64,000 nt of DNA, from positions 1-64,000 of the forward strand of contig DATNQI010000017.1 in the NCBI GenBank assembly GCA_036704125.1, given 5' to 3'. Under the pieces are notes generated by a model. It was not told the origin of the DNA, ran no database searches, and saw nothing but the letters and a program-made list of their open reading frames with translations. A program made the position numbers and the translations under genes. Source of the stretch: Pantanalinema sp. (GTDB lineage: Bacteria; Cyanobacteriota; Sericytochromatia; S15B-MN24; UBA4093). Of this stretch, positions 1 through 64,000 are shown piece by piece (position 1 is the stretch's first letter; each line of letters opens with the position of its first letter).

Positions 1-1472
1 GTCACGAACTCCTTGCGCAGGATCAAGGAGACCATGGAGGCGAAGGTGCTCGGGCGCCCGATGCCCTTGGCCTCCAGGTACTTGATGAGGGTGGCCTCGG
101 TGAAGCGCTCGGGTGGCTTGCTCCAGTGCTGCTTGGGCAGCACGCGGCTGAGCGTGAGGGCCTGGTCGGGCGAGAGCGGCGGCAGGGTGGTCTCCTTGGC
201 GTCGCGGTCGTCGAGGATCACGAGGTAGCCGCGCTGCTTGAGGACCCGGCCGCTGGCCTTGAGGGCGTGCTCGCCGGCGTGGATCCATGCCTCGGTGGCG
301 TCGAAGACGGCCGCCCGGCACTGGCTGGCGAGGTAGATCCTGGTGATGAGCGCGTAGAGCTCCCGGGCGCGCGGCTCGATGCCAGCCCCCGGCTCCTGGT
401 CGAGCTTGGTGGGCCGGATGCACTCGTGGGCGCCCTGGGCGTTCGCGCTCTTGGCCTTGTGGATGTTGGGCTTCGCGGGCACGACCTCGGCGCCGTGGCG
501 ATCGCGCAGGTAGGCGAGGGTCTCCTGCTGGAACTCGGGGCTGACGCTGGGCGCGTCGGTGCGGATGTAGGTGACGAGGCCCGCCTCGAAGAGGGCCTTG
601 GCGTGGCGGGTCGTCTCGTCGGTGCCCATCTTGAGCTGGCTTGCGGCCTGCTGGAGCATGGTGCTCGTGATGAGCGGGGCGGGGGGATTGCGCCTGGCCT
701 CCTTGCGCTCGACGCGTGCGACCGCGTGGCTGAGCGCGCGCAGGGCACTGGCGATCGTCTCGGCCTCCTCGCGCGTCGCGATGGTTTGCTTGCGCGGGGC
801 CTTGGCGCCCGTGTGCTTGCCGACGTACTCGGCCTCGAACATGGCGTCGGGGCCCTGCCCCGGCACGTGGTAGTGGGCGTGCACCGACCACGACTCGGTG
901 GGCTTGAAGGCACGGATGGCGAGCTCGCGATCGACCACCACCCGCAGGGCCACCGACTGGACGCGCCCGGCCGAGAGGTTGGCCTCGCCCGGCAGGCGGT
1001 TGCGCACGATGGGGCTGACCTTGTAGCCGACCAGTCGATCCAGGATGCGCCGCGCCTGCTGGGCGTCCACCAGGTGCATGTCGAGGGGGCGCACCTGCGA
1101 GAAGGCGCGCGCGAGGCCCTCGCGGGTGATCTCGTGGAACTCGAGCCGCTGGACCTGCCTTGCCGGCAGGCCGATCGTCTCGGCGATGTGCCAGCCGATG
1201 GCCTCGCCCTCGCGGTCCGCGTCGGAGGCCACGAAGATCTCGTGGGGCTTGTAGCGCCCCTTGAGGGCCTTGAGCTTGGCGACCACGTCCTTCTTGTCGG
1301 CGGCGTAGACGTAGGTCGGATCGAAGTCGCGATCGACCGCGACACCCAGCTCCTTCTCGGGCAGGTCCCGGAAGTGCCCGACCGTGGCCACCACCTCGTA
1401 GCCCGCGCCGAGCAGCTGCCGGATGGTCTTGGCCTTGTTGGGCGATTCGACGATGATGGCGCGGCGCGACAT
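1..1472 (-). CDS. topA: DNA topoisomerase I (type IA), 3' end cut by window edge
   Basis: Relaxes negative supercoils by cutting one strand through a phosphotyrosine link. The visible 490 residues start MSRRAIIVESPNKAKT, the type IA N-terminus. The TOPRIM acidic motif DADREGEAIGW lies near residues 84-94 and the catalytic tyrosine is about Tyr302 in TYIRTDAPSVS. The protein runs off the left edge, so the C-terminal zinc/basic region is not seen. The ATG at 1472 has GGAGGAG a few bases upstream. An in-frame ATG at 1487 is possible but would place that Shine-Dalgarno inside the gene. A sigma70-like promoter lies at 1523-1551. Confidence 0.95.
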   Translation of the reverse strand, partial: MSRRAIIVESPNKAKTIRQLLGAGYEVVATVGHFRDLPEKELGVAVDRDFDPTYVYAADKKDVVAKLKALKGRYKPHEIFVASDADREGEAIGWHIAETIGLPARQVQRLEFHEITREGLARAFSQVRPLDMHLVDAQQARRILDRLVGYKVSPIVRNRLPGEANLSAGRVQSVALRVVVDRELAIRAFKPTESWSVHAHYHVPGQGPDAMFEAEYVGKHTGAKAPRKQTIATREEAETIASALRALSHAVARVERKEARRNPPAPLITSTMLQQAASQLKMGTDETTRHAKALFEAGLVTYIRTDAPSVSPEFQQETLAYLRDRHGAEVVPAKPNIHKAKSANAQGAHECIRPTKLDQEPGAGIEPRARELYALITRIYLASQCRAAVFDATEAWIHAGEHALKASGRVLKQRGYLVILDDRDAKETTLPPLSPDQALTLSRVLPKQHWSKPPERFTEATLIKYLEAKGIGRPSTFASMVSLILRKEFV

Positions 1473-1522
1473 GGGCGGCTCCTCCATGAAGGGGGTCGAA
1501 AATTTGTTCTAGTTTCGGCTCG

Positions 1523-1551
1523 ATTCTACCTCCATCCCGCTCGCCTGTCAT
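1523..1551 (-). promoter_or_regulatory. sigma70-like promoter for topA
   Basis: On the minus strand ATGACA (1551-1546), 17 bp, then TAGAAT (1528-1523). This sits about 50 bp upstream of the topA start. Confidence 0.55.
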
Positions 1552-1571
1552 CCGGGTTCTTTCGTGGCGCC

Positions 1572-3983
1572 TCAGGGGCGCTGCCTGGGCGCGAAGCGCT
1601 GCGCGTCGTAGCGGCGGATGAGCGCGGCGAGAGCCTCGATCTCGCTTTCGTCCAGGGTCCTCGAGGCCAGGCGCAGCGCTTCTTGCGCCGAGGTCGCGCG
1701 CGTGATCGAAACCCCGCGCCGCCGCAGCCCCCGCAAGGCCCGCCGGTACTCGGCGGCGGGCCCTGAGCGTCGTTGCTTGATCAAGGGATAGGCGCAGAGG
1801 GCGAGCAACACCCCCGCGAGCATCAGCAGGCGTGGGTCAGCGCCTCGCGAGGGGCGTTCGTTCGCCATCGGGGTGGGGTCGTAGCTCTCCCAGCGGCCGT
1901 CGATGAAGGCCTCGACCCAGGCGTGGGCGTCCCCGGCGCGGTACGTGACGCCGTCTCCCGCGCGCTCTGGCGGGGCGTAACCGACCACCAGGCGCGTGGC
2001 GATGCCGAGCGATCGCCCGAGCAGAGCGAGGGCTGAGGCGTAGTGCGCGCAGTAGCCTCGGTGGCTCGCCGTGAGGAAGAACAGGGTCGGGTCCTCGCCG
2101 GCAGGAGGGCGCGGGGCCTCCAGGTCGTAGCGCGCCGCGCGCCGGATCCGGCGCTCGAGCAGGTTCAGGGCGTCGGCCGGGGTGCCGGCCCCCGCGGCAA
2201 ACTCATGGGCGAGGCGCGCGAAATCCGCGGGCTGGCCGTCCAGGGCCTTCTGGGCGCGGCTCGGGGCGCCTCGGCGCCAGCCGGGCTCCTCACCGAGCGC
2301 GACGCGGTAGCGATAGCCCCTGCGCAAGCCGGTCGGGTTCGCCAGGCTACCGTCTTGTCGCAGCAGCGGGCGCTCCATGGGGGTCAGGACGCCGACGGTC
2401 GTCTCGGGCAAGGGCAAGTGCGTCACGTCGGGAAAGAGCAGGGTCAGCCAGCGATGGGAAGGGAGAGTCGAGACGGAGGGGCGTCGGGTGGTTTTCAGGT
2501 CGCTGCGCGACCAGCGCCCGGCCCGGTAGGTGTCGAAGGTCTCGACGCGCAGCCGCACCGGCTCGGGGCCCTCGAGCCGGATGACGGCTGCGTCGCTGGT
2601 GGGCCAGCGGGCGTTCAGGGAGAGGCCGCCCGCCTGGCCAGGGTGGCGCGTCGCTTCGTCGCTTGGCTTCGCGGCCTGGGCGGGGGCCAGGCCGAAGGTG
2701 GGCAGCTCGGGCAACGGGATCGCCGGCAGCCAGGGTTGGGCGAGGTAGGCCACCAGGCCGATGAGCGCGAGCGGCACCCAGCGCGAGGGCAGCGCCTCGA
2801 GGTCCTTCAGGCGAACGCGCGCGTAGCCGATGGAATGCCGGCCGTCGGCCCAGCTCGCGAGCACCAGCGAAAGCAGCGCGAGGCCGTAGCTCAGGCCGAC
2901 CCACGGCGTGTCGCGCACCGGGGCGAAGGCGGGAAGGACCGCCACCGTCAGGAGGGCGAAGAGCTGCTGGGCGCCAAGATAGGCGCGGTTCCTGAGGTCC
3001 CAGGCGAACAGCCCCATGACGAGCACCACCAGCTCGACCATCGCCGTGTGCGAGTCGCCCGGGCGCTGCAGCTTCCAGAGGAAGCCCGCGAGCACGCCGA
3101 GCATGCCGAAGTAGAGCACCGCGTGCAGCCAGCGCCCCGGCCTTCCCTGCCGGCGCGCGCTCAGGGCGCTCCCGGCCATCGCGATGGTGCCGGCGATTCC
3201 GGCGATCGCGGGGGGCACCAGGCCGCTCAGCCCAGAGAAGGCGATCGCGCCCAGGACGGCGCTCGCGCTCGCGGCATGCAGCAGCAGCAGATCCGCGCGC
3301 GGGGCACGGCCCGAGGCGGGAGGGCGGAGGGCGCTGCGGGCAGGCGAGCGATCGCGCTCGGCCTCGCGCAGCCTCACCACCAGGCGTTGCAGCCGCGCGC
3401 TCGCCCCCCAGTGGACGTCGCGGATCCCCTCGCCGACCCGGTGCTCCCGGATGCCCCCGAAGGGCGCGGCGGAAAGATCCGGCGGTGCCGGCCGGTCGTC
3501 GGGGCCGGGGGCGTCGTCCGCTCGCACGCCGGGCTCAGGCCGAGGGACCCGGACGATCGAGCAGACGGCAAGCAGGCCGAGGGGAAAGGTCCTGAGTCTC
3601 ACCCGGACGGGATCGCGGCCGGCAGCCGGGGGCAGGTTCAGGCGGAGGCTAGATGCTTCGGGCACGCTCAAGGGCACGTCGGGTCGCCACGACTTGCCCG
3701 CCTTGAGGGCCAGGCCGAAGGGCCCGGCCTGCCGGCGCGCATGGGCCCGCACCCCCACGATCCAGGAGCCGTCCTGCTCGGCCTCGGCGCCCAGGCGCAC
3801 ATCGAGCGTGACGCCCCGCAGCTCGAGGATTCCCAGGATCGAGGCGAGCACCAGCAACACCAAGAGCGCATCGCCCGAGAGGTTGAGCAGGGGCATGCCG
3901 AGCGCACCACCCGTCAGGAGGCAGAGCCCCCCGATCGCGAGGACCGCGGCCCCCCGGCCGCTGAGGGCGATGCGCAGCCGCAT
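1572..3983 (-). CDS. DUF58 / TgpA-type transglutaminase-like membrane fusion protein
   Basis: 803 residues. The N-terminal part has two hydrophobic segments (about 11-52) and a DUF58 signature: GIREHR at 177-182 and HWGASAR at 191-197. Several membrane segments follow (about 235-430), as in DUF3488/TgpA proteins. A transglutaminase-like core carries Cys645 (GYCAHYA), His687 (DAHAWVE) and Asp702 (YDPTP), so the catalytic triad is present. A last membrane helix and a DUF4129-like basic tail close the protein. MoxR, DUF58 and TgpA-type genes are usually separate neighbours; here DUF58 and TgpA are joined. The start ATG directly follows the TAG of the moxR gene. The in vivo substrate is unknown; an envelope or protein-maturation role is inferred from the family. 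Confidence 0.85.
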   Translation of the reverse strand: MRLRIALSGRGAAVLAIGGLCLLTGGALGMPLLNLSGDALLVLLVLASILGILELRGVTLDVRLGAEAEQDGSWIVGVRAHARRQAGPFGLALKAGKSWRPDVPLSVPEASSLRLNLPPAAGRDPVRVRLRTFPLGLLAVCSIVRVPRPEPGVRADDAPGPDDRPAPPDLSAAPFGGIREHRVGEGIRDVHWGASARLQRLVVRLREAERDRSPARSALRPPASGRAPRADLLLLHAASASAVLGAIAFSGLSGLVPPAIAGIAGTIAMAGSALSARRQGRPGRWLHAVLYFGMLGVLAGFLWKLQRPGDSHTAMVELVVLVMGLFAWDLRNRAYLGAQQLFALLTVAVLPAFAPVRDTPWVGLSYGLALLSLVLASWADGRHSIGYARVRLKDLEALPSRWVPLALIGLVAYLAQPWLPAIPLPELPTFGLAPAQAAKPSDEATRHPGQAGGLSLNARWPTSDAAVIRLEGPEPVRLRVETFDTYRAGRWSRSDLKTTRRPSVSTLPSHRWLTLLFPDVTHLPLPETTVGVLTPMERPLLRQDGSLANPTGLRRGYRYRVALGEEPGWRRGAPSRAQKALDGQPADFARLAHEFAAGAGTPADALNLLERRIRRAARYDLEAPRPPAGEDPTLFFLTASHRGYCAHYASALALLGRSLGIATRLVVGYAPPERAGDGVTYRAGDAHAWVEAFIDGRWESYDPTPMANERPSRGADPRLLMLAGVLLALCAYPLIKQRRSGPAAEYRRALRGLRRRGVSITRATSAQEALRLASRTLDESEIEALAALIRRYDAQRFAPRQRP

Positions 3984-4904
3984 CTAGCGGGGGATCGCTT
4001 CCTGCGAGAGCAGGTCCTCGATCAAGCGCTCCTTGTGCGCGCGCGAGGCGTCGCCCCGCAGGACCAGTCGATGGGCGAGCGCCGGGACGGCGGTCGCCTT
4101 CAGGTCGTCCGGCACCAGGTGCTCGCGCCCATGGACGAAGGCGTGGGCGCAGGCGAGGGCTTGCCAGGCGAGGCCCCCCCGGGGGCTGACGCCGAGCGTG
4201 ACGTCGGGCCAGTTGCGACTCGCATGGACGATGCCGAGAAGGTAGCGGCGCAGCTCGGGGGCCACGTGGGTCCTGCGGGCCGCCGCGCGCCAGGCCATGA
4301 GGCTCTCGGCGGGGAAGGCCTCCACCGCGACGCCCTTTCCGTGGTGACCCTCGAGCAGCGCGAGCTCAGCTTCGTACGAGGGATAGCCCAGGCTCACGGC
4401 GGCGATGAAGCGGTCGAGCTGGACCTCGGGAAGCGGGTAGGTGCCCTCGAAGTGGACGGGGTTCTGGGTGGCGATGACGAAGAAAGGGTCGCTCAAGGCG
4501 TGGGTCGTGCCGTCCACCGAGACCTGGCCCTCCTCCATCGCCTCGAGCAGGCCGGACTGGAGACGGGGCGAGGCCCGGTTGATCTCGTCGGCCAGGAGCA
4601 CCGGGGTGAAGAGGGGGCCGGGGACGAACTGAAAGGTGCCGTCCGAGGGGCGGTAGATCCGTGCGCCCGTCAGATCGCCGGGCAGAAGGTCGGGCGAGAA
4701 CTGGACGCGGCGAAAGCCGAGCCCGAGGGCCTCGGCGAGGCGCTTGGCCAAGAGCGTCTTGCCCACCCCGGGCACGTCCTCGAGGAGCAGGTGACCCCCT
4801 GCGATCGCCGCGCAGACGGTGACGACGAGCACCTCCAAGGGGGCGGCGACGACCCGGTGCAGGCCGTGCACCAGCCGCATGGGGGCAGAGACGTGGAGCG
4901 GCAT
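3984..4904 (-). CDS. MoxR-family AAA+ ATPase
   Basis: 306 residues, normal for MoxR. Walker A is GVGKT (in EDVPGVGKTLLAKR) and Walker B is LLADEINRA. The family stretch ATQNP and an arginine-finger region (LDRF) follow. MoxR proteins act as chaperone-like ATPases with DUF58 and von Willebrand or transglutaminase partners. Here the partner is the fused DUF58-transglutaminase gene, whose ATG abuts this stop codon, so the two are almost certainly co-transcribed. The start ATG has GGAAGGAC upstream, and a TATAAT-like -10 lies at 4935-4940 on the minus strand. Confidence 0.92.
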   Translation of the reverse strand: MPLHVSAPMRLVHGLHRVVAAPLEVLVVTVCAAIAGGHLLLEDVPGVGKTLLAKRLAEALGLGFRRVQFSPDLLPGDLTGARIYRPSDGTFQFVPGPLFTPVLLADEINRASPRLQSGLLEAMEEGQVSVDGTTHALSDPFFVIATQNPVHFEGTYPLPEVQLDRFIAAVSLGYPSYEAELALLEGHHGKGVAVEAFPAESLMAWRAAARRTHVAPELRRYLLGIVHASRNWPDVTLGVSPRGGLAWQALACAHAFVHGREHLVPDDLKATAVPALAHRLVLRGDASRAHKERLIEDLLSQEAIPR

Positions 4905-4934
4905 GGCGTCCTTCCTCGATCGACGGGCGATCCG

Positions 4935-4940
4935 ATTATA
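4935..4940 (-). promoter_or_regulatory. -10 box (TATAAT) upstream of the moxR operon
   Basis: A perfect TATAAT on the minus strand, 30 bp before the moxR start. The matching -35 is weak. Confidence 0.4.
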
Positions 4941-4990
4941 CCCTCGATAGTCCCTTTTCCCGGCCGCCAGGGCCTTGGATGGTTGCCAGG

Positions 4991-5022
4991 TTGACGCCCT
5001 TGGCGTGTTAGAATTATTCTAA
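4991..5022 (+). promoter_or_regulatory. promoter of the ene-reductase gene with PerR-like palindromic operator
   Basis: TTGACG (4991-4996), 18 bp, TATTCT (5015-5020). The -10 lies inside a perfect 7-1-7 palindrome at 5008-5022, TTAGAATTATTCTAA. It differs from the Bacillus PerR box (TTATAATnATTATAA) only at one position in each arm. A Fur/PerR-type or other repressor site is inferred. Confidence 0.55.
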
Positions 5023-5053
5023 ATTCAGTCAACCGCAAGAAAGGACCCCGCCC

Positions 5054-6154
5054 ATGTTCACGCCCGTGACGATCGGTGCTCTGGCTCTCAAGAACCGCAT
5101 CGTGATGGCCCCCATGACCCGCAGCCGCGTCGAGGCCGACGCGAGGCCCGGCGCGCTCGAGGCGACCTACTACGCCCAGCGCGCCTCGGCGGGGCTCATC
5201 ATCACCGAGGGCACGGCTCCTTGCGCCTCGGGCCTCGGCTACAGCCGCACCCCGGGCATCTACACCCCCGAGCAGATCGCATCCTGGCGCGCGGTGGTGG
5301 AGGCGGTGCACGCCAGAGGCGGCGCCATCGTCCTGCAGATCATGCACGTGGGTCGCGTGGCGCACCCCCTCAACCAGCCCGAGGGCGCCGAGATCGTGGC
5401 GCCGTCCGCGATCGCGGCCAGGGCCAAGGTCTACACCGAGCAGGCGGGCATGCAGGAGATGGCGGTACCCCGCGCGCTGAGGACCGACGAGATCCCCGAG
5501 GTCGTCGCAACGTTCGCCCAGGCCACCCGCAATGCCCGCGAGGCGGGCTTCGACGGGGTCGAGCTTCACGCGACCAGCGGCTATCTGCCGCACCAGTTCC
5601 TCAGCACCAACAGCAACCAGCGCACCGACGCCTACGGCGGATCCCCCCAGAACCGGGCGCGCTTCGTGCTCGAGGCGATCGACGCCATGATCGAAGCCTG
5701 GAGCGCCGATCGGGTGGGCATCAAGGTCTCGCCCGGGCAGGGCTTCAACGACATGGTCGACGAGACGGCCCGCGAGACCTACGGCTACCTGGCAGATGAG
5801 CTCTCCATGCGGCGTCTGGCCTACCTCCACGTCACCCGCCAGGCCCAGTTCAGCCCCGAGGACCAGGCCTTCGACTCCTTCGCCGAGCTGCGCCGCCGCT
5901 TCAAGGGGCCCCTGCTCGTCAACGGCGGCCTGAGCAAGGCCGAGGCCGAGGCCCTGCTCGAAAACAGGCAAGCGGATTTCTTCTCGTTCGGAGCGGCCTA
6001 CATCGCCAACCCCGACCTGGTGGAGCGCCTCGCGGCGGATCGGCCCCTCGCCGTCTCGGACCGCTCGACCCACTATGCGGGCGGCGCGACGGGCTACATC
6101 GACTACCCCACCTACGAGGAGGAGCACCTCGCTCCGGCCGAGCCGCGCGACTGA
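5054..6154 (+). CDS. Old Yellow Enzyme family ene-reductase (NemA-like)
   Basis: 366-residue FMN TIM-barrel enzyme that would reduce activated C=C bonds of enones, maleimides or nitro compounds with NAD(P)H. It begins LFTP-like (MFTPVTIGALALKNR). It shows the family stretches APMTRSR, QIMHVGR, SNQRTDAYGG and the C-terminal phosphate-binding LVNGG and FFSFGAAYIANPDL. The substrate-binding His is kept in ELHATSGYL, but the position usually Asn or His (HGAN) is Ser. The gene stands alone, divergent from moxR, behind a promoter with a PerR-like palindrome. A role in handling electrophilic or oxidative stress is inferred from that context. Confidence 0.9.
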   Translation: MFTPVTIGALALKNRIVMAPMTRSRVEADARPGALEATYYAQRASAGLIITEGTAPCASGLGYSRTPGIYTPEQIASWRAVVEAVHARGGAIVLQIMHVGRVAHPLNQPEGAEIVAPSAIAARAKVYTEQAGMQEMAVPRALRTDEIPEVVATFAQATRNAREAGFDGVELHATSGYLPHQFLSTNSNQRTDAYGGSPQNRARFVLEAIDAMIEAWSADRVGIKVSPGQGFNDMVDETARETYGYLADELSMRRLAYLHVTRQAQFSPEDQAFDSFAELRRRFKGPLLVNGGLSKAEAEALLENRQADFFSFGAAYIANPDLVERLAADRPLAVSDRSTHYAGGATGYIDYPTYEEEHLAPAEPRD

Positions 6155-6164
6155 GTCCCTTGCC

Positions 6165-6210
6165 ACGCATCGAGCCCCCGGCGCTCTTCAGCGCCGGGGG
6201 CTCGATGCGT
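6165..6210. terminator. 21-bp perfect hairpin between convergent genes
   Basis: Arms 6165-6185 and 6190-6210 are perfectly complementary around a CTTC loop. It lies between the stops of the ene-reductase (+) and KAS III (-) and probably ends both transcripts. Neither side has a U-tract. Confidence 0.65.
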
Positions 6211-6226
6211 GAGGCCGAAAGCCGGC

Positions 6227-7351
6227 TCAGGCGCGCCTGACGATGACGCTGCCCACCGAGTAGCCAGCCCCGAAGGACGAGATGACACCGGTTGCGCCCG
6301 GTGCGAGGTCCGCGTGATGCAAGTGGAAGGCGATGATCGATCCGGCGGAGCTGGTGTTGCCGTAGCGATCGAGGATGACCGGGGCCTCCTCGGCGCTCGC
6401 CTCGCGGCCCAGCAGGCGCTTGGCGATCAGCTGGTTCATGCTCAGGTTGGCCTGGTGCAGCCAGAAGCGCGCCATGTCTCCCGGCTGGAGTCCGAGCGCC
6501 TCCATGTGGCTCGCGATGTGCTCGGCCACCATGGGGCAGACCTCCTTGAAGACCTTGCGCCCCTGCTGGATGAAGAGCTTGTCCGGCTGAGCGATGCCGC
6601 TCGCGTCGGTCCGGTTGAGGAAGCCGAAGTTGTTGCGGATGTTGTTGCTGAAGACGGTCGCGAGCTTGCAGCCGAGCACCTCGAAGCGGGCGCTCGCCGT
6701 CGCGAGGTCGGCGCGCTCCAGCACCATGGCGGTGCAGGCGTCACCGAAGATGAAGTGGCTGTCCCGGTCGCGGAAGTTGAGGTGCGCCGAGCAGATCTCG
6801 GGGTTGATGACGAGCGCCGCTCGCGCCTGGCCGGCCTGGATGGCGTTGACCGCGGTCTGGATGGCGAAGGTGGCCGACGAGCACGCCACGTTCATGTCGA
6901 AGGCGAAGCCCTGGATCCCGAGCGCCCCCTGGACCTCGATGGAGACGGCCGGGTAGGGGCGCTGCAGGTTCGAGCAGGCGACCAGCACCATGTCGATGTC
7001 GCATGCCGTGCGCCCGGCGTTCTCCATGGCCTCGCGGGCGGCGGCCACGGCCATCTCGGCCTGCACCGAGAGCGCCTCGTCGGGCCGCTCCGGCAGGGCA
7101 GGGCACATGCGCGTCGGGTCGAGCACGCCTTCCTTGTCCATCAGGAAGCGGCTCCGGATGCCGGAGGCCTTGACGATGAACTCCGCGCTCGATTCCGGGA
7201 GGGCCTGGCGATCGCCACGGGCGATCGCCGCGGCGTGCTCCTGGTTGTGGGCCTGGACGTACGCGTTGAAGGAGGCGACCAGCTCCTCGTTGCTCGCCGC
7301 GTGGGACGGGGTGTAGAGGCCGGTGCCGCTGATGACGACGGGATGCTGCAT
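6227..7351 (-). CDS. beta-ketoacyl-ACP synthase III-like thiolase-fold enzyme
   Basis: 374 residues from the ATG at 7351, longer than classic FabH (about 320). It should condense an acyl thioester with malonyl-ACP. The catalytic triad is visible: Cys in VACSSATFAI, His in WLHQANLS and Asn in YGNTSSAGS. The C-terminal SSFGAGYSVGSV is typical. An upstream in-frame extension of 20 residues (from 7411) has no family similarity; the chosen start MQHPVVISGTG matches the thiolase fold and has GGAAGGCGAG upstream. The gene is convergent with the ene-reductase and lies 69 bp from the MFS gene. No other fatty-acid genes are close, so a specialised acyl product is possible. Confidence 0.88.
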   Translation of the reverse strand: MQHPVVISGTGLYTPSHAASNEELVASFNAYVQAHNQEHAAAIARGDRQALPESSAEFIVKASGIRSRFLMDKEGVLDPTRMCPALPERPDEALSVQAEMAVAAAREAMENAGRTACDIDMVLVACSNLQRPYPAVSIEVQGALGIQGFAFDMNVACSSATFAIQTAVNAIQAGQARAALVINPEICSAHLNFRDRDSHFIFGDACTAMVLERADLATASARFEVLGCKLATVFSNNIRNNFGFLNRTDASGIAQPDKLFIQQGRKVFKEVCPMVAEHIASHMEALGLQPGDMARFWLHQANLSMNQLIAKRLLGREASAEEAPVILDRYGNTSSAGSIIAFHLHHADLAPGATGVISSFGAGYSVGSVIVRRA

Positions 7352-7420
7352 GAGAGGGTCTCGCCTTCCTGGACGATGGGGCCGGGGTTCCTGCCCTCGA
7401 TCATACACCAAGCGGGGCGC

Positions 7421-8644
7421 TCAGCGCCCCCCGGCCGAGGGACGGGCCGCGAGCGAAAGGTAGAGGATCAAGCCGAGCACCCCGCAGCCGCCGACGACCC
7501 CGGCCATGGGCAGGGCGGTGGCGTCGTGAAGCCGACCGACCAGGCCACCCGCCAGGGCCGCGAGGCAGAACTGGAGCGCCCCCATCACCGCCGCGGCGAG
7601 CCCGGCGCGCTTGCCGTGCTCGGAGAGGGCCGCCGCCGTGACGTTGGGGAAGACGAAGCCGAGGGCCGCCAGGTAGCCGAACAAGGGCAGGGCCACCCCC
7701 CAGAAGCCGCCGATCTTTGTGCTCACCAGCGCCGCGAGCGACAGCCCGAAAAGGGCGGGCATCAGGATGGTCAGGCGCAGGATTCGCTCGGGGGCGCGGG
7801 TCCGCAGCATCAGGCCGTTGACCTGGGAGGCCCCGATCAGGCCGAGGGCGTTCGCCCCGAAGATCCAGCCGAAGGCCTCGGCCGGGACCTGGAACAGCTC
7901 GATGAACACGAAGGGCGAGCCCGAGATGTAGGCGAACATGCCGGCCTGGATCGCGCCGCCCGAAAGCGCGAAGCCGAGGAAACGGCGATCGCTCAGCAGC
8001 ACGCGGTAGTCGAGCGAAAGGGAGGCGGCGGGCTCGGCGCGGCGCCGCTCGGCGTCGCGCGTCTCGCTCAGGGCCAAGGCGGCCAGCGCGAGGAGGGTGA
8101 GCCCGAAGGCCACCTGGGCGCCGAAGACGGCGCGCCACCCCAGGGCCGCCATGAGGTAGCCGCCCGCGAGCGGCGCGACGATGGGCGCCACCCCCATCAC
8201 CAGGGTCATCAGCGAGAAGACCTGGGCGGCCTCGCGCGGCGGGTAGAGGTCGCGCACCATGGCGCGCGAGATGACCAGCGCCGCGCAGCCGCCAAGCGCC
8301 TGGAGCATGCGGAACGCGATGAGCGCGGTGATGTTCGGGGCGATCGCGCAGCCCGCCGAGGCCGCCACGTAGAGCACCAGGCCCGAGATGAGCGGTCCCT
8401 TGCGCCCGACCCTATCGGAGAGCGGCCCGTAGATGAGCTGGCCGAGGGCCAGGCCGACGAAGAACAGCGCGAGGGTGAGCTGTACCGAGGCGGTGCTCGC
8501 GCCGAGCTCGCGGGCGATGGTCGGCAGGCTGGGCAGGTACATGTCGATCGACATGGGCCCGATGGCCGTCAGCGCCCCAAGCAAGGGGACCAGGCCGCGG
8601 CCGGCCGTCCGGGCGGGGATGCTCAGGGTGGAGCTCGAACGCAA
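7421..8644 (-). CDS. Bcr/CflA-family MFS multidrug exporter
   Basis: About 407 residues with twelve predicted membrane segments. The N-terminal pattern GPMSIDMYLPSLP is the hallmark of the Bcr/CflA drug-resistance branch. The MFS loop motif GPLSDRVGRKGPL follows helix 2. Proton-driven export of small drugs is expected from the family. The frame is open to a TTG at 8695, but the TTG at 8644 has GAGGG five bases upstream and gives a normal length, so it is preferred. Downstream, 69 bp separates it from the KAS III gene. The substrate cannot be read from the sequence. Confidence 0.85.
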   Translation of the reverse strand: MRSSSTLSIPARTAGRGLVPLLGALTAIGPMSIDMYLPSLPTIARELGASTASVQLTLALFFVGLALGQLIYGPLSDRVGRKGPLISGLVLYVAASAGCAIAPNITALIAFRMLQALGGCAALVISRAMVRDLYPPREAAQVFSLMTLVMGVAPIVAPLAGGYLMAALGWRAVFGAQVAFGLTLLALAALALSETRDAERRRAEPAASLSLDYRVLLSDRRFLGFALSGGAIQAGMFAYISGSPFVFIELFQVPAEAFGWIFGANALGLIGASQVNGLMLRTRAPERILRLTILMPALFGLSLAALVSTKIGGFWGVALPLFGYLAALGFVFPNVTAAALSEHGKRAGLAAAVMGALQFCLAALAGGLVGRLHDATALPMAGVVGGCGVLGLILYLSLAARPSAGGR

Positions 8645-8829
8645 GAAACCCTCGATTCTTACTGGGCGATAGGGCGATGGCGCAGCGCAAAGCAAGGAGC
8701 GGAGCGAGCTTCGGCCACGGTCTTCAATGTTACCATCGATGCTCGCAGGTCTTCACCCCCGTATCCCCCATGGAATCCTCAGCGAGCGAGCAGGCTCGCT
8801 CAGGAAAGCTCAAGCAAGCATGTGGCAAA

Positions 8830-10152
8830 ATGGAAGTCATGAAGACCAAAGTCGCTTCAAATGAGCTGCGCCGAACGCTGATCGTCAACGGCCTTGGCCC
8901 CGCCCTCGTCATCGTGCTGCTTTACGTGATTCTCATCTGGCAGTTCGCCAAGGTCCGGTCCGAGGCCGACGCGGTGACCCACACGGTGCTGGTCCAGGAG
9001 GGGGTCAGTCAGATGGATTCGCTGCTCGCAAATGCGGCCGCGGGCTTGCACGGATACCGTCTCGCCGGCAGGCCCGAATTCCTGCGCTCCTTCACCCAGA
9101 GTCAGGCTCGGGTCGATGCGATCGCTGCCAGCATCGAGGACCTCGTCGCCGATAATCCGTCCCAGAGCGCGGCGATCCGCAAGATTCGCAGCCTCGTCCC
9201 CCACTGGTATCACAACGCAGATTTGAGCATGCGGGTATCATCGCCATCTGCCGCCACCATCCGCTTGATGTTGTCGGCAGACGGCGCACCCATGCTGGAC
9301 GAGATTCATGGACGCCTGCGAGCGATGCACGATCAGGAAGGCCACATTCTTCGGGCGCGTCAAAAGCGCCTCGGCCGTTCCAACTCACTGGCCATGACCC
9401 TCGGGGCCGTCGCCATCCTGCTTGTGCTCGGCTTCTTCGCGCTGTTCAGCTTGAGACAGTTCCGGATCCTCAATCGTCACTTCCAGCAAAACCTGCGCGA
9501 TCTCAGGCGACAGAAGAGCGAGCTCCTGGAGATGACCTGTTCACTCGCGGCCTCGAACCAGTTACTCGAGCGACGCGTCCTGGAGCGCACCGAGGAGCTT
9601 CAGGCCGCCTCTGAAAAGTATCGTCAGCTCGCAGATTCCGATGGTCTGAGCGGGATTCCGAACCGTCGGATCTTCGATGAGTTCCTGAATCGCGAGTGGA
9701 GCCGCTGCGCCCACCAGGGCACGCCCCTCTCCTTGATCATGCTGGATATCGACTTCTTCAAGGACTTCAACGACACCTACGGACATCAGGCGGGCGATGA
9801 CTGTCTGCGGCAGGTCGCCAGGGCCCTCGAAGGCCAGGCCAGGCGCCCGAGCGATCTTGTCGCGCGTTACGGGGGAGAAGAGTTCGGCGTCATCCTCAGC
9901 GATACCGACGCGGCCGGTGCCGAGCGGATCGCCGAGCGCCTCAGGGAGCAGATCGAGGGGCTGGCCATCCCCCACGCCGGCTCGAGAAACGCCCCCTGCG
10001 TCACGATGAGCCTCGGCGTGGCGACCCTCGTGCCGAGCCCGGGGACCGGCCCTAGCCAGGTGGTGGCCCGGGCGGATCAGGCGCTCTATCAGGCCAAGCA
10101 GGAGGGGCGCAACCGCGTCTGCGTGCTGCAGCCAGGCGGGTTAAGCGTTTAA
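8830..10152 (+). CDS. membrane diguanylate cyclase with CHASE3-like sensor
   Basis: About 440 residues. A first membrane helix (about 18-42) and a second (about 185-206) flank a CHASE3-like helical periplasmic domain. A coiled linker (about 215-270) leads to a GGDEF domain. The active-site motif is GGEEF (about residue 347) with the substrate stretch LIMLDIDFFKDFND. An RxxD inhibitory site (RPSD) sits five residues before GGEEF, so product inhibition by c-di-GMP is likely. No EAL domain is present. The frame is open upstream to 8677; ATGs at 8830 and 8839 fit the topology, but neither has a good Shine-Dalgarno, so the start is uncertain. Confidence 0.88.
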   Translation: MEVMKTKVASNELRRTLIVNGLGPALVIVLLYVILIWQFAKVRSEADAVTHTVLVQEGVSQMDSLLANAAAGLHGYRLAGRPEFLRSFTQSQARVDAIAASIEDLVADNPSQSAAIRKIRSLVPHWYHNADLSMRVSSPSAATIRLMLSADGAPMLDEIHGRLRAMHDQEGHILRARQKRLGRSNSLAMTLGAVAILLVLGFFALFSLRQFRILNRHFQQNLRDLRRQKSELLEMTCSLAASNQLLERRVLERTEELQAASEKYRQLADSDGLSGIPNRRIFDEFLNREWSRCAHQGTPLSLIMLDIDFFKDFNDTYGHQAGDDCLRQVARALEGQARRPSDLVARYGGEEFGVILSDTDAAGAERIAERLREQIEGLAIPHAGSRNAPCVTMSLGVATLVPSPGTGPSQVVARADQALYQAKQEGRNRVCVLQPGGLSV

Positions 10153-10169
10153 GCGGGCGGGGGCTGCCA

Positions 10170-10802
10170 TCAAGGTGCGCGGCGAGGAGCCAGGCCTCCC
10201 TGCCGGACATCCTCGAAGTGCCGAAGCAGGGTCGCCGCTTCGGCTGGCGGGTAGCCAGCTTGATCGCAGGCCTCCAGGAGCCGCTCGGGGACCAGCAGCG
10301 GGGCGAGAGGCTGCGAGACCGAGGGCGCGAGCGTCAAGGCGAGGCGGAGCCGGGCCCGGAGCGCGGTGAGCTGCTCGGCGGACGGCGTGCTGCGGGTGGT
10401 GCCCCGGCAGCCAGGCGCTCCGCAGTGGCAGGGGAAGAAGTCGTCCTCTCGCCGGTCCTCGAAGGTGCCGTAGTCGTTGGTCAGCTGCTCGCCGACCCGG
10501 ATGTCCCGGGCGGCCACCTCGAAGCCCTGCAGGGTTCCGAGGCAGTTCGGCTGACAGGAGTGGTTCATCGCGCGGCCCAGATCCCAGATCAGGACGCGGT
10601 TGCCCTCGGCGTCGCCGTAGGTGTAGCGCGCGAGCAGCGCATCGTAGGCGGCAGGCAACGCGGCCACGCGCGCGGGATCGAGCAGCTGGTCGAGCGGGTC
10701 CTGCACCCAGATCACGGTGCCCATGGGAATGGGCGCCGTTGCGACCAGGCCGTGGCCGACGGCGCTATCGATGAAGCGCAGGGCGGTGTCGGGATGGATC
10801 AT
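10170..10802 (-). CDS. SET-domain protein (second of tandem pair)
   Basis: 210 residues. SET-domain lysine methyltransferase motifs are present: GTVIW near the start, NHSCQPN (the AdoMet/pseudoknot motif), ARDIRVGEQLTNDYG (catalytic Tyr) and a post-SET zinc cluster CHCGAPGCRG. The target protein is unknown. The ATG at 10802 lies in an ATGA overlap with the stop of the upstream paralogue, so translation is coupled. Both proteins begin MIHP. Bacterial SET proteins are rare outside a few lineages, and a coupled tandem pair is unusual. The gene converges on the cyclase gene with an 18-bp gap. Confidence 0.88.
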   Translation of the reverse strand: MIHPDTALRFIDSAVGHGLVATAPIPMGTVIWVQDPLDQLLDPARVAALPAAYDALLARYTYGDAEGNRVLIWDLGRAMNHSCQPNCLGTLQGFEVAARDIRVGEQLTNDYGTFEDRREDDFFPCHCGAPGCRGTTRSTPSAEQLTALRARLRLALTLAPSVSQPLAPLLVPERLLEACDQAGYPPAEAATLLRHFEDVRQGGLAPRRAP

Positions 10803-11446
10803 CGGCCGAGCGCCCAGAGCCCCTCGCCGAGCGGTGGCTGTGCTCCGGCGGGTGTGGCCGCCTGGTAGTGACGGCTGCTCGGAAGCGGAACGTCGCGCCC
10901 CTCGCGCAGGGCGTCGGCCAGGACCTGGTCGGCATGGCTCAGCTTGGCGTAGGGCAGGAGGGGCTGCGGCACCGCGAGGGCCCAGCGGAAGGCCTGCGCC
11001 GCCTCGCGGTCCCACTCGCCCCACAGGGAGTCGAGGTCGGTCGCGCTCACGCTGCCGCGACAGCCGGGCGCGCCGCAGGCGCAGGCGAAATCGCCCGTCA
11101 TGTTGAGGGTGCCGTACTCGCAGGTCAGCTGCTCGCCCGGCTGGATGTCACGGACGGCGATCTCGAAGGCCTCCCCGACGCTGCGGCTCGACGGCCGGCA
11201 GGAGTGGTTCATGTAGCGGCCGAAGTCCCAGCACAGGATGAAGTCGCCCGCGGCGTCGACGTAGGCGTACTTCTCGACCTGGGCGCGCAGCAGGTCGGGC
11301 AGGGCGAGGACCTCGCCGGGAGAGAGGACGCGGTCGAAGGCGTCGAGTGCCCAGATGACGGTGCCGCGAGGGATGAAGGCCGTGGCGAAGACCCCGTAGC
11401 CGATCCGGTCGTCGATGTGGCGCAGCTCGGTCGATGGATGGATCAT
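10799..11446 (-). CDS. SET-domain protein (first of tandem pair)
   Basis: 215 residues, paralogous to its downstream neighbour. It shows GTVIWALD, MNHSCRPS, VRDIQPGEQLTCEYG and the post-SET cluster CACGAPGCRG. In NHSCxP the final Asn is Ser (NHSCRPSS), while the paralogue keeps Asn. The C-terminal third is less conserved between the two, which suggests different targets. The start ATG at 11446 is preceded by AAAGG. A likely promoter is TTGACG, 19 bp, TACAAT on the minus strand (11532-11502). A small AdoMet-dependent protein methyltransferase is expected; a host- or histone-like target cannot be inferred. Confidence 0.88.
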   Translation of the reverse strand: MIHPSTELRHIDDRIGYGVFATAFIPRGTVIWALDAFDRVLSPGEVLALPDLLRAQVEKYAYVDAAGDFILCWDFGRYMNHSCRPSSRSVGEAFEIAVRDIQPGEQLTCEYGTLNMTGDFACACGAPGCRGSVSATDLDSLWGEWDREAAQAFRWALAVPQPLLPYAKLSHADQVLADALREGRDVPLPSSRHYQAATPAGAQPPLGEGLWALGR

Positions 11447-11501
11447 GGGGCTGCCTTTCGGTGGATGAAGGCCGGATGAGATTAGGTTAGCTTCTTATTT
11501 T

Positions 11502-11532
11502 ATTGTATCGCGTCGGTCGAGGCATGCGTCAA
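11502..11532 (-). promoter_or_regulatory. promoter of the SET-domain operon
   Basis: TTGACG at 11532-11527, 19-bp spacer, TACAAT at 11507-11502 on the minus strand. The spacer is slightly long. Confidence 0.4.
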
Positions 11533-11536
11533 GAGC

Positions 11537-11566
11537 GAGCGGGCCGCCCGGATGGGCGGCCCGCTC
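11537..11566 (-). terminator. 13-bp hairpin after the lipoprotein gene
   Basis: Arms 11537-11549 and 11554-11566 pair perfectly around a 4-nt loop, 20 bp past the lipoprotein stop. There is no clear U-tract. Confidence 0.55.
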
Positions 11567-11585
11567 GGGTCGAGGGTGGAAGGAT

Positions 11586-12674
11586 TTAGAAGGCGCCGAG
11601 GTAGACGTTGTCGATGACCGGGGCGCTCATCTTGTCGGTGCCGAGGTAGTAGTCGTAGGTGTAGCGGAAGCGAACCTTGACGGTGCTGGTCTTGTAGGCG
11701 CTGAGGTCCACCTCGACGCGCTTCCAGTCGGTCTGGCTGGCGGTCTGGTCGTAGACCTGGGTCCAGGTGGCGCCGCCGTCGGCCGAGGCATCGACCTGGA
11801 ACTTCGCGGTCTTGAAGTAGTACTGGGCGGTGAACTTGGAAAGGTCGAAGCGAAGGGCCGAGCGGGTGTTGGCCGAGAGGTTGGCGTTGCCGGCGAGCGT
11901 CAGGGTGTAGGTGCCGGTCTCGGTGACCTGGCCGGCGGCGTCGCCGGGGGTGGCGCCCTTGCTGCCGCCGTTGGCCGCGAAGGTCGAGGCGGTCCAGTTG
12001 GTGGTCGCCGCGGTGGCGGCGCTGTAGCTGCTCTTGGTCCAGCTCGCCTGCCACTTGGCGAGGCCGCCCTCGAAGTCGTCGCTGAAGGCCGCGGTGACAG
12101 GGGCCGGGGTCGCGCTCGGCGCGGGGGTGGGGGTGGCGACGGGGCCGGGGGTCGCGCTGGGGGCGGGGGTCGGGGGGGTGGTGGGCGTCTCGTCGCCCTC
12201 GATGGTGACGCCGAGGTCGAGGCCGCCGAGGACGGGCTGGTTGGTCTTGAGGTTGATCTTCATCGCCAGCGGGGTGACCTTGCCCTCTTCGACCTGGATC
12301 CCCTCCTGGGTGAGGCCGCCGAGGTAGCCGTAGCTCTGGTCGAGGGCGTCCACCCGGACGGTGTAGGTATCGCCCTTGAGGCCGTTGAAGGAGACGTCCT
12401 TGGACATGGGCCAGCCGATGGTCTGGCTGACGGTGCCCTGCTTGCCGTTGTAGCTGACGACGTGGATCGAGAGGTAGCGGACGTCGCTCGCGGCGGCGGC
12501 GGTCTGGTAGCCGGCGCCCTTGAGGACGATCGAGCCGCCCTGCTGGGCCATATCGAGGGTCATCGACTTGCTGCCGGTAGCGGCGACGGGGGCGAGAGGA
12601 TAGGAACCGCAGCCCGTGAGCGCCGCGATGGCGGCACCGAACACGATGAACTTGCTGGCAGTCTTCTTGAACAT
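11586..12674 (-). CDS. lipoprotein with Pro/Thr linker and C-terminal beta-sandwich-like domain
   Basis: 362 residues from the ATG at 12674. A basic start and hydrophobic stretch end in the lipobox LTGC, so it should be lipidated and exported. Residues about 20-160 form a domain with no recognised family. A Pro/Ala/Thr-rich linker of TPAPSATP-type repeats follows. The last 150 residues (FEGGLAKW, RVEVDLSAYK, VRFRYTYD) resemble secreted jelly-roll/MAM-like carbohydrate or protein binding modules, with the family-typical ending VIDNVYL. A cell-surface adhesion or binding role is inferred. Upstream 12742-12775 carries two CTTAAC repeats 22 bp apart. Confidence 0.75.
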   Translation of the reverse strand: MFKKTASKFIVFGAAIAALTGCGSYPLAPVAATGSKSMTLDMAQQGGSIVLKGAGYQTAAAASDVRYLSIHVVSYNGKQGTVSQTIGWPMSKDVSFNGLKGDTYTVRVDALDQSYGYLGGLTQEGIQVEEGKVTPLAMKINLKTNQPVLGGLDLGVTIEGDETPTTPPTPAPSATPGPVATPTPAPSATPAPVTAAFSDDFEGGLAKWQASWTKSSYSAATAATTNWTASTFAANGGSKGATPGDAAGQVTETGTYTLTLAGNANLSANTRSALRFDLSKFTAQYYFKTAKFQVDASADGGATWTQVYDQTASQTDWKRVEVDLSAYKTSTVKVRFRYTYDYYLGTDKMSAPVIDNVYLGAF

Positions 12675-12744
12675 TGCGATCCCATCCTTTCGGACCAACC
12701 TCTTACACAAGGGTTATCCGCGGAGGGGGAGGGAATGTTCTTAT

Positions 12745-12775
12745 GACCGAGTTAAGTTTGGGTCGGCAGGTTGTT
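12745..12775 (-). promoter_or_regulatory. CTTAAC direct repeats, 22 bp apart, upstream of the lipoprotein
   Basis: On the minus strand CTTAAC occurs twice with a 22-bp period (two helical turns). This resembles binding sites of OmpR/PhoB-type regulators. Function is not shown. Confidence 0.25.
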
Positions 12776-12801
12776 AAGGTTGCGGTGGGGGGCTCGGTTG
12801 C

Positions 12802-13704
12802 CTAGAACGTCATCCGGATGCCCACCGAGACCTGGGTCTCGGGCGCACCGAACCCAGAGCCGCCCTGGCGGCGGCCTTCGAGGTAGAGGCTGGTGTTCTC
12901 GCGCTCGGCGCTCACGCGCCCGGCGGCGTAGGGGCTCCAATTCTCACCGGGGCGCTTCATGGCGCCGGCCTCGACCCCCCCTCGCACCTGGAAGCCACCC
13001 ACGGTCTCGCCGACCGCGTCGGTCTGCCACCGGCCGTAGACCTGCCCGCCGTCGCCCTTGGGGCTCCAGTTGTAATCACCGCCGACCCCGAGCGACGAGT
13101 GAGCGAATTGCTTCGCGGCGCTGCCGCCGACGGAGCGAAGGTCACCATGGCGGGTGTAGTGGCCCTCCACGGCGGTGGTCGGATCCTGGTACCGGATCCT
13201 GGCGTCGGTCGCCTCGCGGGTCATGGCGAGGGTGGCCTGGGCGAAGGCATCCCCGCGTGCGGCGGTGAGGTTGCCGCCGAGCGCGGTCTGGCCGTTGAGC
13301 TGGACCAGGCCGAGGTTCGCATCGAGCGTCGTCTGGTGCGAGGAGCCGGTGGTCGTTCCACCGGAAGGGGCGGGCGGGATGGCCGGATCGAGGCCTGGCA
13401 GTGCGCCGAGCGTATGCGCCTCAGCGGCCGATGGGGCCTGGGGCGGGGCTTGGCCGGAAAGGGAAGCTGCCGCAGGGAGGGGCGCGGTTGGGACCTTTAA
13501 GAGGCCGAGCAACCAGCTGAAGAGGCCCTTCAGGGCCGTTGCGATCGACGAGGCCAGCGACGAGAGGGCAGCCTGCGCGGGAGGCGGCGCGACGGGAGTG
13601 TCGGAGGCAGGCGCCACGACGCTCACCGGTCCGCCTGCGCGGACGGTGGGGATGCGCTTGAGCTGCGCCGGCACGGGCGCGGATCGCTGCTGGATCGTTC
13701 TCAT
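12802..13704 (-). CDS. hypothetical protein with barrel-like repeat strands and C-terminal Phe
   Basis: 300 residues, family not recognised. The first 60 residues are Pro/Ala-rich with no classical signal peptide, followed by a hydrophobic helix around LFSWLLGLL (about 60-70). A Pro/Gly-rich stretch leads to repeated amphipathic strand-like segments (LGVGGDYNWS, GGFQVRGGVEAG, SLYLEGRRQG). It ends VSVGIRMTF, with the terminal Phe typical of outer-membrane barrels. The chosen ATG at 13704 has GGAAG five bases upstream; a longer frame upstream is not protein-like. It sits between the men operon and the lipoprotein, all on the same strand. Confidence 0.6.
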   Translation of the reverse strand: MRTIQQRSAPVPAQLKRIPTVRAGGPVSVVAPASDTPVAPPPAQAALSSLASSIATALKGLFSWLLGLLKVPTAPLPAAASLSGQAPPQAPSAAEAHTLGALPGLDPAIPPAPSGGTTTGSSHQTTLDANLGLVQLNGQTALGGNLTAARGDAFAQATLAMTREATDARIRYQDPTTAVEGHYTRHGDLRSVGGSAAKQFAHSSLGVGGDYNWSPKGDGGQVYGRWQTDAVGETVGGFQVRGGVEAGAMKRPGENWSPYAAGRVSAERENTSLYLEGRRQGGSGFGAPETQVSVGIRMTF

Positions 13705-13811
13705 TCGCTTCCGCCTTGCTCGGAGGCCATGTCCCCGAGCGGTCGACATGGAGTCCCAGCCGTTATCGCGGGGCGGGGGGTAAAGTCGGTAATCGGATCG
13801 GTAAGCTTTGC

Positions 13812-15266
13812 TTAGGGCTTGTTTAAAGGGTTCGCGGCGCGGGCGCGAAGCGAGAGGCGATCGACCTTGCCGCTGCCCAGCCTGGGCAGTTCGTCCAGCA
13901 GGGTGATGTCGCGAGGCTGCTTGTAGCGCGCGAGGCCCTGGGCGAGGTGTTCTTTCAGCTCCGTCACGCTCAGGCCGGGGGCGCGCGGGACCACGAAGGC
14001 AACGGGGACCTGGCCCCAGGTCGGGTCGGGGGCGCCGACCGTGACGGCCTCGGCCACGCCCGGATGGCCTTCGAGGGCGCGCTCGATCTCGGAGGGGTAG
14101 ACGTTCTCGCCGCCCGAGACGATGAGATCGGTGCGCCGCGCGAGCACGTGCAGGCAGCCTTGAGCGTCCATGAAGCCGTCGTCGCCCGTCTTGAGCCAGC
14201 CGTCGACCTTGGCGGCCGCAGTCGAAGCGGGGTCGTTCAGGTACTCCTTGAAGACGGTCGGGCTCCGCACCTCGATCAGGCCGGGGGTGCCGGTAGGCAG
14301 GGGGCGCCGCGCGTCGTCCACGATCCGCACGTCGGTGCCCACGAGCGGCGCGCCCGAGGTGGTGCGCTCGCTCGGGCTCGCGCCGAGGCGGGTGAGGGTC
14401 ACGTGAGAGCAGGCCTCGGTCATGCCGTAGGTCGGCAGCGCCTGGGGGCAGCGCTCGACCAGGTCGAAGGGAATGGGGGCGCCCCCGACCAGGATGGCGC
14501 GCACGCTCGAGGGAAGCGGGCGATCGCCCCACAGGTCGAGCACGCGCCGCAGCATGGTGGGCACCACCGAGAGCATGCTCGCACCCTCGTCGCGCACGGC
14601 CTGGAGGGTGGCCTCGGCCGAGAAGCGGGCGTGAAGGAGGACGGTGGCCTGCGCCAGGGCGCACCGGTGGACGATGTTGAGGCCGCCCACGTGGAACATG
14701 GGCATGGCGAGCAGCCAGCGATCGCGCGTGTCCAGGCCGATCGCGGCCGCCGAGGCCGTGGCGCTCGACAGCTGGTTGGCCCAGGTGAGGACGACGGCCT
14801 TGGGGCGGCCGGTCGTGCCCGAGGTGAACAGGATGGTGTGGGCCCGCTGGGGGTCGAGGGCGTCGGGGACGCCGTCGCTCTCTTCGGCCGAGAAGGCCTC
14901 GCAGAGGGGCATGACCCGGTAGCGCGCACCGATGCCGCGGCCGAGGCGCTCCGGGTCGGCGAGCACGAGCCGGGCCCCGGCGTGATCCAGCTGATAGGCG
15001 ATCTCCTCGTCGGTCAGGCGCAGGTTCAGCGGCAGGAGGACGGCTCCGATCCGGCCGAGGGCGTGGGCCACCGCGGCCCAGTCGGGGTGATTGGCGCTCC
15101 AGACGGCGACCACGTCACCCTCTCGCACGCCGAGGCCGGAAAGGGTGGCCGCGGCGCGCACGGCGCGCTGGTCGAGGGCCTCGTAGGTCAGGACCTCGCC
15201 CTTGTAGACGATGGCGGGGTGGTGCGGGCGCATGCGGCGCGCCTGGGCGGTGGGGCTGCTCAGCAT
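13812..15266 (-). CDS. menE: o-succinylbenzoate--CoA ligase
   Basis: 484 residues, ANL superfamily. It activates o-succinylbenzoate with ATP and CoA for menaquinone synthesis. The adenylation motif TSGTTGRPK, the YGMTEAC motif, the hinge TGDDG and the C-terminal catalytic-lysine region LGSGKVDR are all visible. It is last in the men operon; its ATG overlaps the end of menC by 7 bp. The rest of the pathway lies directly upstream, which secures the assignment over a generic acyl-CoA ligase. Confidence 0.95.
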   Translation of the reverse strand: MLSSPTAQARRMRPHHPAIVYKGEVLTYEALDQRAVRAAATLSGLGVREGDVVAVWSANHPDWAAVAHALGRIGAVLLPLNLRLTDEEIAYQLDHAGARLVLADPERLGRGIGARYRVMPLCEAFSAEESDGVPDALDPQRAHTILFTSGTTGRPKAVVLTWANQLSSATASAAAIGLDTRDRWLLAMPMFHVGGLNIVHRCALAQATVLLHARFSAEATLQAVRDEGASMLSVVPTMLRRVLDLWGDRPLPSSVRAILVGGAPIPFDLVERCPQALPTYGMTEACSHVTLTRLGASPSERTTSGAPLVGTDVRIVDDARRPLPTGTPGLIEVRSPTVFKEYLNDPASTAAAKVDGWLKTGDDGFMDAQGCLHVLARRTDLIVSGGENVYPSEIERALEGHPGVAEAVTVGAPDPTWGQVPVAFVVPRAPGLSVTELKEHLAQGLARYKQPRDITLLDELPRLGSGKVDRLSLRARAANPLNKP

Positions 15267-16362
15267 CGTTCGAGGTTCCTCAGCAGAGTGGCGATCGCGT
15301 CATCGGGGGGGCGGACGCCGAGCCCGGGGCCCGCGGGCCGCGTCAGGGCGCCTGCGCGTGGCTGGAGAGGGCCCTGTGCGTCGGGGCAATCGAGGAGCGA
15401 AAGGGTCGAGAGCCCCGCCGGCTCGCGCGTCTCGAGGGCGCACGCCAGGTGCAGGGCGGCTGCGACCCCCACGATGCGATCGAGGCTCGAGGTCACGACG
15501 ACCCGGATCCCCCGTTCCTGCGCCCGGGCCGCCAGAGCGCGAGCGGTTCCCAGCCCCCCCAGCAGCATCGGCTTGAGCACGAGGGCATCGACCGCGCCGG
15601 CTGCGATGAGGCGGCTGGCGGTGCTCGGCGAGAGCAGGGCCTCGTCCGCCGCGATGGGGATGCCGCGCCCGCGCAGCGCCTCGAAGGCCTCGCCTTCGAT
15701 GGGCTGCTCCAGCAGGTCGATCCCGAAGGGAGCGAGGGCGTCGATGGCGGCGAGGGCCGCGGCCTCGCTCCACGCGCCGTTGGCGTCGAGCCTCAGCCGG
15801 ATCGCGGGGAAGCGCGAGCGCAGGGCGCTCACCCGGGCGAGGTCCTCGCTTGGCGAAAGCGCGCCGACCTTGAGCTTGAGGGTCGTGAAGCCCGCCTCGA
15901 CGGCGCGCTCGCCCTCTTTGACCACCTCGTCGGGGGCAAGGGCCGTCAGCAGGCGTTGAAGGGCCGCGGCGGGGGCGGGCGAGTCGCCGAGCTCATGAGC
16001 CAGCGCGTGCCGCCTGTGGGCTGCGATCGCATCCAAGAGCGCGAGCTCGACCCCGGCGTGGACGCAGGGCGCGCGCTCGAGGGCGAGCCCTGCTCTTGAC
16101 AGGGCCGGGGCCAGGTCGTCCAGGCCCGCGTCGTCGGGCACGTCGAGTGGGCTGCGCGCGAGCCGCGCGAGCATGGCGGCCGCCGTTTCGTGGTCCTCGC
16201 CTCCGAAGGCCGGCAGGGGGGCGACCTCCCCGAAGCCCAGGCGCCCCTCGTCGTCCTTGACTGCCACCCACCAGCCTTCGCGGTGGGTGTGGACGGCGCG
16301 CCCGGTCACGAGCTGGCGCTTGAACCTCACCCGGTAGGGGACGTAGGCGAGGCGAAAGGCAC

Positions 16363-16366
<4 letters not shown>
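15260..16366 (-). CDS. menC: o-succinylbenzoate synthase
   Basis: 368 residues from a GTG start at 16366. It dehydrates SHCHC to o-succinylbenzoate. It has the enolase-superfamily layout: an N-terminal capping part (FGEVAPLPAF), then the barrel with KLKVG (catalytic Lys), RLDANGAW (metal Asp), LLEQPIE (Glu), AADEAL (Asp-Glu) and LKPMLLGG (second Lys). The GTG lies in a GTGA overlap with the menA stop, and the 3' end overlaps menE. The start choice is fixed by these overlaps and by the N-terminal similarity. Confidence 0.95.
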
Positions 16367-17262
<896 letters not shown>

Positions 17263-17286
17263 GGGGCCTGCGTGTTCCGTTCGGGC

Positions 17287-18117
17287 TTACGGGCGGCGGG
17301 GGAAGCGGGAGAAGTCGGGCTTGCGCTTCTCGACGTAGGCGTTGCGGCCCTCCTGGGCCTCCTCCGACATGTAGTAGAGCAGGGTCGCGTTGCCGGCGAG
17401 CTCCTGCACGCCCACCTGGCCGTCGATCCCGGCGTTGAAGGAGGACTTGAGCAGGCGCAGCGCCAGAGGGCTGTGCTCGAGGATCTTGCGGCACCAGCTC
17501 ACGGTCTCGGCCTCGAGCTCGGCGAGGGGCACGACCTTGTTGACCAGGCCCATGTCGAGCGCCTCGCCGGCGTCGTACTGGCGGCACAGGAACCAGATCT
17601 CGCGGGCCTTCTTCTGGCCGACGATGTCCGCGAGGTAGCTCGCGCCGAAGCCGCCGTCGAAGCTGCCCACCCGCGGGCCGGTCTGGCCGAAGCGGGCGTT
17701 GTCGGCCGCGATCGTCAGGTCGCAGACCAGGTGCAGGACGTGGCCGCCGCCGACGGCGTAGCCCGCGACCATGGCGATGACGGGCTTGGGCATCGAGCGG
17801 ATCTGCTTCTGGAGGTCGAGGACGTTGAGGCGGGGCACCCCGTCGAAGCCGACGTAGCCCTCGTTGCCCCGGATGCGCTGGTCGCCGCCCGAGCAGAAGG
17901 CCAGCGGGCCCTCGCCGGTGAGGATGACCACGCCGATCTCGGGATCCTCGCGCGCGTCGGTGAAGGCGGCGGTCATCTCCATGAGGGTCTGCGGGCGGAA
18001 GGCGTTGCGGACCTCGGGACGGTTGATGGTGATCTTGGCGATCCCCTCGGCCTTCTCGTAGCGGATGTCGGTGAAGTCCTGGACGATCTTCCAGGCCGGC
18101 AGGGCGACGTCGATCAT
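17287..18117 (-). CDS. menB: 1,4-dihydroxy-2-naphthoyl-CoA synthase (internal start within the MenH-MenB frame)
   Basis: 276 residues from the ATG at 18117, the normal MenB length. This crotonase-fold enzyme closes the second ring of the naphthoate. Motifs are [25 protein letters not shown] and [14 protein letters not shown], with the conserved Asp/Tyr region ([15 protein letters not shown]) after them. The ATG has AAGGAG at a proper distance, so independent initiation is likely even though the MenH frame runs into it. It is 24 bp upstream of menA. No DHNA-CoA thioesterase gene (MenI) is seen nearby. Confidence 0.9.
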
Positions 18118-18948
18118 GGGTTGCTCCTTATCGGTTAGAAACGTGGAAACGAGTGAAACCAGCGCCTCGGGGCGCTCGAAGGGGACGGCGTGGCCCGTCT
18201 CTGGCAGCACTTCCAGGCGAGCAGCAGGGATGCTGGCCTGCATGCGCAGGGCGATGGCACCGAACTTGGCGTCCAGCGCGCCGACCACCAGGAGGGTCGG
18301 CACCTTCAGGCCCGAGAGCCGATCGTGCAGGGGAGTTTGGCTGCCCGTGCCCATGACGGAAAGGGAAGCGGCCAGCCCGGCCGTATCCTGTTCGAGCCGC
18401 ATCGCGCGCATGGCGCGCTTCGTCTCGGCGTCCAGGGCCTCCAAGGTCGCGAAGAGCGGCAGCGCCGACCAGCGGTCCACGAAGGGCACGATGCCGTCGG
18501 CGACGATCTCGTCGGCGAGCGACGCGTCCGAGTCCCGGCGTGCCGCTCGGTCCTCGGGGCGATCGAGCCCGGGTGAGGCGCCGATCAGCACCAGCCGCGA
18601 GACCAGATCGGGCCGGCGCAGGGCCAGGTCGAGCGCGAGGCGCCCGCCCATCGAGTAGCCGACGAGAACGACGCGCCTCGTGCCGAGGGCTTCGAGCAGG
18701 GCGCCCAGCGCTTCCGAGACCCGCGCGAAGCTCCAGGTCTCGACGGGCTCCGAAAAGGCGGTGCCGCCGTGGCCGGGCAGGTCGGGGGCGATGCAGGTGT
18801 AGCGGGCCGAGAGGGCCGCTGCGATGGGATTCCAGGCCCGTGCGTCCCATGTGAAGCCGTGCAGGAAGACGAGGGTCTCGCTCTCGCCCTCGTTCCAGGT
18901 CCGGACGCGCCAGCGCAGGCCCCCGGCTTCGACGAAGCGCGGGGTCAT
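17287..18948 (-). CDS. menH-menB: MenH-MenB continuous reading frame (SHCHC synthase joined to DHNA-CoA synthase)
   Basis: A single uninterrupted frame of 553 codons. Residues 1-277 are MenH, an alpha/beta hydrolase with oxyanion FLHGFTWD, nucleophile GYSMGG and His in [10 protein letters not shown]; it forms SHCHC by losing pyruvate from SEPHCHC. MenH ends at the family's usual C-terminus (VSTFLTD), then the frame continues through KEQP into MenB with no stop. The start ATG at 18948 is in an ATGA overlap with menD. A strong AAGGAG lies just before the internal MenB ATG, so a fused protein, separate MenB, or both are possible. Both other frames have a TAA at the junction, so a single-base indel would give two ordinary genes. 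Confidence 0.8.
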
Positions 18949-20699
18949 CGGGCCGTGGCCTCCGCGCAGAACGCCTGCGCGCCGGCCGCAGCCGCCCGCT
19001 TCATCAGGGCCTGATAGGCGAGCGCCTCGTCGGTGCGGGCGGTGGGCACCTCCACGATGGTCGCGCGACCGCTCGTCATGGCCCGCGCGACCTGCTCGGC
19101 CGCCTCGCAAGGCGTCGTCGCGACGGCGTGATCCAGGCCGAAGAGGCCGGCGGCGCCCTCGAAGCGCAGGCCGTGAGGCGTGCCGAAGTAGGGCTCGAAG
19201 ATCTCGGGGAAGCCCGAGATCGGCAGGTGCGAGAAGATGGCCCCGCCGTCGTTGTTGAGCACCAGGGCCACGAAGGGGGCCTCGAGGTGGCGGACGGCGA
19301 GCAGGCCGCCCAGGTCGTGCAGGAAGGCGAGGTCGCCCGTCACGAGCAGGGTCGGCCGCGCGAGCCCCTTGGCCGCCCCGAGGGCGGTCGAGGTGATCCC
19401 GTCGATGCCGTTCGCGCCGCGGCTGACCAGCACCCGGATCCCCTCGGGCCCTCGGCCGCACAGGGCGTCGGCGTAGCGGATCGACATGCTGCTCGACAGG
19501 AACACCCCGCTGCCAGGGGGCAGGGCGCGAATGGCGTCGCGCACGGCGAGGGCCTCGGTGGCGTCACGCGCCTGCTCGAAGGTCTCGGCCGCCGCGCGAT
19601 CCGCGCTCAGCAGGCGCTCGCCCCACGCCGTCCGGGGACGAGGAGGTGCTTGGTCCGTGAGGGCGTCGAGCATGGCGGCAACGTCGCCGGCAACCGTCAG
19701 GTGCGCCAGCGCCTCCGGGTCGCGCCGGGCGAGATCGGGCTGCAGGAGGGCCAACCAGGGCTGGTGGCGCTCGAGCCACTTGTTGAGGGTGGCCGAGGTC
19801 GGCAGCCCGCCCACCCGGATCACGAGGTCGGGGCCCTCGGCGGCGATCGCAGGGTCCCGCAGCAGCGCCTCGGCGTGCGCGACGGTGAGCCCCTCGGCTT
19901 CCGGGTGGAAGCGCAGGCCCGAGGCCACGTCGGCGGCGATGGGGAAGCCCGTGCGGCGCGCGAGCGCAAGGACGCCCTCGGGGGCGGTGGCGTCGAGCGC
20001 GGGGCCCGCGACGATCAGCCCCCGCTCGGCCGAGGCGATGCGCGCAGCGAGCGAGACGAGGGCCGCCGCGTCGCAGCCGCTCGGGGCCGAGGCGAGCGAG
20101 CTCAGCTCGCCGAGGGCCTCTTCGGCCAGCTCGGCGAAGGCCGGGTCGGGGCTGGGGATGGGCGGCAGGGGATCCGCGAAGGGCACGTTGAGGTGCACCG
20201 GCCCCGTCGGGGCGGCCTGGGCGATCGCCGCGGCCTGGGCGGCGAGCGCGCCGAGGCGCCGCAGCGAGGCCGGGCTCGCGAGGGGCAGGGCCGTCTCGGC
20301 GAAGTGCCGGACGTGCGAGCCGAAGAGGCGCACCTGGTCGATGGTCTGGGCGGCCCCGGTGCCGCGCAGCTCGGGCGGGCGATCGGCGCTGAGGACGATG
20401 AGGGGCACCCCCGAGAGCGACGCCTCGATGATCGCCGGGTAGTAGTTGGCGGCCGCGGTGCCCGAGGTGCAGACGAGCGCGACCGGGCGGCGCGAGGCCT
20501 TGGCGAGGCCGAGGGCGAAGAAGGCGGCGGCGCGCTCGTCGATGTGGACGGTGGTGCGCAGCTCGCCCATGGTGTGGGCCGCGTAGGCCAGGGGCGTCGA
20601 GCGCGAGCCGGGGGTGACGCAGACGTCGCGGACCCCCGCGCGGTGAAGGGCGCCGAGGAGGACCCGGGCCCAGAGGGCGTTGAGGTTGGGGGCGGTCAT
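18945..20699 (-). CDS. menD: SEPHCHC synthase (2-succinyl-5-enolpyruvyl-6-hydroxy-3-cyclohexene-1-carboxylate synthase)
   Basis: 584 residues, ThDP-dependent. It joins isochorismate and 2-oxoglutarate and releases CO2. The N-terminal PYR domain has [12 protein letters not shown] and [12 protein letters not shown] (catalytic Glu), then [13 protein letters not shown]. The C-terminal PP domain has [16 protein letters not shown] and the ThDP/Mg motif TGDLAFLHD ... LNNDGGAIF. The ATG lies in an ATGA overlap with the menF stop, and its own stop overlaps menH. The assignment is firm. Confidence 0.97.
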
Positions 20700-22090
20700 T
20701 CGGGGCGACCCTCCAGGATCGAGAGGATCCCCGAGGCCTTGCGCTCGGTCTCCTCGTACTCGGCGTCGGGGTCGGACCCCGGGACGATGCCGCAGCCGGT
20801 GACGGCGATCGCCCCTTGCGGGTGGATCATCGCCGAGCGGATCCCGACCGCGAAGTCGCAGGCGTCGGCCCCGACCCAGCCGACGGCCCCGGCGTACCAG
20901 CCCCGCACGCGGCCCTCCAGCCGGCGGACCGACGCCCGGGCGGCCTCTCGGGGGGTGCCGCAGACCGCAGGGGTCGGGTAGAGGGCCGAAAGGACGTCCT
21001 TCAGGCTGGTGTCGGGATCGAGGCGGCCCGTGACGGGGGTGTAGAGGTGCTGCACCGTGGGGGTGCGCAGGACGGTGGGGGCGTCTGCGATGGTGAGCGA
21101 GGCGCAGAGCGGGGCGAGGCCCTCTCGGATGAAGCGGACGACAAAGTCGTGCTCGCGCCGCTCCTTGTCGTCGGCGAGCATCATTGAAGCCAGGAGCGCG
21201 TCCTCGGCCGCATCGCGGCCTCGGCGGCGCGTGCCTGCCAGGCCATCGGCCATGATCCGGTCGCCGGTGACCGAGATCAGACGCTCGGGGGTGGCCCCCA
21301 CGAAGGCCGAACCCGCATCGAAGCGGAAGCAGAAGCGATGGCCGGGAGACGTCCTCGAGAAGCCGTCGAGCACCGCCCACGGGTCGATGGCTTCGAGCGA
21401 GCGAAGGCGGATCTCGCGCGAGAGCACCACCTTGGGGACCGACGCGGTCTCGGCGAGGGCCTGCCGGATGGCCTGGGCCCAGCGGTCGCGATCGCCCTGG
21501 TCCGCGAGGCGCTCGGCCCTTGGCACCGGCGCGCGCTGGGCGCGGGCCGCCTCGGCCCAGCGCTCGACGCGCTCGCGCAGCTCAAGGAAGCGCTGCTCGA
21601 GCGTCTCGGGGGTGTCCTCGGCGCTCGCGCGCACCAGGGCGATCACCTGGGCCGTCCCGGGGCGCGCCTCGTCCCAGCGCAGCGTCAGCTCGGGCAACAC
21701 GAAGCGCGCAGGCAGACCTGCCGGCCAGGCGGGGTGCACCGGGGATCCGGGATCGAAGGCGATCCCCCCGAAGTAGCGCAGCTCGGGATGGGAAAGGGAA
21801 ACGAGGCGCTCGCGGCAGAGATCGGGGACGGCCAGGGCGCCGTCGGAGGTCGTGGCGCTCACCTCGTCGGCGGCGCCGAGGCCGATCCAGGTGCGGCCGT
21901 TGGCGACGTCCGCCCAGGCGATCTGGGGAAGAATTGCCGCGGCGCGGGCGAGGGTGAAGGGAGCGCTCGCCTCGATCGTGAACTCCCGGCTGACCAGGCG
22001 CGAAGACCCTGACCGTTCGACCGCTTCGAGGAGCGTGGGAGTGTCGAGCGGTTGAATGGACGAAAGGTTCGGTTTGCTCCCGGTCTGCAA
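20696..22090 (-). CDS. menF: isochorismate synthase
   Basis: 464 residues, chorismate-binding (anthranilate synthase I-like) fold. It converts chorismate to isochorismate, the first committed menaquinone step. C-terminal active-site motifs are VGATPERLIS, ADGLAGTRRRG, TPVTGRL, PTPAVCGTPREAA and RGWYAGAVGWVG. The start is TTG at 22090 with AGGAGG six bases upstream. It is the first gene of the men operon and diverges from the DAHP synthase gene. A TTGAAA -35-like box lies at 22158-22153 on the minus strand. Confidence 0.95.
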   Translation of the reverse strand: MQTGSKPNLSSIQPLDTPTLLEAVERSGSSRLVSREFTIEASAPFTLARAAAILPQIAWADVANGRTWIGLGAADEVSATTSDGALAVPDLCRERLVSLSHPELRYFGGIAFDPGSPVHPAWPAGLPARFVLPELTLRWDEARPGTAQVIALVRASAEDTPETLEQRFLELRERVERWAEAARAQRAPVPRAERLADQGDRDRWAQAIRQALAETASVPKVVLSREIRLRSLEAIDPWAVLDGFSRTSPGHRFCFRFDAGSAFVGATPERLISVTGDRIMADGLAGTRRRGRDAAEDALLASMMLADDKERREHDFVVRFIREGLAPLCASLTIADAPTVLRTPTVQHLYTPVTGRLDPDTSLKDVLSALYPTPAVCGTPREAARASVRRLEGRVRGWYAGAVGWVGADACDFAVGIRSAMIHPQGAIAVTGCGIVPGSDPDAEYEETERKASGILSILEGRPE

Positions 22091-22164
22091 ACGGGGCCTC
22101 CTCTGCGCTTCGCGGGGGTTTGCGCACGATTCATCATCGCACAGTTTTCGACTTTCAAAAAGAT

Positions 22165-22193
22165 TTGAAGGCTCTGAAAGGGTATGCTAGAAT
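22165..22193 (+). promoter_or_regulatory. strong extended -10 promoter for aroF-ispB-ubiE
   Basis: TTGAAG (22165-22170), 17 bp, TAGAAT (22188-22193), with TG one base before the -10. It drives the DAHP synthase operon. Confidence 0.65.
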
Positions 22194-22249
22194 GCCGGGT
22201 AAGGCGCGGCCTGCCAAGGATCCGCCTTTTTAGATCACAGGAGGCGCCC

Positions 22250-23230
22250 GTGCTCATCACGCTATCAGACCGCACGGAAGCTGCAAGAATTCACGGTTGG
22301 CTCATTCGCCAGGGGCACGCCAGCCGTAAGCTCGACGGAGGGCGCCTGATCCTCGTAGATGACCCCTTCGTCCCGCACCGGGTCCGTGAGACCCTGCTGG
22401 GCGATCCTGCGGTGGCGTCCCTGGAGATCACCCGCAGCGAGCCTCACCTGGTGATGCGCCACGGCGACGCGGACGCGGCCTGGCCCTTCCCCGGCCCCAT
22501 CCCGGACGTTGTCGCGGGCCCCTGCTCCATCGAGAGCCGCGCGGTGGCCGACGAGGTCGCCCACTTCCTCACCACCCTCTCGATCGGCTGGATGCGCGGC
22601 GGCACCTACAAGGTCCGCACCTCGCCCTACGAGTTCCAGGGAGCGGGCCTCAAGGCGGCCGAGTGGCTGCGCGAGGCCTGCGATCGCCACGGCCTGAAGG
22701 CCATCAGCGAGGTCATCGACAGCCCCGACGTGGAAGAGGTGGCGAGCCTGCTCGACGCCATCCAGATCGGGGCGCGCCAGATGCACAACCCGCAGTTCCT
22801 CCAGCGGGTGGCGCGGCTCGGCAAGCCCGTCCTGCTCAAGCGAGGCCTCTCGGCGACCCCGGCGGAGTGGCTCTGGGCGGGCGAGTACCTTCTCGAGGCG
22901 GGCGCGCCCTTCGTGGCCTTCTGCGAGCGCGGGATCCGCACCCCGTCGCCCCTCAAGCGCTTCACCCTCGACCTCCAGGCCATCCCCTTCATCAAGGAGA
23001 TGACCCCCTTCCCCATCTTCATCGATCCGAGCCACGCCGCGGGGTCCTCCCCCTACGTGAAGCCGCTCGCGCTCGGCGCCATGGCCGCCGGCGCCCACGG
23101 CCTGCTCGTCGAATGCCACCCCGACCCCGCCTGCGCGCGCAGCGACGCGACCCAGGCCCTCGACTTCGCGGCCCTCGCCGAGCTTGTTCGGCAGGTGCGC
23201 CGCCTCAACCTCCAGGAGGTAACCGTATGA
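22250..23230 (+). CDS. aroF: 3-deoxy-7-phosphoheptulonate (DAHP) synthase, AroF/KDO8PS-like type
   Basis: 326 residues from the GTG at 22250, which has AGGAGG six bases upstream. It joins PEP and erythrose 4-phosphate, the first step to chorismate. An N-terminal ferredoxin-like domain (about 1-70) precedes the barrel, as in the class I-beta enzymes such as that of Thermotoga. Motifs are AGPCSIES, GGTYKVRTSPYEFQG, IGARQMHNPQFL, LLKRG, FIDPSHAAG and VECHPDP. The N-terminal domain can give feedback control by aromatic amino acids. It diverges from menF and its stop overlaps the prenyl synthase ATG. Confidence 0.93.
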   Translation: MLITLSDRTEAARIHGWLIRQGHASRKLDGGRLILVDDPFVPHRVRETLLGDPAVASLEITRSEPHLVMRHGDADAAWPFPGPIPDVVAGPCSIESRAVADEVAHFLTTLSIGWMRGGTYKVRTSPYEFQGAGLKAAEWLREACDRHGLKAISEVIDSPDVEEVASLLDAIQIGARQMHNPQFLQRVARLGKPVLLKRGLSATPAEWLWAGEYLLEAGAPFVAFCERGIRTPSPLKRFTLDLQAIPFIKEMTPFPIFIDPSHAAGSSPYVKPLALGAMAAGAHGLLVECHPDPACARSDATQALDFAALAELVRQVRRLNLQEVTV

Positions 23231-24237
23231 TCTCGCAGGCTGCCGAGGTGCACCGCAAGACCTTCCGCGAGAGCCTGGTCGACGCCGTCCAGTCCAAGAA
23301 CGACGTCCTCTTCCAGGCCGCCTCGCACCTGCTCGAGGTCGAGGGCAAGTCGATCCGCCCGCGCTGCGCTCGCCTCGTCGGCGAGGCCGCCAATCCCGGC
23401 GCGCCCCTGACCGATGGCCACGAGCGCCTCGCCGAGGCGGTCGAGATGCTGCACGTGGGCTCGCTCATCCACGACGACATCCTGGACGAGGCCGAGCTGC
23501 GCCGCGGGGTGAAATCGGTCCACGTCAAGCACGGCGCCAAGGCGGCCGTGCTCGCCGGCGACTTCTTGCTCGCCCGCTCGTGCGGCCTGATCGCGTCGCT
23601 CGGCCACCACCACCTCAACCAGCGCATGGCCGAGGTGCTCGCGGGCCTCTGCGAGGGCGAGTACCTCCAGGACGAGCAGCTCTGGAACCTGGACGTGACG
23701 GTCGAGGCCTACCTCGAGCGGATGGCCCTCAAGACCTCGGGCCCCTTCGAGCTCGCCTGCGAGGGCGCGGCCCTCCTGAGCGGCCAGCGCGACGAGGTCG
23801 TGCAGGCCGCCCGCCGCTTCGGCTATCACCTGGGCCTCTTGTTCCAGATGTTCGACGATCTGCTCGACTACGCGAGCTCGACCCAGGTCGCGGGCAAGCC
23901 CGTCGGCCAGGACCTGCTCGCGGGCTCGCTCACCCTGCCGGTGATCGTGGCCCTCGAGGACCCCGCGGTCGGCCCGGTCATGCGCCGGATGCTCTCGCCC
24001 TTCCCCCAGGAGATCCACCCCGAGCTCAGGGAGCTCCTCTTCAGCCCCGAGGTCTTCCGCAAGGCCCTCGATCGCCTCGAGGCCGAGGCCAAGAAGGCCG
24101 GAGCCTGCCTGGACGTCTTCCCGCCGAGTCCCGCCAGGCAGCAGCTCTTCGATTACCTGGACCGGCTTAACGAACAGGCGCGCAGCCTCACCCCCGAGGC
24201 CGCCCTCCCCACCCTCGGTGCCGCCCGTGTCGTATAA
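23227..24237 (+). CDS. trans-polyprenyl diphosphate synthase (probable menaquinone side-chain synthase)
   Basis: 336 residues. It extends FPP or GGPP with IPP units. The first Asp-rich motif is HDDILDEA and the second is FDDLLDY, with the family stretches GKSIRPR, VLAGDFLLAR and KTSGPFELAC. The ATG sits in an ATGA overlap with aroF, and the 3' end overlaps ubiE by 20 bp. Neighbours menA and ubiE point to supplying the menaquinone tail. Chain length cannot be told reliably from the residues before the first DDxxD (EMLHVGSLI); the small residues there favour a long chain. Confidence 0.9.
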   Translation: MISQAAEVHRKTFRESLVDAVQSKNDVLFQAASHLLEVEGKSIRPRCARLVGEAANPGAPLTDGHERLAEAVEMLHVGSLIHDDILDEAELRRGVKSVHVKHGAKAAVLAGDFLLARSCGLIASLGHHHLNQRMAEVLAGLCEGEYLQDEQLWNLDVTVEAYLERMALKTSGPFELACEGAALLSGQRDEVVQAARRFGYHLGLLFQMFDDLLDYASSTQVAGKPVGQDLLAGSLTLPVIVALEDPAVGPVMRRMLSPFPQEIHPELRELLFSPEVFRKALDRLEAEAKKAGACLDVFPPSPARQQLFDYLDRLNEQARSLTPEAALPTLGAARVV

Positions 24238-24940
24238 CCTTCCGAACGTCGAGGACAAGCCCGCCTACGTCCGCGGCATGTTCGACCGGATCGCGGGCAA
24301 CTACGACCGGGTCAACCGCCTGATGACCGGCGGGCGCGACGCGGCCTGGAAGCGGACCGTGCTCGCCCTCGCGGGGGCCACGCGCGGGGGAAGCTACCTG
24401 GATCTCTGCACAGGCACGGGGGACATCGCCTTCTTGCTGGCCGAGGCCGCCGGGGCCGAGGGCAGCGTCAAGGCCCTGGACTTCTCGCCGGGCATGCTCG
24501 AGGTCGCGCGCGCGCGGCCCTGGGACGGCCCGGTCATCGACTGGCTCCAGGGGGACGCCTGCGCCCTTCCCTTCGAGGACGCGAGCTTCGACGCCGTCAC
24601 GGTGGGCTACGGCCTGCGCAACGTGCAGCAGCTGGACCTGGCCCTGAGCGAGATCCGCCGCGTGCTCAAGCCGGCAGGGCGCTTCGTCACCCTGGATCTG
24701 GGCAAGCCGAAGGTCAAGATCGTGCGCTGGGGCGCCGAGGTCTACGAGTACCGGATCGTGCCTGCGATCGGGAGCCTCTTCTCGGGCGATCGCGAGGCCT
24801 ATCGCTACCTGCCCCACTCCAACTCCACCTTCCCGGATCAGCGGGAGCTGGCCGAGCGCCTGCGCGCCCTGGGCTTCCAGGAGGTGAAGGTGCACGACCG
24901 GATGCTCGGAGCGATCGCCATCGTAGCCGGGACGCGCTGA
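24218..24940 (+). CDS. ubiE: demethylmenaquinone methyltransferase
   Basis: 240 residues, class I AdoMet methyltransferase and the last step of menaquinone synthesis. It has the UbiE signature YDRVNRLMTGGRDAAWKR, motif I LDLCTGTGDIAF, and the family stretch GYGLRNVQ. The start is GTG at 24218, inside the end of the prenyl synthase gene; a second GTG at 24227 is also possible. The typical C-terminal VYEYRIVPAIGSLFSGDREAY region is kept. It completes a three-gene operon that serves the divergent men operon. Confidence 0.93.
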   Translation: MPPVSYNLPNVEDKPAYVRGMFDRIAGNYDRVNRLMTGGRDAAWKRTVLALAGATRGGSYLDLCTGTGDIAFLLAEAAGAEGSVKALDFSPGMLEVARARPWDGPVIDWLQGDACALPFEDASFDAVTVGYGLRNVQQLDLALSEIRRVLKPAGRFVTLDLGKPKVKIVRWGAEVYEYRIVPAIGSLFSGDREAYRYLPHSNSTFPDQRELAERLRALGFQEVKVHDRMLGAIAIVAGTR

Positions 24941-25031
24941 GGCGCTCCCGCCCGTTCACGCCGCCCCGGCCCCAAGCCGTGGGCGGTTTCGCGCAGCTGG
25001 AAAATGGCCGCACCATCGAGCGGCAAGCGTG

Positions 25032-25700
25032 CTAGATCGTGCTGACGTCCAGCCTGCCGGTGACGGTCGGGACGGGGCTCGCGACCCCGTTGATCGAAAG
25101 GAACTGCCCCTGCTCGGGGTTGTAGGCGAACACCTCGCCCGTCTCGAGCTTGTAGATCCAGGCGTGAAGGTGCAGCTCGCCGCTGGCGAGGCGCGCGGCC
25201 ACCACGGGATGCGTCCGGAGGTTCTCGATCTGGCCCAGGACGTTCTCCTCGACCGTCACGGTGAGGAGGCGGTCGTCGTGGAGGTGCTGGTAGTTCTCCT
25301 GGACCACGTGCCGGGTCGACTCGGCGTGGGCGAGCCAGGCCGCGAGGGCGGGCAGCTCTTCGAGGGTCTCGGGGTGGATCAGCGCCTTCATGGCGCCGCA
25401 GTGCGAGTGGCCGCAGACGATGATGTCCTTGACCCCGAGGACCGCGACGGCGTACTCGATGGTGGCGCTCTCGCCGTCGATGGCCGCGCCGTAGGGCGGG
25501 ATGATGTTGCCCGCGTTGCGCAGGATGAAGAGCTCCCCCGGCTCGGTCTGGGTGATCAGGTTGGGGTTGATCCGGGAATCCGAGCAGGTGATGAACAGCG
25601 TGTCAGGGTTCTGGCCCTTCGCCAGGCGCTCGAAGAGCGCGCGCTGGGTGCTGAAGATGGTGGACTGGAAGTGGTGGAGACCTGCGACGAGCTTTTGCAA
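25032..25700 (-). CDS. beta-class carbonic anhydrase
   Basis: 222 residues. It interconverts CO2 and bicarbonate. Zinc ligands are Cys of CSDSR, and His and Cys of GHSHCGAMK; the Asp-Arg dyad (CSDSRI) is present. The start is TTG at 25700 with AAGGAG upstream, and the first residues ([12 protein letters not shown]) fit the family N-terminus. A promoter TTGAAC, 17 bp, TATCAT lies at 25809-25781 on the minus strand, just after the RNase D gene. The gene is convergent with ubiE. Confidence 0.93.
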
Positions 25701-25780
25701 GTGGTGACTCCTTGTCGCTGTCGGCCAGCCATGCGCAACGCATGAATGGCCGATGCGCTCTGGTATGGTTTTGGTTTGTA

Positions 25781-25809
25781 ATGATAATAGATCGCAAGAG
25801 CGAGTTCAA
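25781..25809 (-). promoter_or_regulatory. promoter of the carbonic anhydrase gene
   Basis: TTGAAC (25809-25804), 17 bp, TATCAT (25786-25781) on the minus strand. Confidence 0.5.
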
Positions 25810-25814
25810 GCGCG

Positions 25815-26438
25815 CTAATGCTCGAAGAGGTTCTCCCAGCCTTGCAGGTCCAGCTCGATCAGGGTCGGGAGGTGCTGCATGCAGGAGAGCGCGAGCTCCA
25901 TGCGCCCCTCGCGCGCGAGCATGGCGTCGAGCTTCTCCTTGAGCGGGATGAGGTAGCGCACGTCGTTGGCCGAGTAGGCGAGCTGCGCGGGGCTGAGGTC
26001 GTCGGATCCCCAGTAGCTGGTCTGGACCGACTTGTCCAGCTCGACGCCGAGCAGGTCCTTGGTCAGGTCCTTGAGACCGTGCTTGCCCGAGAAGGTCCGG
26101 GCGATCTTGCTGGCGACCTTGGTGCAGTAGACGCGCGTGATCCGGGCGCCCAGGTGCTTTCGCAGCATGGCCAGATCGAAGCGCGCGAAGTGGAAGAGCT
26201 TCAGGGGGCGCTCGGCCTCGAGCAGCTTGACCAGGAGCGGCATGTCGTACGAGGTCACCTGGAGGACCGTCGTGAGGCCGTCCTCGTTGCACAGCTGGAC
26301 CAGGCAGAGCCGGTCGCGGTGCGGGTTGAGGCCGGTGGTCTCGGTGTCGGCGCACAGGTAGGCGCTCTTGGCGTAGGCATCGAACAGGGCCTGGGTGAGG
26401 TCGCCCTTGATGAGATGGACGTCGGCGGGGGCTTTCAC
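25815..26438 (-). CDS. RNase D-like 3'-5' exonuclease (DEDDy)
   Basis: 207 residues, only the exonuclease domain of RNase D without the HRDC parts. The DEDD residues are visible: DTE in CADTETTGL, Asp in HFARFDLAML, and Tyr/Asp in YSANDVRYL. It should trim structured RNA 3' ends. The start GTG at 26438 has AAAGGAG upstream; an ATG 13 codons earlier lacks one. It lies downstream of clpC on the same strand but is separated by a strong hairpin. Confidence 0.88.
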   Translation of the reverse strand: MKAPADVHLIKGDLTQALFDAYAKSAYLCADTETTGLNPHRDRLCLVQLCNEDGLTTVLQVTSYDMPLLVKLLEAERPLKLFHFARFDLAMLRKHLGARITRVYCTKVASKIARTFSGKHGLKDLTKDLLGVELDKSVQTSYWGSDDLSPAQLAYSANDVRYLIPLKEKLDAMLAREGRMELALSCMQHLPTLIELDLQGWENLFEH

Positions 26439-26499
26439 GGGGGTCTCCTTTGCGGCGAGGGGCGGCGGCACTATCATTATAGCGCCCGCTTGGTGCTCA

Positions 26500-26542
26500 A
26501 ACGAGAGGGGCCCCCGCCAGCTCGGCGGGGGCCCCTCTCGTT
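26500..26542 (-). terminator. 19-bp GC hairpin after clpC
   Basis: Arms 26500-26518 and 26524-26542 are perfectly complementary, followed by TTTG on the minus strand. It ends clpC before the RNase D gene. Confidence 0.75.
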
Positions 26543-26547
26543 CAGTC

Positions 26548-28995
<2,448 letters not shown>

Positions 28996-29143
28996 TTCGC
29001 ACCTTCTTCAATCCTAACTTGGTGTCGGGTTTTGGTGGCATCTTACCACAGCCTATGACACCCGCCAATGCGCTATTGGAAGCGAAAAAACGCAGTCGTG
29101 ACAAGTCTTTCAGGCATTTTGCACCTTGAGTCCGTCGCGTCGG

Positions 29144-29533
29144 CTACTCCCCAAGGTGGTCCTTGAGTCGGGCCTTGATCGAGCGGATTTCGTGCTCGCG
29201 CCCTTTCTTCAGCTGCTCCAGCTCTCCAATCCGTAGCTTGATCTCTGCAATTTCGGCCTCCTTCTGCGCCTTGAGCTGATCAAGGTCGTTTTGCAACCGG
29301 ATGATCCGCTCGACCCCCGCGAGGTTGATTCCGAGCTCCTGGGTCAGCTTCTGGATGTAGATCAGGCGCTCGATGTCGGCCTCGGAGTACAGGCGATTCT
29401 TCCCCTGCCGCTTGGGGCTCACGAGCCCCCGCCGCTCGTAAAGGCGGAGCGTCTGGGGGTGCATCTTCACCAACTCCGCAGCCACGCTGATGATGTAGAG
29501 CGGCCGGTCTTTCGATGAATGCTCGTAGCCCAC
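29144..29533 (-). CDS. hspR: HspR-like MerR-family heat-shock repressor
   Basis: 129 residues. The N-terminal MerR helix-turn-helix starts [24 protein letters not shown], of which the core [14 protein letters not shown] is typical of HspR. A long C-terminal coiled coil (about 75-125) replaces the metal or drug domain of other MerR proteins. The start is GTG at 29533 with AAGGAGG upstream. It lies 148 bp upstream of clpC, a classical HspR target in Actinobacteria and related groups. One CTTGAGT half-site occurs at 29125-29131 with no inverted partner. Confidence 0.85.
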
Positions 29534-29640
29534 ATCGGTCCTCCTTCGAATCGAGTTTTCTATTCCCGGAGAGTAGACTTGCCTAACCCATTGTAAAGGC
29601 GCTTGCGGTTTGGCATTGAATGTTATGTTAACACGAGGGC

Positions 29641-29691
29641 CGAATCCCCCGCCCCCGACCCCGCTTCGCCGGGGTCGGCGGCGGGGGATTC
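29641..29691 (-). terminator. GC-rich hairpin after the DUF4139 gene
   Basis: Near-perfect inverted repeat, 29641-29663 with 29668-29691 and a short CTTCG loop. It starts 6 bp past the DUF4139 stop. Confidence 0.65.
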
Positions 29692-29696
29692 GGGTC

Positions 29697-31094
29697 CTAG
29701 TATTTAGTGCGCACGGTGTAGGTCACCTTCGCGGTCTTGTTGGCGGGGACCTGAACGGCGAACTCGACGGTGGTCGCGTCGAGCTTCGAGTAGCCCAAAG
29801 ACGCCTGGGTGATGTCCCAGTCGCCGCCGAGCTTCTCGGTGGCGAGGATCGTCACGGGATCGTCCTTGCGGTTGCGAAGCTCGATCTCGTAGCTGGATTC
29901 GACCGTGCGATCGCCCAGGACCTTGTAGCTCGTCTGCTTGCGCTCGCCCACCAGGTCGAAGGCCTGCCCGGCCTTGAACTTGAGCTTCTCGTCGCGCGGG
30001 GTGTGGTCGATGGTGTCCTCGCCGACGAACTGCAGCCGCTTGTCGGCGTCCTGCTGGTAGATGCGCACGATGCCCTTGGGCAGCGGGAGGCCCAGCTTGT
30101 CCTGCTTGCTGTTGGTCATCTCCAGGTAGACGTTGACCTTCTGGCTCGTGCGATCGCGGGTCTGCACCCAGATGGGGGCCGAGGGCGCCTCGAACCGGTA
30201 GACCTTGCGGGTGGGGATGTCGGCGGCCGAGAGGAGGCTGACCTGCTTGGTCTGGCGGTCCTTGAGGGTGGTCGGGCGGGTGAGCTGGTAGGAGTGGTAC
30301 TCGAAGAGGGCGCGCTCGGCGAACTGCTCGCTCGGGGCCTCGGCCTTCATCGCCCGTAAGCGGTCCTCCATGTAGCCGCCCTGGGGGCGCACCCGGTTCA
30401 CGTCGCCCGCGACCAGGGTCAGCTTGGCGTTGTCGTAGGAGGCGCCGCTCTGGTTGTCGAGGGTGACCCAGCCGTTCAGATCGGACTTGACCTGATCCCC
30501 CGAGACCACCAGCACGTAGTCGGTGCGCCACGAGAGGCCGCGGGTCAGGTAAGAGGTCTCGGTCTGCTGCTCACCGGTCGCCCGGTCGTTCTGGAGCAGC
30601 CACTTGAGGGTGGGGCGGGCGACCAGGTTGTCGGGCACCTGGGGCAGCACGACCTTGCCCGGGGCCTGGAGGTAGATCTTGTCGCCGATCCGGTAGATCT
30701 GCCCGTCGTTGGTGCTCAGGAGCGTCGCCTTGTTGACGGTGGTGTCGGTGTGGATCTCGACGTCCTTGCCGATGTACTTCTCGAGCAGCTTCTCGGGGGT
30801 CAGCAGGTCGTACTCGTAGTTCTGCTCCAGGACCTTCAGGTCCTGCGGGGCGCTGAGCGATCGCAAGGACACGGTCGTGGGGTCGATCCCCGAGGCCACG
30901 TCCGCGTACTGCAGCTCGCGCTGGCCCTTCTCGAGCTTGATGGTTCGCACCTCGCGCACCAGGCCCAGGTTGTCGTTGTAGACGGTCAGGGCCAGCTCTT
31001 TGCGGTCCTGGACGGTGCTCTGCTCGGCCCATGCGGGGGCGGCGCCCAGCAGCATGGAAAGGGCGAGCAGGCCCCTGGTCAGTTCGTGTCTCAT
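29697..31094 (-). CDS. secreted DUF4139-domain protein
   Basis: 465 residues. Signal peptide 1-23 with cleavage after AWA. The rest matches DUF4139 proteins: an N-terminal part with [13 protein letters not shown] and a C-terminal beta-rich half ending [17 protein letters not shown]. The middle holds the W-rich [13 protein letters not shown] stretch of this family. The biological role of DUF4139 is not established; an envelope location follows from the signal peptide. Downstream of the TPR gene on the same strand, separated by a hairpin at 31126-31154. Confidence 0.85.
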
Positions 31095-31125
31095 CTGGCA
31101 ATACCTCCAAGCAACCGACGAAAGA

Positions 31126-31154
31126 GGCGGCCCGGAGGTTCCCCTCGGGCCGCC
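31126..31154 (-). terminator. hairpin between TPR and DUF4139 genes
   Basis: 9-bp GC stem, 31126-31134 with 31146-31154, followed by TCTTTC on the minus strand. Confidence 0.55.
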
Positions 31155-31170
31155 CGCGATGGTGTTTTAA

Positions 31171-31890
31171 TTACTTGACCTTCGAGACCACGTCGGGGAA
31201 GGCCTTCTGGGAAGCCGGGATGTCCGCGAAGTCCTTCATGAAGCGCTCTCCTTCTTCCTTGGCCGTGGCGCTGCCGGTCTGGAAGAGGCCGCGGACGTAG
31301 GTGCCGCGGATGACCCAGTCCTCCGAGTCCATCTTGACGGCCTTGGCGAGCATCTCGGTGCCCTTCTTGGCGTCGCCGCCGACCATGCCGGGGGCCTCGA
31401 GGAAGTAGCGGCCGAGGGCGTAGCGGGCGCGGGGGTTCTCAGGGTCGAGCTCGACGCCCTTCTCGAGCTGCTTGCGCACGCCGAGGCCGTACTTGAGCAT
31501 CGCCATCAGGCCCTCGCGCTTGGACTTGAGGCCCTGCGCGCCGCCCTGCACCACGTACAGCTCCGAGCGGTACCAGGCCGAGGCGTCCTTGGCGTCGGGG
31601 TGCTTCTCGAGCTTCTCGCAGAGGTCCATGGCCTCGTTGTAGCGCTCCAGCATGAGCAGCGCGTGGGCGACCATCACCTGGGCGCCGAAGTCGTTCTCCT
31701 TGAGCGCGAGGCACTTCTTGTAGTAGGAGAGCGCTTCTTCATACTCCCCGCGCTTGTCCATCTGGCGGCCCTTGGTCATCAGGCCGTCGAAGTCGCTCGC
31801 TGCGATCTGATAGGGAGCGGGGGGCGCGGCGTGGGCTGCCGGGGCCATCGCGGCCAGGCCGAGCATGGTGCCCAAGAGAAGTTTGTGCAC
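31171..31890 (-). CDS. secreted TPR-repeat protein
   Basis: 239 residues from the GTG at 31890 with AAAGGAGG upstream. Signal peptide 1-21 (cleavage after AHA). Several tetratricopeptide-like helix pairs follow: the segment with YEEALSYYKKCLALKEN, one with YNEAMDLCEKLEKHPD, and a later one around NPRARYALGRYFLEAPG. It is probably a periplasmic scaffold. It lies 78 bp downstream of polA. No enzyme motif is present. Confidence 0.8.
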   Translation of the reverse strand: MHKLLLGTMLGLAAMAPAAHAAPPAPYQIAASDFDGLMTKGRQMDKRGEYEEALSYYKKCLALKENDFGAQVMVAHALLMLERYNEAMDLCEKLEKHPDAKDASAWYRSELYVVQGGAQGLKSKREGLMAMLKYGLGVRKQLEKGVELDPENPRARYALGRYFLEAPGMVGGDAKKGTEMLAKAVKMDSEDWVIRGTYVRGLFQTGSATAKEEGERFMKDFADIPASQKAFPDVVSKVK

Positions 31891-31967
31891 GAGGCGTCCT
31901 CCTTTGTACAAGAAACGTGACTGCGTTCCGGCCATTTTGCGGCCACCCTCGCCCGATGGCAAGGGGG

Positions 31968-34775
31968 TTACTTGGCCTCCATCCAGCTGGGCCCGACCGC
32001 GAGCTCGACCTTGAGGGGCACGGCGAGCTCGGGATAGGCGCCTTCCATGGTCGCGCGCACCAGGGTGCCGACCGCCTCGATCTCGGCCGTGGGCACCTCG
32101 AGCACCAGCTCGTCGTGGACCTGGAGGATCATGCGGGCCGAGAAGCCGCCTTCCTCGAGGGCCCGGTGCAGGCGCACCATGGCGATCTTGATGATGTCGG
32201 CGGCCGTCCCCTGGATGGGCGAGTTGACCGAGGTGCGCTCGCCGAAGTCCTTGAGGCGCCGGTCGTTGAGCTCGGGGATGTAGCGGCGACGTCCGAGCAG
32301 GGTCTCGGCGTAGCCGCGGCGCTTGACCCTGGCCACCGCCTCGATGGTGTAGTGGCGGATCCGGGGGTAGTGATCCCAGAAGGCGTCGATGAAGGCCTTG
32401 GCCTCGCCCATGGGGATGCCGAGCACCTTGGCGAGGCTGAAGGCCCCCTGGCCGTAGATGGTGGCGAAGTTGACGGTCTTGGCCATGCGGCGCTGGTCCT
32501 TGGTGACCGCCTCGAGGGGCACCCGGAAGATCTGCGAGGCGGTCAGGGCGTGGATGTCCTCGTCCTTGCGGAAGGCCTCGATGAAGACCGGCTCCTCGGC
32601 GATGTGGGCCAAGAGGCGCAGCTCGATCTGGGAGTAGTCGGCCGCCATGATGACCGTGTCCGGCGCCGAGGGCACGAAGGCCCGCCGGATCTCGCGCCCC
32701 TCGGCGGTCCGGATGGGGATGTTCTGGAGGTTGGGCTTCTCGGACGAGAGTCGCCCGGTGGCGGCGACCGTCTGGTTGAACGAGGTGTGGATCCGGCCGG
32801 TGCGCGCGTTGACGAGCTCGGGCAGGCTGTCGACGTAGGTGCCCTTGAGCTTGGTGAGCTGCCGGAACTCGAGGATCTTGGCGACGACCTCGTGCTGGCT
32901 CGACAGCTCTTCGAGCACGCTCGCGTCCGTCGAGGGCTCCTTCTTGGGGGTGCGCTTGAGCACGGGAAGCTGGAGCTTGTCGAACAGGATGACGGCGAGC
33001 TGCTTGGGGCTGTTGATGTTGAATTCGGTCCCGGCAAGGGCGTGGATCTCGTGTTCGAGTTCCGCCAGGCGGTTCCCGAAGACGTGCGACAGCTGGGCCA
33101 GGTAGCCCTTGTCGACGGTCACCCCGTGCTGCTCCACCTCGGCGAGCACCTCGATGAGGGGCAGCTCCAGGTCGGTGAAGAGGGGGGTGAGCCCACCTTC
33201 ACGAAGCTTGCTCTCGAGGGTCGCGACCAGCTCGAGGGAGACGGCGGCGTCGGCCGCGGCGTAGGGGGCGGCGCGCTCGATGGACACCTTGGCCATGGTG
33301 ATGGCCTTGGCTCCGGTGCCGATCAGCTCCGAGATGGGGGTCATGCGGTAGCCGAGCTGGTCCCAGGCCAGGTCCTTCAGGCCGTGGGGGTGATTGGTGT
33401 CCACCAGGTAGTCGGCCACCATGGAGTCGAAGCGCAGGCCCTGCACCCGGATGCCGTGACGCGAGAGGACGTTGATGTCGAACTTGGCGTTGTGGGCGGT
33501 CTTGGCGCGCGCGGGGTCCTCGAAGAACGGCTTGAGGGCGCCGGTCACCGCCTCCAGGGGCAACTGCTCGCCTTCCAGGTGGCCGACCGGCAGGTAGTAG
33601 CTCTCGGCCTCGGTGGCGATCGCCGAACCGAAGGCCAGCGAGATGCCGACCAGGTTCGCCGAGAGCGCATCCAGGCTGTCGGTCTCGGTGTCGAAGGCGA
33701 CCAGCGCCTGGTGCGCCAGGGCCGTGACCAGCGCCTCGAGCTGCTCGGGCCGGGTCACGACCGTGAGCTTGAGGTCGAGCGCGCGCTCCTGGGTCTCGAC
33801 GGCCACTGCCGCGCCCATGTCCGCGGCCCGCTCGCCGCCCGTGAAGTCGGCGAGGATCTTGGGCAGGTCGCGCACGATGGACTTGAACTCGAGCTCGGTC
33901 AGGCACTGGATGAGGACCGAGAGGTCCGGCAGCCGCATCTCGCAGTGCTCCCAGTCGAAGCCCTCGATGGGGACCCGGGTGTCGATGGTCGCCAGGCGCA
34001 GGCTCTGGCGCGCCGCCTCGACGTTCTCGGCGAGCTTCGCTCGCAGCTTGGCGTTGTCGAGCTTGTCCAGGTTCGAAAGAAGGTTCTCGACCGTCTCGAA
34101 CTCGGCCAGGAGCTTCTTGGCGGTCTTGTCGCCGATGCCCTGGACCCCCTTGATGTTGTCCGAGGAATCCCCCGCCAGGCCCTTGTACTCGATGATCTGG
34201 AAGGGCCTGAGGCCGTCGAACTCCGAAGCGACCTTGGCCTCGTCCACCCGGATCAGCTCGGAGCCGCTCTTGGCCCACAGCACGTTGATGTGCGCGTCGA
34301 CCAGCTGGAAGGCGTCGCGATCGCCGGTGACGATGAGCACCTCGTACCCCTTGCCGGCGGCGGCCTTGGCGATGGTGCCGATCACGTCGTCGGCCTCGTA
34401 GCCGTCGAGCTCGTAGATGGGCAGGTCGAAGGCCCGGACCACCCGGCGGATCACGTCCATCTGGACGATCAGATCGTCCGGCATGGGCTTGCGGTGGGCC
34501 TTGTAGTCCTCGGACTCCTGGTGACGGAAGGTCTTGGCCTTGCGGTCGAAGGCCACGGCCATCAGGTCGGGCTTGTGCTTGGCGATCACGTCGAGGATGG
34601 TCTTGGTGAAGCCGTAGACCGCCCAGGTGGGCACCCCCTCGCGCGTGGCGAGGCCCATGCGCATCAGGGCGAAGTGGGCCCGGTACGCGATGGCATGGCC
34701 GTCGATGAGCACCAGGCGGCGGCGCTGGCCCTCGCTCTTTGCGGTGGCGGCGACGGCGAGCGGGGTTGCGGTCAT
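31968..34775 (-). CDS. polA: DNA polymerase I
   Basis: 935 residues. The 5'-3' exonuclease domain (about 20-300) has LIDGHAIAYRAHFA and GLAGDSSDNIKGVQGIGDKTA. The 3'-5' proofreading domain (about 340-530) keeps DTETD, AHNAKFD and the YAAADAA Tyr/Asp, so it looks active, unlike in many bacteria. The polymerase domain has DYSQIELRLLAHI (motif A), RRMAKTVNFATIYG (motif B) and QVHDELVLEVP (motif C). The ATG at 34775 has GGAGGAAC upstream and overlaps the rsmI stop as ATGA. Confidence 0.97.
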   Translation of the reverse strand: MTATPLAVAATAKSEGQRRRLVLIDGHAIAYRAHFALMRMGLATREGVPTWAVYGFTKTILDVIAKHKPDLMAVAFDRKAKTFRHQESEDYKAHRKPMPDDLIVQMDVIRRVVRAFDLPIYELDGYEADDVIGTIAKAAAGKGYEVLIVTGDRDAFQLVDAHINVLWAKSGSELIRVDEAKVASEFDGLRPFQIIEYKGLAGDSSDNIKGVQGIGDKTAKKLLAEFETVENLLSNLDKLDNAKLRAKLAENVEAARQSLRLATIDTRVPIEGFDWEHCEMRLPDLSVLIQCLTELEFKSIVRDLPKILADFTGGERAADMGAAVAVETQERALDLKLTVVTRPEQLEALVTALAHQALVAFDTETDSLDALSANLVGISLAFGSAIATEAESYYLPVGHLEGEQLPLEAVTGALKPFFEDPARAKTAHNAKFDINVLSRHGIRVQGLRFDSMVADYLVDTNHPHGLKDLAWDQLGYRMTPISELIGTGAKAITMAKVSIERAAPYAAADAAVSLELVATLESKLREGGLTPLFTDLELPLIEVLAEVEQHGVTVDKGYLAQLSHVFGNRLAELEHEIHALAGTEFNINSPKQLAVILFDKLQLPVLKRTPKKEPSTDASVLEELSSQHEVVAKILEFRQLTKLKGTYVDSLPELVNARTGRIHTSFNQTVAATGRLSSEKPNLQNIPIRTAEGREIRRAFVPSAPDTVIMAADYSQIELRLLAHIAEEPVFIEAFRKDEDIHALTASQIFRVPLEAVTKDQRRMAKTVNFATIYGQGAFSLAKVLGIPMGEAKAFIDAFWDHYPRIRHYTIEAVARVKRRGYAETLLGRRRYIPELNDRRLKDFGERTSVNSPIQGTAADIIKIAMVRLHRALEEGGFSARMILQVHDELVLEVPTAEIEAVGTLVRATMEGAYPELAVPLKVELAVGPSWMEAK

Positions 34776-35647
34776 TGTTCCTCCGATGGGTCGTTTGCCG
34801 ACAGCGAAAGGGCGCGCTGGTAGGCGTCCCGCTTGGGGACGCCCAGCTCCTTGGCGATCTGCTTGCTTGCGTCTTGCTTGCTCATCCCCTGGCCGAGCAG
34901 GGCCAGGAGGCGCGAATCCATGTCGGGCGCGGCGTGAGGCTGCTCCTCGTCCGGGCAGCCGCCCACCACGAGGGTGATCTCGCCGCGGGGGGCATGGGCG
35001 CTGAAGTGGGCGATCGCCGATTCGAGCGTCCCGCGCACGACCTCCTCGAAGGCCTTGGTCAGCTCGCGGGCGACCGCGACCGGGCGCGCGGGACCGAAGG
35101 CCTCGGCCATGTCGGTGAGGGTGTCGAGCAGGCGATGGGGCCCCTCGTAGAAGACCAGGGTGCGCGGCTCGGCCACCAGGGTGCGGAGCATGCGGCGGCG
35201 CTGCTTGCCCTCGCGGGGCAAGAAGCCCTCGAACACCCAGCGCGCGGTGGGCAGCCCCGACACCACCAGGCCCGCGACGGCGGCCACCGGGCCGGGGATG
35301 GGCACCACCGGGATGCCCTCGCGGATGGCCGCCTGGATCACCGCCTCGCCCGGATCGGAGATGCCCGGCATCCCTGCGTCGGAGACGAGCGCGACGTTCT
35401 GGCCCGCCTTGAGGCGCGCGACGAGGCGCGGGGCCTGGCCCGCCTCGTTGTGCTCGTGGTAGCTCAGCGTCTGGGTCGTGATGGCGAAGCGCGTCAGGAG
35501 CTTCGCGACCTGGCGGGTGTCCTCGGCCGCGATCACGTCCGCGTCCCTCAGGGTGTCGAGCATGCGGACGCTCACGTCCGACAGGTTCCCGATGGGAGTG
35601 CCGCAGACGTAGAGTGTGCCGGTCGTAACGTTGTCGGTGGGCGTCAT
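34772..35647 (-). CDS. rsmI: 16S rRNA (cytidine1402-2'-O)-methyltransferase
   Basis: 291 residues. It methylates the ribose of C1402 in the ribosomal P site. Tetrapyrrole-methylase fold with CGTPIGNLSD, AAEDTR, SDAGMPGISDPG, IPGPVA and FYEGPHRL. A C-terminal helical domain (about 240-291) follows, as in RsmI. It is divergent from cheV and overlaps polA by 4 bp, so it is the first gene of an rsmI-polA unit. Confidence 0.95.
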   Translation of the reverse strand: MTPTDNVTTGTLYVCGTPIGNLSDVSVRMLDTLRDADVIAAEDTRQVAKLLTRFAITTQTLSYHEHNEAGQAPRLVARLKAGQNVALVSDAGMPGISDPGEAVIQAAIREGIPVVPIPGPVAAVAGLVVSGLPTARWVFEGFLPREGKQRRRMLRTLVAEPRTLVFYEGPHRLLDTLTDMAEAFGPARPVAVARELTKAFEEVVRGTLESAIAHFSAHAPRGEITLVVGGCPDEEQPHAAPDMDSRLLALLGQGMSKQDASKQIAKELGVPKRDAYQRALSLSANDPSEEQ

Positions 35648-35714
35648 TCCCTGATTCTATCATTTTCCCGCGGGCTTCATGCGCTCGGTAGTTTTCGCGC
35701 TCGCGCTATCGGGA

Positions 35715-35729
35715 ATTGCATGATGCAAT
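35715..35729. promoter_or_regulatory. perfect 15-bp palindrome upstream of cheV
   Basis: ATTGCATGATGCAAT, 7-1-7, lies 40 bp before the cheV start and between divergent genes. A candidate operator; no factor is known. Confidence 0.35.
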
Positions 35730-35769
35730 GGAAGCGGCCGTGCGCAAGTCGCCAAGGGCAGGAGGATGA

Positions 35770-36705
35770 ATGAGTTACAAGGGCGAGATTCTACTGGATG
35801 CCGGAACCAACGAGCTCGAGGTCGTCGAGTTCATGTTGAGCAGCCCGACCGCGAGCGACGCGCTCGCCATGGGCTACTTCGGCATCAACGTCGCAAAAGT
35901 CAAGGAAATCGTGACCATGCCCGAGCCGCTCGGGATCCCCATGACCCACCCGGCGATCGCCGGGGCCATGAGCCTGCGCGGCCAGGTGATCACCCTGATC
36001 GACCTCGCCAAGTGGCTGGGCTTGCCCTCTGACATCACCAAGAAGACGCGCGTGATCGTCACCGAGTTCAACGGGGCCGTGACCGGCTTCATCGTCTCGA
36101 GCGTGTCGCGCATCCACCGCATCTCCTGGGGCCAGGTGGTTCCCCCGCCCGCGGCGGCCACCATGGGAATGAGCGACTGCCTGACGGCCGTGGTCAAGCT
36201 GGAGGAGCGGGTGCTGCTCCTGCTCGACTTCGAGGCCATCCTCGCGGACCTCAACCCGAACATCAGCCTCAGCGCGCGGGCGAGCAACATCAAGAGCGAG
36301 GAGAAGCGCGCGGATCGCAGGATCCTGGTGGCCGAGGATTCGGGCGCGATCCGGCGGATCATCGTCAACACCCTCACCGCCGCGGGCTTCCAGGTCACCG
36401 CCTGCGAGAACGGGGAGGAGGCCTGGAACTGGCTGAGCGAGCGATCGCAGGCGGGCGAGTCCCTGCCCGATCTGGTCATCTCGGACATCGAGATGCCCCA
36501 GATCGACGGGCTCCACCTGCTGTCGCGCATCAAGTCCACCGACACCCTCAAGCACCTGCCGGTCATCATGTTCTCGTCGCTCGGCAACGAGTCGAACCGG
36601 GACAAGGCGATCAAGCTGGGGGCCAGGGACCTCATCCTCAAGCCGGACCTGCCGCACCTGGTGGATCTGGTGGACGCCACCCTGCTCGAGCTCGCCTCGC
36701 TCTGA
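35770..36705 (+). CDS. cheV: CheV-type chemotaxis coupling protein
   Basis: 311 residues. The N-terminal CheW-like domain (about 1-165) shows the coupling face pattern KVKEIV and MSLRGQVITLIDLAKWLG. The C-terminal receiver domain (about 185-305) carries the acidic pocket VAEDSG, phospho-Asp in LVISDIEMPQIDG, Ser/Thr in MFSSLG and Lys in ILKPDL. It couples chemoreceptors to CheA in a phosphorylation-controlled way. The ATG has AGGAGG just upstream. No other chemotaxis genes are in the window. Confidence 0.92.
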   Translation: MSYKGEILLDAGTNELEVVEFMLSSPTASDALAMGYFGINVAKVKEIVTMPEPLGIPMTHPAIAGAMSLRGQVITLIDLAKWLGLPSDITKKTRVIVTEFNGAVTGFIVSSVSRIHRISWGQVVPPPAAATMGMSDCLTAVVKLEERVLLLLDFEAILADLNPNISLSARASNIKSEEKRADRRILVAEDSGAIRRIIVNTLTAAGFQVTACENGEEAWNWLSERSQAGESLPDLVISDIEMPQIDGLHLLSRIKSTDTLKHLPVIMFSSLGNESNRDKAIKLGARDLILKPDLPHLVDLVDATLLELASL

Positions 36706-36721
36706 GGTCCGCTCCCGTCGC

Positions 36722-36753
36722 GCCGGCCCCCTTCCGGGGGCCGGCTATTTTTT
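36722..36753 (+). terminator. Rho-independent terminator after cheV
   Basis: 10-bp stem (36722-36731 with 36736-36745) and a T6 run within 36748-36753. Confidence 0.85.
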
Positions 36754-36838
36754 CGCAAGTTTCAGCGGGATTTTACGATAAGATAACCAAAGCACAACCA
36801 TGGGCGATCGATCGTGCGAGCGCCAGAGGAGAGGGGCC

Positions 36839-37870
36839 ATGAGGCGCAGGACGTTAGGCTGGTTATTTGGGGCGACCATGTGCCTGGCGGCATGCGGGAC
36901 GACCCAGGACCTCTATCCGGTCGTTCCGGACGAGCCCTACCCGAGCGACGTCTACACCTTCCCGAGCGACGACACCTACGCCCCTGACGCCACCGCGAGC
37001 GCCACGCCGGCGCCGGTGGAGGGCGAATCCCCGACCGGCAACGGCATCGCCCTGCCCAACGACTTCTTCCGCTACGTGGGCGAGCGCTACCTGCAGGCCT
37101 GGCTGTATCGCCCCCGGGCGGTGGCGGCCTTCGGCAACGACGTGCTGGTGGCGGACGGCGATCGCACGGACCCCATGGGAGCCTACGGCGCGCTTTTCCG
37201 CTTCGACGCGGCCGGCTCGGACGCGGCCACCCCCGTCGGCGCCCCGTACGCTGGCCTGAACGCCACGGGCGGCCGTCTGGCGCGGAGCGTCAAGGGCCTG
37301 GCGGTGACCCTCCAGGTGGTCTACGCGCTCGACGACAACGGCGTCTACGGCTTCATGCGGGATTCCCACGCCGCCGTGAACCTGGGGGCGCCCTACGCGA
37401 GCACCGGCAGGGACGTCGCGGCCTCGAGCGACACGGTCTACGTGGCCCGCGACGCTCAGATCAGCGCCTACACCGTCGCGCGCTTCCTTCCGGTCGCGTC
37501 CTCGAGCGTGAACGTGGCGGCGCGCGGGCTCGGGACCGATGCGACCGGCCGCCTCTACGCGGCCACCTCGGCCGGGATCGTGCGCTACGAGGAGGGCAGG
37601 GAAGCCCTGGTCTTCGACGGCAAGGGCAGCGACGGCAAGGGGCCCGGCTTCGAGGCGGTGCGGGACGTGGCCGTGGACCCGCGCAACGGTGAAATCTACG
37701 CGCTGGACGCGCAGGCCGTCCTGCGCTTCGACTCCTCGGGGCGCTTCCTGAGCCGCTTCGGGACCACCCTGATCCAGGGCGGGGCGAGCATCGCCGTGAC
37801 CCAGAGCGGCGGGGTCTTCGTGGTGGACACGACGGCCAACAAAGTTCTTCAGTTCAAGCCAAGCCCCTGA
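36839..37870 (+). CDS. lipoprotein with NHL/beta-propeller-like repeats
   Basis: 343 residues from the ATG at 36839 with AGGAGAGG upstream. The lipobox is LAAC, followed by a Pro/Asp/Ser-rich linker (about 20-75). The remainder has repeated short blades such as VYALDDNGVYGF, VYVARDAQISAY, LYAATSAGIVRY, IYALDAQAVLRF and VFVVDTTANKVLQF, as in NHL or PQQ-like propellers. A surface binding protein is inferred; no catalytic residues were seen. It stands alone between two terminators. Confidence 0.8.
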   Translation: MRRRTLGWLFGATMCLAACGTTQDLYPVVPDEPYPSDVYTFPSDDTYAPDATASATPAPVEGESPTGNGIALPNDFFRYVGERYLQAWLYRPRAVAAFGNDVLVADGDRTDPMGAYGALFRFDAAGSDAATPVGAPYAGLNATGGRLARSVKGLAVTLQVVYALDDNGVYGFMRDSHAAVNLGAPYASTGRDVAASSDTVYVARDAQISAYTVARFLPVASSSVNVAARGLGTDATGRLYAATSAGIVRYEEGREALVFDGKGSDGKGPGFEAVRDVAVDPRNGEIYALDAQAVLRFDSSGRFLSRFGTTLIQGGASIAVTQSGGVFVVDTTANKVLQFKPSP

Positions 37871-37912
37871 GGCACCCCAGCGGGTGCCCGCCCGAACGGG
37901 ATTTCGGGCCCC

Positions 37913-37965
37913 GGGGATGCATGGCCTTCGCGATTCGGGAAGGCTTGCATCCCCTTTCCTTTTTG
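37913..37965 (+). terminator. Rho-independent terminator after the propeller lipoprotein
   Basis: A long imperfect stem between 37913-37929 and 37939-37954, then a T-rich run TTTCCTTTTTG. Confidence 0.85.
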
Positions 37966-38057
37966 TCTCTCGTTCGTTAAGATATTGTCAATAAGATGTT
38001 CGACAGGTGTAGGGAGGTCCGCGGGGGGGAATAATTACAGCGGCGAGACCCTCGGAA

Positions 38058-38078
38058 AACCAAGGTGAATCCTTGGTT
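38058..38078 (+). repeat. small inverted repeat in the HNH gene leader
   Basis: AACCAAGG and CCTTGGTT (8 bp, 5-nt loop), about 30 bp before the HNH start. Possible RNA hairpin. Confidence 0.3.
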
Positions 38079-38109
38079 AGCGGGGGCCGTTGAGGGGAGG
38101 TGGTCGCCA

Positions 38110-38583
38110 ATGCAGGTGCTCGTGTTGAGCAGCAATTATCAGCCACTCTATACCTGCGGGATCGAGAAGGCCATCACCCTGGTCTACCTAGGCAAGGCGG
38201 TGTCGGTCCAGGATTCCGAGCAGGTGCTGCGCTCGCCTTCCACCACGGTCAAGGTCCCGACCGCCATCCGGCTATTGGTCAAGGCGGTGGTCCAGAAGTA
38301 CTACGAGACCCTGCGCCCCACCCGGCAAGCGGTTTTCAAGCGCGACAAGCACCTCTGCCAGTACTGCGGCAGCCGCGGGGACCTCACCATCGACCACGTC
38401 CACCCCAAGTCCCGCGGGGGGGACGACTCCTGGGAGAACCTGGTCGCGGCCTGCCAGCGCTGCAACAACCGCAAGGGCGATCGCCGCCCCGAGGAGGCCA
38501 ACATGCCGCTCGCGACGGTCCCGCGCGCCCCGCGGACGATCGAGATCGCCTCGGAGCTCTGGTCCAAGCTGATGGGATGGTAA
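38110..38583 (+). CDS. HNH-family endonuclease
   Basis: 157 residues from the ATG at 38110 with GGAGG upstream; a GTG at 38065 gives a longer, less likely form. The N-terminal half starts VLVLSSNYQPL, typical of a stand-alone HNH family common in Cyanobacteria and Actinobacteria. The HNH core has a CQYCG zinc knuckle, the catalytic DHVHPKSRGG and the second knuckle CQRCNNRKG. The usual role of this family is unclear. It is flanked by terminators and is not next to any restriction or mobile gene. Confidence 0.88.
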   Translation: MQVLVLSSNYQPLYTCGIEKAITLVYLGKAVSVQDSEQVLRSPSTTVKVPTAIRLLVKAVVQKYYETLRPTRQAVFKRDKHLCQYCGSRGDLTIDHVHPKSRGGDDSWENLVAACQRCNNRKGDRRPEEANMPLATVPRAPRTIEIASELWSKLMGW

Positions 38584-38665
38584 GAGCGTCTAAAAAACTG
38601 TTCCTTCGAGCCGCCCACGGCGGCCAACGTCCGTAACATGCCTGGTATTGTTGGATGCTCTGTGA

Positions 38666-38697
38666 GAAGAGGGCCGGTCAAACGACCGGCCCTCTTC
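38666..38697. terminator. 14-bp perfect hairpin between convergent HNH and hemB genes
   Basis: Arms 38666-38679 and 38684-38697 with an AAAC loop. Likely bidirectional. Confidence 0.7.
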
Positions 38698-38710
38698 TTG
38701 TCGTTTAGTC

Positions 38711-39703
38711 CTAGTCGGCGAGCCAGAGCGCCACGTCCATGGCGTGGTAGGTCAGGATCAGGTCCGCGCCGGCGCGCTTGAAGCCCACCATGGTCTCCAT
38801 GACGACCTTCTTCTCGTCGATCCAGCCCTGGCGCGCGGCCGCCTTGACCATGGCGTACTCGCCCGAGACGTTGTAGCAGGCCACGGGGCGATCGGTCGCC
38901 TGCTTGACCCGCAGGATGACGTCCATGTAGGCGAGGGCCGGCTTGACCATCACGATGTCCGCGCCCTCGGCCACGTCCAGGGCGGCCTCCTTGAGGGCCT
39001 CTCGGGAGTTGGCCGGGTCCATCTGGTAGCTGCGGCGATCGCCGAACTGGGGCGCCGAGTCGGCCACGTCCCGGAAGGGGCCGTAGTAGGCCGAGGCGTA
39101 CTTGACCGAGTAGGCCATGATGGGGACGTTCGAGAAGCCTGCCGCGTCGAGCGCGTCGCGCATGACTCCCACCCGCCCGTCCATCATGTCGGAAGGAGCG
39201 ACCATGTCGGCGCCCGCCTGGGCGTGGCTGACGGCGGTCTTGGCCAGGAGCGAGAGGGTCGGGTCGTTGAGCAGCTCCTCGCCGTGGATCACGCCGCAGT
39301 GGCCGTGCGAGGTGTACTCGCAAAGGCACACGTCGGTGATGACCATCAGCCCGGGGACCGCCGCCTTGACGGCGCGCACCGCCTCCTGGACGATGCCGTT
39401 CGGGTCGTAGGCTCCCGTGCCGACCTGGTCCTTCTCGGGGGGCAGCCCGAAGAGGATGATCCCGCCCAGGCCCGCATCGTGGGCGCGCTTCGCGTCCTCG
39501 ACGACCTCGTCCACCGAGCACTGGAAGACCCCCGGCATGGAGCCGACCTCCCGCCGGATGCCGGTGCCGGGCACCGCGAAGAGAGGCCAGATCAGGTCGC
39601 TCGCGTGGACGCGGTGCTCGCGCACCATGCGCCGCATGGCCTCGGTGGCGCGAAGCCGGCGCGGGCGGAAGCGAGGGATAGAGACGCTGACGAGGTCCTG
39701 CAC
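38711..39703 (-). CDS. hemB: porphobilinogen synthase (delta-aminolevulinate dehydratase)
   Basis: 330 residues. It condenses two ALA molecules to porphobilinogen for haem. The Cys-rich zinc site is [13 protein letters not shown]. The Schiff-base lysines are in [13 protein letters not shown] and MVKPALAY. The start is GTG at 39703 with AGGAG upstream, 10 bp after glmS, so the two genes are co-transcribed. Other haem genes are not nearby. Confidence 0.97.
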
Positions 39704-39713
39704 GAAGGGGCTC

Positions 39714-41543
<1,830 letters not shown>

Positions 41544-41697
41544 TGCTGATTCTTACCCATTCCTTGATAACAGCTTCGGAGGCGATCCTCCACCCAACCG
41601 ACCCAAAAATTCTACACGAGGCGCCCCCGGTGGGCAACGCCGCCCGCTCCCGTCCCGGTCCCCTTCGGGCGGGGGGACGGGCGATCTTCAACCTTGC

Positions 41698-41726
41698 TTT
41701 ACTTCTTCTTAATTTAAGATTAATAT
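41698..41726 (+). promoter_or_regulatory. promoter of the UbiA-family gene (TTTACT-N17-TAATAT)
   Basis: TTTACT at 41698-41703 and TAATAT at 41721-41726, 17 bp apart. The spacer carries CTTAATTT at 41708-41715, at the same register as in the lytic transglycosylase promoter. Confidence 0.6.
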
Positions 41727-41778
41727 TGCCTTCATCGAGGCGCTCGATGGGGAGCGCTGCCGACCAGAGGAGACGCCC

Positions 41779-42732
41779 ATGCAGCTGAGGTCCTTTCCGG
41801 TGCTCGATCGTCCCGCGGCCATGCCCGCCGAGCGCGAGGCCGCGCTCCCGGCACGAGAGGCGCCGTCGTGGGTGAAGGTGCTCAAGCTGGTGCAGCCGTA
41901 CCGGGGGCTGACGTCGATGGTCGCGCTCGCCTGCGGGGCGGCCATGGCCGGCGGGGATCTGCTCTCGCCCCATCGCCTGCCGACCCTCGCCATCGCGATG
42001 ATCCTGGTCGGCCCGCTGCTCAACGGGGCGGGGCACGCCATCAACGCCTACTTCGATCGCCACCTCCCTGGCTTCGCCGAGCGCCGCCTCGAGGCCCCTA
42101 CGCGCCTGACCTCGGACGGCATCGTCGCCACCATCGGCATCCTCTGCCTCCTTTCACTTGTTCTCGCCCACCAGCTGGGGGCCTTCGCCTTCAACGTCAC
42201 GGGCCTGACCCTCGCGATCCACTTCGCCCTCAACGCGCCCCCCCTCAGCCTGAGGCGCCAGAGCTGGTGGAACGGCCTGTTCTTCGGTATCGTCTCGGTC
42301 GCCGGCCCCTGGGTGCTCGGAGTTACCCTGGAAGGGAGCGTCACCCAGAGCGCGGTGGAGCTCGCCGCCATCTTCTCGTTCGGGGCCGTCGGCCTTCACC
42401 TGCTGGACACCCTTCACCAGGGCGAGGGGGAGCGCCGCGCCGGCCTCCAGACCCTGGCCGCGGTGTTCGGGCCCGAGGTGGGCGCCGGCATCGCCGCCCT
42501 GATCATCAACACCAGCTTGCTCGGGGCCGCCATCGCCTGCGCGGGCGCCCAGGTCATGCACGCCGCGCTGGGGATCGCGCTGACCATGCTGGCGCAAGTC
42601 ACCCTTCAGTTCGTCGGTTTCCGCCAGAGCGCGGGCAAGCGCGAGGCCTTCGCCGTGATGAGCTTCGTGCTGTACATGGGGGCCATGGCCCTTGCCGCAT
42701 CCGCCCTGGGGCAACAGGTCCTCGAGCTCTGA
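41779..42732 (+). CDS. UbiA-superfamily prenyltransferase-like membrane protein (chlorophyll-synthase-like)
   Basis: 317 residues with about eight or nine membrane helices. Layout follows UbiA proteins of the ChlG/BchG type. The first motif reads NAYFDRHLPG: Asn and the first Asp are kept but the second Asp (NxxxDxxxD) is replaced. The second motif region reads LDTLHQGEGERRAGLQ, then TLAAVFGPE, matching the ChlG pattern (EGD.. .G..TL...FG) with changes. Substrate and even activity are uncertain. It has its own promoter, a 12-bp-class terminator follows, and no chlorophyll genes are present. It may act on haem, a quinone or another prenyl acceptor. Confidence 0.7.
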   Translation: MQLRSFPVLDRPAAMPAEREAALPAREAPSWVKVLKLVQPYRGLTSMVALACGAAMAGGDLLSPHRLPTLAIAMILVGPLLNGAGHAINAYFDRHLPGFAERRLEAPTRLTSDGIVATIGILCLLSLVLAHQLGAFAFNVTGLTLAIHFALNAPPLSLRRQSWWNGLFFGIVSVAGPWVLGVTLEGSVTQSAVELAAIFSFGAVGLHLLDTLHQGEGERRAGLQTLAAVFGPEVGAGIAALIINTSLLGAAIACAGAQVMHAALGIALTMLAQVTLQFVGFRQSAGKREAFAVMSFVLYMGAMALAASALGQQVLEL

Positions 42733-42753
42733 TTTTTCGTGTTACGCATTGTG

Positions 42754-42785
42754 AAGCACCGACTCCGAGGGGTCGGTGCTTTTCT
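42754..42785 (+). terminator. Rho-independent terminator after the UbiA-family gene
   Basis: 10-bp stem (42754-42763 with 42772-42781) followed by TTTCTCC. Confidence 0.7.
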
Positions 42786-42803
42786 CCGTTTCTTGGCCTT
42801 GGG

Positions 42804-42832
42804 TTTACACGGACTTAATTTTGAGTTAATAT
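42804..42832 (+). promoter_or_regulatory. promoter of the lytic transglycosylase gene (TTTACA-N17-TAATAT)
   Basis: TTTACA at 42804-42809 and TAATAT at 42827-42832, 17 bp apart, with CTTAATTT in the spacer at 42814-42821. Confidence 0.6.
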
Positions 42833-42909
42833 AAGTTCACCAATTATCCGACCGAGTGAGGCGCAGTTCATAAACTGTTGGCTTCGGGTCGGTGAAAGGG
42901 GGAACAACC

Positions 42910-43590
42910 TTGAACGCTACGCTGGAGGATACGTCGCTCCAACTCCCGCGGGTCGCCCTGCCCCGCACCACCCTTGCCGCCTGGGTCTTGCTGCTGTGCG
43001 CGGGATCCGGCTGGGTGATCGGGTCGAGTCCGTCGACCCTTTCTGCACCCCTTGTCGCCAAGCGACAGCCGGTGGAGGCGCAGCCGGCAAGCGCCGTGAG
43101 GCCCGCGCCGACGTCGCGCGGTCCACGGCAGTCGCGCCCCGTCCTGCCGACGGCGGACGGCCCGAGCTACCCCTACTACAAGCAGATCCAGGCGGTCGCC
43201 AAGAAGCACCGCGTCGCCCCCGAGCTCATCGCCGGCATCGTGCGGATCGAGAGCAACTTCGATCGCTACTGCGTCAGCCCGGTGGGGGCGGTGGGTCTGA
43301 TGCAGCTGATGCCCTCCACCGCGCGGGGCGTGGCGCGGTCCATGGGCCTGAGCCACTACGACCTGTACGACCCCGAGACGAACCTCGAGCTCGGCACCCG
43401 GTACATGACCATGCTGCTCAGCGAGTTCGACGGGCACATCCCCACCGCCCTGAGCTTCTACAACGCGGGCCGTCGAGGGATCGTCAGCCGCGGCGTCTAC
43501 CGCAACCGCCGCTACATCCGGATCGTGATGGACAACTACTGGGACTACGTCCGCAACCAGCCCGAGGCGATCGCCGGGCGCAGGTTCTAG
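42910..43590 (+). CDS. SLT-domain lytic transglycosylase
   Basis: 226 residues from the TTG at 42910 (AAAGGGGG upstream); a GTG at 42892 is the alternative. An N-terminal membrane anchor (about 25-45) and a Pro-rich linker lead to the SLT domain (about 95-215). The catalytic Glu is in GIVRIESNFDRY, followed by SPVGAVGLMQLMP and the ALSFYNAG motif. It cleaves peptidoglycan with 1,6-anhydro product. Convergent with the BON gene, 4 bp apart. It shares its promoter design with the UbiA-family gene. Confidence 0.92.
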   Translation: MNATLEDTSLQLPRVALPRTTLAAWVLLLCAGSGWVIGSSPSTLSAPLVAKRQPVEAQPASAVRPAPTSRGPRQSRPVLPTADGPSYPYYKQIQAVAKKHRVAPELIAGIVRIESNFDRYCVSPVGAVGLMQLMPSTARGVARSMGLSHYDLYDPETNLELGTRYMTMLLSEFDGHIPTALSFYNAGRRGIVSRGVYRNRRYIRIVMDNYWDYVRNQPEAIAGRRF

Positions 43591-43594
43591 GGCG

Positions 43595-43915
43595 TCACGT
43601 CGCCCGGGTGCCTGCGATCGAGAGCAGGTTGTGCACGTCGATGACGCTCGGCACGTCGTAGGCGAGCTCGGCTGCTAGCCGCTTGAAGTCCTTGCCCTCG
43701 ACCTGGCCGCTGAGCGTGACGACCCCGTTCAGCACCGTCACGCTCAGCTTGTCGAGCGCGATCGCGCCCTGGCCCGCGATGGCCTCGCGCACCTGCTGGG
43801 CGATCTCCTCGTCGGTCCGGAAGTCGAGCCGATCGGCGCGGTTGTCCACCCCGTCGATGTAGCTGGCGGCCGCGGTGAAGCTGCCGCATGTCGGGCAGAA
43901 GCCGTGCTTGATCAT
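43595..43915 (-). CDS. small BON-domain protein with N-terminal CxxC
   Basis: 106 residues from the ATG at 43915 with AGGAGGGGG upstream. A short N-terminus carries one CPTCG knuckle. The BON domain (about 35-105) has REAIAGQGAI, LSVTVLNGVVTLSGQV and the ending VHNLL. BON domains bind lipid or hydrophobic ligands and are common in envelope proteins, but no signal peptide is seen here. A cytosolic role with a metal or redox site is possible. Confidence 0.8.
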   Translation of the reverse strand: MIKHGFCPTCGSFTAAASYIDGVDNRADRLDFRTDEEIAQQVREAIAGQGAIALDKLSVTVLNGVVTLSGQVEGKDFKRLAAELAYDVPSVIDVHNLLSIAGTRAT

Positions 43916-44014
43916 CTCGCCCCCTCCTGTACCTCGGCGCGCCGTGGATCGTATCAAGGGGAAGCGCCGAGGCCAACAGGGGGGCGGGACTCCCAGGGCG
44001 ATCGTCGCCTGAAG

Positions 44015-44051
44015 GCGCGAGGCGCCCGGCCATCGGCCGGGCGCCTCGCGC
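44015..44051 (-). terminator. 17-bp perfect hairpin after the 53-aa gene
   Basis: Arms 44015-44031 and 44035-44051 with a 3-nt loop, 20 bp past the small gene's stop. Confidence 0.65.
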
Positions 44052-44073
44052 GATTCCGCCTTGGAGAGGAGGG

Positions 44074-44235
44074 CTAGTGGTGAGTGACGGTCACTTCCGT
44101 CTGGCTGGAGACGCCGAACTCGAGCTCCAGGTAGGTCATCATGCAGGCGACGGCCTCTTCGCGAGAGGCGGCCTTGAAGCAGTGGTTGAGGACCACGTCC
44201 GCATCGTACGACACCGAAATCCAGTAGCTCTGCAT
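44074..44235 (-). CDS. 53-residue protein of unknown function
   Basis: Begins MQSYWISVSYD and ends TEVTVTHH, with two Cys (NHCF and ACMM). An excellent GGAAGGAGT lies upstream of the ATG at 44235, and a 17-bp hairpin follows. The frame keeps a normal codon pattern (G/C third positions). No family recognised. The short length and strand-helix-strand pattern could fit a small binding domain, but no function can be given. Confidence 0.65.
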   Translation of the reverse strand: MQSYWISVSYDADVVLNHCFKAASREEAVACMMTYLELEFGVSSQTEVTVTHH

Positions 44236-44446
44236 CTTGGCACTCCTTCCAGGTCGCCTCGCGCCGGGGCGCTGCTCGGGCGTCTACCCACCCGATCCTT
44301 ATCGCGCCCGGCGTACCGACCTGACTTATCCCCGGATTAACCTGGCGTAAAGCTTAGGCGAAGCCGGAGAGGCTCGACGGTTTACAGGGCGCCGCCTTGC
44401 CGCTAGTGTTTGGTTGGGAGGGGACGCCCCCTTCGAAAGGAGCGCC

Positions 44447-44644
44447 ATGATCACCGACGACGAGATCCACCGCATCAACCACCTGGCCCGCAAGGCCAAG
44501 GCCGAAGGCCTGAGCGAGGAAGAGCGGGCCGAGCAGCATGCGCTGCGCATGCGCTACGTGGCGGCGGTCAAGCGGAGCCTGAGGGGTCACCTGGACCACA
44601 TCCGGCCCGAGATGGCGCAAAGCGAGCAAGCGCCGCCTGCCTAG
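44447..44644 (+). CDS. DUF896 (YnzC/UPF0291-like) protein
   Basis: 65 residues from the ATG at 44447 with AAAGGAG upstream. It begins ITDDEIHRINHLARKAKAEGLSEEE, of which RINHLARKAK and EGLSEEE match the DUF896 family, and continues QHALRMRYVAAVKRSLRGHLD. Members are small helical cytosolic proteins linked with the SOS response in Bacillus; the function is not known. A longer frame from 44414 has no matching start region. Confidence 0.85.
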   Translation: MITDDEIHRINHLARKAKAEGLSEEERAEQHALRMRYVAAVKRSLRGHLDHIRPEMAQSEQAPPA

Positions 44645-44731
44645 CCTCGGCGGGTGTGCTAAGATACCCGCGACCCTGAAGCGCATCAGGGCGTATGGTC
44701 GCCGGGAGAGCCTTTCGAGAGGGGTGCCGCC

Positions 44732-45100
44732 ATGCAGGCAGTCGCACATTTCAGGGAGAAGCTCGAAGCGGAGCGGGAGCGTCTGAGGCGCCAGTTCACC
44801 TGGGTGTCCGAGGAGGCGACCGGCCTGGAGCGCTCGGTCCAGGACGCCATGCCCGACTCCGGGGACGAGGAGATCGCGGACTCGGCCACCAACACCTACA
44901 CCCAGGAGCTCGACGCCGCCCTGGCGCGCAGGGCCCTTGATCGCCTCAGCGCCGTGGAGGCCGCCCTGCAGCGGATCCAGGTCGGCCAGTACGGGGCCTG
45001 CGTCCATTGCGGCAAGCAAATCGCCGAGGGTCGCCTCGAGACCTTGCCCTGGGCCCCCTACTGCATGACCTGCGCCCAGGAGCTGGAGGTGCTCGACTGA
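44732..45100 (+). CDS. DksA/TraR-type zinc-finger protein
   Basis: 122 residues. A coiled-coil N-terminal part (about 1-75) with acidic turn residues (DSGDEEIADSA) leads to a C4 zinc finger CVHC...YCMTC with 17 residues between the pairs. DksA-type proteins bind RNA polymerase through the secondary channel and work with ppGpp. The tip motif of E. coli DksA (DxxDxA) is only roughly present, so a YteA/TraR-like role is also possible. It stands alone with a TAAGAT -10-like box upstream. Confidence 0.85.
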   Translation: MQAVAHFREKLEAERERLRRQFTWVSEEATGLERSVQDAMPDSGDEEIADSATNTYTQELDAALARRALDRLSAVEAALQRIQVGQYGACVHCGKQIAEGRLETLPWAPYCMTCAQELEVLD

Positions 45101-45197
45101 AAGCCTGCGCGTAGCGTCAGGGGGGGCATCGGTGCTATGATCGGGGCTTCAAGCCCTCGTACGACGTCATTTCGATCCCCTTGATGGAGGTTTTTCC

Positions 45198-46295
45198 TTG
45201 CTACGCGCCGGTATCGTCGGCCTTCCGAACGTCGGGAAGTCGACCCTCTTCAACGCCCTGACTCGCGCCGGAGCCATGGCGGCCAACTATCCGTTCTGCA
45301 CCATCGACCCCAACGTCGGCATCGTCACGGTCCCCGACGAGCGCCTGGGCGTGCTGCAGGGCATCGTCAAGACCACGACCGTCATCCCGACCGCCATCGA
45401 GTTCGTGGACATCGCGGGGCTGGTGCGCGGCGCGAGCAAGGGCGAGGGTCTCGGCAACCAGTTCCTCGCCCACATCCGCGAGGTGGACGCCATCGTGCAC
45501 GTGGTGCGCTGCTTCGAGGACGACAACATCACCCACGTGGACGGGGGGGTCGATCCCATCCGGGACATCGAGACCATCAACCTGGAGCTCGCGCTCGCGG
45601 ATCTGGCCACCGTTGAGAAGATGCTGGATCGCAACCGCAAGATGGCCAAGACCGGCAACAAGGAAGCCCAGGCGATCATGGACGTGCTCGAGCCGATCCG
45701 GCTGGTGCTCGACCAGGGCAAGTGGGCCCGCACCGTCGAGCTCACGGACGAGCAGCAGGCGACCCTCAGGACCATCCCGCTCCTGACCAGCAAGCCCGTC
45801 ATCTTCGCCGCGAACGTGGCCGAGGGCGACCTGGCCAACGCCGACGCGCTGCCCCTGGTCCAGAAGGTCAAGGAGTACGCCAAGGCCGAGAACGCCGAGT
45901 GCGTCAGCATCTCGGCCCAGATCGAGGCGGAGCTCTCGACCCTCAGCCCCGAGGAGGCCGCCGAGTACCTCGCGGACCTGGGCGTCAGCGAGTCGGGGCT
46001 CAGCAAGCTCATCAGCTCGACCTACCGGATCCTCGACCTCATCACCTACTTCACCGCGGGCGTCAAGGAGGTCCGCGCATGGACCATCACCAAGGGCACT
46101 CTCGCCCCCGGGGCCGCGGGCGTCATCCACTCCGACTTCGAGCGCGGCTTCATCCGCGCCGAGGTGACGGCCTACGGTGATCTCGTCACCGTCGGATCCG
46201 AGTCGGCCGCCAAGGAGAAGGGTCTCCTGCGCCTCGAGGGCAAGGCCTACGAGGTCAAGGACGGCGACGTGATGCATTTCCGCTTCAACGTGTAA
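45198..46295 (+). CDS. ychF: redox-regulated ATPase / GTPase-like YchF
   Basis: 365 residues, OBG-family P-loop protein that prefers ATP. G1 is GLPNVGKST, G3 is DIAGLVRGASKGEGLG, and the G4-like FAANVAE replaces NKxD. The C-terminal TGS domain (about 280-365) ends LRLEGKAYEVKDGDVMHFRFNV, of which KDGDVMHFRFNV is the universal tail. The start is TTG at 45198, with GGAGG eight bases upstream. It lies 9 bp upstream of yebC, so the two form an operon. Confidence 0.96.
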   Translation: MLRAGIVGLPNVGKSTLFNALTRAGAMAANYPFCTIDPNVGIVTVPDERLGVLQGIVKTTTVIPTAIEFVDIAGLVRGASKGEGLGNQFLAHIREVDAIVHVVRCFEDDNITHVDGGVDPIRDIETINLELALADLATVEKMLDRNRKMAKTGNKEAQAIMDVLEPIRLVLDQGKWARTVELTDEQQATLRTIPLLTSKPVIFAANVAEGDLANADALPLVQKVKEYAKAENAECVSISAQIEAELSTLSPEEAAEYLADLGVSESGLSKLISSTYRILDLITYFTAGVKEVRAWTITKGTLAPGAAGVIHSDFERGFIRAEVTAYGDLVTVGSESAAKEKGLLRLEGKAYEVKDGDVMHFRFNV

Positions 46296-46304
46296 GAGGG
46301 ACGT

Positions 46305-47060
46305 ATGGGACGCAAGTGGGAGAACATCAAACGCTCTAAGGGCAAGCTGGACTCGGCCCGCAGCACGGTTTTTGCCCGGATCTCGCGCGAGATCATCGTC
46401 GCGGCGCGCCAGGGCGGGGGGGACCCGGCTGGCAACTTCCGCCTGCGCCAGGCGATCGAGCGGGCGAAGGTGTCCGGCTTGCCGAACGACAACATCGCGC
46501 GGGCAATCCGGAAGGGCACGGGAGAGGACGCCTCGGAGGTCCTCGATGAGATCACTTACGAGGGCTACGGCCCGGGCGGCGTGGCCGTGATCGTGGAGGC
46601 CATGACCGAGAACCGCAACCGCACCGCAGCCGACGTCCGCGCGGCGTTCAACAAGGCGGGCGGGAACATGGGCGAGATCGGTTGCGTGGGCTGGATGTTC
46701 CGCCGCGTCGGCGTGGTGGTGGTTCCGAACGAGGATGGGACGCGTTCCGAGGAGGACCTTCTCCTCCTGGCCGCCGATGCCGGCGCCGAGGACCTCCGGA
46801 CGGAGGACGGCGAGATCGTCATCGAATGTCCCCCTGAGGCCCTCGAAGCGGTCACGGAGGCTCTCAGCGCTGCCAAAGTCACCATCGCCAGCGCTGACGT
46901 CTCCCTTGTCCCCACCAACAGCGTCATCGTCGAGGACCACGACATCGCCAAGAAGCTTGTCAAGCTTATGAACGCCCTGGACGACCTGGCGGATGTTCAG
47001 AACGTGACAACAAACTTTGATCTTCCGGAAGAGTTGATGGCGGAGCTCGCGCACGCATAG
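46305..47060 (+). CDS. YebC/PmpR-family (TACO1-like) translation/transcription factor
   Basis: 251 residues. It begins MGRKWENIKRSKGKLDSARS, a family signature, with IEIVAARQGG-like GGDPAGNFRLR and GLPNDNIARAI. Family members help translate proline stretches or act as DNA-binding regulators; which role applies is open. It follows ychF by 9 bp and ends in a terminator at 47120-47149. Confidence 0.94.
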   Translation: MGRKWENIKRSKGKLDSARSTVFARISREIIVAARQGGGDPAGNFRLRQAIERAKVSGLPNDNIARAIRKGTGEDASEVLDEITYEGYGPGGVAVIVEAMTENRNRTAADVRAAFNKAGGNMGEIGCVGWMFRRVGVVVVPNEDGTRSEEDLLLLAADAGAEDLRTEDGEIVIECPPEALEAVTEALSAAKVTIASADVSLVPTNSVIVEDHDIAKKLVKLMNALDDLADVQNVTTNFDLPEELMAELAHA

Positions 47061-47119
47061 CACCTCGCCGTCTCTGGCCCTCGGATGTCGAGGGCAATTG
47101 CACCCATTCCACAATGGTC

Positions 47120-47149
47120 TAGCCACACCGCCAGGTGTGGCTATTCTTT
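47120..47149 (+). terminator. Rho-independent terminator after yebC
   Basis: 10-bp stem (47120-47129 with 47134-47143), GCCA loop, followed by TTCTTT. Confidence 0.75.
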
Positions 47150-47245
47150 CCTTCAGTCGGATTCAGCGTCTAACATGAGGGATCTCACCCCTTCTACGCC
47201 CCCCGGGTATCAGGTGGTAACATGGGCCTCTGGAAGGATTGCTTG

Positions 47246-48283
47246 ATGCCACGTGAGTTTCTGCTATCAAACAAATCGAGCATCCGACTCCACGCGATCC
47301 TCGAACAGTCGCTGAGTGAGACGGGGGCTCTTGGAGCCACCCTTGCCCTGCTGGTTGATGGCAATGTCATGTTCAGGGCGGGGCTTGGCGGGCTGGCAGA
47401 CCAACCCGACGCCAAGTTCTATGCCTACAGCGTCACCAAGTCGGTCTTGGCCGCGCTCGTGCTGCAATTAGCAGAAGCGGGCCGCCTCGATCTCGAGCGC
47501 CCCATCCGCACCTGGCTTCCCGAAGTACAGGTCCGAACCCCCATTACCTTGCGCCAGTTGCTCAACCATACAGGTGGAATGCCGGATTACGGCGGGATAT
47601 CGAGCTACCAACAGGCGGTTCGGAGATCACCGGAGACGGCCTGGAAGCCGAGCCGTTACATGGAGTTGCTTTCGGATGCAACGCTCTTGTTTGCGCCGGG
47701 GCAGGGCTGGAGCTATTCGAACCTCGGATACATGCTCATCAGCCGGGTCATCGAGGCGGTTGGCGGCCTTACCCCTGACGAGAGCCTGGCTTCCCGGATC
47801 GCTGCTCCCCTCGGCCTGACCGAGACGCGATTTGTTTCTAGCCGTGCCGATGCCATGGACTTGACCCCCGGGTTTGAGGGAAGCCCCGGCCGAGAGAACA
47901 TCATCGCTCGCTACGATCCAGGCTGGGTAGCCCACGGGGTTGTTCGCTCGACCGCCCTGGAGCTTGCCAGGCTCATGGAGGGAGTGACAGGTGGTCGCTT
48001 CCTGGGTGAATTTTGGCTGGGGCAGATGCTCTCAGCGGTCCCAGTTCCAGGGGCGATTTCCATGGGACGAGACCCTGGCTATGGGCTCGGTCTGATGGCC
48101 GAGACCATGCCATTTGGCCGGGTCGTCGGTCACAACGGGGAAGGACCGGGATATTCGGTTGCGTGTTGGTCCTTGACCGCAGGGGGGCATCGGCTCGTAG
48201 GCGCTTGTCTGGTCAACCAATCGATTCCAAATGCTGCCCAGACCCTGCTCTTCAGGGCGTTTTCCGCCGTCCTGGGGGCCTAG
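47246..48283 (+). CDS. class C beta-lactamase-like serine hydrolase
   Basis: 345 residues from the ATG at 47246 with GGAAGG upstream. Penicillin-binding fold: nucleophile motif SVTK, second motif YSNLGY, and third motif HNGEG (in place of KTG). No signal peptide is seen, so a cytosolic esterase or peptidase-like role is as likely as beta-lactam hydrolysis. G+C is a little lower than in the core genes before it, and the segment 47-57 kb appears accessory. A short palindromic repeat follows at 48323-48374. Confidence 0.85.
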   Translation: MPREFLLSNKSSIRLHAILEQSLSETGALGATLALLVDGNVMFRAGLGGLADQPDAKFYAYSVTKSVLAALVLQLAEAGRLDLERPIRTWLPEVQVRTPITLRQLLNHTGGMPDYGGISSYQQAVRRSPETAWKPSRYMELLSDATLLFAPGQGWSYSNLGYMLISRVIEAVGGLTPDESLASRIAAPLGLTETRFVSSRADAMDLTPGFEGSPGRENIIARYDPGWVAHGVVRSTALELARLMEGVTGGRFLGEFWLGQMLSAVPVPGAISMGRDPGYGLGLMAETMPFGRVVGHNGEGPGYSVACWSLTAGGHRLVGACLVNQSIPNAAQTLLFRAFSAVLGA

Positions 48284-48322
48284 TGCGACCGGGCGCCGTG
48301 TGTGATAGCGCCCACTCGAAGG

Positions 48323-48374
48323 CTTGAACGGCGTGAGAGTGCGTCGTCATGTATTTTTGATTCAACGTCTAAGC
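48323..48374 (+). repeat. dispersed palindromic repeat, copy A
   Basis: Aligns without gaps to copy B at 56088-56139 at about 36 of 52 positions, sharing CTTGAACG, AGTGCG, CATG and CAACGT blocks. It can fold with G-T pairs. Confidence 0.4.
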
Positions 48375-48489
48375 GCAACGAATCACACCAAGCAGCTCCC
48401 GGGATTTCCTGGGGGCCGCTCTTCGTTTGTTGTTTGATCCCGAGCATCCAGGAGGAGCTGTCGAGGGCCATGGCTGGCGCGGATCGTGG

Positions 48490-49164
48490 CTACGCCTTCT
48501 CGCGGCTCCGTTCGAGGCCGTCGAGGATGAGATCGAGCCCGAACATGAACTCATTGGCATAGGCGTAGCCGGGCTGCAGGACGTGTCCCAAGGCAAATTC
48601 GGTGAGGTGGGGGTACGCGCCGGCGGGCATGTGATCGAAGAAGGCCGCCAATTCTGCCTCAGGCACCTTCGTGGTGTCGAACGGTAAGCTCAGCTCTTGC
48701 AGCGCAAAGCCATAGAGGTAGGTGTCGATGGCCGAATACGCATGCGCGGTCATCTCCAGGGAGAAGCCAGCCTTTCGAAGAATCCCCAGGACCGCGTCGT
48801 GGTGACGGAACGTAGCGGGGCCCGGCTGGCGTCGCGACTCCATGAGCCCGATGGCCCAGGGGTGTCGCAAGAGCGCGGCACGGGCCGAGGTGGCCCGCTG
48901 GCGCATGGCCGTCCTCCAGTCTTGCTCCTCGGTGGGTAGGTCGATCTCGCTGAACACGACGTCGACCATGCCATCGAGGATCTCTTCCTTGTTGGCCACG
49001 TGGTAGTACAGCGACATGGCCTCCACCCCGAGCTGCTCCGCGAGTTTGCGCATCGAGAGCGAAGCGACGCCTTTCTCGTCGGCAAGTCGCACGGCTGTGC
49101 GCATGACCCGCTCCTTGTTCAAAGGGATGCGGGGCTCGGAGCCTGGATCAGTCTCTGCGGCCAT
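48490..49164 (-). CDS. TetR/AcrR-family repressor
   Basis: 224 residues from the ATG at 49164 with GAGGAG upstream. The N-terminal helix-turn-helix (about 12-60) reads [12 protein letters not shown] and [28 protein letters not shown], of which [15 protein letters not shown] is the recognition part. The C-terminal domain (about 75-224) resembles TetR_C proteins of the tetracycline-repressor-like branch. It is divergent from the MDR reductase gene, and both share the double palindrome at 49205-49237. Repression of itself and the reductase is the simplest reading. The inducer is not known. Confidence 0.9.
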
Positions 49165-49197
49165 GAATCTCCTCTTGGTTCCGAAGGGAATCCTATC

Positions 49198-49237
49198 TTG
49201 ACATCTTACACTGTAAGACCTAGTCTTACAGTGTAAG
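49198..49237. promoter_or_regulatory. divergent promoter with double-palindrome operator for the TetR/MDR pair
   Basis: TTGACA (49198-49203), 17 bp, TAGTCT (49221-49226) on the plus strand. Over it lies a perfect 15-bp inverted repeat, 49205-49219 with 49223-49237. Each arm contains its own palindrome, CTTACACTGTAAG and CTTACAGTGTAAG, 20 bp apart. Occupation would block the polymerase. Confidence 0.75.
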
Positions 49238-49310
49238 GTCGTCCGATGGGGCGGGGCCGATCCCACTGTCGGGGGGCTCTCAGCGCGCGAGCGAGGAAGG
49301 GGACAGCACC

Positions 49311-50291
49311 ATGAAGGCCGCCGTTTACCGTCAATATGGTTCTCCGGAAGTGGTGCGCATCGAGGAGGTGGCCAAGCCCGAGCCGAAGGACGACGAGGTC
49401 TTGATCAGGGTCAAGGCCAGCACCGTGTCGTCTGGAGACTGGAGAGCGCGCAGCCTCAAAATGCCGGCCGGGTTCGGCCTTTTCGCGCGCCCGGTGTTCG
49501 GGATCTTCGGGCCGCGCCAGCCGATCCTCGGCACCGAGCTCGCCGGCGAGATCGAGGCGGTCGGCAAGGCCGTCACGAAGTTCAAGGTCGGCGACGCCGT
49601 GTTCGCGTCCTCCGGCTTCGGCATGGGCTGCCACGCTGAATACCGGACCATGCCCGAAGACGGGCCGCTCGTCCCCATTCCTGCCGGTGCGAGCTTCGAG
49701 GAAGCGGCGGCGATCTCGTTCGGCGGCAACACGGCGCTCTACTATCTGCGCGACCTCGGGACGATCGCGGCAGGCGACGAGGTCCTCATCATCGGGGCGT
49801 CCGGTGCCGTGGGCAGCGCCTCGGTGCAACTCGCCAAGCACTTCGGCGCCAGGGTCACCGCGGTGACGAGCACTCCCAACGTCGAGCGGGTGAAGACACT
49901 CGGAGCCGATCGCGTCATCGACTACACGACAACCAGCTTCCTGGACGACGGCAAGCAGTACGACCTCGTCTTCGACACCGTCGGGAGCATCGAGTATGCC
50001 TCCTGCCGCGCCGCGTTGAAGGAAGAAGGACGTCTCCTTCTCTGCGGTGCGAGCTTGCCCCAGATGCTCAAATCCATGTGGGATGCGAAGTCGAGCAAGC
50101 AGAAAGTCTTCGCGGGAGCGGCCTCGGAGCGCGTGGAGAACCTCCGTTACCTCAAGGATCTGGTCGAATCGGGCCAGTACCGGCCACTGATTGACCGTTC
50201 CTATCCCCTGGATCGAATCGTCGACGCGCACGCCTACGTCGAAGCTGGCCGCAAACGCGGCAGCGTCGTGGTCACCATGGCGCGAGCCTGA
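49311..50291 (+). CDS. zinc-independent MDR NAD(P)H:quinone oxidoreductase-like protein
   Basis: 326 residues. Medium-chain reductase fold without the zinc-binding Cys/His pairs. Motifs are [32 protein letters not shown] and the Rossmann stretch [22 protein letters not shown] (nucleotide core GASGAVGS). It should reduce quinones or enals with NADPH. Controlled by the adjacent TetR protein, probably in response to a small electrophile or drug. It is followed by a hairpin at 50326-50354. Confidence 0.9.
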
Positions 50292-50598
50292 TCAGATTCA
50301 ACGTCTCGCCCTCGATGCCTAACCTGCGCGTCCGCCTCCGGGTGGGCGCGCTTTGCAATGCTCCGAAAACCGCGGCGAGGCGTGGCGCTCCCGGCAAGAG
50401 GGGGAGAGTCACCCTCTCGACCCTGTGCTGATTTCCTTCAAATAACAGCTGCCAACTGAACGCGAAGACCCGTTACCGGGTACATGGGGAGATGAAGTCT
50501 CGAACCAAACTGGGCCGAATCGCCCCTCGATCGGCGGGGACCGCCCAAGTGCATTGTTCTCGGCCGCCGCGCCGGCATTCAAGTAGGAGAAATCACCC
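50292..50598. other. intergenic region without a gene
   Basis: No credible reading frame. It holds GATTCAACGTCT at 50296-50306 (shared with copy A at 48358-48369) and the hairpin at 50326-50354. The rest is the leader of the isocitrate dehydrogenase gene. Confidence 0.6.
50326..50354 (+). terminator. hairpin after the MDR reductase gene
   Basis: 11-bp stem with two G-T pairs (50326-50336 with 50341-50351), then TTTG. Confidence 0.55.
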
Positions 50599-51879
50599 GT
50601 GAAGAAAATCAAGGTCGTCAATCCCGTCGTCGAACTCGATGGCGACGAGATGACACGGATCATCTGGCAATTCATCAAGGACAAGCTCATCTTGCCCTAC
50701 CTCGACATCGATCTGAAGTACTACGATCTCGGCATCGAGTCGCGCGATCGCACCGACGACCGCATCACGGTCGAGGCCGCCGAGGCCATCAAGCAGTACG
50801 GCGTGGGCGTCAAGTGCGCGACCATCACCCCGGACGAGGCGCGCGTCTCGGAATTCAACCTCAAGAAGATGTGGAAGTCGCCCAACGGCACCATCCGCAA
50901 CATTCTCGACGGCACCGTCTTCCGCGAGCCCATCATCTGCCAGAACGTCCCGCGCCTCGTGCCCGGGTGGACCCAGCCCATCGTCATCGGCCGTCACGCG
51001 TTCGGCGACCAGTACCGGGCGACGGACTTCGTCGTGCCGGGCGCCGGCAAGCTGACGATGAAGTTCGAGGGGGCGGACGGCACCGTCATCGAGCACGAGG
51101 TGTTCCAGTTCAAGGACGCGGGTGTCGCGATGGGCATGTACAACCTCGACGACTCGATCCGGGGTTTCGCTCGCGCCTGCTTCAACTACGGCCTGCTCAA
51201 GGGCTGGCCCGTCTACCTCTCGACCAAGAACACCATCCTCAAGGCCTACGATGGCCGCTTCAAGGACCTGTTCCAGCAGGTGTTCGACGCGGAGTTCAAG
51301 GGACGCTTCGACGAGGCGGGCCTCACCTACGAGCATCGCCTGATCGATGACATGGTCGCGTCCGCTCTCAAGTGGTCGGGCGCCTTCGTCTGGGCCTGCA
51401 AGAACTACGACGGCGACGTCCAGTCCGACACGGTGGCGCAGGGCTTCGGTTCGCTCGGCCTCATGACGTCGGTCCTGATGAGCCCGGACGGCAAGACCAT
51501 CGAGGCCGAAGCGGCGCACGGCACCGTCACGCGCCACTACCGCGAGCACCAGAAAGGCAAGGCGACCTCGACGAATCCCATCGCCTCCATCTTCGCCTGG
51601 ACGCGCGGGCTCTACTATCGCGCTCAGTTCGACGGAACCCCGGAAGTCGCCACCTTCGCGACGACCCTCGAGCGCGTGTGCGTCGAGACGGTCGAGTCGG
51701 GCTTCATGACCAAGGACCTGGCGATCCTGGTCGGCCCGGAGCAGCCCTGGCTCACGACGACCCAGTTCCTCGACAAGCTCGACGAGAATCTCCAGAAGGC
51801 CATGCTCACCCACGAAACGGCCAGCCTGTCGGTCCCAATGGCCGCCGAGAGCACCGGCAGCGAGCGGATCTCTTCGTAG
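50599..51879 (+). CDS. icd: NADP-dependent isocitrate dehydrogenase (dimeric, eukaryote-like type)
   Basis: 426 residues from a GTG at 50599. It oxidises isocitrate to 2-oxoglutarate and makes NADPH. The N-terminus [17 protein letters not shown], then [20 protein letters not shown] and GTVFREPI, marks the homodimeric type II family rather than E. coli Icd. The coenzyme site [11 protein letters not shown] fits NADP. It heads a cluster with the transhydrogenase genes 62 bp downstream, so NADPH supply is the shared theme. Confidence 0.96.
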
Positions 51880-51941
51880 CACCGAACATCGGGGGGGCTG
51901 TCTCGCAGAGAGAGCCCCCTCTTTCGAATGAGGAAAGACGT

Positions 51942-53057
51942 ATGAACATCGGCATTCCGGCGGAATCAAAGGCCGGCGAGGCGCGGGTTGCCGCAACGCC
52001 CGAAACGGTGGCCAAGTTCGTGGCCGCCAAACACCGTGTTCTCGTGCAGGCAGGCGCGGGCGAGCGCGCGAGCTTCATGGACGACGCCTACCGTTCCGCC
52101 GGCGCGGAGATCGTCGCGCGCGACCAGGCGCTCGGGTGCGATCTCGTCTTGAAGGTCAGAGAGCCGTCCGGCGAGGAGCGCGCCGCCATGAAGAAGGGCG
52201 CGGTGCTCGTCGGGATGCTCGATCCGTTTGCCGAGGAAAACCTCGAGGCCATGGCCGCGAGCGGGTTGATGGCGTTCGCCCTCGAGAAGCTGCCGCGCAT
52301 CACCCGGGCCCAGTCGATGGACGTGCTGTCGTCCCAGGCGAACATCGCCGGGTACAAGGCGGTGATTCTCGCGAGCAACCACTACCAGCGCTTCATGCCG
52401 ACCTTGATGACCGCCGCGGGCACCGTCAAGGCTGCTCGCGTCCTCGTCCTGGGGGCGGGTGTTGCGGGGTTGCAGGCGATCGCCACGGCGAAACGCCTGG
52501 GTGCCGTCATCGAGGCCTCGGACGTGCGGCCTGCTGCAAAGGAGCAGGTGGAATCCCTGGGCGCCAAGTTCGTGGACGTTCCCTTCCTGACCGACGAGGA
52601 GCGAGAGATTGCCCAGGGAGTGGGTGGCTACGCCCGGGCGATGCCGCCCGACTGGATGCGCCGCCAGGCCGAGCTGGTCCATGCGCGCGCCAAGCAGGCC
52701 GACATCGTGATCACGACGGCGCTCATCCCGGGCCGCAAGGCTCCGACGCTGCTCCACGAGGACACCGTCAAGGAGATGAAGCCCGGCTCGGTCATCGTCG
52801 ACCTCGCCGTGCAGCAGGGCGGGAACTGTCCGCTCTCCGAAGTCGGCAAGACCGTCAAGAAGTACGGCGTGACGCTCATCGGCGAGCCCAACCTGCCGGC
52901 CCTGGTCGCGACCGACGCGTCGGCCCTTTACTCCCGGAACGTCATGGACTTCCTCAAGCTCATCCTCGACAAGGAAGGCAACCTCTCCGTCGACCGTGAC
53001 GACGAGATCCTCGCCGCGACGCTCGTCTGCGCCGACGGCGCGGTCATCCGAAAGTAG
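51942..53057 (+). CDS. pntAA: NAD(P) transhydrogenase subunit alpha part 1 (NAD-binding, soluble)
   Basis: 371 residues from the ATG at 51942 with GAGGAAAGA upstream. Domain I binds NAD(H). It begins IGIPAESKAGEARVAATPETV, of which AGEARVAATP is typical. It has the Rossmann motif VLGAGVAGLQAIATAKRLGA (core GAGVAGLQA) and ends at the domain boundary, so the membrane part is in the next gene, as in Rhodospirillum. The RQAELVHARAKQADI stretch and TALIPGRKAPTL are conserved. Confidence 0.96.
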   Translation: MNIGIPAESKAGEARVAATPETVAKFVAAKHRVLVQAGAGERASFMDDAYRSAGAEIVARDQALGCDLVLKVREPSGEERAAMKKGAVLVGMLDPFAEENLEAMAASGLMAFALEKLPRITRAQSMDVLSSQANIAGYKAVILASNHYQRFMPTLMTAAGTVKAARVLVLGAGVAGLQAIATAKRLGAVIEASDVRPAAKEQVESLGAKFVDVPFLTDEEREIAQGVGGYARAMPPDWMRRQAELVHARAKQADIVITTALIPGRKAPTLLHEDTVKEMKPGSVIVDLAVQQGGNCPLSEVGKTVKKYGVTLIGEPNLPALVATDASALYSRNVMDFLKLILDKEGNLSVDRDDEILAATLVCADGAVIRK

Positions 53058-53064
53058 GATCACC

Positions 53065-53388
53065 ATGGACCACACCGTAACGAACCTCATCATCTTCGTG
53101 CTCGCGATCTACGTGGGCTACCACGTCGTCTGGAGCGTCACGCCCGCGCTGCACACGCCGCTGATGGCCGTGACCAACGCGATCTCGGCCATCATCATCG
53201 TCGGCGCGATGCTCGCCGTCGGCCTGACCAAGGGGCCCGTCGGAATGGGAATGGGCACCCTCGCGGTGACCCTCGCCGCCGTCAACGTGTTCGGCGGCTT
53301 CCTCGTCACGCGCCGGATGCTCGAGATGTTCAAGAAGAAGGAACGGCGCGACGTCGGCGCGGTCGCCAAGGAGGGTGGCCACGCATGA
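53065..53388 (+). CDS. pntAB: NAD(P) transhydrogenase subunit alpha part 2 (membrane)
   Basis: 107 residues with three or four membrane helices. It has YVGYHVVWSVTPALHTPLMAVTNAISAI, of which HTPLMAVTNAISA is the family signature, and ends in a basic tail (FKKKERR). It forms the membrane proton channel with PntB. It starts 7 bp after pntAA and overlaps pntB by 4 bp (ATGA). Confidence 0.95.
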   Translation: MDHTVTNLIIFVLAIYVGYHVVWSVTPALHTPLMAVTNAISAIIIVGAMLAVGLTKGPVGMGMGTLAVTLAAVNVFGGFLVTRRMLEMFKKKERRDVGAVAKEGGHA

Positions 53389-54827
53389 GCATGAACCTCG
53401 TCACGCTGCTCTACCTGGTCGCCTCGGTCTGCTTCATCCAGGCCCTGAAGGGCCTGTCGCACCCCACGACCGCACGCCGGGGCAACGTCTTCGGCATGAC
53501 GGGCATGGCGATCGCCATGCTCACCACCTTCGCCCTGATGTTCAACCAGCACGGGGCAGCCACGGTTTCCGGCCTCGGCCTGGGGCTGCTGGCCGTCGCG
53601 CTCCTCGTGGGCGGCGGCGCCGGCGCCTTGCTCGCGAAGCGCGTCGAGATGACCAAGATGCCCGAGCTGGTGGCGGCCATGCACTCGCTCATCGGTCTGG
53701 CCGCCGTCTGCATCGCGATCGCCGTCGTCGCCGAGCCGTGGGCCTTCGGCATCACCGCAGAGGGTCTGCCCATTCCCGTCGGCAACCGCATCGAGCTTGC
53801 GATCGGCACCCTGGTCGGCGCCGTGACCTTCTCCGGCTCGGTGATCGCCTTCGGCAAGCTCTCCGGGAAGTACAAGTTCCGGCTGTTTCAAGGCTCGCCG
53901 GTCGTCTTCAAGGGCCAGCATCAGCTGAACCTGGCGCTTGCGGTGTTGATGCTCGGCCTGGGCGCGGCCTTCGTCGCGACCCAGGCATGGGCGCCGTTCC
54001 TGGCGATGGCGGCGATCGCCCTCGCCCTGGGCGTGCTCATCATCATCCCCATCGGCGGCGCCGACATGCCCGTCATCGTCTCGATGCTCAACAGCTATTC
54101 GGGCTGGGCCGCGGCCGGTATCGGCTTCTCGCTCAACAACGCCATGCTCATCATCTCGGGCGCCCTGGTCGGCTCGTCCGGCGCCATCCTTTCCTACATC
54201 ATGTGCAAGGCGATGAACCGCTCGTTCCTGAACGTGCTCCTGGGGGGCTTCGGATCCGATTCCGGCGCGGCCGTCGCCGCGGGCGCGCAGGTCCAGCGCC
54301 CCGTCAAGTCCGGTTCGGCCGAGGATGCCGCCTTCCTGATGAGCAATGCCGAGACGGTCGTCATCGTGCCGGGCTACGGTCTGGCCGTCGCCCGTGCTCA
54401 GCACGCCCTCAAGGAGCTCGCCGAGAAGCTCACGCACCTCGGCGTCGACGTCAAGTACGCCATCCACCCGGTGGCAGGCCGCATGCCGGGGCACATGAAC
54501 GTGCTGCTGGCGGAAGCCGAAGTGCCCTACGACAAGGTCTACGAGATGGAGGACATCAACAGCGAGTTCGGTCAGGTCGACGTCGTGCTCGTCGTCGGCG
54601 CGAACGACGTCGTCAATCCCGCCGCCAAGACCGACCCGAAGTCCCCCATCGCGGGAATGCCCATCCTCGAGGCCTACAAGGCCAAGTCCATCATCGTCAA
54701 CAAGCGCTCGATGGCCTCTGGCTATGCCGGCCTCGACAACGAGCTGTTCTACCTCGACAAGACCATGATGGTCTTCGGGGATGCGAAAAAGGTGATCGAG
54801 GATCTGGTGAAGGCCGTCGAGGGCTGA
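53385..54827 (+). CDS. pntB: NAD(P) transhydrogenase subunit beta
   Basis: 480 residues. An N-terminal membrane half with about nine helices (1-260) precedes the NADP-binding domain III (about 300-480). Domain III motifs are VPGYGLAVARAQH, KYAIHPVAGRMPGHMNVLLAEA (core HPVAGRMPGHMN), GANDVVNPAA and KRSMASGYAG. With PntAA and PntAB it couples hydride transfer from NADH to NADP to the proton gradient. A clear hairpin follows at 54860-54888. Confidence 0.97.
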   Translation: MSMNLVTLLYLVASVCFIQALKGLSHPTTARRGNVFGMTGMAIAMLTTFALMFNQHGAATVSGLGLGLLAVALLVGGGAGALLAKRVEMTKMPELVAAMHSLIGLAAVCIAIAVVAEPWAFGITAEGLPIPVGNRIELAIGTLVGAVTFSGSVIAFGKLSGKYKFRLFQGSPVVFKGQHQLNLALAVLMLGLGAAFVATQAWAPFLAMAAIALALGVLIIIPIGGADMPVIVSMLNSYSGWAAAGIGFSLNNAMLIISGALVGSSGAILSYIMCKAMNRSFLNVLLGGFGSDSGAAVAAGAQVQRPVKSGSAEDAAFLMSNAETVVIVPGYGLAVARAQHALKELAEKLTHLGVDVKYAIHPVAGRMPGHMNVLLAEAEVPYDKVYEMEDINSEFGQVDVVLVVGANDVVNPAAKTDPKSPIAGMPILEAYKAKSIIVNKRSMASGYAGLDNELFYLDKTMMVFGDAKKVIEDLVKAVEG

Positions 54828-54859
54828 TCCCCGATGTGAGCGGTCCGGACTCACGCGAG

Positions 54860-54888
54860 AAGGGAGGCTGGGAAACCAGCCTCCCTTT
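54860..54888 (+). terminator. terminator of the icd-pnt cluster
   Basis: 12-bp perfect stem (54860-54871 with 54876-54887), GAAA tetraloop, short T run. Confidence 0.75.
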
Positions 54889-54892
54889 GGAC

Positions 54893-55636
54893 CTAAGGCT
54901 TGCTGAGGGAAGACAAGAGGCCTTGGTGTGATTGTTTGATGCGCTTTCCCAGGGCCTCTTCGGGCACCCCCGACTTGGTGGGGCCACCATCGTTCTCCGA
55001 GGCGTAAAGGTGGCCGGCATCGATCGAATACCCTCGCCCGTGTCCCATGATTTTTTCGCTCGCCATCGCAGAGAAGGCATTCGATTGATTGAGATCGGCC
55101 GTCAGGATCCTGAAGGGAACGCTTCTTCCTACTCCAGGACCTGGATGTGAGTCATGGTGCAGGCTGAAGTGAAGATGGGGGTTGCCGGCGGCACCTGTGT
55201 CCCCCATTCGACCGATTGCATCGCCTTGGCGGACGCGCGCGCCCGGATTGACGCGTACTCGGTCTAAATGGGCGTAGACTGTGTAATACCCGTGCCCATG
55301 GCCTATCTTGACATAATTCCCCCAGCCGTCACCCGCTTGTAGATCGCCCTTCCTGGCATCGGTGAACGTTTCGAGGATGGTTCCCTCAGCGGCAGCTACG
55401 ATCTCTTGTGCGTCTGCAGAAACGTTCGAAAAGTCGACGGCATGCAGCGCATTCGGATAGCTGTGGGTTTGGCCACTGGGGGATTTGTTCCCCTGCTGAC
55501 ACAGCACGACGACGCCGGAATGAAAGGGCATTCTCAGCAGTGGCGGGTCTGGTAGATACAAGCATCTCCAGGCAACGCCACCAGTTACCAAGGCCACCAG
55601 CCCAATGAGCGCCAGGTTTGACCGCGTCAATCGCAT
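54893..55636 (-). CDS. membrane-anchored M23-family (LytM-like) peptidase
   Basis: 247 residues from the ATG at 55636. One N-terminal membrane helix (about 8-26). The M23 core has a His-rich stretch ending HAVDFSN (metal His and Asp), GWGNYVKIGHGHGYYTVYAHLD (core YTVYAHLD), GDTGAAGNPHLHF with the HLH ligands. The active-site spacing is not quite the usual HxxxD, so activity is likely but not certain. It probably acts on peptidoglycan cross-bridges. No good Shine-Dalgarno was found, so the start is the least sure part. Convergent with pntB. Confidence 0.82.
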   Translation of the reverse strand: MRLTRSNLALIGLVALVTGGVAWRCLYLPDPPLLRMPFHSGVVVLCQQGNKSPSGQTHSYPNALHAVDFSNVSADAQEIVAAAEGTILETFTDARKGDLQAGDGWGNYVKIGHGHGYYTVYAHLDRVRVNPGARVRQGDAIGRMGDTGAAGNPHLHFSLHHDSHPGPGVGRSVPFRILTADLNQSNAFSAMASEKIMGHGRGYSIDAGHLYASENDGGPTKSGVPEEALGKRIKQSHQGLLSSLSKP

Positions 55637-55673
55637 GTGGGCAGCATCGCGCAAATGGCGGATGCGCGCTCGG

Positions 55674-55979
55674 TCATCCGCCTTGAGCAAACTGCACCTC
55701 GGCGGCATCCAAGACTTCTTGTCGGAAGTAGCGGCTCAGCTCCTCGAGGGTGCGAAGGTCGACCTTGCGGCCCAACATCTCCGACAGGTCGCGTTCCATC
55801 CGAGCCATTTCAAACAGGCCGATCGGCGTGCCCGCCTCATTTTCAACGAGCACGTCGACGGCGCTGTCAGGCCGGAAATCGGGACGCAATACCGAGCCGA
55901 ACAACGCAAGTCTTCGAATGTGGTTCCGTAGACAAAATGCCGCAAGTTGGTCTTGGTCGATGGTGATCCTCGGACTCAT
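55674..55979 (-). CDS. MntA-like minimal nucleotidyltransferase (orphan)
   Basis: 101 residues, Pol-beta nucleotidyltransferase fold of the MntA/HepT antitoxin type. The glycine-serine motif [21 protein letters not shown] is followed by RKVDLRT. The usual SDxD reads SAVD: the first metal-binding Asp is Ala. No HepT (HEPN) toxin gene is next to it on either side. It may therefore be an inactive remnant or a regulator. Confidence 0.75.
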
Positions 55980-56285
55980 GGCTCAACATCTCGCTTCATC
56001 CCGGGTACCCCTTGAAACGGTTCGCAAGCCTGAGATCGATGTAGGTGCCGGTCAGAAGGACTGAATCCTTGAGTGGCCAGTCAAACGCTTGAACGAGTCG
56101 GAAGTGCGACGACATGCACTTCCGATACAACGTGTAGCCATCCCCTCGAAAAAGGTGGCCTCTCATACGAGAGGCGCACCATCTCGATTGCGTCTGGGGC
56201 GGTCGTCAACGATATAGAGGCTCGGCTACTTCTGGAAGCTCGGCCGGCGTGAACAGCCGAAGTAGACGCTTTCGATCGGCAGTCC
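55980..56285. other. intergenic region with palindromic repeat and inverted repeats
   Basis: No credible gene. It contains repeat copy B (56088-56139) with a perfect 10-bp hairpin, and the left half of a long inverted repeat at the vat 3' end (56210-56319). Confidence 0.55.
56088..56139 (+). repeat. dispersed palindromic repeat, copy B
   Basis: Contains a perfect 10-bp stem, 56098-56107 with 56116-56125, and an 8-nt loop. Related to copy A at 48323-48374. Confidence 0.45.
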
Positions 56286-56319
56286 TCAGACTTGGCAGCG
56301 CCGGAGAGCCTCTATATCG
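56210..56319. repeat. 14-bp inverted repeat spanning the vat 3' end
   Basis: Arms 56210-56223 and 56306-56319 are perfect reverse complements. A second 7-bp pair (56226-56232 with 56259-56265) is nested inside. The right arm codes the vat C-terminal DIEAL region. Confidence 0.5.
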
Positions 56320-56921
56320 CCGGAGGTGATCGACTCGAGACTCCGGGTAATCCGCTCGACCGGCCAGTCCCACCATTTCAACTCGAGGAGCGCCGCGATG
56401 ATCTCGTCTGAGAACCGCTGTTTGATCACTTTGGCCGGGTTACCCCCCACCACGGTATAGGGAGGGACGTTGCCAACGACGACGGATTTCGACGCGATAA
56501 TCGCTCCGTCGCCGATCGTCACCCCCGGCATGATCAGTGCCTCGTATCCAATCCAGACGTCATTTCCGACGATCGTGTCCCCTTTGAAAGGCAGATCTTG
56601 AAGCTCGGGCATGACCTTTTCCCACCCGTTACCAAAGATCTGGAACGGATAGGTCGAGATTCCGGACAGTTTGTGGTTCGCCCCATTCATGATGAACTTC
56701 ACGCCGGTGGCCAAGGCGCAGAACTTCCCGATAATCAGCTTGTCCCCGATAAACGGGAAGTGATAAAGGACATTTCGCTCGAAGTTCTCAGAATCCACCG
56801 GGTCATCGTAATAGGTGTAGGCGCCGATGAGGATGTTGGGGTTGGTTACCGTGTTCTTGATGAAGCAGACCTGAGGAAACCCCTCCATGGGATGCTTGCA
56901 ATCTGGGCTAGGTCCGTACAC
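56286..56921 (-). CDS. Vat-family streptogramin A O-acetyltransferase-like protein
   Basis: 211 residues from the GTG at 56921 with CAGGAGG upstream, near the 212-219 of known Vat proteins. Left-handed beta-helix (hexapeptide) acetyltransferase with acetyl-CoA donor. The order of motifs follows Vat(A): VLYHF-IGDKLIIGKFCA, FIMNGANHKLSG (catalytic His), YPFQIFGNGWEKVMP, GNDVWIGYEALIMPGV, VGGNPAKVIKQRFSD. Known family members acetylate virginiamycin M-type drugs; chloramphenicol-type substrates are an alternative. Its G+C looks lower than the core genes, which suggests transfer. No mobile element is beside it. Confidence 0.88.
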   Translation of the reverse strand: MYGPSPDCKHPMEGFPQVCFIKNTVTNPNILIGAYTYYDDPVDSENFERNVLYHFPFIGDKLIIGKFCALATGVKFIMNGANHKLSGISTYPFQIFGNGWEKVMPELQDLPFKGDTIVGNDVWIGYEALIMPGVTIGDGAIIASKSVVVGNVPPYTVVGGNPAKVIKQRFSDEIIAALLELKWWDWPVERITRSLESITSGDIEALRRCQV

Positions 56922-56964
56922 ATTGACCTCCTGGTATCGAGTTAGGCACTGTCGATCCTCTGTA

Positions 56965-57501
56965 TCAAGGCATGACGTAGGTTCCGTCCGGAAGCTTGAT
57001 GGCATCGACCGCAACGCCTGCCTGTCTCTTGGTCCGCTCCTGCACGGACATGTAGACCGTCACGAGGACGTGCTCCTTGCCCCCTTGGTAGCTCGCGCCC
57101 AGTTCCTCGTAGTACTTGGCGCCGCTATTGCGGGTGAGGGATGTCCTCGAGAGGGCCTTCAGGGTGACAAAGTCGATATCCTTGTCCGGGTTATGAAGCG
57201 TCGCTGCCCACTCATGCGGGGGAATCAGGGAGAAGCTTTTGGCGATGATGAAGCATTTGGCCTGGTACTTCTCTCCGATGTACTTCTTGTTGGGTTCGTT
57301 GAATTGGCCATCGACCGTTTCGATGAAGCTGAGGGAAGGCGCCTTTTTGTAAGCTCGCTCATCGAAGCTGGCGAGCTTTTTGACCCCCTGTGCCGTGACG
57401 ACCTGCGAAAGACTCGATGCCGTTTGAACCCCGCTGGGCTGAGACTGCCCGCAGGCGGCCAACAAGGCGATCGAGAAGATGCCAGACAACAGCTTTTTCA
57501 T
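56965..57501 (-). CDS. small lipoprotein of unknown function
   Basis: 178 residues from the ATG at 57501 with GGAGAGGGGG upstream. The signal sequence KKLLSGIFSIALLAAC has the lipobox LAAC. The mature part has no repeat and no known family, with conserved-looking patches FIETVDGQF, YQAKCFIIAKSF and VTVYMSVQERTKRQ. It lies 43 bp upstream of vat on the same strand, so the two may share a transcript. Confidence 0.7.
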   Translation of the reverse strand: MKKLLSGIFSIALLAACGQSQPSGVQTASSLSQVVTAQGVKKLASFDERAYKKAPSLSFIETVDGQFNEPNKKYIGEKYQAKCFIIAKSFSLIPPHEWAATLHNPDKDIDFVTLKALSRTSLTRNSGAKYYEELGASYQGGKEHVLVTVYMSVQERTKRQAGVAVDAIKLPDGTYVMP

Positions 57502-57701
57502 GAGCCCCCTCTCCAAACCAAAGACATTAAGCTGAGAATCACCTTTGTTTAAGGTTATCGAAAGGGGCTCGGGCCAGTGTCTTAAGGAAGGGCAATCCTT
57601 CATTTAAGAAAAGGATAAGGAGTGCCGATTTCGCAGAGCTCGCGCGCGACCTGATCGCCGTGTCCGGTCGTGCGGTTGATGCGATGTTGGTTCGTGGGGG
57701 C

Positions 57702-58703
57702 TTATTTCTCGGCGGTAGCCCGACCCATTGCTTGCGCGAGGAGCTCGTAGGACCGCAGGCGCGCCGCATGGTCGAAGATCTGCGCTGCCACGATCAGCTC
57801 GTCGGCACCCGTTTTGTCGATGAGCGCCTTCAGGCCGTCGCGCACCGTCTGCGCCGTCCCGATGACCGAGACGGCCAAGGGGCCGTTGGCCAGGGCCTGT
57901 GCCCGGACCTCCAGCGGCACGATCGGGCCATCCAGGGGAGGTTGCAGCAGACCGGGACGGCCGTGGCGCAGCGCCGCGAACATCTGCTGGACCGATGTGG
58001 AGATTCTCCAGGCCTCCGCGTCGGTGTCGGCTGCGAAGACGTTCGCTGCGACCATGACGTGGGGCTTGGCCAGCGCCTCGGAGGGCTGAAACTCGGCGCG
58101 GTACACCTTCAGTGCGGCCGTGAGGTAGTCCGGGGCGAAGTGCGAGGCGAACGCGAAGGGCAGCCCGAGGTTGGCGGCCAGGCGCGCGCTGAACAAGCTG
58201 GAGCCCAGCAGCCAGAGGGGAACGCTCGTGCCCGCGCCCGGGACGGCCTGGATCAGCTGGCCCGGCACGGCGGGCCGGAAGTAGCTCTGGAGCTCCAGCA
58301 GGTCCTGGGGGAACTCCTCGGAGCCGCCATTGAGGGTCCGGCGCAGGGCCCGGGCCGTGTGCAGGTCGGTGCCTGGGGCGCGCCCCAGGCCTAGGTCGAT
58401 GCGGTCGGGGTACAGGGTCGCCAGCGTGCCGAACTGCTCGGCAACGACCAGCGGGGCGTGGTTGGGGAGCATGATGCCGCCCGCCCCGATGCGCAGCGTG
58501 GAGGTGCCGCCCGCGAGGTAGCCGATCACGACCGAAGTGGCCGCGCTCGCGACGCCTGGGAAGTTATGGTGCTCGGCGACCCAGAAGCGGTGGTAACCCC
58601 AGCGCTCGGCATGCTGCGCCAGGTCGAGCGAGTTGTTCAGCGATTGCGCCACGGATCCGCCCTGCACGACGGGCGCCAGATCGAGAATTGAAATGGGAAT
58701 CAT
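57702..58703 (-). CDS. LLM-class (bacterial luciferase-like) flavin oxidoreductase
   Basis: 333 residues from the ATG at 58703. Typical start of the group: [19 protein letters not shown], then [34 protein letters not shown] and [12 protein letters not shown]. These match the MsnO8/LLM family of FMN monooxygenases. The substrate is unknown. A longer frame from 58766 lacks similarity. Neighbours are a DUF606 pair and a lipoprotein; there is no clear pathway link. Confidence 0.88.
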
Positions 58704-58860
58704 CACCGTACCTGTTTTCGAGCGGGGTGCCTCACGCGCCGAGGAGAGCTTCCGTGAGTCTATCACGCACGAGCGATCGTGGTTCGGCCGGCGGGCGGGG
58801 GCCGATCTCCCGGGATGAAAAGGCTACGTCCCACGTGCGCCTCGGCCAGGGCGCGTCGCC

Positions 58861-59337
58861 TCAGGGGGCGACTGCAGGCTCGGGTGCCGTCGCGGCCTTG
58901 CGCCCGCCGCCGAACTTGAACACGATCACGCCACCGATGATGATCAGGACCCCGAGCAGCCGCTTGAACGAAAGCGGGGTTTGGTTCACCCCCAGCCAAC
59001 CCTGCGCATCCCAGAGGACCGCGAACCCGAGCTGGGAGGCCAGCACGATCGAGACGGCATACGTGGGCCCCAGGCGGCTGATGCTCTGCACCAGGCCGAT
59101 GATCACTCCGATGCCGAGTAGTCCGCTCCCCCAATACCAGGGCTGCATGGACCGCAGGGTGAACATGGAGGCTCCCTCCATGAACAGCCCGAGCGCCAGC
59201 GATGCCAGGGCCCCCAGCCCCAAGACCCAGGCGGTGGTGGCCCAAGAGCTGACGTGCTCGTTCACCTTGCTGTTGAAGACATTCTGCACCCCGACAAGCA
59301 AACCGGCGACGAGTGCCGAAAAGAAGCCCAACACCAT
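58861..59337 (-). CDS. DUF606/YdcZ-type DMT transporter, second subunit
   Basis: 158 residues with about five membrane helices: GFFSALVAGLLVGVQNVFNSKVN at the N-terminus (core GVQNVFNSKV) and LLGVLIIIGGVIVFKFGGG at the end. DUF606 proteins are half-size members of the drug/metabolite transporter superfamily and often work as pairs. The gene is 48 bp downstream of a second DUF606 gene. GGAGG precedes the ATG at 59337. Confidence 0.85.
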   Translation of the reverse strand: MVLGFFSALVAGLLVGVQNVFNSKVNEHVSSWATTAWVLGLGALASLALGLFMEGASMFTLRSMQPWYWGSGLLGIGVIIGLVQSISRLGPTYAVSIVLASQLGFAVLWDAQGWLGVNQTPLSFKRLLGVLIIIGGVIVFKFGGGRKAATAPEPAVAP

Positions 59338-59385
59338 CTTTTTTCCTCCTCCAATCGCCCCTCAAGGCCTCGGCGCCGCATGCGT

Positions 59386-59811
59386 TCAAGACTGCAGGAT
59401 CAGCACGCCGGCGATCATCAGGGCGATGCCGACGAACTGCGGCAGGCGTAGCGCCTGTTTCGCCACGCCGAACCAACCGTTGCGATCGACCAGGACCGTC
59501 ATGCTCAGCTGGGCGATCAGCAGCACCGCCACCATCATGGTCACTCCGATCTGCTGAACCGCCGTGACGCTGCTGAAAACGATCACGGCTCCCAGGGCAC
59601 CGCCCGTCAAATACAGCGGCTTCACTCGCCTGAACGGCCGCCATCCGCCTGAGCGCAGGGCGATCGCGATCGCCACGGCCGCGAGGAAGCCGGTCAGCTG
59701 CGTCAACGTCGCGGTTTGCCAGGTTCCGATGTCGCGGCTGATCCGCGCGTTGGCCACGTTTTGAAGCATGAGGCAAGCGCCGCCCAACAGCGCAAACAAG
59801 ATTCCTCGCAT
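59386..59811 (-). CDS. DUF606/YdcZ-type DMT transporter, first subunit
   Basis: 141 residues from the ATG at 59811 with AAGGAG upstream. About five membrane helices, with LFALLGGACLMLQNVANARIS and a closing FVGIALMIAGVLILQS. It is homologous to the next gene, and both keep the inward LMLQN/GVQN pattern. The pair probably makes a heterodimer. The substrate is unknown. Confidence 0.85.
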   Translation of the reverse strand: MRGILFALLGGACLMLQNVANARISRDIGTWQTATLTQLTGFLAAVAIAIALRSGGWRPFRRVKPLYLTGGALGAVIVFSSVTAVQQIGVTMMVAVLLIAQLSMTVLVDRNGWFGVAKQALRLPQFVGIALMIAGVLILQS

Positions 59812-59971
59812 GGGGTTCTCCTTGAATCGTAGGCATCGGTGATTGAAGACGCGCTCGACGCGGCTCGGACAGGACAGGTGTCCTGAACCGGCCGGACGAA
59901 TGGGACTTTGGATGGTCGCGCGATCCTTCAAGCCGCCGGATGGGACCATCCACATCATGGGGGAGAGGCCG

Positions 59972-60295
59972 TCAGCGGAAATGAAGGGCCAGCCACGTGG
60001 TGGGCTGGTTGGCATCCGTCCACTCCACGCGATGGCGACAGCCCGCGGGAATAAGCAGGTAGTCACCGGGTTCGAGCACCTGCTGCGCCTCGGTTCCCTC
60101 GAAGCGCAGGGCCGCGCGGCCCGAAACCACCATGACCCATTCGTGCCGCTCTTGTTCAAGCCAGTCGCCGGCCGGAGTCGCTTGGCCAGTGGAAACGATG
60201 CGCTCCAGGAGGAGGTCCGCCTGCTGGACCAGCGGCTCGAAGACCTCGTCACCGGCCGGTGCGGGCAGATCGGCAAGCAGGTTCTTGATGTTCAC
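59972..60295 (-). CDS. cupin-domain protein
   Basis: 107 residues from the GTG at 60295 with GGAGGAG upstream. One cupin_2 barrel: motif 1 around ERHEWVMVVSGRAALRFEG, motif 2 LEPGDYLLIPAGCRHRVEWT. Two metal-type His (HEW, CRHRV) remain, so a metal centre is possible. Small cupins of this type can be sugar or ligand sensors or dioxygenases. No partner gene is evident. Confidence 0.85.
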   Translation of the reverse strand: MNIKNLLADLPAPAGDEVFEPLVQQADLLLERIVSTGQATPAGDWLEQERHEWVMVVSGRAALRFEGTEAQQVLEPGDYLLIPAGCRHRVEWTDANQPTTWLALHFR

Positions 60296-60532
60296 GGGTC
60301 TCCTCCCCTGGGCGATGGCTTGGGCCAAGGCCCCGGTTCAAGCTGCAAGGGCCCCTTGTCCTTCCTGAGGTGCCGCTTGGCCGTCTGCAAGAGCGGGTCC
60401 GCCTCGATGATCTCATGCCCAGGCTGGCCAAAAGCGTTCTCACCTCATGAACTCTCCGAGCGATACGGTGGTCCTCCAGGTCCTCTTCAGCGATACCCTG
60501 GAGAGCGCCATCGCCAAGCTGAAGTGAGCCGC

Positions 60533-61927
60533 TCAAGAGCGCCCGACCGTGAGCATCTGTGGCGGGGTGCAGTCCGCTGGATAGATGAGGGTCAGGTGCG
60601 CCTCGAGGCGCGAGCGGCCCGGCACCGTGATCGTCTCGAAGGGCGGAAGGTCTTCTCCGTCATGCAGGACCAGGTGGCGATACCGGGTCTGTGCCACGCC
60701 CTTCTCATCCTGCCAAGTGAGTCGCACCTGCCCTCGAAAGTGGATCCGTCGCCCCGCAGGCGATGCGAAGCTGAGCGTGGCGCCTTCTTGGAGTTTCAGG
60801 GGACTGGAGAGGCCCAGCGTGAAGGTGCGCACGGCGTCGTCGGGGTTGTCGAGCGGCAGGGTGAGGTCGTAGGTTACCCCGTAGTTGCCATGAGCCTGGT
60901 AAGCCGTGTCCGGGTAGCGTTTGCGCATCGGTGCGCTCTGGACCTGACCGGTGCCCAGGTGGTTGAGGATCACGCTCGCGATGGGGAAGCCCACGCGCTC
61001 GCCTGGAGCGGGCAAGGCCGGCCCTCCCGGCCCAAAAAGGGTACCCGTCCAGCGATCGCCCTGGCTGATGCCGCCCACGCGCCCGTAGCGAAAGGATCCG
61101 CCCGTAGGCGGACGGTCGGGATCGTAGGCCGTCGGGGCCGGGTCCCGGGGGCCTGCGAGGAGCTTGGTATCGATGGCCGCTTGCACCATCCCGAGATCGG
61201 GCACCTGGTTCGGCGGCGCCAAGAGGGCAACCTCGGTGAGGTAGACGGGGCCGTCGCTTTCCAGGTGCAGCAGGGTGGAGCGCTCGTTGCGCCCGGCCGC
61301 GACGTCAGGGCTGAGCGCCCACGTGGCGATCAAGGTACTGGCGCCCGGCCCTACCGTGCGGCTGTCCTGGCTCGCCAGGTCGTGCAGCAGCTCGCTTGCA
61401 ACGCGATCGCCCGGCCCTGCGTAGATGGTGCCCGTCGGATCGTCCAGCAGGGACTCGAGCGCCTTGAACGGCGCCTCCGGTCGCGTGAGACGGCTCGCGC
61501 CGCGTTGCTGGCGTACCGTCACCGTGCGGGCCGTGTGGTTGTGGGCGACCAGCGCCAGATGCAGGACCTGCGTGCTGCCAGCGGAAACGTCGGCGAGGTG
61601 GTGCGAGAAGACGCTGAACCTGCCCTCGAAGGCATGGTCCATGAAGACGCCGGTGGCATCGGGGCTACTTGGCGGCAAGCCGGAGAGGGTGATGCCCGCC
61701 TGCTGGATCAACTCAGGGCTGTTGCTGTTGAAGACCGGCACGTCATCCAGACCGCCTGGAAGGGCGTGGATGCGCAATGGCCCGTTTTCCGGTCGCGCCC
61801 CTGGGACGCTGCCGGGGACATTGATCGGGAGATTCACGCAGGCGTGCAGGAGCAGAACCAGGCCCAGCGCGGGCCAAAGCCGACGCGCGTTGAGGGGGGA
61901 CAGGGCGCGAGGAACAGGCATAGGCAT
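60533..61927 (-). CDS. DUF3370-domain lipoprotein
   Basis: 464 residues. Signal sequence with the lipobox HAC (LLLHAC). The core reads LPGGLDDVPVFNSNSPELIQQ, then VFMDHAFEGRFSVFSHHLAD, and ends with a beta-rich C-terminal part. This pattern matches DUF3370, a family I know mainly from Cyanobacteria. Function is unknown; an envelope location follows from the lipobox. The gene stands alone upstream of the AT-rich gap. It supports a cyanobacterial-lineage host. Confidence 0.8.
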   Translation of the reverse strand: MPMPVPRALSPLNARRLWPALGLVLLLHACVNLPINVPGSVPGARPENGPLRIHALPGGLDDVPVFNSNSPELIQQAGITLSGLPPSSPDATGVFMDHAFEGRFSVFSHHLADVSAGSTQVLHLALVAHNHTARTVTVRQQRGASRLTRPEAPFKALESLLDDPTGTIYAGPGDRVASELLHDLASQDSRTVGPGASTLIATWALSPDVAAGRNERSTLLHLESDGPVYLTEVALLAPPNQVPDLGMVQAAIDTKLLAGPRDPAPTAYDPDRPPTGGSFRYGRVGGISQGDRWTGTLFGPGGPALPAPGERVGFPIASVILNHLGTGQVQSAPMRKRYPDTAYQAHGNYGVTYDLTLPLDNPDDAVRTFTLGLSSPLKLQEGATLSFASPAGRRIHFRGQVRLTWQDEKGVAQTRYRHLVLHDGEDLPPFETITVPGRSRLEAHLTLIYPADCTPPQMLTVGRS

Positions 61928-62310
61928 GTAGATAAGGGATGAGCTAGCCGATGTCCAGTTTCCAATCGCACGGTCCTCAACGATCGCGAGCTCGGTGCGG
62001 GCCTTCGACTCAAAGTGTCAATGGCACCAATATTTTAATCATGTCAATTAGATAATTTAAGGGTTTTTATGAAGTCTGTTTGAAATGCATGAATATTTGT
62101 CGGTGCTTGCTTAGTTAATCGTCGTTGTGTTTTTTTTCGATAAATTGCTTCATTTAATGGGTGTAGTTGCATGATTGGGTGACAGATCGGGGAACTACTG
62201 ATCTTTGTCCTTTTATGATCTGGCTCAAACACGCCACGCATTGCGAGGCGTAGGATAACCTCGGAAAAAAACAAAGGCCCTATGAAGGCCATAGACTAAG
62301 GACTGCTCAT
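61928..62310. other. AT-rich intergenic region upstream of the nitrite-reductase-like gene
   Basis: About 61995-62290 is markedly AT-rich, unlike the rest of the window. The open frame at 62044-62292 (-) has no Shine-Dalgarno and no protein-like pattern. I saw no FNR/NNR palindrome. It may be a promoter or silenced (AT-bound) region. Confidence 0.55.
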
Positions 62311-63369
62311 ATGTCTGCCAAGAACCATGTCGCGCTTTCCCTGCTGACCGCCCTCGCCCTCACGGGCCTCCCCCTTCCTGCCGGCGCGGAGCCCGCTCCG
62401 GTCTACGGGGCCCCCGCCGCCAAGATCACCAATCAAACGAACAAGGGGGCCTTCTTCAAGGGCGACGTGCTTACCAAGCTGCCCGAGCTCAAGCCGGTGC
62501 CGGACACCAAGGTCCATGAGGTGTGGCTGGATCTCAGTCACAAGCTGGTCGACATCGACAAGGGGGTGAAGTTCGAGGGCTGGACCTTCGGGGACTCGGT
62601 CCCCGGGCCGACCGTTCACGTCCGGCAGGGCGATCGGGTCATCTTCCACATGAGCAATCGCAGCAACGAGACCACCAAGGTGACCTTCCCGATGCCTCAC
62701 TCCATCGACTTCCACGCGGCGATGGTCAACCCGATCGACAAGTACCAGACCATCAACCCGGGCCAGACCATCTCCTTCGAGTGGACGGCCAACTACCCCG
62801 GTATCTTCATGTACCACTGCGGCACTCCGATGCTGCTGCATCACATGTGCATGGGCATGTACGGTGCGGTCGTGGTGGATCCCACGGGCGGCTATCCCGA
62901 CAAGGTCGATCGCGAGTACGTCCTGGTGCAGTCGGAATTCTACACCCAGGTCCAGGATCCCAAGCGCCCCAAGGTTCTGAGCGCAAACATCACGGCGGCC
63001 CAGAACAAGCAGCCCACCTACGTTACCTTCAACGGGAAGGTGGCTCGACACGTCCAGGAGCCCCTCAAGGCCAAGCCCGGCGAGCGGGTCCGGCTCTACG
63101 TCCTGAACGTCGGTCCCTGTGACACGTCGAGCTTCCATGTGGTCGGCACGATCATGGACAAGGTCTACCTCGATGGGAACCCCAACAACCTCTTGCGCGG
63201 CCTACAGACGGTGCTTCTGGGCTCGTCGAGCGGCGCCGTGGTCGAGCTGCAGATCCCCGAAGCCGGTCGTTATCCCTTCGTCGACCACGAGTTCGCCGAC
63301 GCCTCCAAGGGGGCGATCGGTATCATTGACGCGACCGATGGCAAGGCCCCCCAGGGCGCGGCCGAGTAA
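62311..63369 (+). CDS. AniA/NirK-like copper nitrite reductase
   Basis: 352 residues. Signal peptide about 1-26. Two cupredoxin domains. The type 1 copper set is His in PHSIDFH, His-Cys in MYHCGTP, His in LLHHM and Met in GMYG, with the C+8 and H+5 spacings of AniA-type NirK. The type 2 ligands are the second His of PHSIDFH, His in SFHVVGT and His in FVDHEFAD, with the catalytic Asp (SIDF) present. Reduction of nitrite to NO is therefore likely. AAGGA lies upstream. No NO reductase is in the window. It is followed by a small CxxC secreted protein. Confidence 0.82.
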   Translation: MSAKNHVALSLLTALALTGLPLPAGAEPAPVYGAPAAKITNQTNKGAFFKGDVLTKLPELKPVPDTKVHEVWLDLSHKLVDIDKGVKFEGWTFGDSVPGPTVHVRQGDRVIFHMSNRSNETTKVTFPMPHSIDFHAAMVNPIDKYQTINPGQTISFEWTANYPGIFMYHCGTPMLLHHMCMGMYGAVVVDPTGGYPDKVDREYVLVQSEFYTQVQDPKRPKVLSANITAAQNKQPTYVTFNGKVARHVQEPLKAKPGERVRLYVLNVGPCDTSSFHVVGTIMDKVYLDGNPNNLLRGLQTVLLGSSSGAVVELQIPEAGRYPFVDHEFADASKGAIGIIDATDGKAPQGAAE

Positions 63370-63384
63370 GGAAAGGAGCCATCC

Positions 63385-63672
63385 ATGCGATTGGCCGTCT
63401 TTAGCACGATCCTGGCGATCCTCGCCCTCCCCATGGGGGCCATGGCATGCGAGAACTGCGTGTATCACGGGACTGCCCAGGAGTACGCCGCGTGGAGCGC
63501 GATTCTGGCGACAGGCAGCCCCTCTGCCGCCACTGCGAGGACCCCGAGCCGGTCGGCTGCGTCCCGCAAGGACGTGACCATCAACCAGCGACAGAAGGTC
63601 GCGGCATTCGCGCCCCGGCAAGATCGGGAGCGCGCGCCCCAACGCGGCAATGGCCCCCGTGTGCGGAAGTGA
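63385..63672 (+). CDS. small secreted CxxC protein downstream of the nitrite-reductase-like gene
   Basis: 95 residues. Signal peptide about 1-21 (cleavage after MA/AMA). The mature start carries CENCVYHG, so two Cys and one His are available for copper or redox binding; it is not a haem CxxCH. A Ser/Ala/Arg-rich tail follows. It starts 15 bp after the nitrite-reductase-like gene with AAGGAG and shares its transcript. A copper-handling role is a guess from context. Family not recognised. Confidence 0.65.
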   Translation: MRLAVFSTILAILALPMGAMACENCVYHGTAQEYAAWSAILATGSPSAATARTPSRSAASRKDVTINQRQKVAAFAPRQDRERAPQRGNGPRVRK

Positions 63673-63727
63673 CCACTCGAAACCTTCAACTGTTTTCGAG
63701 AGCTTCGTAAGCACTTCCGCTTTGCAT

Positions 63728-63767
63728 GGACGGCGATCAGGTTTTCACCTGCTTCGCCGTCCTCTTT
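63728..63767 (+). terminator. terminator of the nirK-like operon
   Basis: Outer stem 63728-63736 with 63754-63762, an inner 5-bp hairpin (CAGGT/ACCTG), then TCTTT. A related outer pair GCGGAAGTG/CACTTCCGC lies at 63662-63713. Confidence 0.65.
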
Positions 63768-63804
63768 GCTCGAGGTCCAGCCAATAGGGTGCTGCTCGCT
63801 TGTC

Positions 63805-64000
63805 CTAGAACACCCAAGACGCTCTGAAGACGCGTGATGGTGGATCGATTGATAGCTCGGCTGAGCCGGCACGAACCCCGATCTCCAACCACGAGAGCCC
63901 AGACGATCCATAGGCCAGGGCATGGTCGAGCCGGTTACTTAGAACCATGTTTGGCGCCACTTGCAACCAGACAGGACCCAGGCATGCTCGGTATCCAACG
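63805..64000 (-). CDS. 3' end of a protein, possibly an outer-membrane protein; 5' part beyond the window
   Basis: A frame open from the right edge to a TAG at 63807-63805 gives 64 residues. The sequence has alternating hydrophobic strands (LSWLEIGVRAGSAELSI, then VFRASWVF) and a C-terminal Phe, as in beta-barrel proteins. It is convergent with the nirK-like operon. No family can be named from this fragment. Confidence 0.4.
   Translation of the reverse strand, partial: VGYRACLGPVWLQVAPNMVLSNRLDHALAYGSSGLSWLEIGVRAGSAELSIDPPSRVFRASWVF

Follow-up and report, generated by a model that had tools for sequence, protein, structure and literature searches.

Neither the SET family and its bacterial members nor the pairing of SET enzymes in eukaryotes is new (PMC3980110, PMC8564726), and one to four SET genes per genome have been reported in more than 500 bacterial genomes (PMC3980110). 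In the literature cited here, bacterial SET proteins either serve pathogens in modifying the histones of their hosts or, in the case of BurB, methylate methionine (PMC12542666 for BurB). BurB, a SET-domain methionine S-methyltransferase of Burkholderia thailandensis (PDB 9l4t and 9l4v), is 172 residues long and a tetramer by gel filtration (PMC12542666). The literature covered, in which subscription journals are little represented and which includes passages of two reviews (PMC10117894, PMC3980110), gave no account of SET genes conserved as a pair in bacteria. G9a and GLP are two paralogous SET enzymes, each active, which work mainly as a heterodimer (PMC8564726). They provide the closest known model for the working of the gene pair described here, the kinship claimed being that of the SET fold only, and the bacterial dimer being putative. 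G9a and GLP are metazoan, large multi-domain proteins encoded by separate genes.

The window, i.e. the whole stretch of 64,000 nucleotides analyzed, from Pantanalinema sp., carries two overlapping SET genes on the minus strand. The first, SET-A (10799..11446), recognized by translation, Pfam, signature table and model, encodes a protein of 215 residues; the second, SET-B (10170..10802), a protein of 210 residues featuring Asn109 and the catalytic Tyr111. Both proteins start with MIHP, and the start codon of SET-B lies over the stop codon of SET-A in an ATGA (10799..10802, minus strand; from sequence and translations). NHSC and CxCGAPGCRG are common to both translations. Residues 16-112 of either protein match the Pfam SET domain (PF00856; 11111..11401 in SET-A, 10467..10757 in SET-B, both minus strand) over positions 1-105 of 105, hence the whole domain, with 48.7 bits for SET-A and 44.3 for SET-B against a curated cut-off of 22.4 bits. 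No NCBIfam family is assigned to either protein. The GC content by codon position (0.71/0.52/0.92 in SET-A, 0.74/0.52/0.87 in SET-B; window GC 67.4%) is as expected of coding frames. The hexamer GAAAGG, read from the sequence 7 nt before the SET-A ATG (11454..11459, minus strand), is presumably a ribosome-binding-site-like element; scanning of window positions 10050-11700 revealed neither promoters nor terminators. The first 139 residues of SET-A and SET-B show 51% identity, and the two genes are the sole SET matches in the 3.5 Mb assembly. Translations and Pfam agree with the preliminary description of two small paralogous SET proteins with MIHP starts, NHSC, a post-SET cluster and an ATGA overlap. 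That the C-terminal parts differ, as also stated there, is true of their sequence and not of their kind, a QPL motif and further helices being found in both.

The pair is flanked downstream by a gene for a CHASE3-GGDEF diguanylate cyclase (window 8677-10152), convergent with SET-B, and upstream by a gene matching choice-of-anchor J weakly. Nothing marks either of these neighbours as an evident target of the pair, and the earlier remark that no target gene is adjacent holds for the window. A Bcr/CflA-type efflux gene and a beta-ketoacyl-ACP synthase III-like gene reside at 6227-8695 on the minus strand.

The same A-then-B arrangement was found at 17 further loci, including loci of Pseudomonadota, Myxococcota and Bacteroidota, making 18 pairs with the window. 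The order is A then B in all 18, and the overlap is of exactly 4 nt in 16 of them (15 of the 17 outside the window), which argues that the pair is more than a chance association. The partners are separated by a 12-nt gap at L025. In a Myxococcota locus (L144:878-2043) gene A is broken by an in-frame TAG, up to which it was entered in the comparisons, and B is open. Ten pairs (L012, L013, L014, L017, L019, L021, L022, L023, L025, L036) are among the best 80, corresponding to 79 loci, of 269 relatives detected by a profile scan, based on a four-sequence alignment, of 84,980 species genomes; loci carrying B only may have dropped out of these 80. Rows without a full-length MIHP domain were dropped from the family table, and near-copies of one locus left out. 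The other pairs (L144, L163, L166-L169, L212) were added by whole-genome samples of 245, 377, 198, 15, 385 and 394 genomes, which overlap in part.

Pairs are rare and patchy across the sampled genomes. In the family of Massilia TS11, 54 of 245 genomes match at a lax cut-off, the pair being found in Massilia TS11 alone and the other matches being weak generic SET hits. At a stricter cut-off, matches were found in 27 of 377 Myxococcota genomes (3 pairs), 2 of 198 genomes of the Aquimonas family (both pairs), 6 of 15 genomes of one alphaproteobacterial order (all pairs), 4 of 385 genomes of the G064 class (3 pairs) and 17 of 394 genomes of the G062 phylum (3 pairs). SET matches occur in 9 of 59 relatives. 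Given this figure and the one to four genes per genome reported (PMC3980110), the view that bacterial SET proteins are rare and mostly single is true only in part. Within the order of the window genome, two of the 10 genomes searched carry the family, the window genome with its pair and G002 with one A-like gene. SET-A of the window is 60% identical to its counterpart in Aquimonas voraii and 44% to that in Cyanobacteria bacterium UBA8530; together with the patchy distribution, these values suggest horizontal transfer. An origin from phages or plasmids was considered and rejected. No full-length relative was found in phages, which gave one weak match (residues 16-114); the 34 matches in IMG/VR all fall within query residues 12-137, and nine plasmid records with relatives, seven of them from Priestia, show less than 60% identity.

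Relatives occurring as single genes were sorted into zinc and no-zinc types by a regular expression, by which a few (e.g. L138, L149) are misfiled. A 73-row tree was derived from the zinc-type rows, all pairs except L212, and 7 of the 49 other singles. All 17 A genes fall within one supported clade of 29 (support 95/87), and all 17 B genes lie across a branch of support 84/93, on the side of which no-zinc single genes and three weakly placed singles are also found. An earlier 80-row tree gave a similar split at lower support (62/88), and the support for the branch setting off all B genes is moderate. In AU tests, the placement of the window A and B as sisters was rejected (p-AU 0.001), that of all B as one clade was not (p-AU 0.34). 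A and B do not fall in unrelated clades; they belong to one family, on the two sides of a deep split. The tree and the AU test support an ancient duplication, the pair having been passed on as a unit across phyla and not made locally. The notion of a duplicated, translationally coupled pair put forward in the preliminary description is sustained, the duplication being moved back in time. The identity matrices of A and B correlate (r 0.67, with 0 of 10000 permutations as high, 11 representative pairs), which shared descent alone may account for.

Twelve singles fall within the A clade, and A-type genes lacking B (e.g. L032, L211) indicate that A does not need B. No single falls clearly within the B group in the 73-row tree, the genome-wide part of which comes from the best 80 of 269 relatives. 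A different SET gene is found within 1.5 kb of 5 of the 12 A-clade singles (L015, L027, L028, L154, L155), and of two zinc-type singles outside the clade (L045, L051). In these B-less loci, the extra SET gene lies on the opposite strand at L015 and L027, on the same strand at L028, L045, L051, L154 and L155. None of the 49 singles failing the zinc-motif test has a different SET gene within 1.5 kb.

G16, G18, N80, H81 and Y111, which make up the AdoMet GxG, the NH and the Tyr after LTx[DE], are invariant in 17 A and 17 B proteins, and the AdoMet pocket has accordingly not been lost in either. The zinc cysteines 83, 122, 124 and 129 are complete in 17/17 A and 13/17 B proteins, C124 being changed to Arg in four related B proteins; both window proteins keep the Cys of NHSC and the CxC...C of this predicted zinc site. 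Q161 of the QPL motif is present in 17/17 B and 16/17 A proteins (the seventeenth is cut short). Of 165 columns, the one that best separates A from B is position 109, two residues before the catalytic Tyr, which is Cys in 17/17 A, Asn in 15 and Asp in 2 of the 17 B proteins. Pair L212, a later addition included neither in the tree nor in the signature table, features Cys in A and Val in B. Over all 18 pairs A has Cys in 18, B has Asn in 15, Asp in 2 and Val in 1; given this Val, Asn/Asp at 109 in B is not an absolute rule.

Position 109 aligns with the Phe/Tyr switch, exemplified by SET8 Y334, DIM-5 F281 and G9a F1152 (PMC3356298), and the canonical Phe or Tyr is absent both from A (Cys) and from B (Asn, Asp or Val). 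The motif-II Tyr of SET lysine methyltransferases maps to column 36 by alignment to KMT2A, and columns 30-39 are devoid of Tyr in all of the 17 A and 17 B proteins. Ten A and two B proteins carry a Phe at column 37, which might be a partial stand-in. Equivalents of the motif-II Tyr are Set1 Y967, DIM-5 Y178 and SET7/9 Y245, and the Set1 alanine mutant is null in yeast (PMC3585878). In yeast Set1, Y1052 precedes Y1054, and Y1052A and Y1052V keep or raise H3K4me3 (PMC3585878), so that small residues at the switch are compatible with activity. Suv4-20, which is devoid of both canonical aromatics, is still a lysine methyltransferase (PMC3874154), and the missing aromatics hence do not exclude a protein substrate for the pair. 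As catalytic and AdoMet residues are kept and the switch residues are of a kind compatible with activity, SET-A and SET-B are probably both active, with differing acceptor geometry.

Lysine is absent from SET-B of the window, which contains 19 Arg, and B proteins from several high-GC genomes are likewise devoid of it. Lysine avoidance as a feature of B was set aside as weak. B lysines number 28 vs. 56.4 expected from neighbouring genes (11 B proteins), yet values are also low in 14 zinc-type singles (40 vs. 66.9) and 38 no-zinc members (320 vs. 386.5), and lysine is not depleted in Bacteroidota B proteins.

The AlphaFold models, both of them confident (pLDDT 93.3 for SET-A, 92.3 for SET-B), align with ASH1L (SET-A: Z 11.4, rmsd 2.6, 129 residues; SET-B: Z 11.9, rmsd 2.7, 132 residues) and with BurB (SET-A: Z 10.2, rmsd 3.1, 125 residues; SET-B: Z 10.5, rmsd 2.3, 123 residues), and many lysine methyltransferases score level with BurB; the further helices in the C-terminal part of both models are hardly probed by these fold listings. 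BurB is the best single-sequence match in PDB of both proteins (E 1.3e-6 for SET-A, 2.8e-10 for SET-B), but a profile of 22 sequences finds KMT2A as close as BurB (1.5e-14 and 2.3e-14). Like the pair, BurB is a small stand-alone bacterial protein with SET and post-SET regions, in which the active-site Tyr comes two residues past a non-aromatic residue (LTMDY); unlike the pair, it aligns by sequence over the second half only, and leaves the C-terminal helices unmatched. The histone-lysine methyltransferases of the ASH1L/KMT2/NSD type share with the pair the zinc fold of SET and post-SET regions (some 120-130 residues aligned, at Z of about 10-12), NHSC and the catalytic Tyr, but the pair lacks their motif-II Tyr, the aromatic residue at the Phe/Tyr switch and the further eukaryotic domains. 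The no-zinc MIHP SET proteins of Bacillota, Bacteroidota and Cyanobacteriota have the MIHP start, WD, NH, catalytic Tyr and QPL in common with the pair; they differ in being single genes, mostly with NHSF, in which the post-SET zinc cysteines are mostly lost, and which often adjoin RimK/GNAT or saccharopine-dehydrogenase-like genes.

Where conserved, the neighbourhood of the relatives is metabolic. Homospermidine synthase (HSS) was the only gene family seen to accompany pairs of more than a single lineage. It is found at two loci, in the order A-B-HSS at L036 and convergent at L025. HSS as an obligate partner was ruled out for the window genome, which gave no PF16653 match, this being the C domain of saccharopine dehydrogenase that the enzyme contains. 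A RimK-like ATP-grasp gene and a GNAT gene or domain lie just upstream, on the same strand, of 12 no-zinc MIHP SET genes (L048, L054, L057, L062, L067, L069, L070, L073, L074, L075, L076, L079); an RLAN domain was found in the RimK-like genes of the two loci scanned. The RimK-GNAT-SET cluster is likely a conserved operon for a biosynthesis in which a SET methyltransferase takes part. The no-zinc SET gene of Bacillota adjoins, in varying orientation, a saccharopine-dehydrogenase/homospermidine-synthase-like gene (L035, L041, L042, L044, L047, L050), the profile of which has homospermidine synthase as weak best PDB match (E 7.5e-5). Literature searches combining RLAN with SET, or homospermidine with SET, returned nothing relevant.

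The reading which we favour, and to which we give about an even chance, is that of a co-translated, co-inherited pair of SET methyltransferases acting together, most likely as a putative heterodimer. SET-A and SET-B would be translated from one message, coupled through the ATGA overlap, and both would be active AdoMet-dependent methyltransferases acting jointly on one substrate or pathway. The putative heterodimer would most likely contain A and B in equal amounts, with A as its core and B as a second subunit depending on A, and the two different acceptor pockets may serve successive methylations or different acceptor sites. Such a heterodimer would agree with the overlap of 4 nt, with the joint inheritance of the genes and with the finding that no B clearly occurs on its own; the idea of two targets would agree with the differing residues of the acceptor pockets.

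An alternative compatible with this and any other reading, and falling just short of an even chance, is that the two proteins are small-molecule methyltransferases like BurB, rather than protein-lysine ones. BurB heads the single-sequence PDB matches of both, the two aromatics contacting the lysine nitrogen in canonical enzymes are missing, and relatives adjoin metabolic genes (HSS at L036 and L025, RimK/GNAT at 12 loci, saccharopine-dehydrogenase-like genes at six). Yet KMT2A ties with BurB at the profile level, the fit of ASH1L to the models equals or slightly exceeds that of BurB, the window genome lacks the C domain of HSS, and the contexts of no-zinc members may not carry over to the pair. 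Sequence and fold do not decide whether the methyl group would go to a lysine of a protein or to a small molecule such as an amine or sulfide.

Alternatively, though this seems rather unlikely, the two could be active enzymes which do not bind each other and are merely co-expressed, working in sequence or on two acceptors. Catalytic and AdoMet residues kept in both, the consistent difference at column 109 and the occurrence of A alone are in line with it; the near-fixed overlap (16/18), and B never being clearly found apart from A, speak for a closer tie. It is improbable that the enzymatic work falls to A, with B as a paralogue in a regulatory or structural role whose own activity is weak or absent, making it in part a pseudo-enzyme. 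B is indeed more variable, A proteins being more alike than B proteins in 118 of 136 comparisons (mean identity 0.572 for A vs. 0.505 for B), four B proteins carry Arg in place of the zinc ligand C124, and B is not clearly found without A; an accessory or decaying subunit would fit the variation and the C124 changes as well as an active enzyme. Against this stands the invariance of Tyr111, N80, H81 and both glycines in 17/17 B proteins. A recent local duplication in the window genome, of no wider meaning, might be imagined from two adjacent and similar genes, but has next to no credibility, as SET-A clusters with its counterparts from other phyla, SET-B lies among the remaining B genes, and the AU test rules it out under the model used.

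The favoured pair may be taken further, in a tentative form more doubtful than probable, to a bacterial SET methyltransferase of two components, in which A and B would be obligate partners in a heterodimer that has passed between phyla by horizontal transfer, and in which different non-aromatic switch residues would direct successive or distinct methylations of one substrate. If true, this heterodimer would be a prokaryotic counterpart of the G9a/GLP-type pairs, alike in its way of working though not through common descent. That members of three named phyla and of the phylum of the window have preserved a SET unit of two genes implies a shared, as yet unnamed bacterial substrate, and the differing switch residues of A and B offer a direct test of how acceptor choice and methyl number are set in SET enzymes.
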